Source: Thermoplasmata archaeon
GTDB taxonomy: Archaea > Thermoplasmatota > Thermoplasmata > RBG-16-68-12
Direction of reading: 5' to 3'
Assembly: GCA_036395115.1 (NCBI GenBank)
Contig: DASWDU010000030.1
Coordinates: 1 to 57,329, forward strand
Length of the DNA stretch: 57,329 bases
Below the pieces are notes generated by a model, which searched no databases, was not told the DNA's origin, and was given only the letters and a program-made list of their open reading frames with translations. Positions within the stretch are counted from its first letter, which is position 1. The number at the start of each line of letters is the position of its first letter. The position numbers and the translations under genes are program-made. Below are positions 1 to 57,329 of the stretch, one piece after another.

Positions 1-206
1 CGATGCGGTCCGACCTGCCCGGGCCCCGGCGGAAGCGGCTCCTCCTCAGCGGTGGCGTGGGGTACCACCCGGACCGCCCCGGCAAGCGCAAGAAGAAGAC
101 GGTCCGCGGGAACACGGTGAGCCCGGACATCCTGCAGCTCAATCTGCGGATCGTCCAGCGCGGCCCGAAGTCGATCGAGGACGCGTGGCAGGAGCAGGCG
201 CGATGA
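1..206 (+). CDS. rps6e: Ribosomal protein S6e, C-terminal part (cut by window edge)
   Basis: The last 67 residues of small-subunit ribosomal protein S6e are visible; the 5' part lies outside the window. The run GRxxxLLLSGGxGY followed by [18 protein letters not shown] is the family's conserved C-terminal core (archaeal S6e proteins are about 125 residues, so roughly half is present). The stop codon (204-206) overlaps the ATG of the aIF2gamma gene in an ATGA arrangement, so the two are probably co-transcribed and translationally coupled. Placing S6e next to aIF2gamma is a common archaeal arrangement. Confidence 0.9.
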
Positions 207-1435
207 AGGTCCCGGGCCAGCCGGAGGTCAACATCGGCGTCGTCGGGCACGTGGACCATGGGAAGTCGACCCTGACGGAGCGGCTCACGGGCGAGCGGAC
301 GGACCGCCACTCGGAAGAGATCAAGCGCGGCATCTCGATCCGCCTGGGCTACGCGGACATGGCGATCTACAAGTGTCCGAAGGACGACGAGCCGGCGAGC
401 TACCAGAACACGGAGATCTGCAAGACCCACAACGTGAAGGGCGAGCTCCAGCGGATCGTGTCGTTCGTCGACTCGCCGGGCCACGAGACGCTCATGGCGA
501 CGATGCTCAGCGGCGCGGCGATCATGGACGGCGCCCTCCTGGTGATCGCGGCGAACGAGGAATGCCCGCAGCCGCAGACGAAGGAGCATCTGATGGCGCT
601 GGGCATCATTGGCGTCGACAAGATCGTGATCGTCCAGAACAAGATCGACATCGTCGACCCGAAACAGGCGGACGAGAACTACCGGCAGATCCAGGCGTTC
701 ATCAAAGGCACGGTCGCGGAGGGCGCCCCGATCGTCCCCGTCAGTGCCCATCACGACGTCAACCTGGACGTCCTGCTGATGATGATCCAGAGAGTCATCC
801 CGACGAAGCCGCACGAGGAATCGAAGTCCGCCAAGATGTACGTTGCGCGCTCGTTCGACGTGAACCAGCCGGGGATCGCGCCGGAGAAGATCGTCGGCGG
901 CGTGCTCGGGGGCAGCCTGATGCAGGGCCACATGAAGGTCGGCGAGGAGATCGAGATCTCGCCGGGGCGCCAGGTGACGATCGGGAACAAGACGGAGTGG
1001 AAGAACATCACGACGAGCATCCGGTCCTTGCATACCGGGGGCGCCGCCAGGAAGGACGTCCGGCCGGGCGGCCTTATCGCGATTGGCACGAACCTCGACC
1101 CCGTGCTCACGAAATCGGACGGCCTCGTCGGGCGCGTCGTCGGGCCGCCCGGCAGCCTGCCCGAGATCGTGATGAAGATGTCCGTCGAGGTCAACCTGCT
1201 CGAGCGGGTCGTCGGCGTGCCGGAGGAGCTGAAGGTCGAGGGGATCAAGACGTCGGAACCGCTCATGGTTTCCGTCGGCACCGCAACGACGGTCGGCGTC
1301 GTGACGTCGGCGCGGGAGAACCTGGCCGACATGGCGCTCAAGATCCCCGTCGTCGCAGAGAACGGCCAGCGCGTCGCCGTCTCCCGCCGGATCGGCGGGA
1401 AGTGGCGGCTCATCGGCTACGGCGTCATAAAGTGA
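203..1435 (+). CDS. eif2g: Translation initiation factor aIF2 subunit gamma
   Basis: GTPase subunit of aIF2, which brings initiator Met-tRNA to the small ribosomal subunit. It is 410 residues long, normal for the family. Visible motifs are the P-loop GHVDHGKS (residues 15-22), DSPGHE (G3), NKID (G4) and the EF-Tu-like beta-barrel domains behind the G domain. I chose ATG at 203 because it overlaps the S6e stop and fits the usual short lead before the QPEVNIG core; an in-frame GTG at 185 is less likely. Oddity: the zinc-knuckle insert of archaeal gamma subunits normally has two CxxC pairs, but here only two cysteines remain, in KCPKD and ICKTH, so metal binding would need the Asp/His or be lost. 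Confidence 0.95.
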
Positions 1436-1452
1436 GCGGGCATCCGACGTTC

Positions 1453-1466
1453 GTTAACATGTTAAC
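1453..1466. repeat. Palindrome GTTAACATGTTAAC, copy 1
   Basis: A perfect 14-bp palindrome, extended to 16 bp here (CGTTAACATGTTAACG, 1452-1467). It sits just after the aIF2gamma stop and just beyond the 3' end of the leftward gene at 1479-1781. Identical cores occur at 1879-1892 and 21013-21026. It is AT-rich in a GC-rich setting. It could be an operator or a methyltransferase site; the sequence does not tell which. Confidence 0.8.
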
Positions 1467-1478
1467 GAGCATCCGCCG

Positions 1479-1781
1479 CTAGCGCTTCCGAAGGCGGCCC
1501 ACTTCGCCCGCCTCGATCCGCACGCGGGCCATTCGGACCCGGGCTCCCAGCGCCTCGAGGTCTCGGGCCATCGACACTGCCTCGTCGAGAGGCAGGAGGA
1601 AGACGGACTGCCCAACCCACACGACGCCGCGGCGGTGCAGATACGGGACGGGCCTGTCGTACGGTGAGTCCGATCGGCCGAATATGAGATGGCAGACCTT
1701 CACGGCCGCGGAGCGCGCGGTCGCGGGCACATCGTAGGAAAGCAGCATCTCCGGTTGGCCGTCGGTTGAAACCATGTCCAT
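1479..1781 (-). CDS. Small conserved-looking protein of unknown function
   Basis: About 100 residues. I do not recognise the family with confidence. The order is a beta-strand-like LLSYDVPA, a segment VCHLIFGR, then GVVWVGQSVFLLP and an amphipathic helix, ending in RVRIEAGEV. That pattern (SYDVP, then a hydrophobic VxQSVFLLP strand and a helix) resembles small ferredoxin-fold proteins such as Cas2 or ChrB/PaaX C-terminal domains, but this is only pattern resemblance. A TATA-like box on the minus strand (1798-1807) places the transcript start near 1777, which favours ATG at 1781 or 1775 rather than the upstream TTG at 1793. The gene is bracketed by two copies of the GTTAACATGTTAAC palindrome. 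No CRISPR array or other cas gene is present. Confidence 0.6.
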   Translation of the reverse strand: MDMVSTDGQPEMLLSYDVPATARSAAVKVCHLIFGRSDSPYDRPVPYLHRRGVVWVGQSVFLLPLDEAVSMARDLEALGARVRMARVRIEAGEVGRLRKR

Positions 1782-1807
1782 TTGTATATACAAAAGTCAT
1801 ATTATAG
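1781..1807 (-). promoter_or_regulatory. TATA box plus TTTGTATATACAAA palindrome
   Basis: On the minus strand a TATA-like CTATAATATG (1798-1807) lies about 26 bases before ATG 1781/1775. A separate perfect 14-bp palindrome, TTTGTATATACAAA (1781-1794), lies between box and start codon, where a bound repressor would block initiation. The positions are read directly; the operator role is inference. Confidence 0.45.
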
Positions 1808-1878
1808 CCTTTCGGAGGGGTGTGAGAAAGTATTCGGCGACACGCCGTCGGAGGCCACCGCGTCCCCGAGGAGCTCCC

Positions 1879-1892
1879 GTTAACATGTTAAC
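1879..1892. repeat. Palindrome GTTAACATGTTAAC, copy 2
   Basis: Identical to copy 1, including the flanking C and G (1878-1893, 16-bp palindrome). It lies in the divergent gap between the leftward small gene (start about 1781) and pelota (1952), about 60 bases before the pelota start. Confidence 0.8.
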
Positions 1893-1951
1893 GGCGAGGG
1901 GCAGGCGGACTCCTCCGGTTCGGTCGATATCGAGAAATACGGTCCCGTTCC

Positions 1952-3001
1952 ATGGCCCGCGGACCCATGCGCGTCCTCCACCGCGACCCGAAGACCGGGG
2001 AGATCAAGATCCGGGTGGAGAACGCGGACGATCTGTGGCACCTCCACAATCTCGTCCTCCCCGGGGACCACGTGCGCGCCTCGACGTACCGCCGCGAGGA
2101 CGTGAAGGCGGACAAGGTCCGGCCGGAGCGTGGCGAGAAGGTGCGCGTCACGCTCACGATCCGCGTGGAAGGCGTGGAGTTCCAGGCGTTCTCCGACCGA
2201 CTCCGGATTACGGGCGTCATCGTCGAAGGGCCGCAGGATCTCGGCCGGCACCACACGCTGAACGTCGCCGTGGACGACGTCCTCTCGGTCATCAAGACGT
2301 GGAAGCCGCACGAGTTGCAGCGGATCGAGGAGGCCGTCGCGGCGGCGCAGAAGCCGCTCGTCTCGTTCCTGTCGCTCGACGACGAGGAGGCCCTGCTGGC
2401 GCACCTCCGCCAGTACGGGGTGCGGGAGCTCGCGACGATCCGAGCACCGGGCCATGGGAAGATGTTCCCGTCCGGCGATGCCGCCTCCGGCTTCTTCGAC
2501 GAGATCCTCGGGAAGCTCCGGGCGACCGACCTGGGGGAGGCGCTCGTCGTGGTGGGGCCGGGCTTCACGCGGGACGCCTTCGTCGAGTACGTGAAGGCGC
2601 GGGACGCCGCGGTCGCCTCGAAGGTGCACACACACGGCACCGCCCACGCGGGCATGCAGGGGATCCAGGAGGCCCTGCGGTCCGGGGTCGGAGCGAAGGT
2701 GTTCGGGGAGACCCGGGTAGGCTACGAGACGCAGCTGGTCGAGAAGCTCCTCGAGGCCATCGCGACGGACCGGCCGTGCGCTTACGGCGTCGCGGAGGTT
2801 TCCGAGGCAGGGGATGCCGGCGCGGTCGAGACGCTTCTCGTCAGCGATGCGGTCGTCCGCGACCCGGGGATCGAGGACCTCATGCGAGCCGTCGAGTCCG
2901 CGCGGGGGACCGTCGTCCTGGTGAGCCGCCACCACGAGGCCGGCCAGAAGCTCGAGGGCCTCGGAGGGATCGCGGCCCTCCTTCGGTTCCCGATCAAATG
3001 A
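1952..3001 (+). CDS. pelA: Pelota/Dom34, mRNA surveillance factor
   Basis: The archaeal pelota homolog recognises stalled ribosomes together with aABCE1 and splits them. The protein is 349 residues, the usual length. The N-terminal Sm-like domain begins MRVLHRDPKTGEIKIR, with the expected VLPGDHVRA strand. The central RNase H-like domain contains GPGFTRDAFVEYVK, and the C-terminal eL30-like domain contains EVSEAGDAGAVETLLVSDA, a motif typical of eRF1-family proteins. Start choice is between ATG 1952 and ATG 1967; the second gives the canonical M-R-V-L-H-R-D start, and a weak AAATAC box near 1934 also fits it. Confidence 0.95.
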   Translation: MARGPMRVLHRDPKTGEIKIRVENADDLWHLHNLVLPGDHVRASTYRREDVKADKVRPERGEKVRVTLTIRVEGVEFQAFSDRLRITGVIVEGPQDLGRHHTLNVAVDDVLSVIKTWKPHELQRIEEAVAAAQKPLVSFLSLDDEEALLAHLRQYGVRELATIRAPGHGKMFPSGDAASGFFDEILGKLRATDLGEALVVVGPGFTRDAFVEYVKARDAAVASKVHTHGTAHAGMQGIQEALRSGVGAKVFGETRVGYETQLVEKLLEAIATDRPCAYGVAEVSEAGDAGAVETLLVSDAVVRDPGIEDLMRAVESARGTVVLVSRHHEAGQKLEGLGGIAALLRFPIK

Positions 3002-3019
3002 GCCGTCGCGGCGGACGGA

Positions 3020-3592
3020 TCAGGCGCGCCCGCGAGACTCGCCGCGCACGATTCCCGCCGCCACCAGGTGGGCGACTCGGAGCGGCTCGGGCAAGACCCC
3101 GCGGACCGTCGTGAGGCGGACGGCCTCTCGGACCTCCACGCTCGTCGTGCCGGCGTACGTGATCCAAAGCGATCCGTGCGTCGTCCGGATCGATTCGACG
3201 CCATGTCGCCGGATCACGTGCAATCGTTCCTCCCAGTCGTCGAACCGCCGACGCAGGGCGGTCTCCATCGCGGCGAGGTCCGGCTTCCGGCGGGTGACCG
3301 TCACCACGGGCCGCTCAATGGACGCACGCAAGGCGTCCACGTCGATGACGTTGAACCCGCCGACCGCGGTCCCGTCGATGAGGACCATCGCCAGCCCCGG
3401 CCGGTAGCGCGACGCGCGGATCATCGTGGCAATGCGGTCCGTCGCGTCGTGGCCGTCGACCTCCGCGAGCGTCGTCAGGACGCCCTCGATGTACGCGGGC
3501 GCCTGCACGACGACGCCGACGACGGGCACGGACTCGTCCGAGAACCGGAACGGAGCGTCGTCGATCCCGAGGAACCGGGACTTCGATTTCAT
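3020..3592 (-). CDS. DUF99 family protein (endonuclease V-like fold)
   Basis: 190 residues, the usual size for DUF99 (UPF0215). Recognisable blocks are FLGIDDAPF near the N-terminus, EVDGHDATDRIATMI, MVLIDGTAVGGFNVIDVDAL and VTRRKPDLAAMETAL with WEERLHVI, all hallmarks of the family. DUF99 is related in fold to endonuclease V, but no activity is assigned. A TATA-like box GAATATACT on the minus strand (3626-3634) lies 35-40 bases upstream of ATG 3592. The gene is convergent with pelota and they end 18 bases apart. Confidence 0.9.
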   Translation of the reverse strand: MKSKSRFLGIDDAPFRFSDESVPVVGVVVQAPAYIEGVLTTLAEVDGHDATDRIATMIRASRYRPGLAMVLIDGTAVGGFNVIDVDALRASIERPVVTVTRRKPDLAAMETALRRRFDDWEERLHVIRRHGVESIRTTHGSLWITYAGTTSVEVREAVRLTTVRGVLPEPLRVAHLVAAGIVRGESRGRA

Positions 3593-3815
3593 CTACTGGC
3601 CGAATGGGGTTCGGGGAGTATATTCACTCACCTCCCCCGGTATTTGCTAAGCCTTGGCCTGAGTATTACACGAGCGCTTGCGAGTCTGGAGGGTTGTCAG
3701 GTTCCACGTGACCATTCTCCTCCCTCCCCCAAAGGGGGTCCGGAGATGAGCCGAACGCAGTGAGTCGAGCTCGATGGAGACTGTATTGCATTTCAGCGAG
3801 CGCGACGGAACCATC
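3593..3815. other. Intergenic region with DUF99 promoter, otherwise unexplained
   Basis: This 223-base gap lies between two leftward genes. It holds the DUF99 promoter (3626-3634) and a short hairpin-like run CCCCCAAAGGGGG near 3724-3737. A TATA-like string is also readable rightward at 3626-3634, so a small rightward RNA from about 3655 is possible. I could not match it to any RNA family. Confidence 0.35.
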
Positions 3816-4169
3816 CTACATCAGCTTGAGGTGGCCCGTGACCTGGTCGACGATCGAGTTCGGGCCCGGCCCGATGCCGAGGCACGTCACCGTGCCGGGA
3901 GGCAGCTCCGTCAGGCCGGCGTCCTCGACGAGCGCCGTCGAGAGCCGCAACGACCGCGCTTTCGCGCGGAGCGCGTGCAGGTCGTGCAGCGTCCCGCCGC
4001 GGACGACGACCTTCTTCTGGCCTTCGGCGTACCATTCGGAGAACCACTTCCGACGCTTCGCCTTTGCGTCGAGCGCCGCCATGATCGCCGCATGGGCCAC
4101 CTGCACCGCGAGCTTGCCCGGGGAGAGCTCCAGGTCCGACCGCACCGCGACGACGAGCTTGTAGTTCAT
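3816..4169 (-). CDS. pth2: Peptidyl-tRNA hydrolase, Pth2 type
   Basis: Pth2 releases tRNA from peptidyl-tRNAs that drop off the ribosome. The protein is 117 residues, normal for archaeal Pth2. Family features are KLVVAVRSDLELSPGKLAVQVAHAA at the N-terminus (the conserved Lys/Gln/His pocket), a central KVVV-strand, and the C-terminal GPGPNSIVDQVTGHLKL. Its ATG follows directly on the stop codon of the upstream membrane-protein gene (4170-4172), so the two form a tight operon. Confidence 0.95.
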   Translation of the reverse strand: MNYKLVVAVRSDLELSPGKLAVQVAHAAIMAALDAKAKRRKWFSEWYAEGQKKVVVRGGTLHDLHALRAKARSLRLSTALVEDAGLTELPPGTVTCLGIGPGPNSIVDQVTGHLKLM

Positions 4170-4787
4170 CTAATAGAGCTCCGCGGCGCGCTCTTCCTCG
4201 AGTTCTTTCAGCTGCGCCTCGACCTGCTTCAGTTCCGCGCGCGAGCGCTCCCGCCTCTCCTCGTAGTGCGTGCGGGCGTCCGCCGACTGCAGGCGCATCC
4301 GCCGTTCCGCGTCCTTGATCGCGCGACGCAATGCCTCGCGCCGCTCCGCGAGGCCCTGCAGCTTGAGTCGGACACGGTGGTCGCGTTCCTCCTCCGTGAG
4401 CAGTTCCCCCGGCCCCGGCTTCGGGACGCGAGCGAGGGCCGGATGGACGCGCGCCATCGACGGGTACGCGCCGCGCCACCAACCCAGGGCGAAGAAGAGC
4501 GCGGACAGACCGAGCAGGCCGCCTGCGATGTTCGGCGCGTTCACGTCGCCGAAGCCCGTCGTCGGGTTCACGCCGAGCGAGTTCAGGAAGAACGACCAGA
4601 ACACCGTCACCGCGATCGAGAGGACGATGCCCAGCGTGAGCCGGTACAGGGCGTCGTACTCCCGGTCGAGCTCGCCCTTGCGCGGATAGAGGGCGTTGAT
4701 GAGCAGCCAACCCGGGAGGAAGAACAGGAGCACGAGGGCGCCGATCACGCGGAGCGTCGCGACGACCGCGGCGAATGCGTCCGCCAA
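4170..4787 (-). CDS. Membrane protein (DUF1616-like N-terminus) with C-terminal coiled coil
   Basis: 205 residues from a TTG start at 4787. Three hydrophobic segments are visible: about residues 12-34 (VIGALVLLFFLPGW), about 48-72 (LTLGIVLSIAVTVFWSFFLNSL) and about 88-105 (GGLLGLSALFFALGWW). The LFFLPGW...ALYPRKGELD...RLTLGIVLSIAV pattern resembles the N-terminus of DUF1616 membrane proteins. Residues about 130-205 are highly charged and should form a long coiled coil facing the cytoplasm. It is transcribed with pth2. No function can be named. The minus-strand promoter is probably the AT-rich stretch around 4807-4820. Confidence 0.8.
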   Translation of the reverse strand: MADAFAAVVATLRVIGALVLLFFLPGWLLINALYPRKGELDREYDALYRLTLGIVLSIAVTVFWSFFLNSLGVNPTTGFGDVNAPNIAGGLLGLSALFFALGWWRGAYPSMARVHPALARVPKPGPGELLTEEERDHRVRLKLQGLAERREALRRAIKDAERRMRLQSADARTHYEERRERSRAELKQVEAQLKELEEERAAELY

Positions 4788-4938
4788 CGCGGAGCCGAGC
4801 GGGCCGAGTCTATTTGAATATTGTGCGCATGACTGTGCGCGTGATGCGCGTTGATTTTCAAGGAGAAAGGCTTAGGTCGGTCCGCGCATTCGTCCCGCCC
4901 GGAGCGATCCGACGGACCGGAAACGCGTCAAGACCTAC

Positions 4939-5631
4939 GTGCGGGGCTTCGACGACATCCTCGCGGGCGGGATCCCGGAGGGCTACATCGTCCTCCTGAG
5001 CGGTGCGCCGGGCACGATGAAGTCGTCCCTCGCGTTCGCGGTCCTCTACCAGAACGCCCTGCAAGAGAACCGGAAGTCCGCGTACTTCACGCTCGAGCAG
5101 TCGAAAGGCATCACGCTCGAGCACATGGCGTCCCTCGGGATGGCGGATCCGAAGGCCTGGGAGCATCTGACGATTCTCGACATGGGGAACATCCGCAAGA
5201 ATCTGAACTACCTCCAGGGCCGCGGCACGTGGCTCGAGCTGTTCAAGATGTACTGCAACAACGTCATGAAAGCGGACCGGATCTCGATCCTCGTCGTCGA
5301 CTCGCTCGACGTCCTCGAGACGATGGCGAAGATGCAGGATCCTCGGGCCGACCTGTACTTCCTGTTCGAGTGGCTGCGTGACCTCGGCCCCTTGACGCTC
5401 CTCATCTCCGAGAAGCCCGTGGACCTCGGCCCAACGTCGCACGCGCCGTCGGAGGCATACCTCGCGGACGGCATCGTGCAGCTCGAGATGCACCCGACCT
5501 CGGACCTGTTCGTGCAGCGTCGGCTGCGCGTGACGAAGATGCGGTCGACGAAGCACGATCCGGGCGCATTCGCCATGTCCTTCGAGGACGGCGGATTCGA
5601 GGTCACGCGCGCGGTCACGGGGCCGGCGTGA
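4939..5631 (+). CDS. KaiC/RadA-superfamily ATPase with atypical P-loop
   Basis: A single-domain RecA-fold protein of about 230 residues. It starts VRGFDDILAGGIPEG, the KaiC-like entry, then has the P-loop GAPGTMKSSL, a THGLEQS-like strand (YFTLEQSKGITLEHM) and the Walker B strand ISILVVDSLDVLE. The P-loop has Met where the Gly before Lys is expected; related archaeal proteins with a GTMKSS loop appear familiar to me, so this may be a subfamily trait. The start is uncertain: GTG 4939 removes a few residues (KRVKTY) usually present, and the frame is open upstream to 4876 without ATG/GTG/TTG. Such proteins usually act in signalling or motility switches. The next genes are two response regulators, which fits signalling. 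Confidence 0.8.
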   Translation: MRGFDDILAGGIPEGYIVLLSGAPGTMKSSLAFAVLYQNALQENRKSAYFTLEQSKGITLEHMASLGMADPKAWEHLTILDMGNIRKNLNYLQGRGTWLELFKMYCNNVMKADRISILVVDSLDVLETMAKMQDPRADLYFLFEWLRDLGPLTLLISEKPVDLGPTSHAPSEAYLADGIVQLEMHPTSDLFVQRRLRVTKMRSTKHDPGAFAMSFEDGGFEVTRAVTGPA

Positions 5632-5705
5632 ACGCGATCCCGACGTCGGGCCGATCCGGGACGTCGCTGCGGCGGTCGTCACACCCGCGCGACTCGGTCC
5701 GGCAG

Positions 5706-5716
5706 GCCTTTATACC
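5706..5716 (+). promoter_or_regulatory. TATA box for the response regulator at 5756
   Basis: GCCTTTATACC, about 45 bases before ATG 5756. A GGAGGGA stretch about 8 bases before the ATG could be a Shine-Dalgarno site, so this mRNA probably has a short leader. Confidence 0.5.
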
Positions 5717-5755
5717 GGCCGCGGGGATGGGCTCGATCCCCCGGAGGGACGCTCC

Positions 5756-6820
5756 ATGAAGATCCTCGTGGCGGACGACGACGCCACGCTCCGATCCGAG
5801 CTTCGCGAGCTCCTCCAGGAGGACGGCCATCAAGTCCTCGCGGCGTCGGACGGCGGCGAGGCGCTCCGGCTCGTCGACCGCGAGGCGCTCGACGTGGCGC
5901 TCCTGGATCTCCGGATGCCGAAGGCGTCGGGCCTCGAGGTCTTGCACCGCCTCCGTGCGTCCCAGCCTCGGGCGGCCGCCGTGATGATCAGCGGTCAAGG
6001 TACAATCGATGCCGCCGTCGAGGCGATGAAGGCGGGCGCGGTCGATTTCGTCGAGAAGCCGTATGACGTCGAGACGCTCCGGCGCACCCTGAAGGCCGTC
6101 CAAGAGGAGCGAGCCGCCCGGGAGACTTTGAGCGGCTCCTCGGCCGGACCGGACCCCGTCCCGATCCTCTCCGAGGCCGCGGGACGCGGCGCCTTGCTCG
6201 CCGTCCTCGGCCCGTCCGGCACTGCGCCCCGGGGTGCGGCGCGCGTCCTCCGGATCGAGGAGGAAGGCCGTCCGCCGAGCGTCTTCGCGCCGCGGCAGCT
6301 GTACCACCTGAACGTCGCGATCGAGGAGCACGTGCGCGGCGCGGAACGGCCGGTCGTCTACGCCGCGGACCTCGCGATGCTCGAGGCGACCCACGGCCGG
6401 GCCGATGTGCTCGCATGGATCCGCCACGTGAGCGGCAAGTGCGCCGCGAAAGGCGGGACGCTCGTGGTGGGACGGCTCGATCCCGGCCTCGCCGCCGACG
6501 TCGCGGCGGACGCCTCCGTCGACGTCCCGTCGGGGCCGCTGCAAGGCATGCTCGAGTCGCTCGCCAACCCGATTCGGCGGGCGGTCGTCGGCTTCGTGTT
6601 CGTTTCCGGGCCCGCCGCGTACTCGGCGATCCTCAAGAAGAGCTTCGTCGACTCGTCCTCGAAGCTCTCCTTCCACCTGTCCAAACTCCAGACGGATGGG
6701 TTGCTCGAGAAGGTCGACGCGGGCCGGTATGCGGTGACGGACGCGGGCCAGCGCGCCTGGCGGATCGTCCGCGCGCTCTCCGAAGGCCGCCCGCCTGCGG
6801 TCGTGTTATCGGGACCGTGA
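5756..6820 (+). CDS. Response regulator with DUF835-like middle domain and winged-helix output
   Basis: 354 residues in three parts. Residues 1-118 are a receiver domain: acidic pair in VADDDA (residues 7-9), phosphoacceptor Asp51 in LLDLRMP, Lys near 101 in FVEKPYD. Residues about 175-255 (YHLNVAIEEH, VVYAADLAMLEA, GTLVVGRLDP) resemble DUF835, a domain frequent in Thermoplasmatota signalling proteins. Residues about 265-345 are an ArsR-like winged helix (LANPIRRAVVGFV, SSSKLSFHLSKLQTDGLLEK, YAVTDAG). It should be a phosphorylation-controlled transcription factor. No histidine kinase is visible nearby. Confidence 0.85.
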   Translation: MKILVADDDATLRSELRELLQEDGHQVLAASDGGEALRLVDREALDVALLDLRMPKASGLEVLHRLRASQPRAAAVMISGQGTIDAAVEAMKAGAVDFVEKPYDVETLRRTLKAVQEERAARETLSGSSAGPDPVPILSEAAGRGALLAVLGPSGTAPRGAARVLRIEEEGRPPSVFAPRQLYHLNVAIEEHVRGAERPVVYAADLAMLEATHGRADVLAWIRHVSGKCAAKGGTLVVGRLDPGLAADVAADASVDVPSGPLQGMLESLANPIRRAVVGFVFVSGPAAYSAILKKSFVDSSSKLSFHLSKLQTDGLLEKVDAGRYAVTDAGQRAWRIVRALSEGRPPAVVLSGP

Positions 6821-6884
6821 ACGAGGGCGTCGGACCTCCCGGGACCGGGAGCCGTTGCGCTTGTCAATCGCCGTCAACTGGCCC

Positions 6885-6894
6885 GTATATATCC
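6885..6894 (+). promoter_or_regulatory. TATA box for the response regulator at 6924
   Basis: GTATATATCC lies about 34 bases before the tandem ATG ATG at 6924, giving a nearly leaderless transcript. It marks the second regulator as a separate transcription unit from the first. Confidence 0.6.
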
Positions 6895-6923
6895 AACGGC
6901 CTCCATCGTTTCGGGCGAGACGG

Positions 6924-7328
6924 ATGATGGTGACGCTACCACCCGAGCGGAAGACGGTCTCCCGCGCCATCCTGATTGTCGACGACGACGAAGGCGTGCG
7001 CGAGAACCTCGCCGAACTCTTCGACGTCGTCGGGTACCGAGTTCTCACCGCGGCGAGCGCCCCCGAGGCGATGGAGCACCTCGCCCGCGAGCGCGTCGAC
7101 CTCCTCCTGACCGACTACCGGATGCCGGGCCCGAACGGCGTCGAGCTGATCGATGCGGCCCGGCGGGCCCGACCCGGCCTGCGGGCGGTCCTGATGACCG
7201 CGTTCGGGGACAGCTTCACCGAGATCGAGAGCGTCCGTCGGGGCGCGGTCGGCTACCTCAACAAGCCGTTCGAGGCCGACGAGGTCACGGGCCTCGTCGG
7301 GCGCATCCTCTCGTTGAAGGGGGACTGA
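6924..7328 (+). CDS. Stand-alone response regulator receiver protein
   Basis: 134 residues, a single receiver domain with no output domain. Acidic residues are at 20-22 (LIVDDDE), the phosphoacceptor is Asp64 in LLTDYRMPGP, the switch Thr is in LMTAFGD and the conserved Lys is in LNKPFEADE. ATG 6924 is chosen over upstream starts because of the TATA box at 6885-6894. The winged-helix gene starts five bases after its stop, so the receiver may act through that protein; that is inference. Confidence 0.9.
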   Translation: MMVTLPPERKTVSRAILIVDDDEGVRENLAELFDVVGYRVLTAASAPEAMEHLARERVDLLLTDYRMPGPNGVELIDAARRARPGLRAVLMTAFGDSFTEIESVRRGAVGYLNKPFEADEVTGLVGRILSLKGD

Positions 7329-7333
7329 AAACC

Positions 7334-7702
7334 ATGCAACCGCTTCGGGTGAGCCAGACGATCATGGACGAATATTCCGCACGGATCCTCCTGGGGACCT
7401 CCTCGGGTCCCGTCTCTGCGATCGAGCTGAGCCGCCGGTTCGGCATTCCGATCGCCGCCTGCTACCGCCGGATTAAGGACCTGGAGGGTCTCGGGCTCAT
7501 GTTCTGCGAGCGCGAGCTGCCTTCGCGGAACGGCAAAGGTCTCCAGCTGTTCCGGTCCCGGCTGAAATCCGTCCGCATCTCGCTGGAGGACGGTCGCCTC
7601 TCGGCCCGCGTCGAGCTCGGCTCGCCGGGTCGCCTCGGAGCCCTCGAGGGCGAGGTCATGGAGGAAGTCGTCAACCTCCACGCCCCCGGGACGGGCGCGT
7701 AA
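7334..7702 (+). CDS. Small winged-helix DNA-binding protein
   Basis: 122 residues. Residues about 10-65 form a helix-turn-helix of the ArsR/MarR kind (ARILLGTSSGPVSAIELSRRFGIPIAACYRRIKDLEGLGLM), followed by a beta-wing (LQLFRSRLKSVRISL) and an acidic C-terminus. It starts five bases after the receiver gene and is almost certainly co-transcribed with it, suggesting a split two-component output. The DNA target is unknown. Confidence 0.8.
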   Translation: MQPLRVSQTIMDEYSARILLGTSSGPVSAIELSRRFGIPIAACYRRIKDLEGLGLMFCERELPSRNGKGLQLFRSRLKSVRISLEDGRLSARVELGSPGRLGALEGEVMEEVVNLHAPGTGA

Positions 7703-7732
7703 GCCTTTGTACGCACGGGGCGTTGCGGCCCC

Positions 7733-8071
7733 ATGGCCGACGCCGCCACGACGGTCGCGGAGTTGCGGGAGCGCGTGCGCGCCTTCGTCCGCGCGCGGGA
7801 TTGGGAGCCGTTTCACACGCCGAAGGACCTCGCCATCGCGCTGTCTGTCGAAGCCTCGGAACTCGTCGAACCGTTCCTTTGGCAGGACGCCTCCGCCCGA
7901 CTGGCGGCCGAGGATCGCGCGTCGGTCGGCGAGGAGCTCGCAGACGTCATCATCTACGGCCTCAGCCTCGCCAACGCGCTCGATCTTGATCTCTCGGAGG
8001 CGGTCCTCGACAAGCTGCGGAAGGACGAGCGGAAGTATCCCGCGGGGCGGTTTCGAGGGCGCGCGCCCTGA
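7733..8071 (+). CDS. MazG-like nucleotide pyrophosphohydrolase
   Basis: 112 residues, the size of single-domain MazG/dCTPase-like enzymes that hydrolyse non-canonical (d)NTPs to monophosphates. The metal-binding helices are visible as LSVEASELVEPFLW and GEELADVIIYGLSLAN, giving the ExxE...ExxD arrangement of the all-alpha NTP pyrophosphatase superfamily. The C-terminal DKLRKDERKYPAGRFRGRA matches the substrate-closing tail of this group. It follows the winged-helix gene by about 30 bases. Confidence 0.9.
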   Translation: MADAATTVAELRERVRAFVRARDWEPFHTPKDLAIALSVEASELVEPFLWQDASARLAAEDRASVGEELADVIIYGLSLANALDLDLSEAVLDKLRKDERKYPAGRFRGRAP

Positions 8072-8095
8072 CCGCCCGAGCGATTCGCGACGACG

Positions 8096-8932
8096 TCATC
8101 GCGCGGGACGCAACGAGGCGAGGGCGATCGGGAAGTCCGCCCGGGCAGGATCCGGCGCGACCAGACGATCCGCCGTGACGAAGCCGCGATCCAGGCAGAG
8201 CGTCCGCAACGCCTCGTACGCGAACGACGCGAGCGGCTCGAGGTTCACGACGTCCTCCATGTTGTAGCGGATGAGCAGCTCGAGCGCATCGTCGTCCCCC
8301 GCCTCGTACGCGCGCCAGAGCCGGACGGCATCGAAGCCGCCGAGTCCCGAGGTCTCTTCGCTCCGGAGGATGCCCATCTCCCGCTCGATTCGCTTGAGGC
8401 CCCCGAAGAACCCGAGCCGGCGCAGCGGATGCATCAGGTCCACGTGGATCTGGTCGAGCCGCATCCGCGGGAACGACTTTCGCAAGAACGGCGCGTCGAA
8501 CCCGCGGCCGTTGAACGTCACGAGGAGCTGGGCCCGCTCCAACGCCGCGGGCAGGTCCTCCAAGTTGTCCCCCTGCACGAAGGTCTGCCGGCAGCGGCCG
8601 TCATACACCCCGGCGACGGTCACGGCGTCCCGTCCGAGCGAGAGGCCGGTCGTCTCGATGTCGAGGAACGCGACCCGATTGCGGAACTCCGTCCACGCGC
8701 GCCAATGCTCCCGCGGCGGGAGGGCCCGCGCGAAGTAGCGGTGGCGGCCTCGGCGGAGCGCGTCGGCGGATCGCGCCAGTTCGTCGGCGATGCGACCCGC
8801 CTGGCGTTGGGAGAGGCGCGACGGCCGCCGCCCGCTCGTGAAGTCGTCCCAGGTCCGGATCCCGGACCGCCACAACCTCTCCTCCGTCCGATATCCCACT
8901 CCCGGGATGTGGACGAACGTCTGGCGCAGCAT
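8096..8932 (-). CDS. RNase H-fold 3'-5' exonuclease (YprB-like) with HhH-like N-terminus
   Basis: About 278 residues from the ATG that gives MLRQTFVHIPGVGYRTEERLW. Residues 8-35 look like a helix-hairpin-helix (IPGVGYRTEERLWRSGI). The nuclease domain carries the DEDD set: FLDIETTG (first Asp and Glu), TFNGRGFDAPFL (third) and YNMEDVVNLEPL (fourth). The family is the predicted exonuclease group that includes YprB. The open frame extends upstream to 9022, but that part overlaps the right end of the TnpB element and is Pro/Gly/Ser-rich, so I exclude it. The insertion lies just upstream and may have replaced its promoter. Confidence 0.8.
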   Translation of the reverse strand: MLRQTFVHIPGVGYRTEERLWRSGIRTWDDFTSGRRPSRLSQRQAGRIADELARSADALRRGRHRYFARALPPREHWRAWTEFRNRVAFLDIETTGLSLGRDAVTVAGVYDGRCRQTFVQGDNLEDLPAALERAQLLVTFNGRGFDAPFLRKSFPRMRLDQIHVDLMHPLRRLGFFGGLKRIEREMGILRSEETSGLGGFDAVRLWRAYEAGDDDALELLIRYNMEDVVNLEPLASFAYEALRTLCLDRGFVTADRLVAPDPARADFPIALASLRPAR

Positions 8933-9004
8933 CCGGGGTGGCGACCCGCCTCCGGGGGATAGCCGTTGCGACGAGGTGGGCGAACCGCCGAGGTTCTGTG
9001 ACCC

Positions 9005-9170
9005 TTGCGGGGGGGGTATCATGCCGTCCCCGCTAGGGACTCCACTCCGCTCGGCTCCTCCCGTGCGTCTCCTCCTTCTCGGAGGAGGTCGTAGAGGGGA
9101 CTCACGACGTCATCGCGGAGGGCACCGGGCCGGAACCGTACGGCCCTTGCCAAGGCCTCGTTCGAGGCCA
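9005..9170 (-). ncRNA. Predicted omega RNA (TnpB guide scaffold) at the tnpB 3' end
   Basis: TnpB proteins use an RNA from the 3' end of their own gene whose last part reads into flanking DNA. Here that segment has three hairpins: 9026-9030/9036-9040, 9069-9075/9081-9087 and 9154-9160/9163-9169. All three recur at 35051-35217 with compensatory base changes. If the scaffold ends near 9005, the guide would be the reverse complement of bases below 9005, close to the exonuclease 5' end. The RNA itself is inferred, not observed. Confidence 0.55.
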
Positions 9171-10251
9171 AGGCGGTCTTCAGGATGTTCATGCCTGCGT
9201 TGATCTGCCGGTCCATCTCCCAGTCGCACGCGAGGCACACAAAATCCTGGCCCACCCTATCTCGGCGCCGGGCGCCACACACTGGGCAGGTCTTGCTGGT
9301 CCACTGAGGGTTGACTTTGATGACCGGCACGCCGGCGAGGGCGGCCTTGTATTCGATCTGACGGTGAATCTCGGAACGAGGCCAGGAGGAGAGGCGGCGG
9401 TTCGTCCGACGGCATCGGCCTCCCGCGCCGTGGAGCGTGAGATCCTCGAGGACGATTGCGGCACGACGCGCCTTCGCGAGCGTCACGAGATTTTTCGAGA
9501 CTCGATGCAGGCGCTGTTGGACGCGGTTCCTCTCCCTCTGTCCCTCACGGTCCAATAGAATTCGCTGGACCCTGCAATCGTAGGCCTTCTTCCGAGCGAG
9601 CCGCCGACGTCGACGGAAATGGATCGCCTGGACCCAACGGACGCCGGCCAAAGGCACCCTCACGGCCCCCGCGGTGTCGCCACTTGCGATGACGCCGTCG
9701 AGGGAGTCCTCATTCGTGTCGAGGGCAATTGCGGCTCCTGGCTCGTACGGCTTACGCACCTCCTTCCGCACGACAATGATGATCTTCCCGGGGACTACGG
9801 TCAGGCTTCCAAGGCCCCACGACGGGTCGTTCAGGATCGAGCGGTGCCACTCGGAGAGGGGCAGGATGAGCTGGACGCCTTCCGTACCGCGAATCGGGAT
9901 GCGGAGGCGTCCCGTCTCTCGGTCCAGGGAATAGGACTGGTTCTCCGCCTTCAGCATAAGGCGGCGCATATACGGGGTTGTGGTTCGCTTCCCCATCCTG
10001 ACTCGCCGTCGATACACCTTCAGAACGGCCAAAGCGACCTCGAACCCAGAGGGGATGTACTGCTTGTACACCGCGTGACGCGCGGAAAGGTCTTTGTACG
10101 CGGCCTGAGCGAGCCGAGCGCGGGATCGGTGGTTCCCCAGCAGGGCGCTCCGTATCGATTCGTTCACAAGGAGGCGAAACTCGGCCAGAAGCCAGTTCAG
10201 TCGGAAGTCTTCCCATTTCACCAGGAAGACGAGGGCCCGGTGGGCGAGCAC
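9019..10251 (-). CDS. tnpB: TnpB, RNA-guided nuclease of an IS200/IS605-type element
   Basis: 410 residues, full length for a compact TnpB. The RuvC active site looks complete: Asp178 in IALDTNED, Glu269 in IVLEDLTLH, Asp347 in MDRQINAGMNIL. The zinc ribbon CPVC (322-325) and CLAC (339-342) is intact. A basic helical segment (FRRRRRLARKKAYD) precedes the second motif. The start is probably GTG 10251; no better ATG is in frame. The last codons overlap the predicted omega RNA. With all catalytic residues kept, it is likely active rather than a nuclease-dead derivative. Confidence 0.9.
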   Translation of the reverse strand: MLAHRALVFLVKWEDFRLNWLLAEFRLLVNESIRSALLGNHRSRARLAQAAYKDLSARHAVYKQYIPSGFEVALAVLKVYRRRVRMGKRTTTPYMRRLMLKAENQSYSLDRETGRLRIPIRGTEGVQLILPLSEWHRSILNDPSWGLGSLTVVPGKIIIVVRKEVRKPYEPGAAIALDTNEDSLDGVIASGDTAGAVRVPLAGVRWVQAIHFRRRRRLARKKAYDCRVQRILLDREGQRERNRVQQRLHRVSKNLVTLAKARRAAIVLEDLTLHGAGGRCRRTNRRLSSWPRSEIHRQIEYKAALAGVPVIKVNPQWTSKTCPVCGARRRDRVGQDFVCLACDWEMDRQINAGMNILKTALASNEALARAVRFRPGALRDDVVSPLYDLLREGGDAREEPSGVESLAGTA

Positions 10252-10419
10252 GTCCCTCGCATAGGGAAGATGTGGGCGTCAGGTTATGGGGAGGAGATGC
10301 CCGAAAGTGAAAATCCGGATCGAGGGACGTCACGAGTGGCGACTGGCTACAGGCTCGCCGTACTGCCCAACCCCGAATGGTTAGGTCCCGACGGCGTCAC
10401 ATTACAAACCGCGGAAAAA

Positions 10420-10429
10420 GGCTTATTCG
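10420..10429 (+). promoter_or_regulatory. TATA box for tgtA
   Basis: GGCTTATTCG preceded by an A-rich BRE-like GGAAAAA, centred 25 bases before GTG 10450. This spacing fits a leaderless mRNA and fixes the tgtA start. Confidence 0.6.
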
Positions 10430-10449
10430 CGCCCGCCCGATGGACGCGC

Positions 10450-12405
10450 GTGTTCGAGGTGCGGGAGCGGGACGGCCTCGCGCGCATCGGCGTCCTGGAG
10501 ACGGCCCACGGACCCGTAACGACGCCCGCCCTCGTTCCCGTCGTGAACCCGAACCGGCCCGTCGTCTCGCCGCACGACCTCGCGTCGCAGTTCGGCGCGG
10601 AGATCCTCATCACGAACGCGTACATCCTGGGCAAGAGCCCGCGACGGGAAGCGATCCTCCGGGAGGGCGTCCACGCGGTCCTCGATTTCCCGCGGGCGAT
10701 TATGACGGACTCCGGCGCGTTCCAGTCCCACGTGTACGGCGACGTCGATGTCACGAATCCGGCGATCGTCGAGTTCCAGAAGTCGATCGGTGCGGATCTC
10801 GGCACGATGCTCGACGTGTTCTCGGAGCCCGGCCACGACCATGCCCGCGCCGAAGCCGACGTCCAAGAGACGATCCGCCGCGCGGGCGAAGCGGAATCGC
10901 TCCGGGGCGGGATGGCGCTCGTCGGCGTGGTCCAAGGGGGCCTCCACCCGGACTTGCGGGAGCGATGCGCGCAGGCGGTCTCCTCCCTCGATGTCGCCGT
11001 CGGCGCGATCGGCGGCGTCGTGCCGCTCCTCGAGGCTTATCGGTTTCGCGACCTCGTTCGGATCATCGTCGCGTCAAAGAAGGGGCTCGACCCCTCAAAG
11101 CCCGTCCACCTCTTCGGCGCGGGCCATCCGCTCGTCTTCCCGCTCGCGATCCTCCTCGGATGCGACCTGTTCGACTCCGCGTCGTACGCGAAGTACGCCC
11201 GGGACGGGCGCATGCTCTTCCCGGACGGAACGCGGCGTGCGTCCGATGTCCGGGATAGCGGCTGCCTCTGTCCCGTGTGCACGGCCCACCCGATTCGCGA
11301 GATCGCCGGCAGCGAGGCGCTCCTCGCGCAGCACAACCTGCACGTGTGCTTCGGCGCGATCCGGGAGGCCCGACGCGCGATCGCGGCCGGCGACCTGTGG
11401 GAGCTCGCCGAGCGACGCGCCCGAAGCCATCCCGCTCTCCTCGACGCGATGCGCGAACTCCGCCGCCACAACGACTTCCTGGAGACGTTCGAGCCGGCCT
11501 CCCGCCGCGGCGCCCTGTACTACGTCGGGACGGAGACCGCGCACCGTCCGATCCTGCACCGGTTCCGCCGGCGCCTCGCGGAGCGGTACGCTGGCCCGGT
11601 GGCGAAGGGACTGCTCGTCTTGCCGGAGGGACCCCGTCCGTTCGCGGAGCGCCACGCCCGTATCGTCGCGCAGGTCCTCGCGCAGGCGGACGTCCACGTC
11701 GTCGTGAAGTCGATCTGGGGTCCCGTGCCGCTCGAGCTCGACCACGTCTGGCCGATGTCCCAGTGCGTCGTCCCCGAAGCGCTCGAGGTCGAGGCGCTCG
11801 AGGCCGCCGAGGTGTTCTTCCGCGAATGGGCCGCGGGGGCGGGCTATCCGTTCGGGATGCTCTGGGAGGGGGACGTGACCCTCGAGGCGATCGCGGCCCG
11901 GGCTCCCGGCAGTCGCACGGTCGACTGGAACGGGCTTCGCGTCCGAGCTACCGCCGACTTTCAGTTCGGGCGTGGCGCCGCCGACGCACTGCTCCGCGGG
12001 ACCGTCTCCTACGTCGTCTCGAAGAACACGGGGAAGGTCCGCAACGTCCTCGTCGATGGCGTCCACGTGCTCTCGCTCCGCGCGGAGGACGGCCTGTTCA
12101 CGCTCAAGTCGGCCGGGGCGATGCGGCTCCGCGAGGCGTTCGACCCCCCCGCCCTCCGGATCGTCGTCGATTCGGACGCGGTACCGTTCCTGCGGGAGGG
12201 CAAGAACGTCTTCGCGAAGTTCGTCCGCGACGCGGACCCGGCCCTGCGGCCCGGGGACGAAGCGCTCGTCGTCTCGCCCGACGACGAACTGTGCGCGGTC
12301 GCCCAGACGACGATGAACCGTCGAGAGATGCTCGCCTTCAGGCGCGGCGTTGCCGCCCACGTCCGCGCGGGCGTGTCGCCCGCACCGTCCGCTCCGCGAC
12401 GCTGA
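10450..12405 (+). CDS. tgtA: Archaeosine tRNA-guanine transglycosylase (with PUA domain)
   Basis: Exchanges guanine 15 of tRNA for preQ0, the first tRNA step of archaeosine synthesis. It is 651 residues, the full-length archaeal form. The catalytic TIM barrel has MTDSGAFQSHVYGD (Asp87 near the start), VVQGG and DLFDSASYAKYARDGR. The zinc site is CLCPVC with a later His in AQHNLHVC. The C-terminal third ends in a PUA domain (DSDAVPFLREGKNVFAKFV, DEALVVSPDDEL). The frame is open far upstream, but GTG 10450 gives the canonical M-F-E-V start and lies 25 bases after a TATA box. Its 3' end overlaps the convergent pcc1 by 68 bases. Confidence 0.95.
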   Translation: MFEVRERDGLARIGVLETAHGPVTTPALVPVVNPNRPVVSPHDLASQFGAEILITNAYILGKSPRREAILREGVHAVLDFPRAIMTDSGAFQSHVYGDVDVTNPAIVEFQKSIGADLGTMLDVFSEPGHDHARAEADVQETIRRAGEAESLRGGMALVGVVQGGLHPDLRERCAQAVSSLDVAVGAIGGVVPLLEAYRFRDLVRIIVASKKGLDPSKPVHLFGAGHPLVFPLAILLGCDLFDSASYAKYARDGRMLFPDGTRRASDVRDSGCLCPVCTAHPIREIAGSEALLAQHNLHVCFGAIREARRAIAAGDLWELAERRARSHPALLDAMRELRRHNDFLETFEPASRRGALYYVGTETAHRPILHRFRRRLAERYAGPVAKGLLVLPEGPRPFAERHARIVAQVLAQADVHVVVKSIWGPVPLELDHVWPMSQCVVPEALEVEALEAAEVFFREWAAGAGYPFGMLWEGDVTLEAIAARAPGSRTVDWNGLRVRATADFQFGRGAADALLRGTVSYVVSKNTGKVRNVLVDGVHVLSLRAEDGLFTLKSAGAMRLREAFDPPALRIVVDSDAVPFLREGKNVFAKFVRDADPALRPGDEALVVSPDDELCAVAQTTMNRREMLAFRRGVAAHVRAGVSPAPSAPRR

Positions 12406-12594
12406 CGCACGCCAGGTAGTCGTCAAGGGTGTGCAGGAGGCTCATCGCGCTCTCCGCGCTTGCGTCCGCCGCGATCGTCCGGCCGCGTCGCGTGGTGCGG
12501 ATGTACCCCTCGTCGTCGGGGGAGATCGACGCCGCGACGGCCTCGGCGGCCTTCGGGTCGTCGAACGTCAGCGTGATGCGCGCGCGCGCCTTCA
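12338..12594 (-). CDS. pcc1: KEOPS complex subunit Pcc1
   Basis: An 85-residue protein matching the small dimerising KEOPS subunit, which works with Kae1, Bud32 and Cgi121 to make the t6A modification on tRNA. The family pattern is clear: ARITLTFDDPKAAEAVAASISPDDEG, a strand with basic residues, then IAADASAESAMSLLHTLDDYLACVSVAE, the helix that packs the dimer. ATG 12594 is chosen because upstream codons run into tRNA-Gln. The basic C-terminal tail overlaps the end of tgtA on the opposite strand. Its position next to TgtA and a tRNA fits a tRNA-modification neighbourhood. Confidence 0.85.
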
Positions 12595-12599
12595 TCGGA

Positions 12600-12672
12600 T
12601 AGCCCCGGGCAGATTCGAACTGCCGTCGCGGGTTCCAAAGACCCGAATGCTTGACCGCTACACCACGGGGCT
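12600..12672 (-). tRNA. tRNA-Gln (anticodon UUG)
   Basis: Complete cloverleaf without intron. The acceptor stem pairs AGCCCCG (12672-12666) with CGGGGCT (12607-12601), with A at 12600 as discriminator. The anticodon stem CGGGT/ACCCG closes loop CTTTGGA, giving UUG. The T-arm has GTTCGAATC. CCA is not encoded. The promoter is at 12694-12703 on the same strand. Confidence 0.95.
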
Positions 12673-12693
12673 GCGAGCGAGGATTCGTGCGGC

Positions 12694-12703
12694 CGTATAA
12701 AGG
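12694..12703 (-). promoter_or_regulatory. TATA box of tRNA-Gln
   Basis: CCTTTATACG on the minus strand, about 26 bases upstream of the tRNA 5' end at 12672. Confidence 0.65.
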
Positions 12704-12740
12704 CAATTGCGTATTCAGCGAACGCGCGGGTCCGCGCCGC

Positions 12741-13205
12741 TCATCGGAGCCAGAAGAATGCGAACGTCATGATTCGCTGGCACTTGTCGAAACCGTCGGG
12801 ACAGCTGTACGCGACCATGTCGATCCGATAGTACCCGGGCTCGATGGTCGCGAGTCCCGCCGCCTGCGGCGCGCCGCTGCGCCATACGCCCTCGTAGACG
12901 TCCCCCGAGCCGACGGCCCGGATCGTCGCGTCGCATTCGTGATACTCGACGCGGTACCACTCGCCCTCGACGCTGCGGTGCACGACCCACGGGTCCGCGC
13001 ACGGTAGATAGATCGCCTCGCGGCGTCCGTTGTGTTCCGCGAACGCGACATCATCTCCGATCGAGAAGGTGGACCGCTCCAGGCGCAATGTCACGGCGCC
13101 ATCGAGGCCGCCCGGGGACCCGGTCCACGGCGGGGACGCGACCAGGAGGAGGCCCGCGATGACCAGGATGGCGGCGAGGACGGTCGCCCGTCCCAGGCGA
13201 CGCAT
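12741..13205 (-). CDS. Membrane-anchored or secreted protein of unknown function
   Basis: 154 residues. The N-terminus (RRLGRATVLAAILVIAGLLLVASP) is a signal anchor or signal peptide. The rest looks like one small beta-sandwich: LRLERSTFSIGDDVAFAEHNG, YLPCADPWVVHR, then GYYRIDMVAYSC. Four cysteines (PCAD, ECDA, SCPDG, KCQ) could form two disulfides outside the cell. The IGDDVAF..HNG...Y...PWVV pattern resembles bacterial Ig-like domains of the BsuPI inhibitor kind, but I cannot assign a family. The gene ends about 70 bases from the tRNA-Gln 5' end. Confidence 0.7.
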   Translation of the reverse strand: MRRLGRATVLAAILVIAGLLLVASPPWTGSPGGLDGAVTLRLERSTFSIGDDVAFAEHNGRREAIYLPCADPWVVHRSVEGEWYRVEYHECDATIRAVGSGDVYEGVWRSGAPQAAGLATIEPGYYRIDMVAYSCPDGFDKCQRIMTFAFFWLR

Positions 13206-13274
13206 GGGACGCGTGCGAGAAGGGTCGCCGAGAAAAATGGCGGCGGTCCTAGAATCGCGGCCGAGAATCAGCGC

Positions 13275-14543
13275 TCAACGAAACGAGCCGTCTCCGCCGA
13301 GGACACGGCCCGCGAGATCCGTCGCCGTTGCCGATTCGATGCGGACGCGCAGGAACTCGCCGATCGGGGTGGGCTCCCGCAGGACGACCTGCCGATACTC
13401 CGGCGTGCGGGCGAGGACCGTGCCCGCCTTTCCGGGCTCCGTGACGAGGACGCGCACCTCGCGTCCGATCCATCGGTCGTGGATCTCCCGCGCGATTTGG
13501 AAGCGGCATCGCGTGAGCCGCCGAGACCGTTCCTTCACCCGCCATCCGACGATCTGGCCGGGCATCGACGCGGCCGGCGTCCCAGCCCGCGCGGAGAAGC
13601 GCGTGACGTTCACGATGTCCGGGCGCACCCGGTCCACGAGGTCCATCGTCGCTTCGAACTGGCCGTCGGACTCCCCGGGAAATCCGACGATGATGTCGGT
13701 GGAAAGCGTGATATCCGGATACGCGCGGCGGAACGCGGCGACGATCTCCTCGAACTGCGCCACCGTGTACTCGCGTCGCATCGCCGCCAAGATGTCGTCG
13801 TCGCCGCTCTGGACCGGGAGATGGAGGAACTTGAAGACCTTCTCCGACGCGTATGCCTCGACGAGGTCGTCGACGATCGGGAGCACGGTCAGCGGGTCGG
13901 CCATGCCCACGCGCACCCGGAAGGCGCCGGGGATCGCGTCGATGGCTCTCAGCAGGACGGCGAGGTTCGTCCCCGCGTCGCGTCCGAAGGCGGCCGTGTC
14001 CTGGCCCGTCAGTTTGATCTCCCGCACGCCTCGCTCGACGTGCCGGCGGACCTGGTCCACCAACGCCTCGACCGGGTAGGACGCCACCGTTCCCCTCGCC
14101 ACGCGCGTGATGCAGTACGTGCATCGGCCCATGCATCCCTGGGCGATCGGCACGATCGCATCGTGCCACCCGAAGCCCATCGACTCCAGTTCCGCCGCAC
14201 GGTCCCCGCACGCGGTCCCGGCCCCGAGCAACTCGACGATCTGCGGCCATTTCCGGGGCGGAAGGAGCTTCGCCCGCGGGACGATCGACCTCACGAGGTC
14301 CCGCTGCGCGGCGGCCATGCAGCCCGCCACGACGAGCGGCTTGCCGTAGGCCGCGAGTTCGGTCATGCGACGGACCATCTTCCGCTCCGTCGTCTCGACG
14401 ACCGTGCACGTCACGAGGACGTGGGCGTCCGCCTCCCGCTCCGAGGCCGTGATCGCGTGGCCGCTCCCGGCGAGGGCCCCCTGCATGAGCCGGGCCTCGC
14501 CGTAGTTCTGCGTGCAGCCGTACGCCTCCACGTACACTTTCAC
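13275..14543 (-). CDS. Archaeal MiaB/MtaB-like tRNA methylthiotransferase
   Basis: A radical-SAM methylthiotransferase of the archaeal/eukaryotic CDKAL1 (e-MtaB) group, which converts t6A37 to ms2t6A37. It is 422 residues. The N-terminal UPF0004 domain supplies three cluster cysteines (YGCTQN, TCTVVE, AGCMAA). The radical-SAM motif is GCMGRCTYCITRVARG, followed by EIKLTGQDTAAFG, LHLPVQSGDDDIL and STDIIVGFPGE. A C-terminal TRAM domain spans about residues 360-420. Having pcc1 (t6A synthesis) about 0.7 kb away is functionally consistent. Confidence 0.93.
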   Translation of the reverse strand: MKVYVEAYGCTQNYGEARLMQGALAGSGHAITASEREADAHVLVTCTVVETTERKMVRRMTELAAYGKPLVVAGCMAAAQRDLVRSIVPRAKLLPPRKWPQIVELLGAGTACGDRAAELESMGFGWHDAIVPIAQGCMGRCTYCITRVARGTVASYPVEALVDQVRRHVERGVREIKLTGQDTAAFGRDAGTNLAVLLRAIDAIPGAFRVRVGMADPLTVLPIVDDLVEAYASEKVFKFLHLPVQSGDDDILAAMRREYTVAQFEEIVAAFRRAYPDITLSTDIIVGFPGESDGQFEATMDLVDRVRPDIVNVTRFSARAGTPAASMPGQIVGWRVKERSRRLTRCRFQIAREIHDRWIGREVRVLVTEPGKAGTVLARTPEYRQVVLREPTPIGEFLRVRIESATATDLAGRVLGGDGSFR

Positions 14544-14629
14544 GGGCGGGCGATGGAACGTCCGGGTATTTCCGCCTACTGCGCCCCCGGCTCCACAACT
14601 CTTATCCCGTTCCGGTCGTTTGCGCCATC

Positions 14630-14875
14630 ATGCAGCAGGGCGACGAAACCATGCCGCCTCCGCCGCTCGATCGTCCCGTCCCTCCGCGGGCGCCCGCCCG
14701 CCCCCCAGAGCACGAATTGCGGGACCGCGCGAAGGCCGCGAAACTCCGATCGAAGGCGGCGAAGGCGCGCGTGAAGGCGAATCGGATGACGGATCGAGCG
14801 CACCACCTGAACGACAAAGCGGCGCAGTGGGAGCGGCGCGCGGACGAACTCGACAACGTCCTCTCGCAGAGCTAG
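14630..14875 (+). CDS. Small Lys/Arg/Ala-rich helical protein
   Basis: 81 residues. A proline-rich N-terminus (PPPPLDRPVPPRAPARPPEHE) is followed by a long charged helix (residues about 30-75: AKAAKLRSKAAKARVKANRM...ADELDNVLS) that could form a coiled coil or bind nucleic acid. No family is recognised. A CTTATCCC box near 14600 is a possible promoter. The stop overlaps by four bases that of the convergent ORF at 14872-15018. Confidence 0.5.
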   Translation: MQQGDETMPPPPLDRPVPPRAPARPPEHELRDRAKAAKLRSKAAKARVKANRMTDRAHHLNDKAAQWERRADELDNVLSQS

Positions 14876-15018
14876 GTCCCTGGCGACGGACGCTTCCGGG
14901 ACGCCGGCAGGTCGAGGTTCGGCCGGGCCGCGTAGCCCCGCGCCATGATCTCGTTGACGTACTCCGTCTCAAGGTACCACGACAGGACGGCGCTGTCCGT
15001 CTTCGTGAGTTTGCACAT
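14872..15018 (-). CDS. 48-residue small protein of unknown function
   Basis: A short ORF on the minus strand with ATG 15018 and TAG 14872-14874. It begins MCKLTKTDSAVLSWYLETE, continues with YVNEIMARGYAARPNL and ends in a basic tail. The composition (Trp, Tyr, Glu, a Cys) is protein-like rather than the Arg/Ala/Gly noise of antisense frames in this GC-rich DNA. An AAAAGATTATCC stretch (about 15052-15063, minus strand) could be its promoter. It fills a gap that otherwise has no gene. Confidence 0.5.
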   Translation of the reverse strand: MCKLTKTDSAVLSWYLETEYVNEIMARGYAARPNLDLPASRKRPSPGT

Positions 15019-15124
15019 GGCCCATCCCGGCCCACGATGCGATGCGAACCGGGATAATCTTTTGTCAACGGGACCGCAGAAGGTTCATGACCGGGGACGG
15101 CGCTCGCCGCCGCGGTGGTGCGGA

Positions 15125-15763
15125 GTGGCGCGCGTGATCGTCTACGAGGAGATCGACGAGTACATCGACGGCCTTGCGAACCGCGGGGATGCGGCGCTCC
15201 GGGCCGTCGAGAAGCAAGGTCTCGATGAAGGATGGCCGATCGTCGGGGCCGCGGAGGGGAGCCTGCTTCACATCCTCGCGCGGTCGGTGCGCGCGAAGCG
15301 GATCCTCGAGCTGGGCACCGCCATCGGATATTCCGGCACGTGGCTCGCGCGCGCGTTGCCGGACGACGGCGAGATCGTAACCGTCGAGCACAACCCCGAG
15401 ACCGCGGAGATCGCGCGCAAGAACCTCGAGAAGACGGGCGTCGCGAAGAAAGTGAGGATCCTCCTCGGACCGGCGCAGTCGATTCTCGCGGACCTGAAAG
15501 GCCCGTTCGACTTCATCTTCAACGACATCGACAAGGCCGGATACCCGGCGGTCCTCGAGCCGTGCATCGAGAGGCTTCGCGTGGGCGGGCTCCTCGTGAC
15601 GGACAACGTCTTGTGGCGGGGCGACGTGGCGCGCAAGGATCGGTCGAGCGAGACGCAGGCCATCCGGACGTACAACGAGCGCCTCGCGAAGGATCCGCGC
15701 ATGGTCACGTCGATCGTGCCGCTCCGCGACGGCGTGAGCATCGCCCTGAAGGAGCGAGACTAG
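15125..15763 (+). CDS. O-methyltransferase, family 3 (catechol/caffeoyl-CoA O-methyltransferase-like)
   Basis: SAM-dependent methyltransferase of about 212 residues. The SAM-binding loop is ILELGTAIGYSGTWLARAL, with the acidic residue EHN after the second strand and FDFIFNDIDKAGY plus LLVTDNVLWRGDV as the metal-binding catalytic segment. These are characteristic of cation-dependent O-methyltransferases that act on small aromatic diols. The start is GTG 15125 or 15134; the upstream open frame reads through a region without coding character. The substrate is unknown. Confidence 0.88.
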   Translation: MARVIVYEEIDEYIDGLANRGDAALRAVEKQGLDEGWPIVGAAEGSLLHILARSVRAKRILELGTAIGYSGTWLARALPDDGEIVTVEHNPETAEIARKNLEKTGVAKKVRILLGPAQSILADLKGPFDFIFNDIDKAGYPAVLEPCIERLRVGGLLVTDNVLWRGDVARKDRSSETQAIRTYNERLAKDPRMVTSIVPLRDGVSIALKERD

Positions 15764-15890
15764 CGCCGGAAGATCGCGCGGCGGGATCGGGGCGGCGTCG
15801 CACAAGTTCGCCGGCTTAGCTTGAACAACGGCCATCGGAAGCGTTAAGCGACCCCTGGTTGTTGCGGGCCGCAGCGAGGGGGGTCGATTC

Positions 15891-18800
15891 GTGATTCTCG
15901 GTCAGTACAAACGCGTTCTTCTTTGCTCCGTCGTGTTGGTAGTACTGTCGGCCGCGGCGCCGGGTGTCGTGGTTACCGTCGAGGCGCACAATCCGCTCTC
16001 GACACTGTCGGCATGGACAACCTTCCCGCCGAGAATTAACGGTCTCGACGACTGCCTTGCGACGTGGGGTGGCGGGTGCACCAGCGAATGGGCGAACGCG
16101 GCGACATCGTTTTTCGATCTGTCGTGGAATGATCCGAATGGGCTCAGTGGAAAAATCCACATGATGAATGACGCCATCAACCTCTATATTGCGGTGGAAA
16201 TCTACAACGATGACAAGGATTCGTACGATTGCGTGACCCTTCTCTTTGACAACAATCACAGCGGCCCCCTCAGCAGCGGGGGCGCGGGAAAGCAAGATGG
16301 CGACGATCTCCTGATCATGTGCGGCGACAGTACGTTCAACGACTTGTATGCGGTCGGCGGAGGCCAGCTGGGTGACACATCGTCCGGCGGGACGATCGAC
16401 GGAGCCGGAAAGGCCGGGTACGGTGGCGGGGTGTGGTGGTTCGAGATGGCGCACCCCCTGGACACCTCCGACAATTCCCACGATTTCAGTCTGAGTCAGG
16501 GACAGACCGTCGGGTTCAGTCTCATCTACCAGGAAAACGGCGGAAGTCCCATCACGCCTGCGACGAACGTCCTCTCCGAGAGGGATTACAAGGTCTCGGG
16601 CTGCACGGAGCCGGACGGGTCAGGATGTTCATTTGGCCTCTTTGGGACAACTCGGGACTTGTCGATCACCGGGATTGAGATCACACAGGCCATTGGCAAA
16701 GTGGACAACTTCCAGAGTGCCAACCCGGTCTACATACCGCTCGTCAAGGGCAAGGCCACGGTCGTCAGAGTCTATGTCCAATCGGGCCCATCGGGCGCGC
16801 CTCAGACGCTGTCGCGAGTCTTCTTGTTCGGTTCATCGAACGGGGTCGGCCTCGGAACCGTCACCGGTTACGTTTACGCCAAACCTGCCCTGGCGAGCAG
16901 CCGGCTCACCCTGGCGGACAGTGCCAACATACAACTTCCGGCGTCTTGGACGAACCATGAGAGCTTGACCCTGAGGGGGTTCATCACCACGGCGGTCTGG
17001 GCCGGCATCCAGGAAACGAATCACAAGAATAACTGGATGAAGGAGCGGACGTTCCAATTCTCGAAGCACTGGGATCTCCGAATCTATCTGGTCCCCATCA
17101 AGACGCCCGCCGGACTCCCCACCGCGGCCGGCATCCAAGCCCAAGAGAATTTCCTTCGGGCCGTTTATCCCACCCACAAGGTCACGTTCGTTCAAGGCAG
17201 CTGGCAGCAGGTCGGGTATTGGACCGGCGGAATCAGCGAACCGCTAATCAATGCGCTGGAAGACGTCTTCTTCGACGTCTATACAACCCAGACCCCCGAT
17301 CTCGTCTACGGGTTCCTCGCCGGGACGTGCGGCGTCTCTGGAACGATCGGCCTGGCTGGCGCGTGGTGGTGGAATGACCATTGGGGGACGGCGGCGGCCG
17401 GGATGGCGCTCCAAGGGTGCAGCGAGGAGACGATGGCCCACGAAATAATCCACCTCCTCGACCTATCGGATTCCGGGACCTGGGGGAGACATGTGTCGAA
17501 CCCGAACAACAACGGCGACGTGACGTGGGGCTGTGGAGCCAAAGGGCCTGATCCGAACTGGCCACGGGCCAATGACAACATCGGTGACCCGGGGAGTGAT
17601 TTTGGGTTCGATACCCGTTTTCCCAACGCGGCGACCGCCTTGACGGTCTGGCCGGACACGGCGAATGACCTCATGTCGTACTGTGGCGGCTGGCCCTCCA
17701 CGGTCTCGAACAATTTCAATGGTGCCTGGATTTCGGACTATCACTGGGCCCACCTCTTCACGCGGCTGCTCGCCCCGGGCTTACCCGCGTCCTCGGCTTC
17801 CCCGGATGGCCCGGTTGCGACGGCCGCCTCGAGTGATGTCTTCAAGGTGGCGGGACGCGTTTTTCCGTCCGGGAGGGCCTCGATCGACAGCGTGCTCCAT
17901 GAGACGCTAAGAGCACCCCTGTTTCCGCGGAGGGTGAATGCCAGCAATCCTAACGCGACTCCTTACCAGTTGGAACTCGTCGGCGCTGACCGAACGATCC
18001 TCGCCTCGGAGAATTTCACGCGTTCCTTCGCCGACATCGAGGGCAATTCCTTGGACTCGGAAGGCTTCACGATCCTGCTGCCGTACGTGTCGTCCGCCGT
18101 GGCGATTCGGTTGTCCCAAGGTGGGGTCCTCCTCGCCGAACATGTCCGCTCCGCGAATCCTCCGACCGTGACACTGACGTCGCCGATAGGCGAAGAGAAC
18201 TGGACCGGGACGCAGACCGTCACTTGGACCGGCGCCGACCCGGACGGGCAGCCGCTGCTCTACACACTCCAGTACAGCCTCGATGGGGGCCTGACCTGGG
18301 AACTCCTCGTTGGGAACCTCACAGAGACCACCTTCACGGTTGAATCGTCGACCCTCCGCGGTGGAGAGCGGGTACTCCTAAGAGTCTCGGCGAGCGACGG
18401 ATTCTACACGGTCTCTGACACCTCAGACGTCCCCTTCGCCATCGAGGATAAGCCGCCGACCGTCACGATTCTGCAACCATCCACCCACACGAATTTTACG
18501 ACGGACGATCAGATACTCCTCCGCGGTGAAGTGGTCGATCTTGAGGATCGGGCGATTCCGGACGACCGGCTCGAATGGTCGTCGGACCGAGACGGCGTCC
18601 TGGGCAACGGGAGCCAACTGTCGATATACCTCTCTCCCGGACTCCAGAGAATCACGCTGAAAGCGGTCGACTCCTCCGGCCACGAGGCCGAAGACTCGAT
18701 CGTGCTGAACGTCACCGTGCCCGAGCCCTCGCTTCCTCCTCCGCCCACGACTCAGGGCGAGCCGGGAATCCTCGGAGTCGGCCTACCGATCCTGGCTGCT

Positions 18801-18917
18801 GCCGTTGTGATCCCGATCGGTGCAATCGTCGGGGCCCTTGTGATCCTGAGACGCCGGAAACGACGGAATTCACTACGAGAAGAGAGGCCGCAAGAAGGGT
18901 CTCGTCCACCGAGCTAG
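15891..18917 (+). CDS. Large cell-surface metalloprotease with CBM9-like and Ig-like domains
   Basis: 1008 residues from GTG 15891. A signal peptide (residues about 8-32) leads into a region resembling carbohydrate-binding family 9 domains (about 35-200, ATSFFDLSW...INLYIAVEIYND...VTLLFDNNHSG). The protease core has HEIIHLLDLSD (His517, Glu518, His521, Asp527) and a Met-turn NDLMSYC near 592. This is a metzincin-like HExxHxxDxxD site with Asp as third ligand. Two beta-sandwich domains follow (about 755-945), then a Pro/Thr linker and a C-terminal membrane anchor (about 965-990) ending RRRKRR. The gene uses AT-richer codons than its neighbours, suggesting transfer or a different selection regime. 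The target is probably an extracellular polymer or protein. Confidence 0.85.
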   Translation: MILGQYKRVLLCSVVLVVLSAAAPGVVVTVEAHNPLSTLSAWTTFPPRINGLDDCLATWGGGCTSEWANAATSFFDLSWNDPNGLSGKIHMMNDAINLYIAVEIYNDDKDSYDCVTLLFDNNHSGPLSSGGAGKQDGDDLLIMCGDSTFNDLYAVGGGQLGDTSSGGTIDGAGKAGYGGGVWWFEMAHPLDTSDNSHDFSLSQGQTVGFSLIYQENGGSPITPATNVLSERDYKVSGCTEPDGSGCSFGLFGTTRDLSITGIEITQAIGKVDNFQSANPVYIPLVKGKATVVRVYVQSGPSGAPQTLSRVFLFGSSNGVGLGTVTGYVYAKPALASSRLTLADSANIQLPASWTNHESLTLRGFITTAVWAGIQETNHKNNWMKERTFQFSKHWDLRIYLVPIKTPAGLPTAAGIQAQENFLRAVYPTHKVTFVQGSWQQVGYWTGGISEPLINALEDVFFDVYTTQTPDLVYGFLAGTCGVSGTIGLAGAWWWNDHWGTAAAGMALQGCSEETMAHEIIHLLDLSDSGTWGRHVSNPNNNGDVTWGCGAKGPDPNWPRANDNIGDPGSDFGFDTRFPNAATALTVWPDTANDLMSYCGGWPSTVSNNFNGAWISDYHWAHLFTRLLAPGLPASSASPDGPVATAASSDVFKVAGRVFPSGRASIDSVLHETLRAPLFPRRVNASNPNATPYQLELVGADRTILASENFTRSFADIEGNSLDSEGFTILLPYVSSAVAIRLSQGGVLLAEHVRSANPPTVTLTSPIGEENWTGTQTVTWTGADPDGQPLLYTLQYSLDGGLTWELLVGNLTETTFTVESSTLRGGERVLLRVSASDGFYTVSDTSDVPFAIEDKPPTVTILQPSTHTNFTTDDQILLRGEVVDLEDRAIPDDRLEWSSDRDGVLGNGSQLSIYLSPGLQRITLKAVDSSGHEAEDSIVLNVTVPEPSLPPPPTTQGEPGILGVGLPILAAAVVIPIGAIVGALVILRRRKRRNSLREERPQEGSRPPS

Positions 18918-19042
18918 CCGGAGCTACGGCCCCGCGAGCGTGTGACTCCACGGTGTCTAATGGAACCTTCAGTCATCGCTCCGCGACTGCTAGTCGATTG
19001 CGCTGAAGGTCCGGGACTGACGTCGGGACGCCGGCCGCGTGA

Positions 19043-19052
19043 CCATTAATAC
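19043..19052 (+). promoter_or_regulatory. TATA box for the Nudix-HAD gene
   Basis: CCATTAATAC lies about 30 bases before ATG 19078. It argues against the upstream GTG at 19039, which would precede the promoter. Confidence 0.6.
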
Positions 19053-19077
19053 GGCCCACGGGCATCGTTGGGCCGGC

Positions 19078-20391
19078 ATGGCCCGGAAGCCGCGCCGCGA
19101 ATCTGTCTACGTCGAGACGGACGGACAGGTGTACCTCGTCCGGGACCGCGGCACGTTCCGGTTCCCCCGCGCGGACGAACGGTTGCCGTTCCCCACGCAA
19201 CCGAACGGCCGGATAGATCTCGGCGCGGACGTCGTCATGAAGCGGAAACCGGTCCTCGACCACCACCCGGAGGAGTGGCTGGGCCGCGACGCGATCTTCG
19301 AGCGGGCGGACGTCGATCCGCTCGTCAAGCGCGCGATCTACACGACGATGATCCGGTGCGTGTCCGAGGTCATCCTGTCGAAGGGTGCGCGGGTGTTGAT
19401 GGTCAAGGCGGTCCGGGGGTTCTCCAAGGGCCATTGGAACGTCCCGGGCGGATTCATGGACTACGGCGAGAGCCCCGAGGCCGGCGTAGAGCGGGAGGTG
19501 GAGGAGGAGATTGGAGTCGACATCGGCCTCGACGGCCTGCTGGATGTCTTCGTGTCCGGCTTCCCCGGCAAGCCGGCCTACACGCTCGGATTCGTCTACA
19601 AGGGCCACGTGGCCTCGGAGGAATTCCGTCTGAAGGCCGACGAGATCGAGGACGTCGACTGGTTCACGGTGGACAAGGCGATGACCCTGACCCGCAACCC
19701 GTTCGCGAAGTGGGGGCTCGTCGATTTCTTCGTGCAGTCCCCGGAGGCTCGTCGGGCGCTGCATGTGAAACGACACGGAATCTCGGAAAGCACGAAGCCC
19801 CACGACCGGCCAACCGTGTTCCTCGATCGGGACGGCGTGATCAACCGCGGCCGACCGGGGTACGTGCGGACGCCGGAACAGTTCGAGTTCCTGCCTCGCG
19901 CGATCGACGGGATGCGGCTCCTGCAGGACCGCGGGTGGCGGCTCGTGGTCGTGACGAACCAGGACGCCTCCGGCTGGAAGCTGCTCTCGGAGCGAGGGCT
20001 CACGCGGATTCACGCATCGATGATCGCGAGGCTCCAGGAGGCGGGCGTCCGCGTCGCGGAGGTGTACTACTGTCCGCACAACGTGCTGTCGGATTGCGCG
20101 TGCCGCAAGCCCCGGCCAGGGATGCTCCTCGCGGCAGCGCGCGATCTGGGGGCGCGGCCGAGGACCGCTTGGATGATCGGCGACAAACCGCTCGACGTGC
20201 AGACGGGCCGTGCCTTCGGCTGTCGGACCGCGTGGGTCGGGCCGGCCGCGTGGCGCAAGCGCTTCGCCGCGGAGGTGCGCCCGTGGTCGCCCGACGTCGT
20301 CGGGAGCGACCTCCTCGCCGCGGCCCGGGCGATCGTAAAGCGCGATGTCCACGAGGACCCGCGCGGCTCCCACGATAAGGTGATAGCCTAG
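19078..20391 (+). CDS. Nudix hydrolase fused to HAD phosphatase (GmhB/HisB-N type)
   Basis: 437 residues with two enzymes in one chain. Residues about 90-220 are a Nudix domain with an intact box: GFMDYGESPEAGVE followed by REVEEEIGV. Residues about 245-420 are a HAD phosphatase: FLDRDGVINRG (both catalytic Asp), VVVTNQDASG, a zinc-loop-like YYCPHNVLSDCACRKP and MIGDKPLDVQTGRAFG. The HAD part matches the histidinol-phosphatase/heptose-bisphosphate phosphatase group. The N-terminal 85 residues have no clear match. A nucleotide-sugar or NDP-linked substrate processed in two steps is possible. Confidence 0.88.
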   Translation: MARKPRRESVYVETDGQVYLVRDRGTFRFPRADERLPFPTQPNGRIDLGADVVMKRKPVLDHHPEEWLGRDAIFERADVDPLVKRAIYTTMIRCVSEVILSKGARVLMVKAVRGFSKGHWNVPGGFMDYGESPEAGVEREVEEEIGVDIGLDGLLDVFVSGFPGKPAYTLGFVYKGHVASEEFRLKADEIEDVDWFTVDKAMTLTRNPFAKWGLVDFFVQSPEARRALHVKRHGISESTKPHDRPTVFLDRDGVINRGRPGYVRTPEQFEFLPRAIDGMRLLQDRGWRLVVVTNQDASGWKLLSERGLTRIHASMIARLQEAGVRVAEVYYCPHNVLSDCACRKPRPGMLLAAARDLGARPRTAWMIGDKPLDVQTGRAFGCRTAWVGPAAWRKRFAAEVRPWSPDVVGSDLLAAARAIVKRDVHEDPRGSHDKVIA

Positions 20392-20418
20392 CCGGGCCTT
20401 TCTTCGCCGGCGAGGACG

Positions 20419-21915
20419 ATGGTCCACGAGTTCGGCCTCTTCATCGGCGGAAAATGGCGGAAGTCCGAAGGCAAGCGCTTCGAGACGCGAAACCCCGCGA
20501 CGGGCGAGATCCTCGCGACGTTCCCGAACGCCACGAAGGACGACCTCCATGCCGCCGTCCGTGCCTCGAAGGACGCCTTCGAGAAGTGGAAGAGGACGCC
20601 CGCGCCTCGGCGCGGGGAACTCCTCCTCGAGGCCGCGCGGATCTTTCGCCGGAAGAAGGAAGACCTGGGCCGCGTCGTGACCTCGGAAATGGGGAAGGTC
20701 ATCGCGGAAGGCCGCGGCGACGTGCAGGAGGTCATCGACTTCTACGAGTACGCGGCCGGCGAGGGGCGGCGGATGTTCGGCGAGACCGTGCCGTCGGAGT
20801 TGCCGAGCAAGATGTGCCTGACGATCCGGCTGCCCGTCGGGCTGGTGGGCCTCATCACGCCGTGGAACTTCCCCATGGCGATCCCCGGATGGAAGAGCGG
20901 GGCCGCGTTAATCGCCGGTTGTCCGATCGTGCTGAAGCCGTCGAGCCTCACGCCGCTGTGCGCCGCCAAGTTCGTCGAGGTCCTCGACGAGGCCGGATTT
21001 CCCCCGGGCGTTGTTAACATGTTAACGGGAAGCGGGTCCGTCGTGGGGGACGGCCTGGTGGCCCATCCCGACATCCGCGCGATTTCCTTCACGGGTGGCG
21101 TCGACACCGGGAAACACGTCTACGAGAGCGCGGCGAAGAAGATGATCAAGGTCGGGCTGGAGCTCGGCGGCAAGAACGCGATCATCGCGATGGACGACGC
21201 GGACCTCGACCTCCTGATGGACGGCGTGATGTTCGGCGCCTTCGGGACGGCGGGGCAGCGGTGCACCGCGACGTCGCGGCTGATCGTCCACGAGGCAATC
21301 TACGATCGGGTCGTCGACGACCTCGTCGCGCGCGCGGAAGAGTTACGCATCGGCAACCCACTCGACGAGACGACGGACATGGGCCCCGTGGCCTCCCCCG
21401 ATCAGGAGGCGAAGGTGCTCGAGTACATCGAGATCGGGAAGAAGGAAGGCGATACGCTGCTGACCGGCGGGAAGAAGCTGGCGGGTGGCGCCTACGACCG
21501 CGGGTTCTACATCGCCCCGACGGTCTTCGCGGTCGACCCCAAGAAGCGCCTCGCGCAGGAGGAGATCTTCGGGCCGGTCCTGAGCGTCCTGAAGGCTCGG
21601 GACTACGACGACGCGGTGGCGATCGCCAACTCCGTGAAGTACGGGTTGAGCTCCTCGATCTACACGAACGATCTTCGTTGGTCCTTCCGCGCGATGCAGG
21701 ACCTCGAGGCCGGCATCACGTACGTGAACGCGCCGACGATCGGCGCGGAGGTCCAGCTGCCGTTCGGCGGCATCAAGGAGACGGGCCCGACGGACACGCG
21801 CGAGGCCGGCACCACGGCGCTCGAGGAGTTCACCTACTGGAAAACGGTGTACGTGGATTACTCCGGGCGTCTGCAAAAGGCCCAGATCGACACGGAGAGG
21901 CTAGTCGGTGGGTAG
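20419..21915 (+). CDS. Aldehyde dehydrogenase (NAD(P)+ dependent)
   Basis: 498 residues, standard ALDH length. Visible motifs are TPWNFPMAIPGWKSGAAL and VLKPSS (cofactor binding), SFTGGVDTGKHV (Rossmann Gly motif), LELGGKN (general base Glu) and GTAGQRCTA with the catalytic Cys near residue 282, then EEIFGPVLS. The C-terminal NAPTIGAEVQLPFGGIKETG suggests the ALDH7/2-oxoglutarate-semialdehyde dehydrogenase side of the family. The real substrate cannot be read from sequence. The reading frame contains the third GTTAACATGTTAAC palindrome, encoding VNMLT at the conserved PPGVVN(V/M)(L/V)TG site with AT-rich codons (GTT AAC ATG TTA ACG) unusual for this gene. Confidence 0.92.
   Translation: MVHEFGLFIGGKWRKSEGKRFETRNPATGEILATFPNATKDDLHAAVRASKDAFEKWKRTPAPRRGELLLEAARIFRRKKEDLGRVVTSEMGKVIAEGRGDVQEVIDFYEYAAGEGRRMFGETVPSELPSKMCLTIRLPVGLVGLITPWNFPMAIPGWKSGAALIAGCPIVLKPSSLTPLCAAKFVEVLDEAGFPPGVVNMLTGSGSVVGDGLVAHPDIRAISFTGGVDTGKHVYESAAKKMIKVGLELGGKNAIIAMDDADLDLLMDGVMFGAFGTAGQRCTATSRLIVHEAIYDRVVDDLVARAEELRIGNPLDETTDMGPVASPDQEAKVLEYIEIGKKEGDTLLTGGKKLAGGAYDRGFYIAPTVFAVDPKKRLAQEEIFGPVLSVLKARDYDDAVAIANSVKYGLSSSIYTNDLRWSFRAMQDLEAGITYVNAPTIGAEVQLPFGGIKETGPTDTREAGTTALEEFTYWKTVYVDYSGRLQKAQIDTERLVGG
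21013..21026. repeat. Palindrome GTTAACATGTTAAC, copy 3, inside ALDH
   Basis: Identical 14-bp core to copies at 1453 and 1879, here inside a coding region at the codons for V-N-M-L-T. The run of AT-rich codons stands out against the GC-rich codons on both sides. Confidence 0.8.
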
Positions 21916-21926
21916 TCGCCGTCGCC

Positions 21927-22340
21927 TTATCCTCGATCCGTCACCCGAATGACCAGCTTCAGGCCGGACCAGATCGAGTCGATCGCCGCGACCTTGACGT
22001 CGACGAGCCGGGCGTCAATCGCAATCTCCCGCACATGCGTCTCCGTCAGGTCCGTCGCGACGGACGATGCCTGCTTCGGCCAAGAGACCCAGATCATTCC
22101 CGTGGGCTTGATCCGGCCCCGGAGGTCTCGCAGCTGCCCCCTGAGCTCGTCCTGGCTTCGGACGAATACTTGGACGAAATCGAGATCGCCGGACTCCGGA
22201 CTGACGATCCGGACTCCCTCCGGCAAGGGCCCGAGGATCTTGCGGTATCCGGGAGGCGCCCCGCGAAATGCGACGGTGTCGCCCGACCGAATGCCCAGCT
22301 TCGTCACGAGTGGCTTCCCAGAAGAGGTGGCGCCGCTCAC
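21927..22340 (-). CDS. DUF3052-like protein
   Basis: 137 residues. The layout LGIRSGDTVAFRGAPPGYRKIL, a middle acidic stretch DLDFVQVFVRSQDEL, then GMIWVSWPKQASSVATDLTETHVREIA and IDSIWSGLKLVIR matches the DUF3052 family, a degenerate Rossmann-like domain of unknown role. It runs convergently with the ALDH gene, 11 bases apart. Confidence 0.8.
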   Translation of the reverse strand: MSGATSSGKPLVTKLGIRSGDTVAFRGAPPGYRKILGPLPEGVRIVSPESGDLDFVQVFVRSQDELRGQLRDLRGRIKPTGMIWVSWPKQASSVATDLTETHVREIAIDARLVDVKVAAIDSIWSGLKLVIRVTDRG

Positions 22341-22389
22341 CGTGTCCGCCGGTCCATCGTTCCTACCGTCATCCCACCCCGTTGCTGAG

Positions 22390-22815
22390 CTAGAGCGGAA
22401 CCCCTTGTACCCGCCGGGCGATCAGGAAAGCGATTGGGGCGAGGATGGCGACAAGGGCGTAGAGAATCGCTTGAGGCGTGAAGCCGAAAGCGACAAGCAG
22501 GAGGGCGGAAATCGCCCAAAACGTCAGGATGGTTCCGGAAACGTTCATACGACGGGCTCGACGCAAACCGATGTCCTTTGGGACGCCCGACTCAAAGTAG
22601 GCCGAGGCCAGAGTCACCGCACTCGTAAGGAAGAGCACGATCGAGGTCAACAGGAAGACGACGTTCACGGACTCCGCGATAAGCAGGGTTGCCGTGACCT
22701 GCCTCTCCTTCCCCGTCATGATGCTGATGGACAAGATTAGGCCAATGAAGGACAACCCTCCCATGAAAGTAGCAAGCGCACTCAGCCTGGCGTTGGCGGT
22801 GTCGCACTCGACCAT
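22390..22815 (-). CDS. Four-helix membrane protein of unknown function
   Basis: 141 residues with four hydrophobic segments: about 12-32 (ALATFMGGLSFIGLILSISI), 42-68 (LLIAESVNVVFLLTSIVLFL), 90-112 and 115-135. A positively charged loop (DIGLRRARRMN) sits between helices two and three, so both termini are probably on the same side. There are no recognisable motifs. Base composition is slightly AT-richer than its neighbours. A minus-strand box CACTTTAAGC (about 22829-22838) is a likely promoter. Confidence 0.65.
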   Translation of the reverse strand: MVECDTANARLSALATFMGGLSFIGLILSISIMTGKERQVTATLLIAESVNVVFLLTSIVLFLTSAVTLASAYFESGVPKDIGLRRARRMNVSGTILTFWAISALLLVAFGFTPQAILYALVAILAPIAFLIARRVQGVPL

Positions 22816-22923
22816 GAATTGTCCTCGCTTAAAGTGCCCTCAATCGAGGACCGTCCGCCCCGTCCCGAAGATGCGTCTCGAACAGGACGGCGATTCCCTT
22901 CGGATCCCTCACGCGCCCGTACG

Positions 22924-24342
22924 TCACCCGCCACCGCCCCCGAGCATGTCCTTGCTCGGGGACGTCAGGTGCCTCGGGTCCAATACCTTTTCCGCTTCCT
23001 CCGGGCTAAGGATCCCCTTCTCGATCACGAGCTGCTTGACCGTCTTCCCGGTGCGCCCCGCTTCTTTGGCGATCTCCGCCGCCTTCTCGTAGCCGATGAT
23101 CGGGTTCAGCCTCGCCGCGATCGCGGGGCTCGATTCCGCGTACCGCTGCAGGACGTCGATGTTCGCGCTGATGCCATCGACGCACTTGTGCGCGAACACG
23201 CGCGCCACGTTCGCGAGGAGTTCGATGTTCTGCTGCAGCCTCTGCGACATCACCGGCATCATCGTCGACAGGTCGAGGTTCGAATGGGTGTTCGCGACCG
23301 CGATCGCGACGTCGTTCCCGATCACCGTGACCGCGACCTGCATGACCGCCTCCGGGATAACGGGGTTCACCTTGCCCGGCATGATCGACGACCCCGGCTG
23401 CACCGCCGGGAGGTTCAGCTCCCGCAGCCCCGTGTGCGGGCCGGAGCCCAGCCAGCGCAGGTCGTTCGCGATCTTCATCATCGAGACGGCGACCGTCCGG
23501 ATGGCCCCGCTCGCCTCGACGAGCGCGTCCCGGGCGCCCTGCGCCTCGAAGTAGTTCTCCGCGACGCGGAACCTCGTGTTCGTGGCGGCGCTGATCTTCT
23601 CGACGACCCGGCCCGGCATGTCCGGATGGGCATTGATCCCCGTCCCGACCGCGGTCCCGCCGATGGCGAGCTCCGCGAGGGCCGCCCGCGCGGCGCTGAT
23701 CCGGCGGATGCCATGGTCGATCTGCGACTGGTAGCCGGAGAATTCCTGGCCCAGCCGGATCGGCGTCGCGTCCATCAGGTGGGTGCGGCCCGCCTTGACG
23801 ATCGGGTCGAACTCCTTCGCCTTCTTCGCCAGGCTGTCCTCAAGTTCGCGGAGCGCCGGGAGGAGATTCTGGTCGACCTCGATCAGGGCGGCCACATGGA
23901 TGGCCGTCGGGATAACGTCGTTCGAGGACTGGCCCATGTTCACGTGGTCGTTCGGGTGGACGGCTCCCTTCTCGCCGAGCGGCGTCCCGAGGATCTCGTT
24001 CGCTCGGTTCGCGATCACCTCGTTCGCGTTCATATTCGTCGAGGTGCCGCTGCCCGTCTGGAAGATGTCGAGCGGGAACTGGGTGTCGAGCTTGCCCTCC
24101 ATGACGTCCTCCGCGGCCTTGACGATCGCCTTGCCGATCTTCGAGTCGAGGAGGCCCAGCTCCATGTTCGTCTCCGCCGCCGCCTTCTTGATGAGCCCGA
24201 GCGCGTAGATGAAGCGCCGGCCGAACCGGATCCCGCTGATCGGGAAGTTCTCGATGGCCCGCTGGGTCTGGGCGCCCCAATATGCGTCTTTCGGGACTTT
24301 GAGCTCTCCGAGGAAGTCTTTCTCGGTGCGATAGTCCGTCAT
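22924..24342 (-). CDS. fumC: Fumarate hydratase, class II
   Basis: Interconverts fumarate and malate in the citric acid cycle. It is 472 residues, normal for FumC. The aspartase/fumarase signature GSSIMPGKVNP is present, along with QTGSGTSTNMNANEVIANRA, HPNDHVNMGQSSNDV and the active-site region GRTHLMDATPIRLGQEF. The C-terminal Gly-rich tail (MLGGGGG) is an unusual addition. A minus-strand box AGGTTAATG (about 24378-24386) is the likely promoter. The nearby KorAB genes also belong to central carbon metabolism. Confidence 0.96.
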   Translation of the reverse strand: MTDYRTEKDFLGELKVPKDAYWGAQTQRAIENFPISGIRFGRRFIYALGLIKKAAAETNMELGLLDSKIGKAIVKAAEDVMEGKLDTQFPLDIFQTGSGTSTNMNANEVIANRANEILGTPLGEKGAVHPNDHVNMGQSSNDVIPTAIHVAALIEVDQNLLPALRELEDSLAKKAKEFDPIVKAGRTHLMDATPIRLGQEFSGYQSQIDHGIRRISAARAALAELAIGGTAVGTGINAHPDMPGRVVEKISAATNTRFRVAENYFEAQGARDALVEASGAIRTVAVSMMKIANDLRWLGSGPHTGLRELNLPAVQPGSSIMPGKVNPVIPEAVMQVAVTVIGNDVAIAVANTHSNLDLSTMMPVMSQRLQQNIELLANVARVFAHKCVDGISANIDVLQRYAESSPAIAARLNPIIGYEKAAEIAKEAGRTGKTVKQLVIEKGILSPEEAEKVLDPRHLTSPSKDMLGGGGG

Positions 24343-24590
24343 GCACCCTCGCCATCGGACGAGAGAGCGGGCGGGACATTAACCTTGCCAACGTTCCGTA
24401 CGGACGCGCGCTCGTCCGAACGCCCACGGCCCGAAGGACGGTCGACGACGCGTGAGAGCGCCGTCACAGGGGTCGGATCTCCTGCCCTCCCGGACCCGTC
24501 ACTGGCCCTTAGGACGTCCTTCGTCCTGACGACCTCCCTTTCCTCCCGTCCCGGCGGGAGGTCCCCGGAGTGTCACTCGTCACGATGACA
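24343..24590. other. Divergent gap between fumC and tfb
   Basis: The gap contains the fumC promoter (about 24378-24386, minus strand) and a stretch rich in CCTCC/GGAGG-type short repeats (about 24500-24575) in which hairpins such as CTTAGGACG/CGTCCTGAC and CCCGTCCCGGCGGGAGG can be drawn. I see no ORF with coding character and no known RNA. Confidence 0.35.
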
Positions 24591-24615
24591 AGGTATAATA
24601 TAAACGCGTTATATT
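24591..24615 (+). promoter_or_regulatory. tfb promoter with nested inverted repeat
   Basis: TATAATATAAACG is a strong TATA region. It overlaps an inverted repeat with 7-base arms AATATAA (24597-24603) and TTATATT (24609-24615) around a 5-base centre. A repressor or the TFB itself could bind here. The start codon at 24656 leaves a leader of roughly 35 bases with GGAAGGG near the ATG. Confidence 0.55.
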
Positions 24616-24655
24616 CAGTCTATTGATCCCCACCGGGAACGATCGGAAGGGTTTC

Positions 24656-25642
24656 ATGCCGACAACGGCGCCGGCAGATCCGATCGTCGAAGAGGATCGG
24701 GTCTGTCCCGAATGCGGGAGCGAGCACCTCGTGCGCGACTACGCGCGCGGCGAGCTCGTCTGCGATTCCTGCGGCCTCGTCGTTAGTGAGAGCGCGATCG
24801 ACGAGGGACCGGAGTGGGCGGCCTATTCCGTCGAGGAGAACGATCGCCTCGCGCGGACCGGAGCCCCCCGCAGCTACGTCGCAGGCGCCTCGGGCCTGAC
24901 GACGGTCATCCCGCTCGCCAACAAAGACGCCCGCGGGAACACAATCCCGCTGCGGGAACGCGAGAAGTTCTACCGTATGCGGAAGCTGCAGCGCCACTCC
25001 GGCCATTCCCGCCCGGGGGAGCGGAGCCTGCCCGAGACGATTCGCTCGCTCGACCGCGTCGCCTCGCTCATGGGCCTCCCTCGGCCCGTCAAGGACGAAG
25101 CCGGGTTCATCTGCAAGAAGGCGCTCGAGAAGGGCCTCGTGCGGGGCCGCTCGATCGAGGCAATCGTCGCAGCGGCGGTCTACGCCGCGTGCCGCATCGA
25201 CGGCGTCCCACGGACGCTCGACGAGTTACAGCAGGTGACGGGCGTCCGGAAGAAGACGATCGGCAAGGCGTACGGCGCGCTCCTCCGTGCGTTGACGTTG
25301 CGGGTTCCGCCGTCCCGTCCGTCCGACTACGTGAGCCGATTCTGCTCCCGCCTCGGACTGAGCAACGCGGTCGAGGCGGAGGCCCAGAAGATCCTGAAGG
25401 AGCTCGAGAAGATCGACAGCTCGATGTCCCTCTCCCCCGCTGGGACCGCGGCGGCGGCGATCTACCTGGCGTCGCTGGCGAGCGGCGAGCGCCGACCGCA
25501 GAAAGCGATCGCGAAGATCGCAGGGGTGAGCGAGGTGACCCTCCGCAACCGCTTCCAGTTCATGGAGGGGTTCATGCAACAGCTCGTCCTGCCGCGCGGG
25601 CGCGCGCCGAAAGTCAACACGCCGTCCGGCCCCACGGGCTGA
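24656..25642 (+). CDS. tfb: Transcription initiation factor TFB
   Basis: The archaeal TFIIB homolog, which bridges TBP-TATA and RNA polymerase. It is 328 residues. The N-terminal zinc ribbon CPECGSEHLV...CDSCGLV (residues about 17-38) is complete, followed by the B-reader/linker with SVEENDRLARTGAP and two cyclin-like repeats (about 125-210 and 220-310). The second repeat ends VSEVTLRNRF, the helix that contacts the BRE. ATG 24656 is preferred; a TTG at 24623 would extend it by 11 residues. Confidence 0.96.
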   Translation: MPTTAPADPIVEEDRVCPECGSEHLVRDYARGELVCDSCGLVVSESAIDEGPEWAAYSVEENDRLARTGAPRSYVAGASGLTTVIPLANKDARGNTIPLREREKFYRMRKLQRHSGHSRPGERSLPETIRSLDRVASLMGLPRPVKDEAGFICKKALEKGLVRGRSIEAIVAAAVYAACRIDGVPRTLDELQQVTGVRKKTIGKAYGALLRALTLRVPPSRPSDYVSRFCSRLGLSNAVEAEAQKILKELEKIDSSMSLSPAGTAAAAIYLASLASGERRPQKAIAKIAGVSEVTLRNRFQFMEGFMQQLVLPRGRAPKVNTPSGPTG

Positions 25643-25692
25643 GCGGCGCGACCTTGGATTCAGTCCGGCGCGAATCGGAGGAAAGGTTTGAT

Positions 25693-25842
25693 ATGGGGCG
25701 CTTGCGTGGCACGACCGGAGCCAAACGGATGTCCGAAAACGAGGGAGCGGGCGCCCCTGGCTCCGGACAATCGACCGATTCGTTCAAAGGGGCTCCCGAC
25801 GAATTAGTAAACTCCCAAGAAGGCCCTCGCCTTGGGGCGTAG
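25693..25842 (+). CDS. Possible 49-residue small protein
   Basis: An ORF between tfb and korA. ATG 25693 follows CGGAGGAAAGG at a distance usable as a ribosome-binding site. The product is Gly/Ser/Glu-rich and looks disordered (SENEGAGAPGSGQSTDSF), ending RLGA; an inner ATG at 25729 is the alternative start. Codon use includes TTA and GTA, unlike the neighbours. It may instead be the untranslated leader of korA. Confidence 0.25.
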   Translation: MGRLRGTTGAKRMSENEGAGAPGSGQSTDSFKGAPDELVNSQEGPRLGA

Positions 25843-25857
25843 GGGCGACGTGATCCT

Positions 25858-29639
<3,782 letters not shown>

Positions 29640-29663
29640 GGGCCCCGTCGAAGGCAACGGCCC

Positions 29664-29671
29664 GCATAAAC
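29664..29671 (-). promoter_or_regulatory. TATA box of the TrmB-family gene
   Basis: GTTTATGC on the minus strand, 28 bases from GTG 29639; this spacing selects GTG over the upstream TTG at 29657. Confidence 0.55.
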
Positions 29672-29741
29672 GTTGTTACCCATCCCGGTGACACCCGGGT
29701 CCCGAAAAGGGGAATACCTCGCGGTCGATGGCTGCCGCCCG

Positions 29742-31337
29742 ATGGCGGGAACCGACGCGGAGGAAGGGGCGTTGCGTCGGGCCCTCGAAGAGCGCCTCGG
29801 CCGCGACAACGTCTTCACGGACGAGCGGACCCGCCATTCGTATGCGACCGACGCGAGCCCGTGCGTCGTCGAGCCCCGGGCCGTCGTGGCGGTGCGGTCC
29901 GAGGAGGACGTGCTGCGGGCCCTCGCCGTCTGCCGGGAGCGGAGGGTGGCGCTGACGCCGCGCGCGTCGGGCACGTCTCTCTCCGGCGCCGCCATCGGGC
30001 CGGGCGTGGTCCTCGACACGACGGGGTTCCACCGGGTCCTCGAGTTCGATGCGGCGGGCGGCTGGGTCCGCGTCGAACCCGGCATCCTCTTGTCGGAGCT
30101 GAACGCGTTCCTCCGGGAGAAGGGCGTCCGCTTCGCCCCCGACCCCGGTAGCCAGGACCTCTGCCGGATCGGTGGCATGATCGGCCACAACGCGTCGGGC
30201 TACCGAACCGTGAAGTACGGTCAGACGAGGGACCACGTGCTCGCGTTGCGCGTCGCGCTCGCCGACGGCACCGTGCTCGACGCTCACGACATCGCGATCG
30301 GCGGCTCGGATTGGGAGGACCTCGTGAGCCGGGCGCCGGCGATGGAGACCGTCCGCGACGCGATCGGGTCGCATCGACCGGAGATCCTCGCTGCGAGGCG
30401 GCCGATCCGGAAGCACGCCTGCGGGTATGACGTCTTCACGATCGCAGAGTCCCTGGAGCGAGGGGTGTTCCCTCTCGCATCCCTGTTCGTCGGGAGTGAA
30501 GGCACGCTCGGGATCGTGACGCAGGCGACGCTGCGGGTCCTGCCGGTCCCTCGCCGGCGGCTTACGCTCCTCGTGTACCTCGAGCGGTTTGAAGAGCTCG
30601 GTGCGCTCGTCAGGGACATCGCCCCGCTCGGTCCGAGCGCGATGGAGGCAATCGATGGCGAGTCCCTGCGGCTCCTCCCTCGAGACGCGCTCGGTGTCCC
30701 GGTGTCCGCGGAGGCGTTGCTCCTCGTCGAGTTCGACGAGGGCGACTTGGACGGAATTGCGAGGGCGATCGTCGAGGGAATCGCCCCCCATTTCCGACTG
30801 AGTCGCGACGTCGAGGTCGCCCACGATCCGGAGCGGCAAGCGGCCCTCTGGAAGGTCCGGCGGTCCCTGCTGCCGACGATTACGCAGCGGCCGGGCCGGC
30901 GGAAGGCGTGGGGCTTCGTCGAAGACCCGATCGTCCCGCGCGACCGCGTGCCGGAGTTCATCGCCTTCCTCGTCGACCTCGCGCGGCGGAACGACACGGC
31001 CGCCGGGATCTATGGGCACATCGGCGACGGCAGCACGCACTACCGTCCCTTTTTCGATCCGACGGACCCGAACGACTTCGAACGGATGCGGACGTTGCGC
31101 GTGGAGTTCGACGACGCGGTCCTCGAGCGGTTCCGCGGCGTTCCGTCGGCGGAGCACGGGATCGGCCGAATCCGCGCGGAGACGCTTCCGAGGATCTGGG
31201 GTCCCGCCGTCTACGACGTCATGCGGAGGATCAAGGCGGCCCTCGACCCCGGCGGCGTCCTGAATCCGGGCGTCCTCTTCTCCGACGAACCGTGGTGGGC
31301 GACGTGGGGCGGCCTCGAGGCGCGGAGCCCGATGTGA
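29742..31337 (+). CDS. FAD-linked oxidase, GlcD/D-lactate dehydrogenase type
   Basis: 531 residues. The FAD-binding PCMH fold is visible in PRASGTSLSGAAIGPGVVLDT, DPGSQDLCRIGGMIGHNASGYRTVKYGQT and GSEGTLGIVTQATLRVLP. The C-terminal domain has IYGHIGDGSTHYRPFFDP and SAEHGIGRIR, the metal/substrate His motifs of glycolate and D-lactate oxidases. ATG 29742 lies about 29 bases after GGGGAATACC (29709-29717). Its usual partner, a CCG-domain Fe-S subunit (GlcF-like), is encoded 5.7 kb away at 37028-38191. Confidence 0.9.
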   Translation: MAGTDAEEGALRRALEERLGRDNVFTDERTRHSYATDASPCVVEPRAVVAVRSEEDVLRALAVCRERRVALTPRASGTSLSGAAIGPGVVLDTTGFHRVLEFDAAGGWVRVEPGILLSELNAFLREKGVRFAPDPGSQDLCRIGGMIGHNASGYRTVKYGQTRDHVLALRVALADGTVLDAHDIAIGGSDWEDLVSRAPAMETVRDAIGSHRPEILAARRPIRKHACGYDVFTIAESLERGVFPLASLFVGSEGTLGIVTQATLRVLPVPRRRLTLLVYLERFEELGALVRDIAPLGPSAMEAIDGESLRLLPRDALGVPVSAEALLLVEFDEGDLDGIARAIVEGIAPHFRLSRDVEVAHDPERQAALWKVRRSLLPTITQRPGRRKAWGFVEDPIVPRDRVPEFIAFLVDLARRNDTAAGIYGHIGDGSTHYRPFFDPTDPNDFERMRTLRVEFDDAVLERFRGVPSAEHGIGRIRAETLPRIWGPAVYDVMRRIKAALDPGGVLNPGVLFSDEPWWATWGGLEARSPM

Positions 31338-31513
31338 CCGAGAATGTACCACACCTTTAAGCCGGCCTGCTCGTACATTTCATCCGGGGAATCGATCACG
31401 CCCAAGCCGTCGTTCCCATCCGTGCACGGCCAGGAAGGAAGGGTTAAGAGCGATTCGGGCATTCGAGGCGTCCGGCCGAAGGCGACCGGCGAGCGGACGG
31501 AGGCCATGAGCCC

Positions 31514-32179
31514 ATGATCCAGCGCGCGGAACAGGCGAACATCGTGGGCCTCCGATCGAAGGACTTCGTCGATTGGGTCGAACAGAACATCGACGCGCCG
31601 ATGAAGCGGGGGCCCGGCGGCGCGCTCCTCGAGCGGCTCAAGGGCGGCATCGTAGGCGAGTTCTTCAACTGGGCGAAACGCAACTCGACGTGGCCGTTGC
31701 ACTTCGGCATCATGTGTTGCGCGATCGAGATGGCGGCGACCTCGGACCCGAGGTACGACGTCGAGCGGTTCGGCGTCATCTATCGGTCCTCACCGAGGCA
31801 GTGCGACGTCCTCTTGCTGAACGGCCCGATCTCCCTGAAGCTCCGTCCCGCCGTCCGCCGGCTGTACGAGCAGATGGCCGAGCCGAAGTGGGTCATCGCG
31901 ATGGGCGAGTGCACGATCTGCGGCGGGCCGTACTACGATTCGTACTCCGTCGTCAAGGGCTCGTACACGTTCGTGCCCACGGACATCTTCATCCCCGGCT
32001 GCCCGGTGCGACCGGAGGCCCTGATCGACGGCTTCCTCAAGCTCAGCGCGAAGATCAAGGCCGAGCGGAGCGGATGGGTGCGGACGAAGAAGGGCCGCCT
32101 CGTGAGCGCGCGCGAGGGCCAGCTGATGGACATGCAGAAGGGCGAGTACACGTATGAAGTCCCCCAAGTCCGAAGCTAA
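31514..32179 (+). CDS. nuoB: NADH-quinone/F420H2 oxidoreductase subunit B-like protein
   Basis: 221 residues, matching the complex I subunit carrying cluster N2. The signature cysteines are in FGIMCCAIEM, GECTICGGPY and FIPGCPVRPEAL. The catalytic role would be electron transfer to quinone or methanophenazine in a Nuo/Fpo-type complex. Upstream, 31338-31513 has AT-rich boxes (CCTTTAAGCC near 31350, GGTTAAGAG near 31447) but no gene. It overlaps the next gene by 26 bases. The other complex subunits are not in this window. Confidence 0.92.
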   Translation: MIQRAEQANIVGLRSKDFVDWVEQNIDAPMKRGPGGALLERLKGGIVGEFFNWAKRNSTWPLHFGIMCCAIEMAATSDPRYDVERFGVIYRSSPRQCDVLLLNGPISLKLRPAVRRLYEQMAEPKWVIAMGECTICGGPYYDSYSVVKGSYTFVPTDIFIPGCPVRPEALIDGFLKLSAKIKAERSGWVRTKKGRLVSAREGQLMDMQKGEYTYEVPQVRS

Positions 32180-32996
32180 CCGCGGGCGCCGGAAGGTCGG
32201 CACAATCGGCGGCACGGTCCGGCCGCTGCTCGCGACGATCAAGCAGGCGCTCGTCACGATGCCCGGGATCAACCGCCTCGTCCCCGGCGGCCGGAAGCCC
32301 GTGACACACCTCTATCCGTATCAGAAGGTTGAACTCCCTCTGGCCTACCGAGGCCAACACAGCATCGACTGGTTCAAGTGCATTGGTTGCGAGCTCTGCG
32401 CAAAGGTCTGCCCGAACGAGTGCATCTACTTCGAGTTCTACGAGGTCGGGCCGACCTCGGAGTACTTGAACCCGAGCCGCGCCCAGCTCGACGAGATGAA
32501 GAAGATCATCCGCCGGCCCGCCGTCGACGTCGGCCATTGCCTGTTCTGCGGCAACTGCATGGAGTACTGCCCGACGGACGCGTGGAACTTCACGCAGGAG
32601 TTCGAGCTCGCGGACTACGCGCGCGAGGACCTCTACTACAAGGCGGACGAACTCCGCATGCCGAAGGAGAACTCGGACAAGGAGATCGTCCTCATCAACC
32701 GCATGGGGGAGCACCCGATCCTCGAGGTGGACGTCTGCATCGGCTGCCGCAAATGCGAGCGGGAGTGTCCGACCCGTTGCATCGACATGCTCGACGGCCC
32801 GAACGACCGCAAAGGCAAGCCGATCGTCATCCCGGAGTTCGACTACACGAAATGCATCGGCTGCCAGCAATGCGTCGACGTCTGCCCGGTTGACTGCCTC
32901 CATATGGAGGAAATCGGCTACAAGGACCTCGAGGGATTCTACCACATCAACCTGCAGGGCGAGGTCAAGCTGCTCGAGGAACAGGTCGAGAAATAG
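32154..32996 (+). CDS. nuoI: NuoI-like ferredoxin with four [4Fe-4S] motifs
   Basis: 280 residues. The core (VTHLYPYQKVELPLAYRGQHSIDW) is typical of NuoI/FpoI. Four CxxCxxCxxxCP-type motifs follow: CIGCELCAKVCP, CLFCGNCMEYCP, CIGCRKCERECP and CIGCQQCVDVCP. Canonical NuoI has only the first two (N6a, N6b). The extra pair, about 50 residues downstream, looks like a fused 2[4Fe-4S] ferredoxin and could act as a built-in ferredoxin docking relay. That fits KorAB nearby, which reduces ferredoxin. An NADH- or F420-input module is not visible. Confidence 0.9.
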   Translation: MKSPKSEANRGRRKVGTIGGTVRPLLATIKQALVTMPGINRLVPGGRKPVTHLYPYQKVELPLAYRGQHSIDWFKCIGCELCAKVCPNECIYFEFYEVGPTSEYLNPSRAQLDEMKKIIRRPAVDVGHCLFCGNCMEYCPTDAWNFTQEFELADYAREDLYYKADELRMPKENSDKEIVLINRMGEHPILEVDVCIGCRKCERECPTRCIDMLDGPNDRKGKPIVIPEFDYTKCIGCQQCVDVCPVDCLHMEEIGYKDLEGFYHINLQGEVKLLEEQVEK

Positions 32997-33038
32997 CCGC
33001 ACCGCCGTCGCGCGATTATTCCTAAGCGAATTGTAACT

Positions 33039-33048
33039 CTTTTATGCT
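33039..33048 (+). promoter_or_regulatory. TATA box of the MetE-family pair
   Basis: CTTTTATGCT, followed by a leader with CTGGAGG about eight bases before ATG 33089. The gene therefore looks leadered, with a usable Shine-Dalgarno site. Confidence 0.5.
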
Positions 33049-33088
33049 ATTCCCATTATCCACAGGCCCCTCCGCTGGAGGCTCACTG

Positions 33089-34066
33089 ATGGTCCGTACG
33101 ACGGTCGTCGGAAACTATCCTCGCGTGGGAGACACGTTCGAAGAGCAATCCCTCCGCCGCGCGATTGCCCGGTTCGACAAAGAGGAAATCGACGCGGCGC
33201 AGCTCCGCGAGGCGGAACGCGAGGTCACGACGAACGTGCTCCGCGAACAGATCGAGGCCGGCATCGATGTCGTGACGGACGGCCAAATCGCTTGGTACGA
33301 CAGCCAGAGCCACGTCGCGCGGGGACTCGAGGGGATCGAGGTCGACGGGCTGGTGCGGTACTTCGACACGAACACGTACTACCGCCAACCGGTGGTCCGG
33401 GGAGCCGTCGCGTGGAAGCGGCCGATCCTGGTCGACGAATGGACGTTTGCCCAGGCGCACTCGCGAGCTCCCGTGAAAGCGGTCCTCACGGGGCCGCTGA
33501 CGCTGGCCTCGCTCTCGCTCGACAAGCACTACGGGAAGAAGAGGGCCCTCACGCTCGACCTCGCGGCCGCGCTCGGCGAAGAGGTGAGCGCGCTTGCGAA
33601 CGCCGGAGCGGCTCACATCCAGATCGACGAGCCCGCGTTGACCCGGTCTCCTTCGGACCTTTCCCTGGCCATCGAGGGGCTCGAGCGGATTCGCGCGCAG
33701 AAGGGACGATCGGCCCTCACGCTCTTCACATACTTCGGGGACGTGGCGAAGGCATACCAGGATTTGATCGGGGCGCCCGCAGACCTCTTCGGCTTCGATC
33801 TCGTGCAAGGAGCCGCCACGTGGTCCGCGATCGTGAAGCACGGCTCCGACAAGCCGGTGGTACTCGGCGTCATCGATGCGCGGAACACGAAACAGGAGGA
33901 ACCCGATGCGGTCGCCAGGAAGGTGCGCGAACTGAAAGACGCCGTCGATCTCGTGAGATCGTATCTGTCGCCGTCGAACGGCCTGGAATTCCTGCCGCGG
34001 GATCGGGCGCGGGAGAAGCTGCGCATCCTGGCGGCCTCGGCGAAGACGGTAGGAGTGGGCGGATGA
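33089..34066 (+). CDS. MetE-family protein lacking zinc ligands
   Basis: 325 residues with the UROD/MetE barrel. It begins TTVVGNYPRVGDTFEEQSLR. The barrel core has VLTGPLTLASLSLDKHYG and HIQIDEPALTRS. Where the zinc ligands HxC and C are expected it reads FTYFGD and EFLPRDRARE, so it cannot bind the catalytic zinc as methionine synthases do. It overlaps the next gene (ATGA), which is zinc-competent. The pair resembles the split N- and C-terminal halves of MetE, or a core methionine synthase with a partner. Confidence 0.85.
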   Translation: MVRTTVVGNYPRVGDTFEEQSLRRAIARFDKEEIDAAQLREAEREVTTNVLREQIEAGIDVVTDGQIAWYDSQSHVARGLEGIEVDGLVRYFDTNTYYRQPVVRGAVAWKRPILVDEWTFAQAHSRAPVKAVLTGPLTLASLSLDKHYGKKRALTLDLAAALGEEVSALANAGAAHIQIDEPALTRSPSDLSLAIEGLERIRAQKGRSALTLFTYFGDVAKAYQDLIGAPADLFGFDLVQGAATWSAIVKHGSDKPVVLGVIDARNTKQEEPDAVARKVRELKDAVDLVRSYLSPSNGLEFLPRDRAREKLRILAASAKTVGVGG

Positions 34067-35034
34067 GCGCCCTTCTGACGACGAGCGTCGGCTCGTTCCC
34101 CAAGCCCGACTATTTGCAGCGGGCTCGCACGAAGGCCGCGAGAGGTGACCTTGCGAAAGCAAGCCTCCGGGACCTCGAGGAGAAGGCGACCGCGGAGTGG
34201 ATCCGCTTCCAAGAGGAAATCGGCATCGACATCCCGGTCGACGGCGAGCAGTACCGGGGCGACATGGCGACGTATTTTGCGGAGAACATCGAGGGCACGG
34301 AGATCTCGGGGCTCGTGCGTTCGTACGGCAACCGCTATTACAAGAAGCCGATCATCGTTGACGAGCTCGGCGTGCACGGGCCGATTAGCGTCGACTGGTT
34401 CCGGTTCGCGCAGGCCCGGACCAAAAAGCCGGTCAAAGGGATGATTACGGGCCCGTACACGATGATGGACTGGTCGTTCGACGAGTTCTACGGCTCGCGG
34501 GAGGAGGCGTGTCTCGCCTTCGCGAAGCTGCTGCATCGGGAGGTGGTCGCCCTCGAGGCGGCGGGCGCGAAGATCGTCCAGGTCGACGAGCCCGCCCTCT
34601 CGACGCGGTTCGACGAGCTGCCGTTGCTCGTGAAAGCCGTCGGGGTCGTGACGAGCGGCCTCGAGGCGAAGACGATCCTCCACACCTGCTACGGGAACTA
34701 CAACGAGATCTTCGAGTACTTCAACAAACTGCCCGTCGACCAACTCGACCTCGAGATGTCGAATTCGGGGCTCGACCTCCTCGATCGGTTCAAGAAGGAG
34801 CCGCTGACGAAGGAGATCGCCTTCGGGGTCGTCGACGTGCACAGCCACGTGGTCGAGCCCGAATCGCTCATCCGCGATCGGATCGAGAAGGCCTTGACGA
34901 TCTTCGAGCCGAGCAAGCTCTACGTCGACCCGGATTGCGGCCTGAAGACGCGGACGGTCGAGGAGGCCCAAGCGAAACTCCGGAACATGGTGGCAGCGGC
35001 GCGGGCGGTCCGGAGCGCGCACCACCTGACGTAG
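34063..35034 (+). CDS. metE: Core methionine synthase (MetE C-terminal type)
   Basis: 323 residues. It transfers a methyl group from a donor to homocysteine. All zinc-site features are present: LHTCYGNYNE (His and Cys near 206-208) and DPDCGLKTRT (Cys near 292), with QVDEPALS as substrate-binding motif and SVGSFPKP at the start. Stand-alone archaeal MetE cores use methylcobalamin or a corrinoid protein rather than folate; the donor here is unknown. It directly follows its zinc-less paralog. The orphan TnpB remnant begins about 15 bases after its stop. Confidence 0.9.
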   Translation: MSALLTTSVGSFPKPDYLQRARTKAARGDLAKASLRDLEEKATAEWIRFQEEIGIDIPVDGEQYRGDMATYFAENIEGTEISGLVRSYGNRYYKKPIIVDELGVHGPISVDWFRFAQARTKKPVKGMITGPYTMMDWSFDEFYGSREEACLAFAKLLHREVVALEAAGAKIVQVDEPALSTRFDELPLLVKAVGVVTSGLEAKTILHTCYGNYNEIFEYFNKLPVDQLDLEMSNSGLDLLDRFKKEPLTKEIAFGVVDVHSHVVEPESLIRDRIEKALTIFEPSKLYVDPDCGLKTRTVEEAQAKLRNMVAAARAVRSAHHLT

Positions 35035-35041
35035 GGCGGTT

Positions 35042-35330
35042 CTATACGGTTTGCGGGTGATGGCCGTGAAGCCGTTCCCGCAAGCGAACTCCACTCCGCT
35101 TCCGCTCCTCCGGTGCGCCTCCCAGGCGCCCTGGGAGGTCGTAGTGGGGACTCATCGCATCACGGCGGAGGGCACCGGGGTGGAACCGTACACCTCTTGG
35201 CCTCCTGATGGGAGGCCGGGTTGGCCCGGTTGGGCCCACGGATGGGCCGTCGCTCCCCCGAGATGCGACGCCATCGTCGCACCCCGGGCCCGCCCGTGTT
35301 CTGCGCAGTGCGCGTCATGCCGGGCGGACC
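35042..35330 (-). pseudogene. TnpB C-terminal remnant, frameshifted
   Basis: On the minus strand, VRFHPGALRRDAMSPHYDL matches VRFRPGALRDDVVSPLYDL at the TnpB C-terminus (9019-10251). Just upstream, in another frame, ANPASHQEAKR matches TALASNEALAR, so at least one frameshift separates them. Further upstream only faint traces of the zinc ribbon remain. No active site is left, so it cannot encode a nuclease. Confidence 0.65.
35051..35220 (-). ncRNA. Orphan omega-RNA-like structured segment
   Basis: Three hairpins match those at the intact tnpB 3' end, with compensatory changes: 35074-35077/35086-35089, 35118-35126/35130-35138 (nine perfect pairs) and 35199-35205/35211-35217. The coding frame has decayed while the pairings persist. 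Whether it is transcribed is unknown; the predicted guide would be the reverse complement of the metE-proximal bases below 35051. Confidence 0.5.
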
Positions 35331-35462
35331 ACTCGGACGGTGGTCTTCCACCGGGGGTCTCGGTGATCCTTCCTTTGGTTGCCGTGTCTATGGATGTATC
35401 GGAGGGAGATGAATGAAGGTGAAATCCGGACGAAGCGGCCCTCCATTTGACCATAGCGCGTG

Positions 35463-35526
35463 CCCGGCAGTTCTCTAACGGAAGCGCGATGCGGTGGGCA
35501 ACCACCGCGGCGAAACCGCTGCCGGG
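35463..35526 (+). other. Nested hairpin, possible left-end structure or small RNA
   Basis: CCCGGCAG (35463-35470) pairs with CTGCCGGG (35519-35526). Inside is GCGGTGG-GCAA-CCACCGC (35491-35508), a perfect stem with a GNRA loop on the plus strand. It may be the TnpA-recognised left-end hairpin of the decayed element, or an independent RNA just before the DUF2203 gene. Confidence 0.45.
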
Positions 35527-35563
35527 TGACCACCTAGGCAAAGGGTAATCTCCTCCCACGTCA

Positions 35564-36052
35564 ATGGAAGTTCCGAGGATCGCGATGGGTGGCCCCGCGG
35601 ATCTCCGCATGCATTCCGACGCGCCCGTGCGCTTGTTCACGGTGAGGGAGGCGAACGACCTCATCCCGCGACTCGAACATCTGTTCCGGCAGATCGACCC
35701 GATGCTTGCGCGGCTGCGCGAGCTGCGGGACCTGATCGACGACGCGGAGGCGTACTGGGGCGAAGGCCTCGTTACCGCGCCGGCGAAGGACCGCGAGGCA
35801 TACGCCGATGCCCTTTCCGAGCACGCGGACCTCGAGCGTTCCGTCCAAGGGACGGTAGACGAGATCCGCGCCCTCGGTTGCGAGCCGAAGGACGTGGCCC
35901 GCGGCCTCGTCGACTTCGCCGCGCGCGTCGGGAACGAGGTCGCCTATCTCTGCTGGCAGCGCGGCGAGGACCGCCTCGGGTGGTGGCACACGCTGGAGGC
36001 CGGCTTCGCGGGCCGGAAGGCCCTCACGCCCGAACCGGAACCGGAACGTTAA
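35564..36052 (+). CDS. DUF2203 family protein
   Basis: 162 residues from ATG 35564 (ATG 35609 is an alternative). It has the family pattern RLFTVREANDLIPRLEHLFRQ at the start, EIRALGCEPKDVARGLVDFAARVGNE in the middle and YLCWQRGEDRLGWWHTLEAGFAGRKAL at the end. Its function is unknown; it is often a single small helical protein. The CAAAGGGTAATC stretch (about 35537-35548) may be its promoter. Confidence 0.85.
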   Translation: MEVPRIAMGGPADLRMHSDAPVRLFTVREANDLIPRLEHLFRQIDPMLARLRELRDLIDDAEAYWGEGLVTAPAKDREAYADALSEHADLERSVQGTVDEIRALGCEPKDVARGLVDFAARVGNEVAYLCWQRGEDRLGWWHTLEAGFAGRKALTPEPEPER

Positions 36053-36090
36053 TAGCGGACCGGTCCCGTAGGAAACGGCGAGGCACGCAC

Positions 36091-36399
36091 ATGGCGACGA
36101 AGGACGATGTGATCAGCGTGCTCCGGAAGTGTTACGACCCGGAGATTCCGATCAACATCTACGACCTCGGCCTCGTCTATAACATCGACCTGAACCCGGC
36201 CGACGGCAAGGTCGGCGTGAAAATGACCCTCACCGCGCCGGGATGCCCGGCGTCCGCATACATCCATCAGGACGTCAAGCGGAAACTCGAGCAATTGCCG
36301 GGGGTCAAAGAGGCGAAGGTCGACATCGTCTGGGATCCGCCGTGGACGCCTGAGATGATGTCCGAGACGGCGAAGAAGCAGTTCGGTTGGGGCATCTGA
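36091..36399 (+). CDS. sufT: MIP18/DUF59 family Fe-S assembly protein (SufT-like)
   Basis: 102 residues with the complete DUF59 pattern: VLRKCYDPEIPINIYDLGLVYNI, MTLTAPGCPAS and VDIVWDPPWTPEMMS. Such proteins assist maturation of Fe-S proteins and often occur in SUF loci. The Cys in the PGCP motif is conserved. It stands about 2.3 kb before sufB and probably belongs to the same functional block, though not the same transcript. Confidence 0.92.
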   Translation: MATKDDVISVLRKCYDPEIPINIYDLGLVYNIDLNPADGKVGVKMTLTAPGCPASAYIHQDVKRKLEQLPGVKEAKVDIVWDPPWTPEMMSETAKKQFGWGI

Positions 36400-36478
36400 T
36401 CCGCCCCGAATCGAGGCCGGTATCGGGCCCCAATCTTGATATTCCCTCGCCTGTATCTGCGGGTGCAAGTTTCCGGGG

Positions 36479-37009
36479 GTGGAAGTCACCTTGACCTCGA
36501 CGGGCGGGAAGGCGTCGGAGGCCCTGGCGCGGGCGATCGGCGCGCTCGTCGAGGGCGTCACGTTCTACGACCTCGCGAACGCCGCGGTCGCGGAGGTGCG
36601 GGTGAAAGTCGCCTTCGAGGACCTCGGCCGACGGAAGAAGGCGCAGCTCGCACGGCTCGAGTCCGTGACCGGCCGGTCCGCGAAAGACGCCGCGATCCTC
36701 CCGGGGATTTATCCCATGGACGTCGTCTCGAAGGTCACGTGCTACGTCTGCGGCTACGTCGCGGAAACGAAGGCGATGCCGAACCAGTGCCCGAACTGCG
36801 GCGCGGCCCGGTACGCATTCGAGAAGGAGATCACACTGTCGAAGGCGTGGGAGATCGCCGCGGATGCGGGCCGGAAGTCCGCGGCCGTGTTCCGGGAGGA
36901 GGCCGCACGCACCGACCGACCGACCCGGGCTGTCTTGGAGGAACTCGCGGACGACGAAGACCGGGAGGCCGCTGAGGCGGCGCGACAGCTCGAGGAGCTC
37001 CGCACCTGA
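36479..37009 (+). CDS. Protein with rubredoxin-like zinc/iron site
   Basis: 176 residues from GTG 36479. A helical N-terminal part (residues 1-85) precedes a rubrerythrin-type rubredoxin domain, CYVCGYVAETKAMPNQCPNCGAARYAF (four Cys, about residues 89-111), and a second helical, acidic part. The diiron ligand pattern of full rubrerythrin is not evident. It may be a metal- or redox-sensing accessory protein. It ends 18 bases before the CCG protein gene and is probably co-transcribed. Confidence 0.75.
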   Translation: MEVTLTSTGGKASEALARAIGALVEGVTFYDLANAAVAEVRVKVAFEDLGRRKKAQLARLESVTGRSAKDAAILPGIYPMDVVSKVTCYVCGYVAETKAMPNQCPNCGAARYAFEKEITLSKAWEIAADAGRKSAAVFREEAARTDRPTRAVLEELADDEDREAAEAARQLEELRT

Positions 37010-37027
37010 GACGGTGGGTGGAATCGC

Positions 37028-38191
37028 ATGCCCCGCCTCGCGAAGATGCCTCCCATTCAGGAAGACGTCCACGCGTGCACGATGTGCGGCTACTGCGTCC
37101 CCGTGTGCCCGGCGTACCAGGAGGCGGGCTGGGAGGGCGCATCCCCCCGGGGCCGGATCTTCGCGCTGCGGCAATACGAGATGCGCGGGCCGCTGGACCG
37201 CCTGCTCGGCCGTCACGTGAAGCCGGGCGAAGACTTCGCGCGAAACGCGTGGGAGTGCACCGGCTGCGGCGCCTGCGAGGCGATTTGCCCCGTCGACATC
37301 CCGTTCGACACCCTGTGGGACGACGTCAAGGCGTGGATGGTGAACTCCGGGTACGCCCGGCCGCAGCTCGAGCCGTATCTGGAGAACGTCCGGGAAACGC
37401 ACAACTTGTTCGGCGAGCCGGCCGAGGCGCGCGCCGCGTGGATCCCCCCGGAGGCCGTCCAATCGGAGACCCCGGAGGTCATCTACTGGGTGGGCTGCGT
37501 CGCGAGCTACAAGAAGCAGCAGATCGCCCGGGCCGTCGTGAAGATCCTGAACGCCGCGCGGGTGCCGTACAAGATCCTCGGGACGGAGGAATGGTGCTCC
37601 GGCGCGCCGATCGCTCGGATGGGCTACCAAGAGGTGACGAAGAAGGAGCTCATGCCGCACAACGTCCGGGCGGTCCAGGAGACCGGCGCGAAGGTCCTCG
37701 TGACCGCGTGCGCCGAGTGCTACCGGGCGTTCGCCCGGGACTACAAGCAGTGGGGCGGGAACCCGCCGTTCAGCGTGTTTCACATCGCGCATTACGTCGA
37801 GAAGCTGATCCGGGAGAAGCGGATCGCGTTCACGAAGCCGCTGCCGCAGAAGGTCGCGTTCCACGACGCGTGCCACCTGTCCCGCGTCAGCAAGGTGTAC
37901 GAGCCGCCGCGCCAGGCGTTGAAGTTCATCAAGGACCTCAAGATCCTCGAGATCCTCCCCTCGAAGGAGGACGCGCTCTGCTCGGGGGCTGGCGGCGGCT
38001 TCCCGGCCGTCTTCCCGGAGCAAGCCGCCGGAGTGGGACAGCGGCGCCTCGACGCGGTGGAGGACACGGGCGCGACGAGCCTCGTCACGACGTGCCCGCA
38101 CGCCGAGATGCACTTCTCCGATATCGCCCAGAGGCGGAACATGCAGCTGAGCATCGTCGACCTGGCCGAGATGCTCGCCCAGGCCCTCTGA
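37028..38191 (+). CDS. CCG-domain Fe-S oxidoreductase (HdrD/GlcF-like)
   Basis: 387 residues. The N-terminal ferredoxin part has CTMCGYCVPVCP and CTGCGACEAICP, two [4Fe-4S] motifs. Two cysteine-rich CCG domains follow: WVGCVASYK...EWCSGAP...TACAECYRAF and FHDACHLSR...CSGAGGGFP...TTCPHAEMHF. This architecture is shared by HdrD and by the GlcF subunit of glycolate/lactate oxidase. With the GlcD-like flavoprotein at 29742 it could form a D-lactate or 2-hydroxyacid dehydrogenase feeding electrons to quinone or thiol carriers. Confidence 0.9.
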   Translation: MPRLAKMPPIQEDVHACTMCGYCVPVCPAYQEAGWEGASPRGRIFALRQYEMRGPLDRLLGRHVKPGEDFARNAWECTGCGACEAICPVDIPFDTLWDDVKAWMVNSGYARPQLEPYLENVRETHNLFGEPAEARAAWIPPEAVQSETPEVIYWVGCVASYKKQQIARAVVKILNAARVPYKILGTEEWCSGAPIARMGYQEVTKKELMPHNVRAVQETGAKVLVTACAECYRAFARDYKQWGGNPPFSVFHIAHYVEKLIREKRIAFTKPLPQKVAFHDACHLSRVSKVYEPPRQALKFIKDLKILEILPSKEDALCSGAGGGFPAVFPEQAAGVGQRRLDAVEDTGATSLVTTCPHAEMHFSDIAQRRNMQLSIVDLAEMLAQAL

Positions 38192-38202
38192 CCGCCGCCG
38201 GC

Positions 38203-38610
38203 TCAGATCGTGAAGCTCAGCCCGCACGAACACGAATGCTTCGCGTTCGGGTTGGTGATCTTGAATTGCCCGCCGAAGAGGTCTTCCTCCCAGTCCAGCC
38301 TCGACCCGCGCAGGTACGTCATGCTCTTCGGGTCGACGAACACCTTGACGTCCTGCTCCGCGACGACGAGGTCCGTCGGCCGCGGGGCGTCCGCGAGGTC
38401 CATGCGGTACTGCATTCCGCTGCAGCCGCCCGCGATGATCCGCAGGCGCAACGAGGCGCCCGGTTTGCTCTCCTTCTGCTGCAACACGTGGATCCGGCGG
38501 ACGGCGCCCTCCGTCACGACGAGCGGCAGTTCCTCCGGGGGCATCACGTCGCGTTCGAACGCGGCGCCTCGACTTAAGTCTTCCGTCGAAAATCGTGCGT
38601 CGTTCGTCAT
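38203..38610 (-). CDS. sufA: IscA/SufA-type Fe-S carrier
   Basis: 135 residues. The A-type carrier cysteines are present in AGGCSGMQY and HSCSCGLSF, with FVDPKSMTYLRGSRLDW between them. An N-terminal extension of about 25 residues precedes the core (LPLVVTEGAV). ATG 38610 is supported by a minus-strand TATA box (38631-38640) centred 26 bases upstream. It is divergent from sufB across 78 bases. Confidence 0.92.
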   Translation of the reverse strand: MTNDARFSTEDLSRGAAFERDVMPPEELPLVVTEGAVRRIHVLQQKESKPGASLRLRIIAGGCSGMQYRMDLADAPRPTDLVVAEQDVKVFVDPKSMTYLRGSRLDWEEDLFGGQFKITNPNAKHSCSCGLSFTI

Positions 38611-38630
38611 TCGTGGAGCGCACGACCAAA

Positions 38631-38654
38631 GATATATATAACAACGTTATAGTG
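38631..38654. promoter_or_regulatory. Bidirectional promoter between sufA and sufB
   Basis: A TATATATA run (38631-38640) serves leftward sufA at leaderless spacing and may serve sufB rightward; a second box TTATAGTG (38647-38654) also reads rightward. The sufB mRNA has AGGAGG (38676-38681) seven bases before ATG 38689, so it is leadered. ACGTT/AACGT symmetry near 38643 could be an operator. Confidence 0.55.
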
Positions 38655-38688
38655 TCTATTCCGCTCCTCGAAAACAGGAGGCCTGTCC

Positions 38689-40140
38689 ATGGTCACCAAG
38701 AGCGTAATCCAGGAGCAAATGTCGAAGCAGGAGTACAAGTACGGCTTCGTCGCGGACCTCGACGAGGACACGGTCCCGAAGGGCCTGAACGAGGACGTCG
38801 TCCGGCTCATCTCCCAGAAGAAGAAGGAGCCGGAATGGATGCTCGATTGGCGCCTTCGCGCCTACCGGCACTGGCTCACGATGAAGGAGCCGAAGTGGTC
38901 GAACGTCCGATATCCTCCGATCAACTATCAGGACATCATCTACTACGCCGCGCCGAGGCCGAAGAAGCCCGTGAACAGCCTCGAGGACGTCGACCCGGAG
39001 ATCCGGAGCCTGTACGCCAAGCTCGGCATCCCGCTCCAGGAGCAGGAACGCCTCGCGGGCGTCGCGGTCGACGCGGTCTTGGACAGCGTGTCCGTCGCGA
39101 CGACGTTCAAGCAGCGGCTCGCCGATGAGGGCATCATCTTCTGCTCGTTCTCCGAGGCGGTCCAGGAACACCCGGACCTCGTCCGGAAGTACCTGGGGTC
39201 CGTCGTACCCTTCAACGACAACTTCTTCGCCGGCCTGAACAGCGCGGTCTTCTCCGACGGCTCGTTCGCGTACGTCCCCCCGGGCGTGCGCTGCCCGATG
39301 GAGCTGTCCACGTACTTCCGGATCAACGCGCAGGACACGGGCCAGTTCGAGCGCACCCTGATCATCGCGGACGAGCGGGCGTACGTCAGCTATCTCGAGG
39401 GATGCACGGCGCCGATCCGGGACACGAACCAGCTTCACGCGGCGGTGGTCGAGCTGATCGCCCTCGATGACGCCGAGATCAAGTACTCCACGATCCAGAA
39501 CTGGTACCCGGGGGACAAGGAAGGGAAGGGAGGCATCTACAACTTCGTCACGAAGCGCGGGAAATGCCTCGGCGTGAATTCGAAGATCTCGTGGACCCAG
39601 GTCGAGACCGGTAGCGCGATCACGTGGAAGTATCCGAGCTGCATCCTCCAGGGGGACAACTCCACGGGCGAGTTCTACTCCGTCGCCGTCGTGAACAACT
39701 ACCAGCAGGCCGACACGGGGACGAAGATGCTCCACATCGGGAAGAACACCCGCAGCACGATCATCTCCAAGGGCATCTCCGCCGGCTACGGCCGGAACAC
39801 GTACCGGGGCCGGGTGCACATCCACAAGGGCGCGACGGGCGCCCGGAACTACTCCCAGTGCGACTCCCTTCTGATCGGCTCCGTGTGCGCCGCGTTCACG
39901 TTCCCCGACATCGTGGTCCAGGATCCGACCGCGCAGATGGAGCACGAGGCGTCGACCTCGAAGATCGGGGACGAGCAGCTTTTCTACTGCCAGACGCGGG
40001 GCCTGACGCCGGAGGACGCGACGAACATGATCGTGAACGGGTTCTGCAAGCAGGTGTTCCTGAAGCTCCCCATGGAGTTCGCGGTCGAGGCCCAGAAGCT
40101 GATCGGCGTGAGCCTGAACCTCGAAGGCACGGTCGGCTGA
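38689..40140 (+). CDS. sufB: SufB, Fe-S cluster scaffold subunit
   Basis: 483 residues. SufB is the cluster-building subunit of the SufBC(2)D complex. The core motifs are kept: [69 protein letters not shown] and [23 protein letters not shown]. Cysteines in QCDSL, LFYC and GFCK match those conserved in bacterial SufB. Strong ribosome-binding site. It is the first gene of sufB-sufC-sufD. Confidence 0.96.
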
Positions 40141-40167
40141 TTGCGCCGCGTGACGGAGGAAGACAGC

Positions 40168-40938
40168 ATGCTTGAGATTCAGAATCTGCACGTCAAGGTG
40201 AGCGGCAAGGAAATCCTGAAAGGGATCGACCTCTCGATCCAGCCCGGGCAGGTGCACGCGATCATGGGACCGAATGGGAGCGGCAAGACGACCCTCGCGC
40301 AGGTCCTCGCCGGCCGTATCACGTACGAGGTCACGCAAGGCAAAGTCCGCTTCGAAGGAAAGGACCTCTTGGCGATGCGCCCCGAAGACCGCGCCCGCGA
40401 GGGCGTGTTCATGGCGTTCCAGTACCCCGTCGAGATCCCGGGCGTGAGCAACGCCTATTTCCTCAAAGCGGCGTTGAACGCGATTCGCAAGTATCGCGGC
40501 CAGGAGGAGATCGACGCCATGGACTTCATGGCCCTCGTCCAGGAGAAGGCGAAGCTCCTCGCTCTCGACGAGACGTTCATGAAGCGCGGTCTGAACGAGG
40601 GATTCTCCGGCGGCGAGAAGAAGAAGAACGAGGTGTTCCAGATGGCCGTCCTCGAGCCGAAGTTCTGCATCCTCGACGAGACGGACTCCGGCTTGGACAT
40701 CGACGCCCTGCGCCTCGTGGCCAACGGGATCAACGCGATGCGCAGCCCGGCCCGGGCGATGCTCGTCGTCACGCACTACCAGCGTCTCCTCGACTACGTC
40801 GTCCCGGACGTCGTCCACGTCCTCGTCGACGGGAAGATCGTGAAGAGCGGCGACGCGGATCTCGCCCGCAACCTCGAGAAGCACGGTTACGGCTGGATTG
40901 TCGAGGAGGCCCCGAGACCAGCGCCCGCGCGTCCGTGA
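40168..40938 (+). CDS. sufC: SufC, ABC-type ATPase of the SUF system
   Basis: 256 residues. Walker A GPNGSGKTT, Q-loop FQYPVEIPGV, signature FSGGEKKKNE, Walker B CILDETDSGLD and the H-switch VVTHYQ are all present. SufC drives conformational change in SufB-SufD. ATG 40168 gives the canonical MLEIQNLHV start. It overlaps sufD by four bases. Confidence 0.97.
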   Translation: MLEIQNLHVKVSGKEILKGIDLSIQPGQVHAIMGPNGSGKTTLAQVLAGRITYEVTQGKVRFEGKDLLAMRPEDRAREGVFMAFQYPVEIPGVSNAYFLKAALNAIRKYRGQEEIDAMDFMALVQEKAKLLALDETFMKRGLNEGFSGGEKKKNEVFQMAVLEPKFCILDETDSGLDIDALRLVANGINAMRSPARAMLVVTHYQRLLDYVVPDVVHVLVDGKIVKSGDADLARNLEKHGYGWIVEEAPRPAPARP

Positions 40939-42293
40939 GGCCGGTGGCGGACGTGGCCGTCGCCGTCGACGCCAAGCAGACGTATGTCGGGGAGTTCGCG
41001 TCGTCCGAGAAGGAACTCGGCGGGCCGAAGTGGCTCCGCACGCTGCGCAAGACGGCGATCGGGCGTTTCGAGTCCCTTGGCTTCCCGACGCAGAAGCACG
41101 AGGAATGGAAATACACGAACCTCGCGCCGCTCCTCCGGGTTCCGTTCAAGCCGGCGATCCTGGCACGTCCGGACGGCGTCGTCGCCGAGAAGCTCGACCC
41201 CTTCACCTTCGGCGTGCTGAAGACGAGCCGCGTCGTGTTCGTGAACGGCCGTTATTCGCCCCGCCTCTCGTACCTCCGGTCCTTGCCAGAGGGCGTTCGG
41301 GTCGTGCCGGTGGCGGAGATTCTCCGCTCGGAGCCGAGCATCCTCGAGAAGCACCTCGGTCGCTACGCGAGCTTCGAGGCCGACCCGTTCGTCGCGTTGA
41401 ACACGGCGTTCTTCCAGGACGGCGCGTTCGTCGAGATTCCTAAGAACACCGTCATCGATGAACCGATCCATCTCCTCTTCTTGTCGGCCTCATCCGACTT
41501 GCCGATCGTCTCCTACCCCCGGAACCTGATTCGGCTCGGCCCGAACAGCCAGGCGACCGTCATCGAGACGTACGCAGGCTGGGCCCCCGACGTCACGTTC
41601 GCGAACGGCATCACGGAGGTCGTCGTCGGACCGGGCGCGACCCTCGAACACTACAAGGTGCAGCGGGAGTCTGAACGCGCGTTTCACTTCGCGACGATGA
41701 CGGTCGACCAAGACCGGGATTCGTCCGTGACGGCGCATTCCATGTCGTTCGGCGGCTCTCTGTCGAGGAACTCCGTGTACACGAAATTCGGCGGGGAAGG
41801 CGGCAGCCTCGCGCTCAACGGGATCTTCATGCCGCGGGAGACGCAGCAACACGACAACTACACGCGGATCGACCACGTGGCCCGATCGTGCACGAGCGTC
41901 GAGCTGTACCGCGGGATCCTCGACGGCAAGTCGCGCGGCGTCTTCAACGGAAACATCTACGTCCGGAAGGATGCACAGAAGACGGTCGCGCGGCAGACGA
42001 ACAAGAACCTCCTCCTCTCAAAGGAGGCGTTCGTCGACAGCACGCCGGGCCTCGAGATCCTCGCGGACGACGTGAAGTGCAACCACGCGTCGACGATCGG
42101 CCAGCTGGACGACAACGCGGTCTTCTACCTGCGGTCGCGCGGCGTCGACGAGGAGGCCGCCCGGAACATCCTGACGTACGCCTTCGTCGCGGACGTCGTG
42201 AACCAAGTGAGGGTCGCACCGATCCGCATCAAGCTCGACCAGCTCATCCTTTCGCGCCTGCCGAAGGGGGCCGGCCTCGGGGTGACCTCATGA
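40935..42293 (+). CDS. sufD: SufD, Fe-S assembly subunit
   Basis: 452 residues from GTG 40935, overlapping the sufC stop (GTGA). SufD-type features are HEEWKYTNLAPLLR near the start, FNGNIYVRKDAQKTVARQTNKNLLLS and the C-terminal KCNHASTIGQLDDNAVFYLRSRGVDEEAAR. The conserved His after Cys (KCNH) is kept. It pairs with SufB around a SufC dimer. Confidence 0.94.
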   Translation: MRPVADVAVAVDAKQTYVGEFASSEKELGGPKWLRTLRKTAIGRFESLGFPTQKHEEWKYTNLAPLLRVPFKPAILARPDGVVAEKLDPFTFGVLKTSRVVFVNGRYSPRLSYLRSLPEGVRVVPVAEILRSEPSILEKHLGRYASFEADPFVALNTAFFQDGAFVEIPKNTVIDEPIHLLFLSASSDLPIVSYPRNLIRLGPNSQATVIETYAGWAPDVTFANGITEVVVGPGATLEHYKVQRESERAFHFATMTVDQDRDSSVTAHSMSFGGSLSRNSVYTKFGGEGGSLALNGIFMPRETQQHDNYTRIDHVARSCTSVELYRGILDGKSRGVFNGNIYVRKDAQKTVARQTNKNLLLSKEAFVDSTPGLEILADDVKCNHASTIGQLDDNAVFYLRSRGVDEEAARNILTYAFVADVVNQVRVAPIRIKLDQLILSRLPKGAGLGVTS

Positions 42294-42345
42294 GGCCCGA
42301 CACAATTATTCGTCGAGCGTCCGGTCCCGGTAAGGGGGCTCGCTG

Positions 42346-42795
42346 ATGCCCGACCTCCGTGAGTTGTACCAGGAGACGATCCTCGACCACAGCAAGAAGC
42401 CTCGGAACTTCCGCGAGCTCCCGGAGGCGAGCGCGAAGGCGGTCGGCCACAACCCGCTGTGCGGGGACCGGGTGACCGTCTACCTGCGGGTCGACGACAG
42501 CAAGATCGCGGACGTCGCGTTCGTCGGCCAGGGCTGCGCGATCTCGAAAGCCTCGGCGTCGCTGATGACCGACGCGGTCAAGGGGAAGTCGAAGGCGGAA
42601 GCGCACGCGTTGTTCGAGCGGTTCCACAAGATGGTGACGGCCCGTCCGGGCGACCCCGTGGACGCCTCGCTCGGCAAGCTGGCGGTCTTGTCCGGCGTCT
42701 GCGAGTTCCCCGTCCGGGTGAAGTGCGCCAGCCTGCCATGGCACACCCTCGAGGCGGCGCTCGAGGCGAAGACGGACACGGTCTCCTTGGAGTGA
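42346..42795 (+). CDS. sufU: SufU/IscU-type scaffold or sulfur acceptor, copy 1
   Basis: 149 residues. The three cysteines and one aspartate of SufU are visible in NPLCGDRV, GQGCAISKASAS and VKCASLPWHTL. It contains the insert typical of SufU between the second and third Cys (about 45 residues). SufU accepts persulfide from SufS by zinc-ligand exchange in bacteria. The next gene begins two bases after its stop. A second, shorter copy lies at 45416. Confidence 0.92.
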   Translation: MPDLRELYQETILDHSKKPRNFRELPEASAKAVGHNPLCGDRVTVYLRVDDSKIADVAFVGQGCAISKASASLMTDAVKGKSKAEAHALFERFHKMVTARPGDPVDASLGKLAVLSGVCEFPVRVKCASLPWHTLEAALEAKTDTVSLE

Positions 42796-42797
42796 GG

Positions 42798-44123
42798 ATG
42801 ACCCGCGCCGACGTCTCCCGCACCGCCTCTCGCGACATGGTACGCCACGCGATCGACGCGGGCCCGAGCGCGGACGCGGTCGCTGGCCTGTCGAAACGCC
42901 GCAACGAGCCCGATTGGATGCTCCGCCTGCGGCTGCAGGGACTCGAGTCGCTGCGGTCTGAAGGCATGCCCGCGTGGGCCTCGTTCCTGCGGGACGTGGA
43001 CTTCGACGGCATGGTCGGCGCGGACGCTTCGCCGCCTCCGGTTCCGGCCGAGGCGCGGGAACCTTCCCTGATCGCAGGCCTCGGCGCCCTCGCCGCGTCC
43101 GAGGAGGCGTACCGCGGAGTGCGGAAGGACCTCGAATCCCAGGGCGTACGGTTCCTCGGGATGCCGGCGGCGCTCGCGCACCTCCCCGACCTCGTGAAGG
43201 CGCATTTCGCGTCCGTCGTGGCGGCGGACGACCATCCGCTCGCCGCCCTGAACTCCGCGTTGTGGACCGGGGGATCGTTCCTGTACGTGCCCCCCGGCGT
43301 CCGCGTCGAGGTGCCGCTCCAAGCGGAGATTCGCGACGATTACGTCGGCGTCGAGCCGTTCGAGCGGAACGTCATCGTCGCGGACCGCGGCGCCGACGTG
43401 ACGTATATCGAGGGGTGCACCGCGCCCGTCTACACGCCCGACGAGATACACGTCTCCGCGATCGAAGTGCTCGCGATGCCCGGCTCCCGCGTACGGTACA
43501 TCGCCTTGCAGAACTTCTCGAAGGGGGTCGACAACCTCGTCACGAAACGGGCGATCGTCCATGAGGACGCGTCGATCGCGTGGGTCGACATCAACCTCGG
43601 CTCCCGCCGGACGTGGAAGGTGCCCCGGGCGGATCTGCGGGGAGCCGGCGCCTCGGCGGAGTTCGTCGGCGTCGCCTTCGCGGGCCCGGGCCAGCACGAG
43701 GACATCGGCGCCGAGATGGTCCATCGGGCGCCGCGGACCCGGTCCCGGATCGTGAATCACGGCATCGTCCGCGGAGGCGGCCGCGCAAGCCTCCGGTCCG
43801 GGGTGCGTGTGGCGCCCGGGGCGACGGGCGTCACATCGTCCGTCGAATGGTCGTCCCTGATGCTCGATGCCGAATCGCGCACCGAGACCGCGCCATCGAT
43901 CGAGATCGACGAGGCGGACGCCGAGGTCGCGCAGGAGGGCGCCGTGCGGAAGGTGAGCGACGACATGCTGTTCTACATGACGTCCCGCGGCGTCACGAGC
44001 GAGGAGGCGCTGCACATGATCGTCCTCGGCATCGCCGGGGTCGCGACAAGTCGCATCCCAGTCGAGTACGCGGTCGAGGTCGACCGGCTCCTGGAGCTGG
44101 AGCTCGGGGGCGGCGTTGGCTGA
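42798..44123 (+). CDS. Third SufB/SufD-family paralog without C-terminal cysteines
   Basis: 441 residues, clearly homologous to SufB: NEPDWMLRLRLQGLESL, LYVPPGVRVEVPLQAEI, YIEGCTAPVYTPDEIHVSAIEV, and the C-terminal DDMLFYMTSRGVTSEEALHMIVLGIA. Each cysteine conserved in the true SufB C-terminus is replaced: QCDSL is EWSSL, LFYC is LFYM and NGFCK is LGIAG. It cannot build a cluster as SufB does and may be a structural or regulatory partner. It is tightly linked to sufU (two bases) and sufS. Confidence 0.88.
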   Translation: MTRADVSRTASRDMVRHAIDAGPSADAVAGLSKRRNEPDWMLRLRLQGLESLRSEGMPAWASFLRDVDFDGMVGADASPPPVPAEAREPSLIAGLGALAASEEAYRGVRKDLESQGVRFLGMPAALAHLPDLVKAHFASVVAADDHPLAALNSALWTGGSFLYVPPGVRVEVPLQAEIRDDYVGVEPFERNVIVADRGADVTYIEGCTAPVYTPDEIHVSAIEVLAMPGSRVRYIALQNFSKGVDNLVTKRAIVHEDASIAWVDINLGSRRTWKVPRADLRGAGASAEFVGVAFAGPGQHEDIGAEMVHRAPRTRSRIVNHGIVRGGGRASLRSGVRVAPGATGVTSSVEWSSLMLDAESRTETAPSIEIDEADAEVAQEGAVRKVSDDMLFYMTSRGVTSEEALHMIVLGIAGVATSRIPVEYAVEVDRLLELELGGGVG

Positions 44124-44168
44124 CGAGAAGACTCAAGTAGGGAGCCTGGCATCGGAAGGTGGAACGAC

Positions 44169-45416
44169 ATGGTGAAACCCGCCAAGGTCCTGCTGAACGT
44201 CCCCGCGATCAAGGCGGACTTCCCGATCCTGCAGCGGACGATCCGGGACAAGCGGCTCGTGTACCTGGACAGCGCCGCCACCTCGCAGAAGCCCCACCAG
44301 GTCATCGAGGCGACGTCGGACTACTATGCGCGGTACAACGCGAACGTGCACCGCGCGATCTACGAGCTCGGCGAGGAGTCCACGAGAGAGTACGAGGGCG
44401 CTCGGGAGAAAGTCGCCGCGTTCATCGGCGCGAAGTCGCCGAACGAGGTCGTGTTCACGAAGTCGACGACGGAGTCGATCAACGTCATCGCGTACGGCTA
44501 CGGCCTGAAAGGGAAGATCACAAAGGGCGACGAGATCGTCGGCTCGGTCATGGAGCATCACTCGAACCACGTGCCCTGGCATTTCGTGAAAGATCACAAG
44601 GGGGCCGTGCTCAAGTACGTCGATGTGCACGACGACGGCACGCTCAGGATGGAGCAGTACGACGACCTCCTGTCGGAGCGCACGAAAATCGTGACGGTCA
44701 CGATGTGCTCGAACGTCCTCGGGACGATCAACCCGGTCAAGGAGATCGTGAAGCGGGCGCACGAGGTCGGCGCGATCTGCGTCGTCGACGCGGCCCAAGC
44801 CGCCCCGCATATGCCGATCGACGTGCAAGATCTCGATGCGGACTTCCTCGCGTTCAGCGGTCACAAGATGCTCGGGCCGACGGGGATCGGCGTCCTGTAC
44901 GGGAAGCCGAAGCTCCTCGAGGCGACGGAGCCGCTGCTCGGCGGCGGCGAGATGATCCGCGAAGTCCACCTCGGATCGGCGAAGTGGAACGACGTTCCGT
45001 ACAAGTTCGAGGGCGGCACCCCGAATATCGCAGGCGCGATCGGCCTCGGCGTGGCGGTCGACTATCTGTCGAACATCGGGATGGAGGCGGTCCGGGCGCA
45101 CGAGATGGAGATCACGGAATACGCGCTCGAGAGGCTGGGCCGGCTCAAGGGCGTGCAGACGTTCGGTCCGAAGGACGTCACGAAGCGTGCGGGCGTCGTG
45201 TCCTTCACGATCGATAACGCGCACCCGCACGACATCGCCTCGATCCTCGACGTCGAGGGGATCTGCGTCCGCTCGGGCCACCACTGCGCCCAGCCGCTCA
45301 TGGAGCGGTTCGGCCTTCCGGCCACGGCGCGGGCGTCGTTCTACGTCTACAACGACCTCGAGGACGTCGACGCGCTCGTCGCCGGGATCAAGCGGGTCCA
45401 AGAGGTCTTCTCCTGA
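44169..45416 (+). CDS. sufS: SufS cysteine desulfurase
   Basis: 415 residues, class II aminotransferase fold. The PLP lysine is in AFSGHKMLGPTGIG. The catalytic cysteine is in RSGHHCAQPLM. Other landmarks are YLDSAATSQKP and SVMEHHSNHVPW. It converts cysteine to alanine and a protein persulfide that is passed on to SufU. The stop overlaps the next ATG (TGATG). As the sulfur entry point it could serve both Fe-S assembly and the thiocarboxylate pathway downstream. Confidence 0.96.
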   Translation: MVKPAKVLLNVPAIKADFPILQRTIRDKRLVYLDSAATSQKPHQVIEATSDYYARYNANVHRAIYELGEESTREYEGAREKVAAFIGAKSPNEVVFTKSTTESINVIAYGYGLKGKITKGDEIVGSVMEHHSNHVPWHFVKDHKGAVLKYVDVHDDGTLRMEQYDDLLSERTKIVTVTMCSNVLGTINPVKEIVKRAHEVGAICVVDAAQAAPHMPIDVQDLDADFLAFSGHKMLGPTGIGVLYGKPKLLEATEPLLGGGEMIREVHLGSAKWNDVPYKFEGGTPNIAGAIGLGVAVDYLSNIGMEAVRAHEMEITEYALERLGRLKGVQTFGPKDVTKRAGVVSFTIDNAHPHDIASILDVEGICVRSGHHCAQPLMERFGLPATARASFYVYNDLEDVDALVAGIKRVQEVFS

Positions 45417-45805
45417 TGTCCGCGGCGTACGACCTGTACCAAGAGCAGATCCTCGACCACTACAAGCATCCGAGGAACAAGGGGCCCCTGCCCGATGCGA
45501 CGTACAACGCGCACGACTCGAACCCGCTGTGCGGCGACGAAGTCGTACTGCATCTCAAGGTGGACGCATCGCGTGTCGCCGACGTGCGCTTCGAGGGCCA
45601 AGGGTGCGCGATCAGTCAGGCGAGCGCCTCGATGCTGACGACGATGCTCAAGGGCGTCCCCGTCGCGGAGGCGGAAGCGGTCGATCGCGAGGCGGTCCTG
45701 AAGAAGCTCGGGATCCCGCTGAGCGCGGTCCGTCTCAAGTGCGCCCTGCTCTCCCTGCACGTCCTGAAGCTCGCCCTCGGCAAGCAGGCGGACGTCGCGA
45801 CGTGA
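45416..45805 (+). CDS. sufU: SufU-type protein, copy 2
   Basis: 129 residues. NPLCGDEV, GQGCAISQASAS and LKCALLSLHVL supply three Cys and one Asp as in copy 1, but the segment between the second and third Cys is shorter. Start and stop codons overlap sufS, so the two are translationally coupled. It is therefore the more likely direct SufS partner. Confidence 0.92.
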   Translation: MSAAYDLYQEQILDHYKHPRNKGPLPDATYNAHDSNPLCGDEVVLHLKVDASRVADVRFEGQGCAISQASASMLTTMLKGVPVAEAEAVDREAVLKKLGIPLSAVRLKCALLSLHVLKLALGKQADVAT

Positions 45806-45817
45806 GGCCGCCGACCC

Positions 45818-46747
45818 ATGCGAGCGGACGCGACGACGCGGAACGCCACGCGCCTCGCGGACCGGATCGGGCGCACCCCGCTTCTCCCGCTTGAAAGGAT
45901 TGCGGCGCACGTGGCCCCGGGCGTCCGGCTCTTCGCCAAGGCGGAGTGGCTCAACCCGGGCGGGAGCGTGAAGGACCGCGCCGCCCTGGGCATGCTGCGT
46001 TCCGCGGAGAGGGCCGGGCTGACGCGGGATCACGTGCTCCTCGACGCGACCTCGGGCAACACGGGAATCGCCATCGCGATGCTCGCCGCGGCGGAAGGAT
46101 ACCGGGCGACGCTGTGTGTACCGGCGAACGTCAGCCCCGGACGACGACGGATCCTCGAGGCGTACGGCGCCGAACTCGTCTTCACGCCCGCCCCCGAGGG
46201 GACGGACGGGGCCCAAGACGCCGCAAAACGGCTCGCCGCCGCTCACCCCGATACGTACTGGTATCTCGACCAGTACAACAACGAGGCGAACTGGCGCGCG
46301 CACTTCGAATCGACGGGACCTGAAATCTGGGATCAGACGCACGGACGGATCACGCACCTCGTCGCGTGCCTCGGGACGACGGGGACGTTCGTGGGCGCCG
46401 GGCGGTTTCTGAGGAGGGGGGGTCGCCACGTCGGCTTGGTGGCCGTCCAGCCGGACGGCCCGTTCCACGGGATCGAAGGGGTGAAGCGCCTCGAGGGTTC
46501 GCGGGTCCCCGGGATCTGGGATCCGACCCTCGTCGACGAGACCATGTCCGTCGCGACGGAGGACGCGCAGGCGGCGGTCCGCCGCCTCGCGCGGGAGGAA
46601 GGCGTCCTCGTCGGCACCTCGAGCGGCGCCGCGCTTGATGCCGCGATTCGGCTCGCCGAGCGAATTCGCGAGGGGCTCATCGTGGCCATCTTCCCGGACG
46701 GCGGCTCGATGTACCTCGGAGAACGGTACTGGGAGAAGGCTCCGTGA
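45818..46747 (+). CDS. cysM: CysM-type PLP sulfhydrylase (cysteine synthase)
   Basis: 309 residues, fold type II PLP enzyme. PLP Lys is in NPGGSVKDRAALGML, the substrate loop is TSGNTGIAIAM, and the phosphate-binding loop lies near LGTTGTFVGAGRFL. The pattern STGPEIW...ITHLVACLGTTGTFVGAGRFLR is close to mycobacterial CysM as I recall it. By that recollection the OPS-specificity arginine (Arg220) aligns with Lys in GVKRLEG, still basic, which would suit O-phosphoserine as substrate; this alignment is from memory. The overlapping JAMM and downstream CysO genes support a protein-thiocarboxylate-dependent route. Confidence 0.85.
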   Translation: MRADATTRNATRLADRIGRTPLLPLERIAAHVAPGVRLFAKAEWLNPGGSVKDRAALGMLRSAERAGLTRDHVLLDATSGNTGIAIAMLAAAEGYRATLCVPANVSPGRRRILEAYGAELVFTPAPEGTDGAQDAAKRLAAAHPDTYWYLDQYNNEANWRAHFESTGPEIWDQTHGRITHLVACLGTTGTFVGAGRFLRRGGRHVGLVAVQPDGPFHGIEGVKRLEGSRVPGIWDPTLVDETMSVATEDAQAAVRRLAREEGVLVGTSSGAALDAAIRLAERIREGLIVAIFPDGGSMYLGERYWEKAP

Positions 46748-47205
46748 CGATCGGGATCCCGAAGGCCGTCGTCCGGGCAATCGAGGACCACGCGCGTGAC
46801 GCGTTTCCGGAAGAGTGTTGCGGTTTCCTCCTCGGCCATTCGGGCGAGCCTCGCCGCACCGTCGAGTCCCTTCGCGCGAAGAACGCCGCATCGGAGGATC
46901 GAGAGCACCGCTACGTCGTCGACCCGCTCGAACTCCTCCGCGCGGACGACGAGGCGCGGGCGCACGGCCACGAGTTGATCGGGATCTACCACAGCCATCC
47001 GAACCACCCGGCCGTCCCCTCGGAGTTCGATCGACTCCGGGCCGCGAGTTGGTATTCCTACGTCATCCTGCGTATCGTCGATCGGGAGCCGAAGGAGATG
47101 ACCGCCTGGGTCTTCGACGACGCGACGAAACGGTTCGTGTCCGAGGCCATCCTCCATTCGGGGCGGAAGGCCACGAGGCCATCTCGGCCGGACGGCGGAA
47201 GTTAA
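46744..47205 (+). CDS. mec: JAMM/MPN+ metalloprotease, Mec+-like
   Basis: 153 residues from GTG 46744, overlapping the cysM stop. The metalloprotease motif is complete: an upstream Glu in FPEECCGFLLG, and HSHPNHPAVPSEFD (HxHx7SxxD). Mec+ of mycobacteria has the same length and arrangement and cleaves the CysO-cysteine bond to release cysteine. Here it may also cut after the internal Gly-Gly of the CysO-MoeZ fusion encoded next. The C-terminal tail is basic and disordered. Confidence 0.9.
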   Translation: MTIGIPKAVVRAIEDHARDAFPEECCGFLLGHSGEPRRTVESLRAKNAASEDREHRYVVDPLELLRADDEARAHGHELIGIYHSHPNHPAVPSEFDRLRAASWYSYVILRIVDREPKEMTAWVFDDATKRFVSEAILHSGRKATRPSRPDGGS

Positions 47206-47222
47206 CCTTGTTTAAGGTTAAC
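47201..47222. repeat. Inverted repeat at the mec/cysO junction
   Basis: GTTAACCTT (47201-47209) and AAGGTTAAC (47214-47222) are perfect 9-base arms around GTTT. The repeat overlaps the JAMM stop codon and precedes the cysO-moeZ promoter by about 85 bases. It could be a terminator hairpin or an operator. The outer GTTAAC is shared with the GTTAACATGTTAAC palindromes, but the rest differs. Confidence 0.7.
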
Positions 47223-47305
47223 GGGGCCGCCTTCCCTCCATGCCACTCTCGGTCCCCGAGCCGGCGTCGGTCGCGCTACTCGGATTCGAATTCGAGCCGG
47301 GGCGA

Positions 47306-47316
47306 ACCTTAAGTAG
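47306..47316 (+). promoter_or_regulatory. TATA box for the cysO-moeZ fusion gene
   Basis: ACCTTAAGTAG with a GCGAA BRE-like element, about 33 bases before ATG 47344. It implies the fusion gene can be transcribed separately from cysM-mec. Confidence 0.5.
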
Positions 47317-47343
47317 ACCACCCGAATGGTTGGGACTGCGAAC

Positions 47344-48798
<1,455 letters not shown>

Positions 48799-48913
48799 GG
48801 ACGGAGCCCCTATTGCCGCCTCCGGCCGACCCGAGGCGCCAGCAGCTTGAAGGACCGGGGTCGCTCGAATTCGTGTCGGCAAAGATAAAACGACTCGGCC
48901 CCATCGCGTCGTA

Positions 48914-49231
48914 GTGCCCCTGGACCCCGGGACCGTCCATCGCTTCGCGATGCTCGAACGCGCGGTGAAGTCTTTCGCGAAGACGAGCCGTTTTGACGAA
49001 TCTCTGAAGCTCATCGAGGAGATGCTCACGATCGCCCCCGAGGACGCCGGCTTGTCCAAGCTGAAGGCGCGCATCGGAGCAGACCTCGTGAAGCAGGCGG
49101 TACAGGTACAGAAAATTGCCGCGGCCACGCGGATCGTCGAACTCATCGAGGGGAACGTTCCCGCGGCGCATCTGGGCCAGACGGAAAAGGATCTCCTCGC
49201 GAAAGCGAAGGAACGTCTGTACTCGATGTAG
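48914..49231 (+). CDS. Small helical protein of unknown function
   Basis: 105 residues, GTG start at 48914, about 30 bases after a TATA-like AAGATAAAAC (48880-48889). Predicted all-helical with TPR-like spacing (LERAVKSFAKTSRFDESLKLIEEMLTIAPEDAGL). It may mediate protein contacts. No family is assigned. Confidence 0.65.
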   Translation: MPLDPGTVHRFAMLERAVKSFAKTSRFDESLKLIEEMLTIAPEDAGLSKLKARIGADLVKQAVQVQKIAAATRIVELIEGNVPAAHLGQTEKDLLAKAKERLYSM

Positions 49232-49273
49232 GTCACAACAGGCTTATGGCCGACGAAGGGCGTCGTGCGCCCC

Positions 49274-49843
49274 ATGACACTCAAGCAATCCCCGGCCGAC
49301 TACGCGAAAAGCGTTGAGACGATGCGCCGAGAGAAGGACTATTTCTTCAAGGAGGACCATGAGTCTCCGATCCCCCACGGACTCCGCCAGGCTTTTCAGG
49401 GGCTCGCGTACTTCGCGCCGGATACGAAATATCGTGTCCACGCGAAGCTTGTGAAGGATCCGAACCCGCCGCGGATAGTCCTCGCGACCTCGAAGGGCGT
49501 CCCGCGCGACATGATTCGGTACGGGGTGTTCGAGTTCGAGGTCGCCGGCACGCCGCAGCGGCTCGCCGCCTACAAGTCCGTACCGCAGCCGGGCCACCCT
49601 CACGCGGACGAGGGCCTCTTCGTCCCGTTCCGTGATACGACCTCCGGGAAAGAGACGTACGGGGCGGCTCGGTACCTCGACATCGAAGAGCGCCCGACGG
49701 ACGAGTACGTGATCGACTTCAACGTTGCCTACAATCCTTACTGCGCGTACAGCGAGGACTACGTGTGCCCCTTCCCACCGCGGGAGAACTGGCTAACGAC
49801 GGCGATCCTCGCGGGCGAGAAGAACTTCCCGTTGAAGGCGTGA
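49274..49843 (+). CDS. DUF1684 family protein
   Basis: 189 residues from ATG 49274 (GTG 49265 also possible). The family landmarks are KDYFFKEDHESPIP at the start, LFVPFRDTTSGKETYGAARYLDIEE and the C-terminal IDFNVAYNPYCAYSEDYVCPFPPRENWL...AGEKNF. DUF1684 proteins are of unknown function, widespread in bacteria and haloarchaea. A TATA-like ACAGGCTTATGG (49236-49247) lies about 25-30 bases upstream. Confidence 0.88.
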   Translation: MTLKQSPADYAKSVETMRREKDYFFKEDHESPIPHGLRQAFQGLAYFAPDTKYRVHAKLVKDPNPPRIVLATSKGVPRDMIRYGVFEFEVAGTPQRLAAYKSVPQPGHPHADEGLFVPFRDTTSGKETYGAARYLDIEERPTDEYVIDFNVAYNPYCAYSEDYVCPFPPRENWLTTAILAGEKNFPLKA

Positions 49844-49858
49844 CGTCCGCCCGCGGAC

Positions 49859-50689
49859 CTACAGGTCCGGCCCGTCGAGCCATCCCAGCCGACGGTCTCG
49901 GTTCGCCTCGATCTCCTCGGGTGCCTTGAAATCCTGCTCGACCGTCGCTAGGCGATTGATGAGGGCGCGGATCGCCTCGACGGTCGGCGCGCGTACGTCG
50001 AGGCCCGCCAGGCCCAGCTGGCGCTTCACGATCGGCATGCCCGTCTCGACGCCGCCCATCCGGTAGCAGAAGTCCGTCATGATCTTGTCCGTCACGCGGA
50101 TCAGCCGGTCGACCGGCTCTTGCGGCGGCGTCACGAGGTCCACGCGCTTCGCGACGTGATGGGCCGCACCGAGGATCTGGTCCCCGAGCGCCTTGAAGGC
50201 CGACTCGACCTTGTCGCCCGTCTTTGCGCTCGTCAGGATGCCGGGACAGGAGTACTTCTGCGCGAGGAAGTAGAGGTATTCCTCGGCCCAGACGCGGTCC
50301 GCGACGAGGTCCGACTTGTTCCCCGCGAGGACCATCGGCACGCGGCCCGTGAGGCGCCACACCGCGGGGATCCAGTAGTCCTCAAGCGCCCGACGACTTT
50401 CATCGTTCGTGGCGTCGTATACGAGCAGGACGCCTTGCGCGCCTTTGATCGCGGTCTCCTGCACCCCGCTGTATCCCTTCTGCCCGAGGACGTCCCAGAT
50501 CTGCATGATCATCTCGATCTCGTCGAGGGCCGAGCCGACGTTCACGCTCTTCTTCGAGATCTTCGTGCCGACGGTTGTGATGTAGTCGTCCGAATACTGG
50601 TCGACGACGAACCGGCGGACGAGCGATGTCTTCCCGACGCCACCGTCCCCGAGGAGGACGACTTTGACCTTGAAGGGTTCCCGGGCCAT
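49859..50689 (-). CDS. Ras/Rab-like small GTPase with C-terminal extension
   Basis: 276 residues; residues 5-180 are a Ras-superfamily G domain. G1 is GDGGVGKTSL (14-23), G2 Thr lies in YITTVGTK, G3 is WDVLGQKG, G4 NKSD and G5 TSAK. The WDxxGQ form of G3 is that of eukaryotic Rab/Ras proteins. A C-terminal helical extension of about 90 residues follows, with no prenylation motif. It probably regulates an unknown process with an effector. It is convergent with the DUF1684 gene. Confidence 0.88.
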   Translation of the reverse strand: MAREPFKVKVVLLGDGGVGKTSLVRRFVVDQYSDDYITTVGTKISKKSVNVGSALDEIEMIMQIWDVLGQKGYSGVQETAIKGAQGVLLVYDATNDESRRALEDYWIPAVWRLTGRVPMVLAGNKSDLVADRVWAEEYLYFLAQKYSCPGILTSAKTGDKVESAFKALGDQILGAAHHVAKRVDLVTPPQEPVDRLIRVTDKIMTDFCYRMGGVETGMPIVKRQLGLAGLDVRAPTVEAIRALINRLATVEQDFKAPEEIEANRDRRLGWLDGPDL

Positions 50690-50842
50690 GGACGTCGTTT
50701 CGCCATCCCACAAGTCCCTTCTTTAATCGTTCCCCGTGGTTCTCAGGGACCGGATTATTGCCCGCGGAGCGAGGACGCCTGCGGCTCTCCGGGCCGAGGC
50801 TCCGCCGGACCCCCGCGAACGCCCCGCCTCCCCCCGACGCGC

Positions 50843-51082
50843 TCAATCCCGGGTGGATTCGACCTCGTGAATCCAGTCGCAACGGACCCCGATCTTCGCG
50901 TGGTGCTTCTCGATTGCTTCCATGTCCGGCGCGTCGAGCACGCAATACAGCTTGTTCTCCGCCTCGCTGTACAGGATGTCGTGGTGGCTCACACCGAACT
51001 CGTCGATCGGCGAGCGCTGGGCCTCGCGAAGTTGTTCCGCCGTCAGCGGATTCATCGGATGCGCGTCGATGAACTTCGGCAT
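50843..51082 (-). CDS. DUF4242-like small protein
   Basis: 79 residues: PKFIDAHPMNPLTAEQLREAQ, then VSHHDILYSEAENKLYCVLDAPDMEAIEKHHAKIG. This follows the DUF4242 pattern (nickel-binding ferredoxin-fold proteins of the SCO4226 type) with potential metal-binding His residues. It is a single gene between the GTPase and tRNA-Ser. Confidence 0.8.
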   Translation of the reverse strand: MPKFIDAHPMNPLTAEQLREAQRSPIDEFGVSHHDILYSEAENKLYCVLDAPDMEAIEKHHAKIGVRCDWIHEVESTRD

Positions 51083-51155
51083 CCGGGCGGGATCGCCCGC
51101 AGGCTAGATAGTCGTTGCGTTTCCGCGCCGCCGCAGAACTTGGTACCAGTCTCTG

Positions 51156-51238
51156 CGCGGGGAGGGGGATTTGAACCCCCGAGCGCAGAGCGCACGGGGT
51201 TAGCAACCCCGCGCCCTACCAGGCTAGGCGATCCCCGC
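51156..51238 (-). tRNA. tRNA-Ser (anticodon GCU)
   Basis: The acceptor stem GCGGGGA (51238-51232) pairs with TCCCCGC (51163-51157), with G at 51156 as discriminator. Anticodon loop TTGCTAA gives GCU. A long variable arm (TGCGCTCTGCGC region) is as expected for class II tRNA-Ser. No intron and no encoded CCA. Confidence 0.95.
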
Positions 51239-51263
51239 AGGCGCGCGCCCATTGGGAAGCGGG

Positions 51264-51272
51264 CTATAAACG
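51264..51272 (-). promoter_or_regulatory. TATA box of tRNA-Ser
   Basis: CGTTTATAG on the minus strand, about 30 bases upstream of the tRNA 5' end at 51238. Confidence 0.65.
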
Positions 51273-51406
51273 CTTTCGGGACTCGGCCGCCGCGGGTCGC
51301 ACGAACCGAATCCTCTTCCGGAAAAAGGGGAGCGAGTCAGAGGATGTCGCTCGTCGTTGGATCGTTATCGAGGACAAGATTATTACGCTTGGCGTCTTCG
51401 GAACGA

Positions 51407-53692
51407 ATGCGCGTCCTCCCGAGACCGCGAAATGAGGCATCGAACCGACGCCTCAGTTCCATCCTCGAGGACCCGCGTTCGTTTCGGACGACCATGACCT
51501 TGATCCTCGTATCGAACCGGCTCCCCGTTACACTGAAGCGGATCGGATCCCGGCTCGACATCCGCATGAATCCCGGCGGGGTCGCGGCAGGCCTCGCTTC
51601 CTTCTATCGGGAGCACGGCGCCCGCTGGTTCGGCTGGCCCGGCGACGTCGCGCCTTCCGAGTCGCGCCGGATTGCGTCGCGGCTCAAGAAGGACTTTGGT
51701 TGCCATCCCGTGTTCCTCCCTCGGCCCCTCGCCCGATCCTTCTATGCCGGGTTCTCGAACGGTACATTGTGGCCCCTCTTCCACTCCTTCTCGACGTACG
51801 CACGCTACTCCGCGTCGGAATGGGCCTCGTACCGCGAGGTGAACGAGCGTTTCGCCGACGAGGTCGCGCGGGCGCTCCGCCCGAAGGACGTCGTCTGGAT
51901 TCACGACTATCAACTGTTGCTCGTGCCGAAGATGATCCGCGAACGCGCACCGGACGCGCAGATCGGCTTTTTCCTGCACATCCCGTTCCCGCCGTACGAC
52001 GTCTTCCGGCTCCTCCCTTGGCACCGCGAACTCCTGCGAGGCATGCTGGGCGCGGATCTGATCGGTTTCCACACGTACGATTACATGCGCGCGTTCGTCG
52101 GGAGCGTGCGGCGCGGCCTCGGATACGAGAGTCGCATCGGGACGATTGCGACGGAGCATCGCGTCGTCCAGGCCGACGTGTTCCCGCTGGGGATCGACGT
52201 CGAGGCGTTCGCGTCCACGCCGGTCGGGCCCGCGGCGGCGAGTTCGATCGCGCGGCTTCGCCGGGCCCTCGGGTCGTCGAAGCTCCTGTTCTCCGTTTCC
52301 CGGCTCGACTACACGAAGGGCATCCGGGAGCAGATCGAGGCGTTCGGCCGGTTCCTCGAGTCGCATCCGGAGTGGCGCCGCAAGGTGGCGTACGTCCTCG
52401 CCGTGGTCCCGTCGCGGGAGCGCGTGGCCGAGTACGCCCGCCTCAAGCGAGAGATCGATGAGCGGGTCGGCCGGATCAACAGCCGCTACGGGACGCTCGC
52501 CTGGACGCCGATCCGGTATCTGTACCGCCAGCTCGAATTCGAAGAGTTGCTGGCCCTGTACCGCGCGAGCGACGTCGGGTTCATCACTCCGTTGCGAGAC
52601 GGGATGAACCTGGTCGCGAAGGAGTACGTCGCATCGAGACAAGAGCCGAGCGGCGTCCTGATCCTCAGCGAGATGGCCGGAGCCTCGCGGGAACTGCTCG
52701 AGGCGCTCGTCGTGAACCCGAACGATGTGGACGAGGTCGTGGATGCGATCGGCCGAGCGCTCACGATGCCCGCGGAGGAGCAGGCCGCCCGGATCCGGGC
52801 GATGCAAGACCGGCTCCGCCGCTACGACGCGCGGACCTGGGCGACGAAGTTCCTCGAGCGGCTCGACGACGTCGTCCGCCTCTCTCAGGACCTCGCGGTC
52901 AAACGGCTCTCCGGAGGACATCGGGACCAGATTCGTCGGGCCTTCCATAGGGCCAGGCGGCGTCTCCTCCTCCTCGACTACGACGGCACCCTCGTCCCGT
53001 TCTCCGTCGACCGCGGCGCGGTCTCCCCGGACGCGCGGATTCGTCGGCTCCTCGAGGGCCTCGGGTCCGACGCCGCCAATTATGTCGCCCTGGTGAGCGG
53101 CCGGTCCCGCCAGGATTTGGAAAAGTGGTTCGGCGAGATTCCGATTACCCTGATCGGAGAGCACGGCGCCTGGGTTCGCGACCGCAGGGACCGCAAGTGG
53201 GAAGCGATGCTCTCCGCGGATCCGGAGTGGAAGGATCGGGTGAGGCCGTTCATCGATCGTTTCGTCGAGCGGTTGCCCGGCTCCGCCGTCGAGGAGAAGG
53301 ACTTCTCGCTTGCATGGCACTACCGTTCGGTCGACATCGAGACCGGGATGGCCGCTGCGAGGGAGCTCGTCGACGTCTTGACGTCGTTGACTGCGAGCCT
53401 TGATTTGCAGGTCTTTTCCGGGAATCGGGTCGTCGAGATTCGCCGAGGAGGGGTGAACAAGGGCACGTTCTTCGCGACCCGTCTTGCGCGGGAGCCGTGG
53501 GACTTCATCCTCGCGGTCGGTGACGACTCGACGGACGAAGCGCTGTTTTCCGCGCTCCCCGCGAGTGCCTGGTCGATCCGAGTGGGCTTCGGGGCATCCT
53601 CGGCTCGATTCAGCGTCGAGGCCGTCGCGGACGTGCTCGATCTCCTTGAGACACTGCCTTCCGAGGCCCCGACACTCCCGAAGAAGCCGTGA
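51407..53692 (+). CDS. otsAB: Trehalose-6-phosphate synthase/phosphatase fusion
   Basis: Makes trehalose from UDP-glucose and glucose-6-phosphate in two steps. It is 761 residues from ATG 51407 or 732 from ATG 51494; the TATA box AGATTATTAC (51377-51386) sits 25 bases before 51407, while homology favours the LILVSNRLP start at 51494. The GT20 part has NPGGVAAGL, WIHDYQLLLVP, DYTKGIREQIEAFG and RDGMNLVAKEY. The phosphatase part (residues about 520-761) has LLLLDYDGTLVPF (nucleophile and acid Asp) and VGDDSTDEALF. Role: osmolyte or stress protectant. Confidence 0.95.
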   Translation: MRVLPRPRNEASNRRLSSILEDPRSFRTTMTLILVSNRLPVTLKRIGSRLDIRMNPGGVAAGLASFYREHGARWFGWPGDVAPSESRRIASRLKKDFGCHPVFLPRPLARSFYAGFSNGTLWPLFHSFSTYARYSASEWASYREVNERFADEVARALRPKDVVWIHDYQLLLVPKMIRERAPDAQIGFFLHIPFPPYDVFRLLPWHRELLRGMLGADLIGFHTYDYMRAFVGSVRRGLGYESRIGTIATEHRVVQADVFPLGIDVEAFASTPVGPAAASSIARLRRALGSSKLLFSVSRLDYTKGIREQIEAFGRFLESHPEWRRKVAYVLAVVPSRERVAEYARLKREIDERVGRINSRYGTLAWTPIRYLYRQLEFEELLALYRASDVGFITPLRDGMNLVAKEYVASRQEPSGVLILSEMAGASRELLEALVVNPNDVDEVVDAIGRALTMPAEEQAARIRAMQDRLRRYDARTWATKFLERLDDVVRLSQDLAVKRLSGGHRDQIRRAFHRARRRLLLLDYDGTLVPFSVDRGAVSPDARIRRLLEGLGSDAANYVALVSGRSRQDLEKWFGEIPITLIGEHGAWVRDRRDRKWEAMLSADPEWKDRVRPFIDRFVERLPGSAVEEKDFSLAWHYRSVDIETGMAAARELVDVLTSLTASLDLQVFSGNRVVEIRRGGVNKGTFFATRLAREPWDFILAVGDDSTDEALFSALPASAWSIRVGFGASSARFSVEAVADVLDLLETLPSEAPTLPKKP

Positions 53693-53918
53693 TCGTCCTG
53701 GAGGCGCGGCCGTTATCGGTCGCCGCTACAGCGGTCGGAGAAGCTCTTCGGGGAGGGCCGCGTCGCCCGGCGTCGGTTCGTGGCCTTCCGAGGTCCCAGG
53801 CACCGGCGTCGTCCGGTCTCGCCGGCAACCAGGTCTTGTACGCGTTCTGGTAGGCGAGAGCGGCTACGCGGTGGTCGAATCGCCGACTCCCTGAACGGTC
53901 CGCCGCCGTGACAGTCCG
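53693..53918. other. Intergenic region without a confident gene
   Basis: GC-rich gap between otsAB and the first Rieske gene. Minus-strand frames give pieces such as VAALAYQNAYKTWLPAR and GDAALPEELLRPL in different frames, which could be one decayed or frameshifted gene, but I cannot support it. No RNA or repeat is seen. Confidence 0.4.
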
Positions 53919-53934
53919 TACCACAGGTTCAAGA
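53919..53934 (+). repeat. Upstream element shared by both Rieske genes, copy 1
   Basis: TACCACAGGTTCAAGA, matching TACCGCAGGTTCAAGA at 54800-54815 (15 of 16). The second copy ends 31 bases before the second Rieske ATG. It may be a duplicated promoter or regulator site. Confidence 0.6.
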
Positions 53935-54018
53935 AGGTGCGGGGACGTCCGCGTTTCGCGGGCTCTTTGCGTCGCTTCCGGAGGGATCTGACTGTCGACG
54001 CCATCGTCAAAAAAGGGG

Positions 54019-54771
54019 TTGTCGCGTCGCGAGTGGATCGAGAGCGGCCTTGTGCTGGGAGCTGCAAGCGCGGCCCAGGTCGCGGAGACGTGGGTGGCAC
54101 TCAACGTCGCCCAGACGCTCCTCCCCGCCCTCTTCGCTCCGTATCCGTTCAGAGGGACCATCGAGGATCGGCTCATGTACACCCGATTCCCGACCGACCA
54201 ATGGTGGAACTCGCGGGCGGGGACGGCGGTTCGCGTGACGGACTTTTCCCTATGGCAAGGGGCGGGCGCCGTCTGGAGGGGGCTGTTCCGGGACGGCGCG
54301 TACGTCCCCGGGACCGGCTTCCCGGCCCTCGTGATCCGAGTCATCCGCGACGACACGTATTTCCGGGCCCCCGATCCCAACCCGTACGGCCTCCCCGCCG
54401 GGTTCGGTCTGTTCTACGACGATCCCTTGCGCGACATCCGGCTCGTGGCGCTGTTCGACCGCTGCACGCACCTCTGTTGCTACCCGGGATGGCATGTGAT
54501 CTCAGATCCGCCTCCCGGGCGGACCTACACCGTGTCGCCACCGACGTACGACGTCTACGGCCAGGACCCCGTGTATTGTGTGTGCCACGACGCGCAATAC
54601 GATCCGCTCCTCCTCGTCCGCGACGTGAATCCGCTTAACAACGTCGTGTTCGTCGGCGCGCAGGTGGTGCATCCCCCCGCGACGTACGCCATGCCCGTCA
54701 TCCCGATCCGGGCGGTCTCGGACGAGCTGTACGGCGGGATGGCGAATCCCGCCTGGTACGCGTACTGCTGA
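54019..54771 (+). CDS. Rieske [2Fe-2S] protein with TAT-type N-terminus, copy 1
   Basis: About 250 residues. Rieske ligands are in CTHLCC and CVCHDAQYDP. The N-terminus SRREWIESGLVLGAASAA is a twin-arginine-type signal or anchor. The only start in this frame is TTG 54019. Just upstream is an A6G4 run (54009-54018); a one-base shift there would join a 17-27-residue leader read from TTG 53967 or GTG 53937, similar in length to that of copy 2. So the 5' end may be hit by a frameshift or sequencing error. It is about half-identical to the next gene. Likely an extracytoplasmic electron carrier. Confidence 0.8.
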   Translation: MSRREWIESGLVLGAASAAQVAETWVALNVAQTLLPALFAPYPFRGTIEDRLMYTRFPTDQWWNSRAGTAVRVTDFSLWQGAGAVWRGLFRDGAYVPGTGFPALVIRVIRDDTYFRAPDPNPYGLPAGFGLFYDDPLRDIRLVALFDRCTHLCCYPGWHVISDPPPGRTYTVSPPTYDVYGQDPVYCVCHDAQYDPLLLVRDVNPLNNVVFVGAQVVHPPATYAMPVIPIRAVSDELYGGMANPAWYAYC

Positions 54772-54799
54772 GCCGAAGCGCGTCCGCGCAAGTGATACA

Positions 54800-54815
54800 T
54801 ACCGCAGGTTCAAGA
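54800..54815 (+). repeat. Upstream element shared by both Rieske genes, copy 2
   Basis: TACCGCAGGTTCAAGA; see the copy at 53919-53934. GATACATACC just before it is the likely TATA region of the second gene. Confidence 0.6.
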
Positions 54816-54846
54816 CCCGGAAGAGGGAGTCGTCTTCGGCCGGCCG

Positions 54847-55641
54847 ATGTCGCGCCGGCTTCGGGACGAATCCGGAGGGATCGCCACGTCATGGGACGAG
54901 GAACAGCCAGAAGAGCGTCGCTGGACAAGGCGCGAATGGACGAAGTTCGCGATCGCGGCGGGGCTTGTCGGATCGGTCACGTCGATCGGCGCGACGGTCT
55001 CGGGCCAGCTTCTTCCTCCGCCCCTGAAATTTCCCGGTGAGCTCCGGGAGCAGATTTACTACACGAAATGGCCCACGGCCGCATGGTGGAACAGCCGCCA
55101 AGGCCGTCCGATTCGCGTCACGGACTTCGAGGAATGGCAAGGGGCCACGGGCGTGTGGCGCGGCCTCTTCCTCGACGGTCGTTGGATCCCCGGCACGGGC
55201 TATCCGGTCCTCGTGATCCGTCTGAAGTACGACGCCCCGGAGTTCCGCCTCCCGGAGGACGTCACCCCGCCCGAAGGGTACGCATTCGCGTACGATGATC
55301 CGGATGCGCGCATCCGCCTCGTCACCCTGTTCGATCGGTGCACGCATCTGTGCTGCTATCCGGGCTGGCATGTCATCCCGGTCGCGTACCGGGACTATCG
55401 GGTCCCTTCTCCGACGTACGCCGTATACGGCGAAGACCCGATCCTCTGCATCTGTCACGGATCCCAGTACGATCCGTTCCTCCTGACGACGGACGTGAAT
55501 CCGAAGAACGAGGTTGTGTATCTCGGGGCCACGCACGTCCACGGGCCGACGCAACGCGCGCTGCCCGTCGTGGCGGTGCGGAGCGAGGGCGGCGTCCTCG
55601 TCGGCGGGATGTCCGATCCTCGCTGGTATCAGTACTGCTAG
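54847..55641 (+). CDS. Rieske [2Fe-2S] protein with TAT-type anchor, copy 2
   Basis: 264 residues. Residues 27-50 hold TRREWTKFAIAAGLVGSVTS, a twin-arginine signal anchor. The cluster ligands are Cys165, His167, Cys201 and His204 (CTHLCC and CICHGS), and Cys170 with Cys203 match the disulfide pair of bc1 Rieske proteins. WWNSRQGRPIRVTDFEEWQG and YDPFLL are shared with copy 1. No cytochrome b gene is nearby, so the partner complex is elsewhere. Confidence 0.92.
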   Translation: MSRRLRDESGGIATSWDEEQPEERRWTRREWTKFAIAAGLVGSVTSIGATVSGQLLPPPLKFPGELREQIYYTKWPTAAWWNSRQGRPIRVTDFEEWQGATGVWRGLFLDGRWIPGTGYPVLVIRLKYDAPEFRLPEDVTPPEGYAFAYDDPDARIRLVTLFDRCTHLCCYPGWHVIPVAYRDYRVPSPTYAVYGEDPILCICHGSQYDPFLLTTDVNPKNEVVYLGATHVHGPTQRALPVVAVRSEGGVLVGGMSDPRWYQYC

Positions 55642-55954
55642 GCCCGCGGACTCCATGCGAAAGCGGGTCGAAAGACTCATATAGCCCGCTCCGGTATCTG
55701 TTGGAAGACTCGGCAAAGGCGACGAGACTTTCGAGTCACCGTCGCCCGAGTCCGTGGTGGCCGCTTTCGGCGAAGGCCCCGATTTGTGACGGGCCCCCTT
55801 CTGACGCGGCCGACACTGTGGAGGTTTGAGAACCCCGCGTCCTCGGGGGCGCGTGCCCTCTCGAACCCGACGCTCGCGATCAAGGCAGAGGTATGTTCGA
55901 GCTACCTCGCCAAGATTCCTTTGAGATGGCGTACATATCCGTCGCGTGAGATCA
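55642..55954 (+). promoter_or_regulatory. rRNA promoter and 16S leader
   Basis: TCGAAAGACTCATATAG (55668-55684) is a strong BRE-TATA promoter in the style of archaeal rRNA operons, giving a transcript start near 55705. The remaining roughly 250 bases are leader, with segments able to pair for pre-16S processing. No tRNA or ORF is present. Confidence 0.7.

Positions 55955-57329
<1,375 letters not shown>

What the first reader, a model, noticed from the sequence alone, without database searches (positions are those of the whole stretch)
35051..35220. Orphan TnpB-type RNA end with compensatory base changes
The segment matches the 3' end of the intact tnpB at 9005-9170 in block order. The protein sense is broken, yet three stems are preserved: GTCCC/GGGAC became GTTC/GAAC; CTCCTCC/GGAGGAG became CCTCCCAGG/CCTGGGAGG; GGCCTCG/CGAGGCC became GGCCTCC/GGAGGCC. 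Changes on both sides of stems point to selection on RNA structure. TnpB-derived guide RNAs persisting without their nuclease gene would be worth knowing in archaea, and the intact TnpB could use this RNA in trans.
Basis: partly seen in the sequence, partly recalled or inferred. Interest (0 to 1): 0.75.

Follow-up and report, generated by a model that had tools for sequence, protein, structure and literature searches.

The report
TnpB guide-RNA miniature transposon in archaea
The segment is a small transposon that has lost its TnpB nuclease gene but kept the guide RNA that TnpB would use, and it belongs to an apparently undescribed family of archaeal TnpB elements that carry inverted-repeat ends, duplicate nine bases of target and land just beside host gene promoters.

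Summary
The 35051-35220 segment is the right half of a 493-bp element (35038-35530, RNA on the minus strand) without tnpB. It is one of about six such copies in a soil Thermoplasmata-type MAG that also has about five tnpB copies. Its omegaRNA-like scaffold covaries strongly (34 copies: 97% paired, covariation 0.259 vs 0.099 shuffled). The signal persists among nine tnpB-less copies alone, which form their own clade. A loop/3'-end pseudoknot (GGUUC/GAACC) abuts the guide and changes in step in distant families. The elements are not IS605-like: they have terminal inverted repeats and 9-bp target duplications, and family f1 has no detectable Y1 TnpA. TTN precedes the duplication in 26 of 26 non-f15 sites, and an A+T box lies further out, often 35-36 nt from a divergent start codon. 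Miniature copies with intact scaffold and perfect duplications exist in a related family, so they moved without tnpB. Most likely these are guide-carrying miniature transposons served in trans by TnpB. Caveats: W35 is an old, partly decayed copy; its S3 hairpin also occurs in tnpB-linked copies; transcription, use in trans and the transposase are not shown.

The parts
35038..35530 (-). TnpB-less miniature element W35 (right end 35038, left end about 35530)
   Evidence: Homologous copies, empty site in G011, G006, G009, G001, G013 and others, same site filled by a full tnpB element in G017 (L054)
35029..35037 (.). target-site duplication, right copy (start of the guide)
   Evidence: GCCCTACGT vs left GCCTAGGTG; diverged, 6/9 at the register found by the scan; family-wide 9-bp duplications
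35531..35539 (.). target-site duplication, left copy (diverged)
35540..35542 (-). TTT before the left duplication: candidate TAM (TTN)
   Evidence: TT at -3,-2 in 26 of 26 sites of families f1/f4/f5/f8
35088..35201 (-). omegaRNA-like scaffold core, match to covariance model R1 (120 bits; W35 was among the sequences used to build R1)
35199..35217 (-). hairpin S1 GGCCUCC/GGAGGCC
35177..35196 (-). hairpin S2 (GAGGU/ACCCC; one A-C mismatch in W35) with loop GGUUC at 35183-35187
   Evidence: GGGC(C/U)/(G/A)GCCC in tnpB copies, mostly GGGGU/ACCCC in orphans
35118..35138 (-). variable hairpin S3 CCUCCCAGG/CCUGGGAGG
   Evidence: up to 16 of 34 copies changed on both sides at a pair
35038..35042 (-). 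3'-terminal GAACC, pairs with the S2 loop (pseudoknot) just before the guide
   Evidence: own 4.84 of 5 pairs vs 3.65 across groups; GGUUC/GAACC vs GGCUU/A(A/G)GCC
35018..35037 (-). predicted guide (first 20 nt after the right end), antisense to the 3' end of the cobalamin-independent methionine-synthase-like gene
   Evidence: unique in own genome within 2 mismatches
8992..10406 (-). full tnpB element W9 (inverted-repeat end 8992; 9-bp duplication TCGGCGGTT/TCCGCGGTT, 8 of 9)
9019..10251 (-). intact tnpB gene (RuvC D178, E269, D347 conserved)
   Evidence: Pfam PF07282, NCBIfam NF040570 above cut-off; dN/dS about 0.2
9039..9151 (-). omegaRNA-like core of the tnpB copy, overlapping the end of the gene

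Best explanation
W35 is an old copy of a miniature transposon derived from a TnpB element by loss of most of tnpB. It keeps its right end and the omegaRNA scaffold. The RNA would start inside the element or at the neighbouring promoter region, fold into S1-S2-S3 plus a long helix, close with the S2-loop/GAACC pseudoknot, and continue into the flank, whose first 9 nt are the duplicated target and act as guide. Intact TnpBs made elsewhere in the genome would bind it and cut alleles that lack the element (TTN + guide match), so that repair restores the element. Movement uses an unidentified transposase supplied in trans that makes 9-bp duplications next to promoters. Shown by sequence: anatomy, covariation, pseudoknot, inverted repeats, duplications, TTN, promoter-proximal position, intact selected TnpBs, a tnpB-less clade in more than one archaeal family. 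Inferred: transcription, loading in trans, cutting, retention drive, transposase.
For: Covariation in all copies and in orphans alone; orphans form their own clade across two families, branch support 0.88, although from a short 107-column alignment; pseudoknot conserved and compensated; scaffold model found in 47 of 400 genomes of the class; 9-bp duplications: 9 of 27 elements at 8/9 or better vs 1.17 expected, maximum 4, perfect ones in f8, f15 and in tnpB-less miniatures L198, L203, L209, L216; inverted-repeat pattern counts in f8 27 forward + 19 reverse vs control 2 + 0; TTN 26/26; TnpB catalytic residues and dN/dS about 0.2; full tnpB copy at the same site in G017 and empty sites in other relatives.
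Against: No transcript evidence. W35's own inverted repeat and duplication have decayed and two base pairs are broken, so this particular copy may be dying. Two of nine f8 miniature elements lack a recognisable scaffold (L201, L209), so the RNA is not needed to move. The S3 hairpin type of W35 occurs in a tnpB-linked copy, so part of the covariation may be inherited or exchanged. In family f1 the comparisons rest on fragmented MAGs. No transposase was found.
Confidence: 0.62

Rival explanations
1. The pairing is kept because the DNA end is a transposase-binding or hairpin-forming site; the RNA has no role.
For: The element ends must be recognised in trans; terminal inverted repeats are conserved.
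Against: The covarying stems lie about 60-180 nt inside, at one end only, and turn over in sequence; the GGUUC/GAACC pairing tolerates G-U, which is RNA-like; miniatures L209 and L201 have inverted repeats without the recognisable scaffold, and L209 also has a perfect 9-bp duplication, so movement does not need it.
Confidence: 0.12
2. The orphan elements are passive relics or cheaters: structure is inherited from tnpB-linked parents and only slowly decays; no function in trans.
For: W35 has decayed ends, two broken pairs, and an S3 hairpin type shared with a tnpB copy.
Against: All nine orphans keep the 5-bp pseudoknot potential and together 94% of pairs although they form their own clade present in two families; miniatures in f8 moved recently with intact scaffold.
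Confidence: 0.2
3. Orphan guide RNAs have become regulators: TnpB plus guide binds the left junction (TTN + the 9 nt of the duplication) without cutting and affects the divergent promoter beside it.
For: The left junction keeps a candidate TAM and a 9-nt match next to an A+T box, often 35-36 nt from a start codon. From general knowledge (not read here), nuclease-dead TnpB relatives act as RNA-guided repressors.
Against: The TnpBs here keep RuvC residues; W35's duplication has diverged, so its own junction is no longer well matched.
Confidence: 0.06

Closest known systems
IS200/IS605 and IS607 TnpB-omegaRNA systems (e.g. ISDra2 TnpB; IS607 TnpB with RAGATH-18 RNA, PMC11061315)
   Same: TnpB nuclease with RuvC residues, structured RNA overlapping or following the gene end, guide taken from the flank, short 5' TAM-like motif
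   Different: Those elements lack inverted repeats and target duplications (PMC3627910) and use Y1 or serine transposases; here inverted repeats, 9-bp duplications, no Y1 in 22 genomes of the family
PATEs of Haloquadratum (PMC3119063)
   Same: Archaeal miniature elements, some made by core deletion of TnpB elements, without a transposase gene of their own
   Different: PATEs have no inverted repeats or duplications, and a retained guide RNA was not described in the passages read
Fanzor in eukaryotic cut-and-paste transposons (PMC3627910, PMC10711439)
   Same: TnpB-type protein inside elements with inverted repeats and target duplications
   Different: Eukaryotic or viral; here archaeal, tnpB is the only gene in the full elements examined, and tnpB-less copies keep the scaffold
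RAGATH-18 RNAs not next to TnpB (36% in PMC11061315)
   Same: TnpB-type guide RNAs found without adjacent TnpB
   Different: Not described as complete miniature transposons in the passages read

Membership tests
IS200/IS605 | Y1 (HUH) TnpA in the element or the genome | tested here: not met
   PF01797: none in own genome nor in any of 22 genomes of family f1; controls ring. Present in some other families of the class, e.g. G038
IS200/IS605 | no terminal inverted repeats, no target duplication | tested here: not met
   Inverted repeats up to about 24 bp and 9-bp duplications
TnpB-omegaRNA systems | TnpB family protein with RuvC D-E-D | tested here: met
   NF040570 above cut-off, PDB TnpB/Cas12f matches, residues invariant in the alignment
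TnpB-omegaRNA systems | structured RNA at the 3' end of the gene with guide in the flank | tested here: met
   Covariation and pseudoknot; guide position inferred from the element boundary
TnpB-omegaRNA systems | RNA-guided DNA cleavage with a TAM | not testable with these tools
   TTN 26/26 is only a candidate TAM
MITE / non-autonomous DDE-type transposon | short, inverted repeats, fixed-length target duplication, no transposase gene | tested here: met
   At family level, e.g. L198, L203, L209, L216; in W35 itself the repeat and duplication are decayed
MITE / non-autonomous DDE-type transposon | a partner transposase in the genome | tested here: inconclusive
   No other element with this repeat found; IS256 (PF00872) absent in 19 genomes; other DDE families not searched
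PATE | no inverted repeats, near-terminal palindromes, no target duplication | tested here: not met

The most novel reading that the evidence does not exclude
A family of archaeal TnpB transposons that move by an inverted-repeat, 9-bp-duplicating mechanism aimed at host promoters, and that has spawned miniature elements whose only retained function is a guide RNA: selfish homing guides that borrow the TnpB of other copies to hold their insertion sites.
Probability: 0.45. Interest if true: 0.88.

Novelty: new variant of a known kind. Interest (0 to 1): 0.76.

Why it matters
Prokaryotic TnpB has been described in IS200/IS605 and IS607 elements, which lack inverted repeats and target duplications; the literature searched here held no archaeal TnpB element with both. 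If confirmed, TnpB was captured by a different transposition mechanism outside eukaryotes, paralleling Fanzor. The miniature copies would be guide-only parasites, making the question of what TnpB does for a transposon testable: does a guide alone, with TnpB in trans, hold an insertion? The promoter-proximal landing also points to an archaeal counterpart of promoter-targeting retrotransposons.

Tried and rejected
IS605/IS607 origin of mobility: no Y1 in the family, inverted repeats and duplications present (serine recombinases were not searched). IS256 transposase: none in 19 genomes. Autonomous partner with the same ends: the repeat-like hits followed up were tnpB elements, miniatures, contig-end pieces or single unpaired repeats. 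Guide targets elsewhere in the genome: none within 2 mismatches of 20 nt. Rfam: no omegaRNA match at gathering scores. Coding explanation for the orphan core: frames broken by indels between copies. The duplication scan missed elements with internal deletions (L034, L046) because of a fixed search window; they were read by eye.

Full report
Check. The finding sits in an archaeal contig (archaeal SSU rRNA; close TnpB relatives are all 'Euryarchaeota archaeon' records, mostly MAGs; that the class is Thermoplasmata is my inference). The segment 35051-35220 resembles the 3' end of the window's tnpB and at least ten other places in the same genome.

The unit. Copies without tnpB share a longer sequence than the tnpB end. 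Its interior looks like decayed tnpB: the C17 copy still aligns to TnpB 271-400 at 39% with four stops. The right end is ..AGAACC; the left end was fixed by empty sites. In G011, G006, G009, G013, G001 and others the methionine-synthase-like gene runs directly into the DUF2203 gene; in the window 493 bp are inserted, and in G017 a full tnpB element sits at the same place (L054). So W35 spans 35038-35530. The own genome holds about six tnpB-less copies and about five tnpB copies, some cut by contig ends.

Ends. C16 has inverted repeats of about 24 bp and a perfect duplication CGGTGGCGG; L047 (TGGCGGCAT) and L053 (GCCACTCGC) also have perfect 9-bp duplications. In a scan of 27 elements, 9 reach 8 of 9 or better, against 1.17 expected and a maximum of 4 in 300 shuffles of flanks between elements. 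Distant families show the same: L159, L186, L170, L188 perfect, with repeats GGTTCTG.. in f8 and (G/T)GCTTTGGGATT.. in f15. The repeat pattern occurs 27 times forward and 19 reverse in seven f8 genomes against 2 and 0 for the reversed control. Y1 transposases are absent from all 22 genomes of family f1.

Structure. RNAalifold on 34 copies gives S1, S2, S3 and a long helix; 13 pairs have double changes. Pair counts beat all shuffles and all slid versions, and do so for the nine orphans alone. S2 is GGGC(C/U)/(G/A)GCCC in tnpB copies and mostly GGGGU/ACCCC in orphans. The S2 loop GGUUC is complementary to the terminal GAACC that precedes the guide; in f15/f24 it is mostly GACUU or GGCUU against A(A/G)GCC (own 4.84 of 5 pairs, across groups 3.65). 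A tree of the core without S3 separates orphans from tnpB-linked copies (support 0.88, short alignment). Caution: hairpin S3 of W35 is shared with a tnpB copy of G021 and orphans of G029 and C17, so some change is older than W35 or exchanged; W35 itself has two broken pairs. The orphan-only test is nine sequences, and its shuffles do not remove relatedness.

Miniatures elsewhere. In f8, nine paired-repeat elements of 283-444 bp were read; seven hold the scaffold, and L198, L203, L209 and L216 have perfect 9-bp duplications. L209 and L201 lack a recognisable scaffold, so movement does not need it. L183 and L184 are further short copies with 8 of 9 duplications; L224 and L225 likewise carry scaffold between repeats.

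Landing sites. In 31 sites aligned at the left duplication, bases -3 and -2 are T in 26 of 26 elements of f1/f4/f5/f8 and not in the five of f15/f24; positions -12 to -7 are A+T rich (0.97 at -10 and -9). Several of these 31 registers, W35's among them, were chosen by eye. On the other strand the box reads like BRE + TATA (e.g. GAAAGCTTTTATAT), and 14 of 31 sites have a long divergent ORF starting 34-37 nt away, with 12 such starts at offsets 35 and 36, against about 0.3-0.4 per offset elsewhere and none at 34-37 on the right side. TTN may therefore be a TAM, part of the promoter motif, or both; its absence in f15 where the box remains favours a TnpB-linked role, on five cases only.

TnpB. Own and related proteins keep RuvC residues, match NF040570 and evolve at dN/dS about 0.2. 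W35's guide has no second match within 2 mismatches in the genome, as expected for a guide that addresses its own empty site.

Reading. Anatomy and selection support a family of TnpB transposons with a non-IS605 mobility and guide-retaining miniature derivatives. That the orphan RNA is made and used in trans is the most economical explanation of a conserved scaffold in tnpB-less, recently mobile copies, but it is an inference. Literature: TnpB-only elements were reported to lack inverted repeats and duplications (PMC3627910); PATEs are the nearest archaeal miniature elements (PMC3119063); TnpB acts as a drive for insertion sites in plasmids (PMC11870625); 36% of RAGATH-18 RNAs are not next to IS607 TnpB (PMC11061315). 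No paper found described the present combination, within a library that lacks most subscription journals.

Noticed in passing
31 insertion sites incl. window 10407-10415 and 35531-35542: Elements of this family land just upstream of a BRE/TATA-like box, often 35-36 nt from a divergent start codon: promoter-proximal targeting in archaea.
   Followed up: partly
window 35038-35530 vs L054 (G017); L029 (G018) vs L039 (G014); L025 (own C7) vs L038 (G017); L033 vs L049: Same insertion site occupied in different species, sometimes by a tnpB-less copy in one and a full tnpB copy in the other; suggests old insertions with interior replacement or loss.
   Followed up: partly
L175 (G029:C145) and L176 (G019:C111): A second, distinct tnpB-less scaffold family shared by two archaeal families.
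   Followed up: no
L201 (G158), L209 and L229 (G077): Miniature elements with intact inverted repeats but deleted or unrecognised scaffold.
   Followed up: no
window 35118-35138 and the same hairpin in other copies: Hairpin S3 appears in a few sequence types that recur in distant copies, as if exchanged as a module.
   Followed up: no
f15 loci L170, L187, L188, L171: Different inverted repeat (GCTTTGGGATT) and no TTN before the duplication: a second subfamily with its own candidate motif.
   Followed up: partly
window 55955-57329: Archaeal 16S rRNA gene running off the contig end.
   Followed up: no

Follow-up and report, generated by a model that had tools for sequence, protein, structure and literature searches.

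The main finding of this study is that the SUF operon of a Thermoplasmata archaeon carries, next to a complete set of canonical sufBCD genes, a third SufB/D-family gene whose product originated in archaeal-type SufB and has lost the cluster-assembly site, a conclusion that we hold with high confidence. We use the working name SufX for this gene, which lies at positions 42798-44123 on the forward strand of the window (the whole stretch of 57,329 nucleotides that was analysed) and was assigned from profiles, trees, alignment and a structural model. Its reading frame is intact, running from ATG to TGA over 441 aa, and it sits between sufU and sufS, as an earlier sequence-only reading of this DNA had stated: it starts 2 bp past the end of sufU1 (42795), and the start of sufS (44169) follows 45 bp past its own end. 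That reading had also taken the protein to be derived from SufB rather than SufD, and profile searches agree. SufX matches the Pfam domains SUFBD_core (2.6e-61) and SufBD_N (2e-8) and passes the cut-off of the NCBIfam sufB equivalog TIGR01980 (398 vs 346.4 bits), while staying below those of the sufD profile TIGR01981 (154.5 vs 222 bits required) and the smsB profile NF052511 (153 vs 650 bits required). An AlphaFold model (28 sequences, pLDDT 83.6, pTM 0.85) matches the SufB structure 5awf_E best (Z 48.3, rmsd 2.1 over 366 residues), with lower scores for M. mazei SufB (Z 39.5) and SufD (Z 38.3), and Foldseek agrees that it is a SufB. The predicted fold is thus that of SufB, with a beta-helix core, whose retention had been claimed before, and helical ends like those of E. 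coli SufB.

The normal SufBCD set that had been noticed beside sufX was found in full. Profile and alignment evidence identifies a canonical bacterial-type SufB with all ligands present (38689-40140, forward strand) and a canonical SufD in which the equivalent of H360 is present (40935-42293, forward strand). Profiles further assign, also on the forward strand, the SufC ATPase (40168-40938), which is the sole SufC over the cut-off in the genome, SufU1 directly upstream of SufX (42346-42795), the cysteine desulfurase SufS directly downstream (44169-45416) and a short-type SufU2 (45416-45805); an A-type carrier of the ErpA/IscA family (38203-38610, reverse strand) is divergent from sufB. The genome has two SufU proteins and exactly three SUFBD_core genes, all within this one operon. 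Where assembled, the contigs of relatives show the order sufT, rubredoxin-like gene, FeS/CCG protein gene, erpA (reverse strand), sufB, sufC, sufD, sufU1, sufX, sufS, sufU2, cysteine synthase, JAB and ThiS/ThiF/rhodanese, and sufX is flanked by sufU1 and sufS in every SufX-bearing genome with both neighbours assembled. SufU1, which is of the SufU type with an insertion, adjoins bacterial-type SufBCD, and the short SufU2 is shared with relatives that have archaeal-type SufBCD but did not turn up in the sister genus on the contigs covered. Directly after sufS-sufU2, positions 45818-48798 hold a cysteine synthase, a JAB protease and a ThiS-ThiF-rhodanese triple fusion, which look like a thiocarboxylate cysteine pathway of the CysO/CysM/Mec type with the carrier fused to E1 and rhodanese; similar genes near sufS/sufU2 also occur in relatives without SufX. 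Upstream of the operon, positions 36479-38191 encode a rubredoxin-like zinc-ribbon protein and a 4Fe-4S/CCG (HdrD/GlpC-like) protein, a pair conserved across the genus and in a genome with archaeal-type SUF (G024). SufB, SufD and an A-type carrier have been reported among the functions enriched in Ca. Angelarchaeales, to which the SufX lineage may belong, jointly with Nitrososphaerales (PMC9038741).

What distinguishes SufX from SufB is the state of its assembly site, which we followed in nine full-length and three partial orthologs. In the alignment, Trp351 (codon 43848-43850, forward strand) occupies the column of E. coli SufB C405, the final sulfur acceptor and a cluster ligand, and Gln379 (codon 43932-43934, forward strand) that of E. 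coli SufB H433 and SufD H360. Both replacements are found in 9/9 full-length and 3/3 partial sequences. The H433 column is His in every other row of the alignment, whether SufB, SufD or SmsB, C405 is present in all 22 archaeal-type SufB aligned, and in E. coli SufB no other residue could replace C405 (PMC5571166). E432 is lost as well, the neighbourhood is also altered at Y386, G388, D406 and A435, and the E434 column holds Glu or Asp in 7/9 sequences (Glu in the copy of the window), Asp being the sole substitute for E434 tolerated in E. coli (residue functions from PMC5571166 and PMC6006206). The sequence-only reading had listed three motif losses, of which the change of QCDSL to EWSSL is real; LFYM and GIAG are not losses because archaeal-type SufB, the ancestor type, has LFYL and GFLE, LFYC and GFCK being motifs of bacterial-type SufB. 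Its description of a cysteine-poor homolog holds in that exactly one cysteine is left, and it had missed the second loss, that of H433 to Gln.

This only cysteine, Cys207 (codon 43416-43418, forward strand), aligns with the sulfur-entry residue C254 of E. coli SufB within the EGCTAP motif, which is kept as had been read, and each of the nine full-length orthologs has exactly one cysteine, at this column. R226, E236, E252, H265, Q285, K303 and K328 are kept in 9/9 sequences and T326 in 8/9. W287 has become Phe, a replacement with which E. coli SufB regained part of its function (PMC5571166), and other changes in region A are N228 to Asp, T283 to Ala, Y224 to Glu and Q234 to Pro; Asp is not among the functional replacements of N228 in E. 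coli (PMC5571166, PMC6006206). Overall, SufX keeps 73/116 universal SufB columns, compared with 9/10 beyond E. coli position 440, in the C-terminal, SufC-binding part. An excess retention of entry and tunnel residues is not supported, with 9/12 kept against a background of 63% of universal SufB columns and a regional Fisher test on those columns (E. coli 220-335 vs 336-440) giving p 0.29; the p of 0.02 for region 240-336, which was picked after seeing the bins, is not relied on. Judged from these columns, the contrast lies at the assembly site, with no clear extra retention of the tunnel over SufB columns in general, and the case rests on the loss of the assembly ligands throughout the clade, combined with a sole cysteine that occupies the entry site.

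The family phylogeny that the earlier reading had proposed as a check gives SufX a different parent from the neighbouring true SufB from which it had been supposed to derive. Identity of SufX to archaeal-type SufB from across the phylum is 44-50%, compared with 35% to the SufB of its own genome, and the working SufB of the genus is of the bacterial type, grouping with E. coli (100/100). Bacterial-type SufB has a 6-7-residue insertion after QN(W/F) (QNW in the SufB of the genus) and a C-terminal insertion, both of which are absent from SufX and archaeal-type SufB. In a tree without very divergent groups, SufX joins the archaeal SufB of members of the same order (G024, G026 and G030) and of G078 (97/96), and a grouping of SufX with the SufB of its genus fails the AU test (p 1e-41), which together rule out a recent duplication of the neighbouring gene. 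Clades of SufX with bacterial-type SufB including E. coli (p 0.31) or with SufD (p 0.09) were not rejected, with long branches in play. The exact sister of SufX is uncertain because its stem is long (1.3-2.0) and its letter make-up differs.

As to function, our best overall explanation, which we put forward tentatively and credit with almost an even chance, is that SufX is an archaeal-type SufB in which sulfur acceptance was kept and cluster building abolished. SufX would be the order's own SufB of the archaeal type, which stayed in, or came back to, an operon where bacterial-type SufBCD now serves as the working scaffold, and which was remodelled so that the sulfur-accepting half survives and the cluster-building half is gone. 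SufS/SufU would pass persulfide to C207 (C254 of E. coli SufB), in a protein whose beta-helix tunnel residues appear largely kept, and the C-terminal helical domain would dock on the cell's single SufC. Because Trp and Gln occupy the C405 and H433 sites, this sulfur would not be built into a cluster on SufX. Instead of being a second scaffold, SufX would accept or store sulfur, or activate SufS, in the service of canonical SufBC2D or of another sulfur acceptor. That it docks on SufC is likely, since there is only one SufC and the C-terminal domain is well kept. The putative SufC-SufX complex is plausible from sequence, and it could not assemble clusters by known ligands since C405 and H433 are absent. 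The loss of the cluster site and retention of the entry cysteine make SufX probably a sulfur-handling helper if the choice is between that and a second scaffold; taken by itself, the helper role is possible, and slightly more tentative than the overall explanation. The region A changes at N228, T283, Y224 and Q234 count against it. Moreover, SufX without C405 may hold little sulfur, because sulfur loading of the E. coli C405A mutant is down to under a quarter (PMC5571166, PMC6006206), and the fact that sufX evolves fastest of the operon's genes could reflect looser constraint or a purely structural role. A narrower version, to which we give only a minor share of the probability, is that SufX is dedicated to carrying persulfide on its single cysteine or to activating SufS, perhaps feeding the downstream thiocarboxylate/cysteine genes (ThiS-ThiF-rhodanese, JAB protease and cysteine synthase). 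If this were true, SufX would be a natural separation-of-function variant of the scaffold, one that takes up sulfur and builds no cluster.

SufX might instead be an alternative scaffold subunit, replacing SufD (SufB-SufC2-SufX) or pairing with it (SufX-SufC2-SufD) in a variant scaffold for special conditions. Such a role would fit the retained fold and C-terminal domain, the presence of one SufC only and the precedent of SufD, whose origin shows that a SufB-family paralog can turn into a partner subunit without C405. However, a stand-in for SufD would need the essential His (H360) and a stand-in for SufB would need C405, both of which SufX lacks; the surroundings at Y386, G388, D406 and A435 are changed, and SufB and SufD are both present and intact, all of which makes this role improbable. 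We consider no more probable a regulatory or structural decoy that binds SufC (or SufS) non-productively and thereby tunes SUF activity with its cysteine unused. A destroyed assembly site beside a best-kept SufC-binding part, in the most rapidly evolving gene of the operon, is what a decoy might look like, but the sole cysteine lies exactly at the sulfur-entry site, with EGCTAP, Q285 and K303, in 9/9 full-length sequences.

Two further alternatives concern the history of the gene, and bear on its distribution and selection. In a protein search of 60 relatives, SufX orthologs (67-75% identity over most of the length) were found in the same genus only. Twelve species with the locus covered, that of the window included, have SufX at the same genomic place; they are soil-type archaea of one genus, and in a concatenated SufB, C, D, U1 and S tree the SufX-bearing species form one clade (100/100); G017 falls inside it, on a contig that ends before the place of sufX. 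In three members of the same genus (G003, G010 and G012), two of the sister genus (G019 and G020) and G029, sufU1 is followed directly by sufS, and the protein search gave no SufX match in G021. No further SufX was found in 391 genomes sampled evenly across the phylum (best match 50%), and a scan of 84,980 species genomes returned only one close ortholog, in the soil MAG EA_12, its nearest named record, the rest being bacterial SufB. SufX is under purifying selection, with a dN/dS of 0.14-0.26, about twice that of most neighbours, and the signal is also seen in close pairs with unsaturated dS (0.25-0.57). Breaks in sufX are a run of N in G014 and, in G005, probable sequence errors of the MAG, on a contig (L053, G005:C290) that also has a frame break in SufS and an in-frame TAG in SufB. 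These values, the 12 species and the explained breaks rule out a pseudogene, and SufD is present and intact wherever the locus is covered, which excludes an ordinary SufD whose canonical counterpart is missing elsewhere; neither of the outcomes that would have overturned the earlier reading was thus observed. A decaying relic of the replaced archaeal SufB, heading for loss, could account for the long stem, the fast evolution and the absence from sister species, but it is very improbable given retention in all 12 clade species with the locus assembled, the dN/dS of even the close pairs, the nature of the breaks and the conservation of the new residues W351 and Q379. Compatible with any reading of function is a gain of SufX by transfer, from another archaeon or a deep bacterial-type SufB, instead of retention of the lineage's own old SufB in place. 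Since SufX is limited to one clade within the genus, one gain at the base of that clade is the simplest history, and retention needs at least three losses, given its absence from G003/G010/G012, the sister genus and G029; the AU p of 0.31 for bacterial-type SufB once E. coli is included also leaves room for transfer. Nevertheless, the nearest relatives are archaeal SufB of the same order (97/96) and SufX lacks the bacterial insertions, and we regard transfer as unlikely, if less so than the alternatives of function.

Comparison with known systems highlights similarities and differences. Like SufB of TIGR01980, whether from E. coli or of the archaeal type, SufX has the full-length fold, EGC254TAP, most tunnel residues and the C-terminal domain, but it lacks C405 and the universal His433, its E434 is not invariant, it has one cysteine in total and it coexists with a complete SufBCD. 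Like SufD, it is a SufB-family protein without C405 beside SufB in an operon. However, SufD, to which it is 22% identical in this genome, lacks C254, has lost most tunnel residues and keeps H360, which is the reverse pattern. SmsB and the minimal methanogen SufB (M. jannaschii SMS, M. mazei 4DN7) share the fold and consist of a single SufB-family chain with SufC, but in the SmsB-like rows compared, Cys and His are still present at the assembly site. We came across no report of a comparable third SufB/D paralog in the literature covered, a weak negative given limited coverage. The significance of SufX is moderate, its function being deduced and its distribution narrow. How SufB moves sulfur over the more than 25 Angstrom that separate C254 from the cluster site is an open question (PMC5571166, PMC6006206), and SufX, a natural protein under selection in at least 12 species, has the entry residue and most tunnel residues while lacking an assembly site. 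This combination makes it a ready means of telling apart sulfur entry, SufS activation and cluster building. SufX is also an example of the SufB fold losing this site in the sense opposite to SufD, and of the repurposing of an archaeal scaffold alongside a bacterial-type one.
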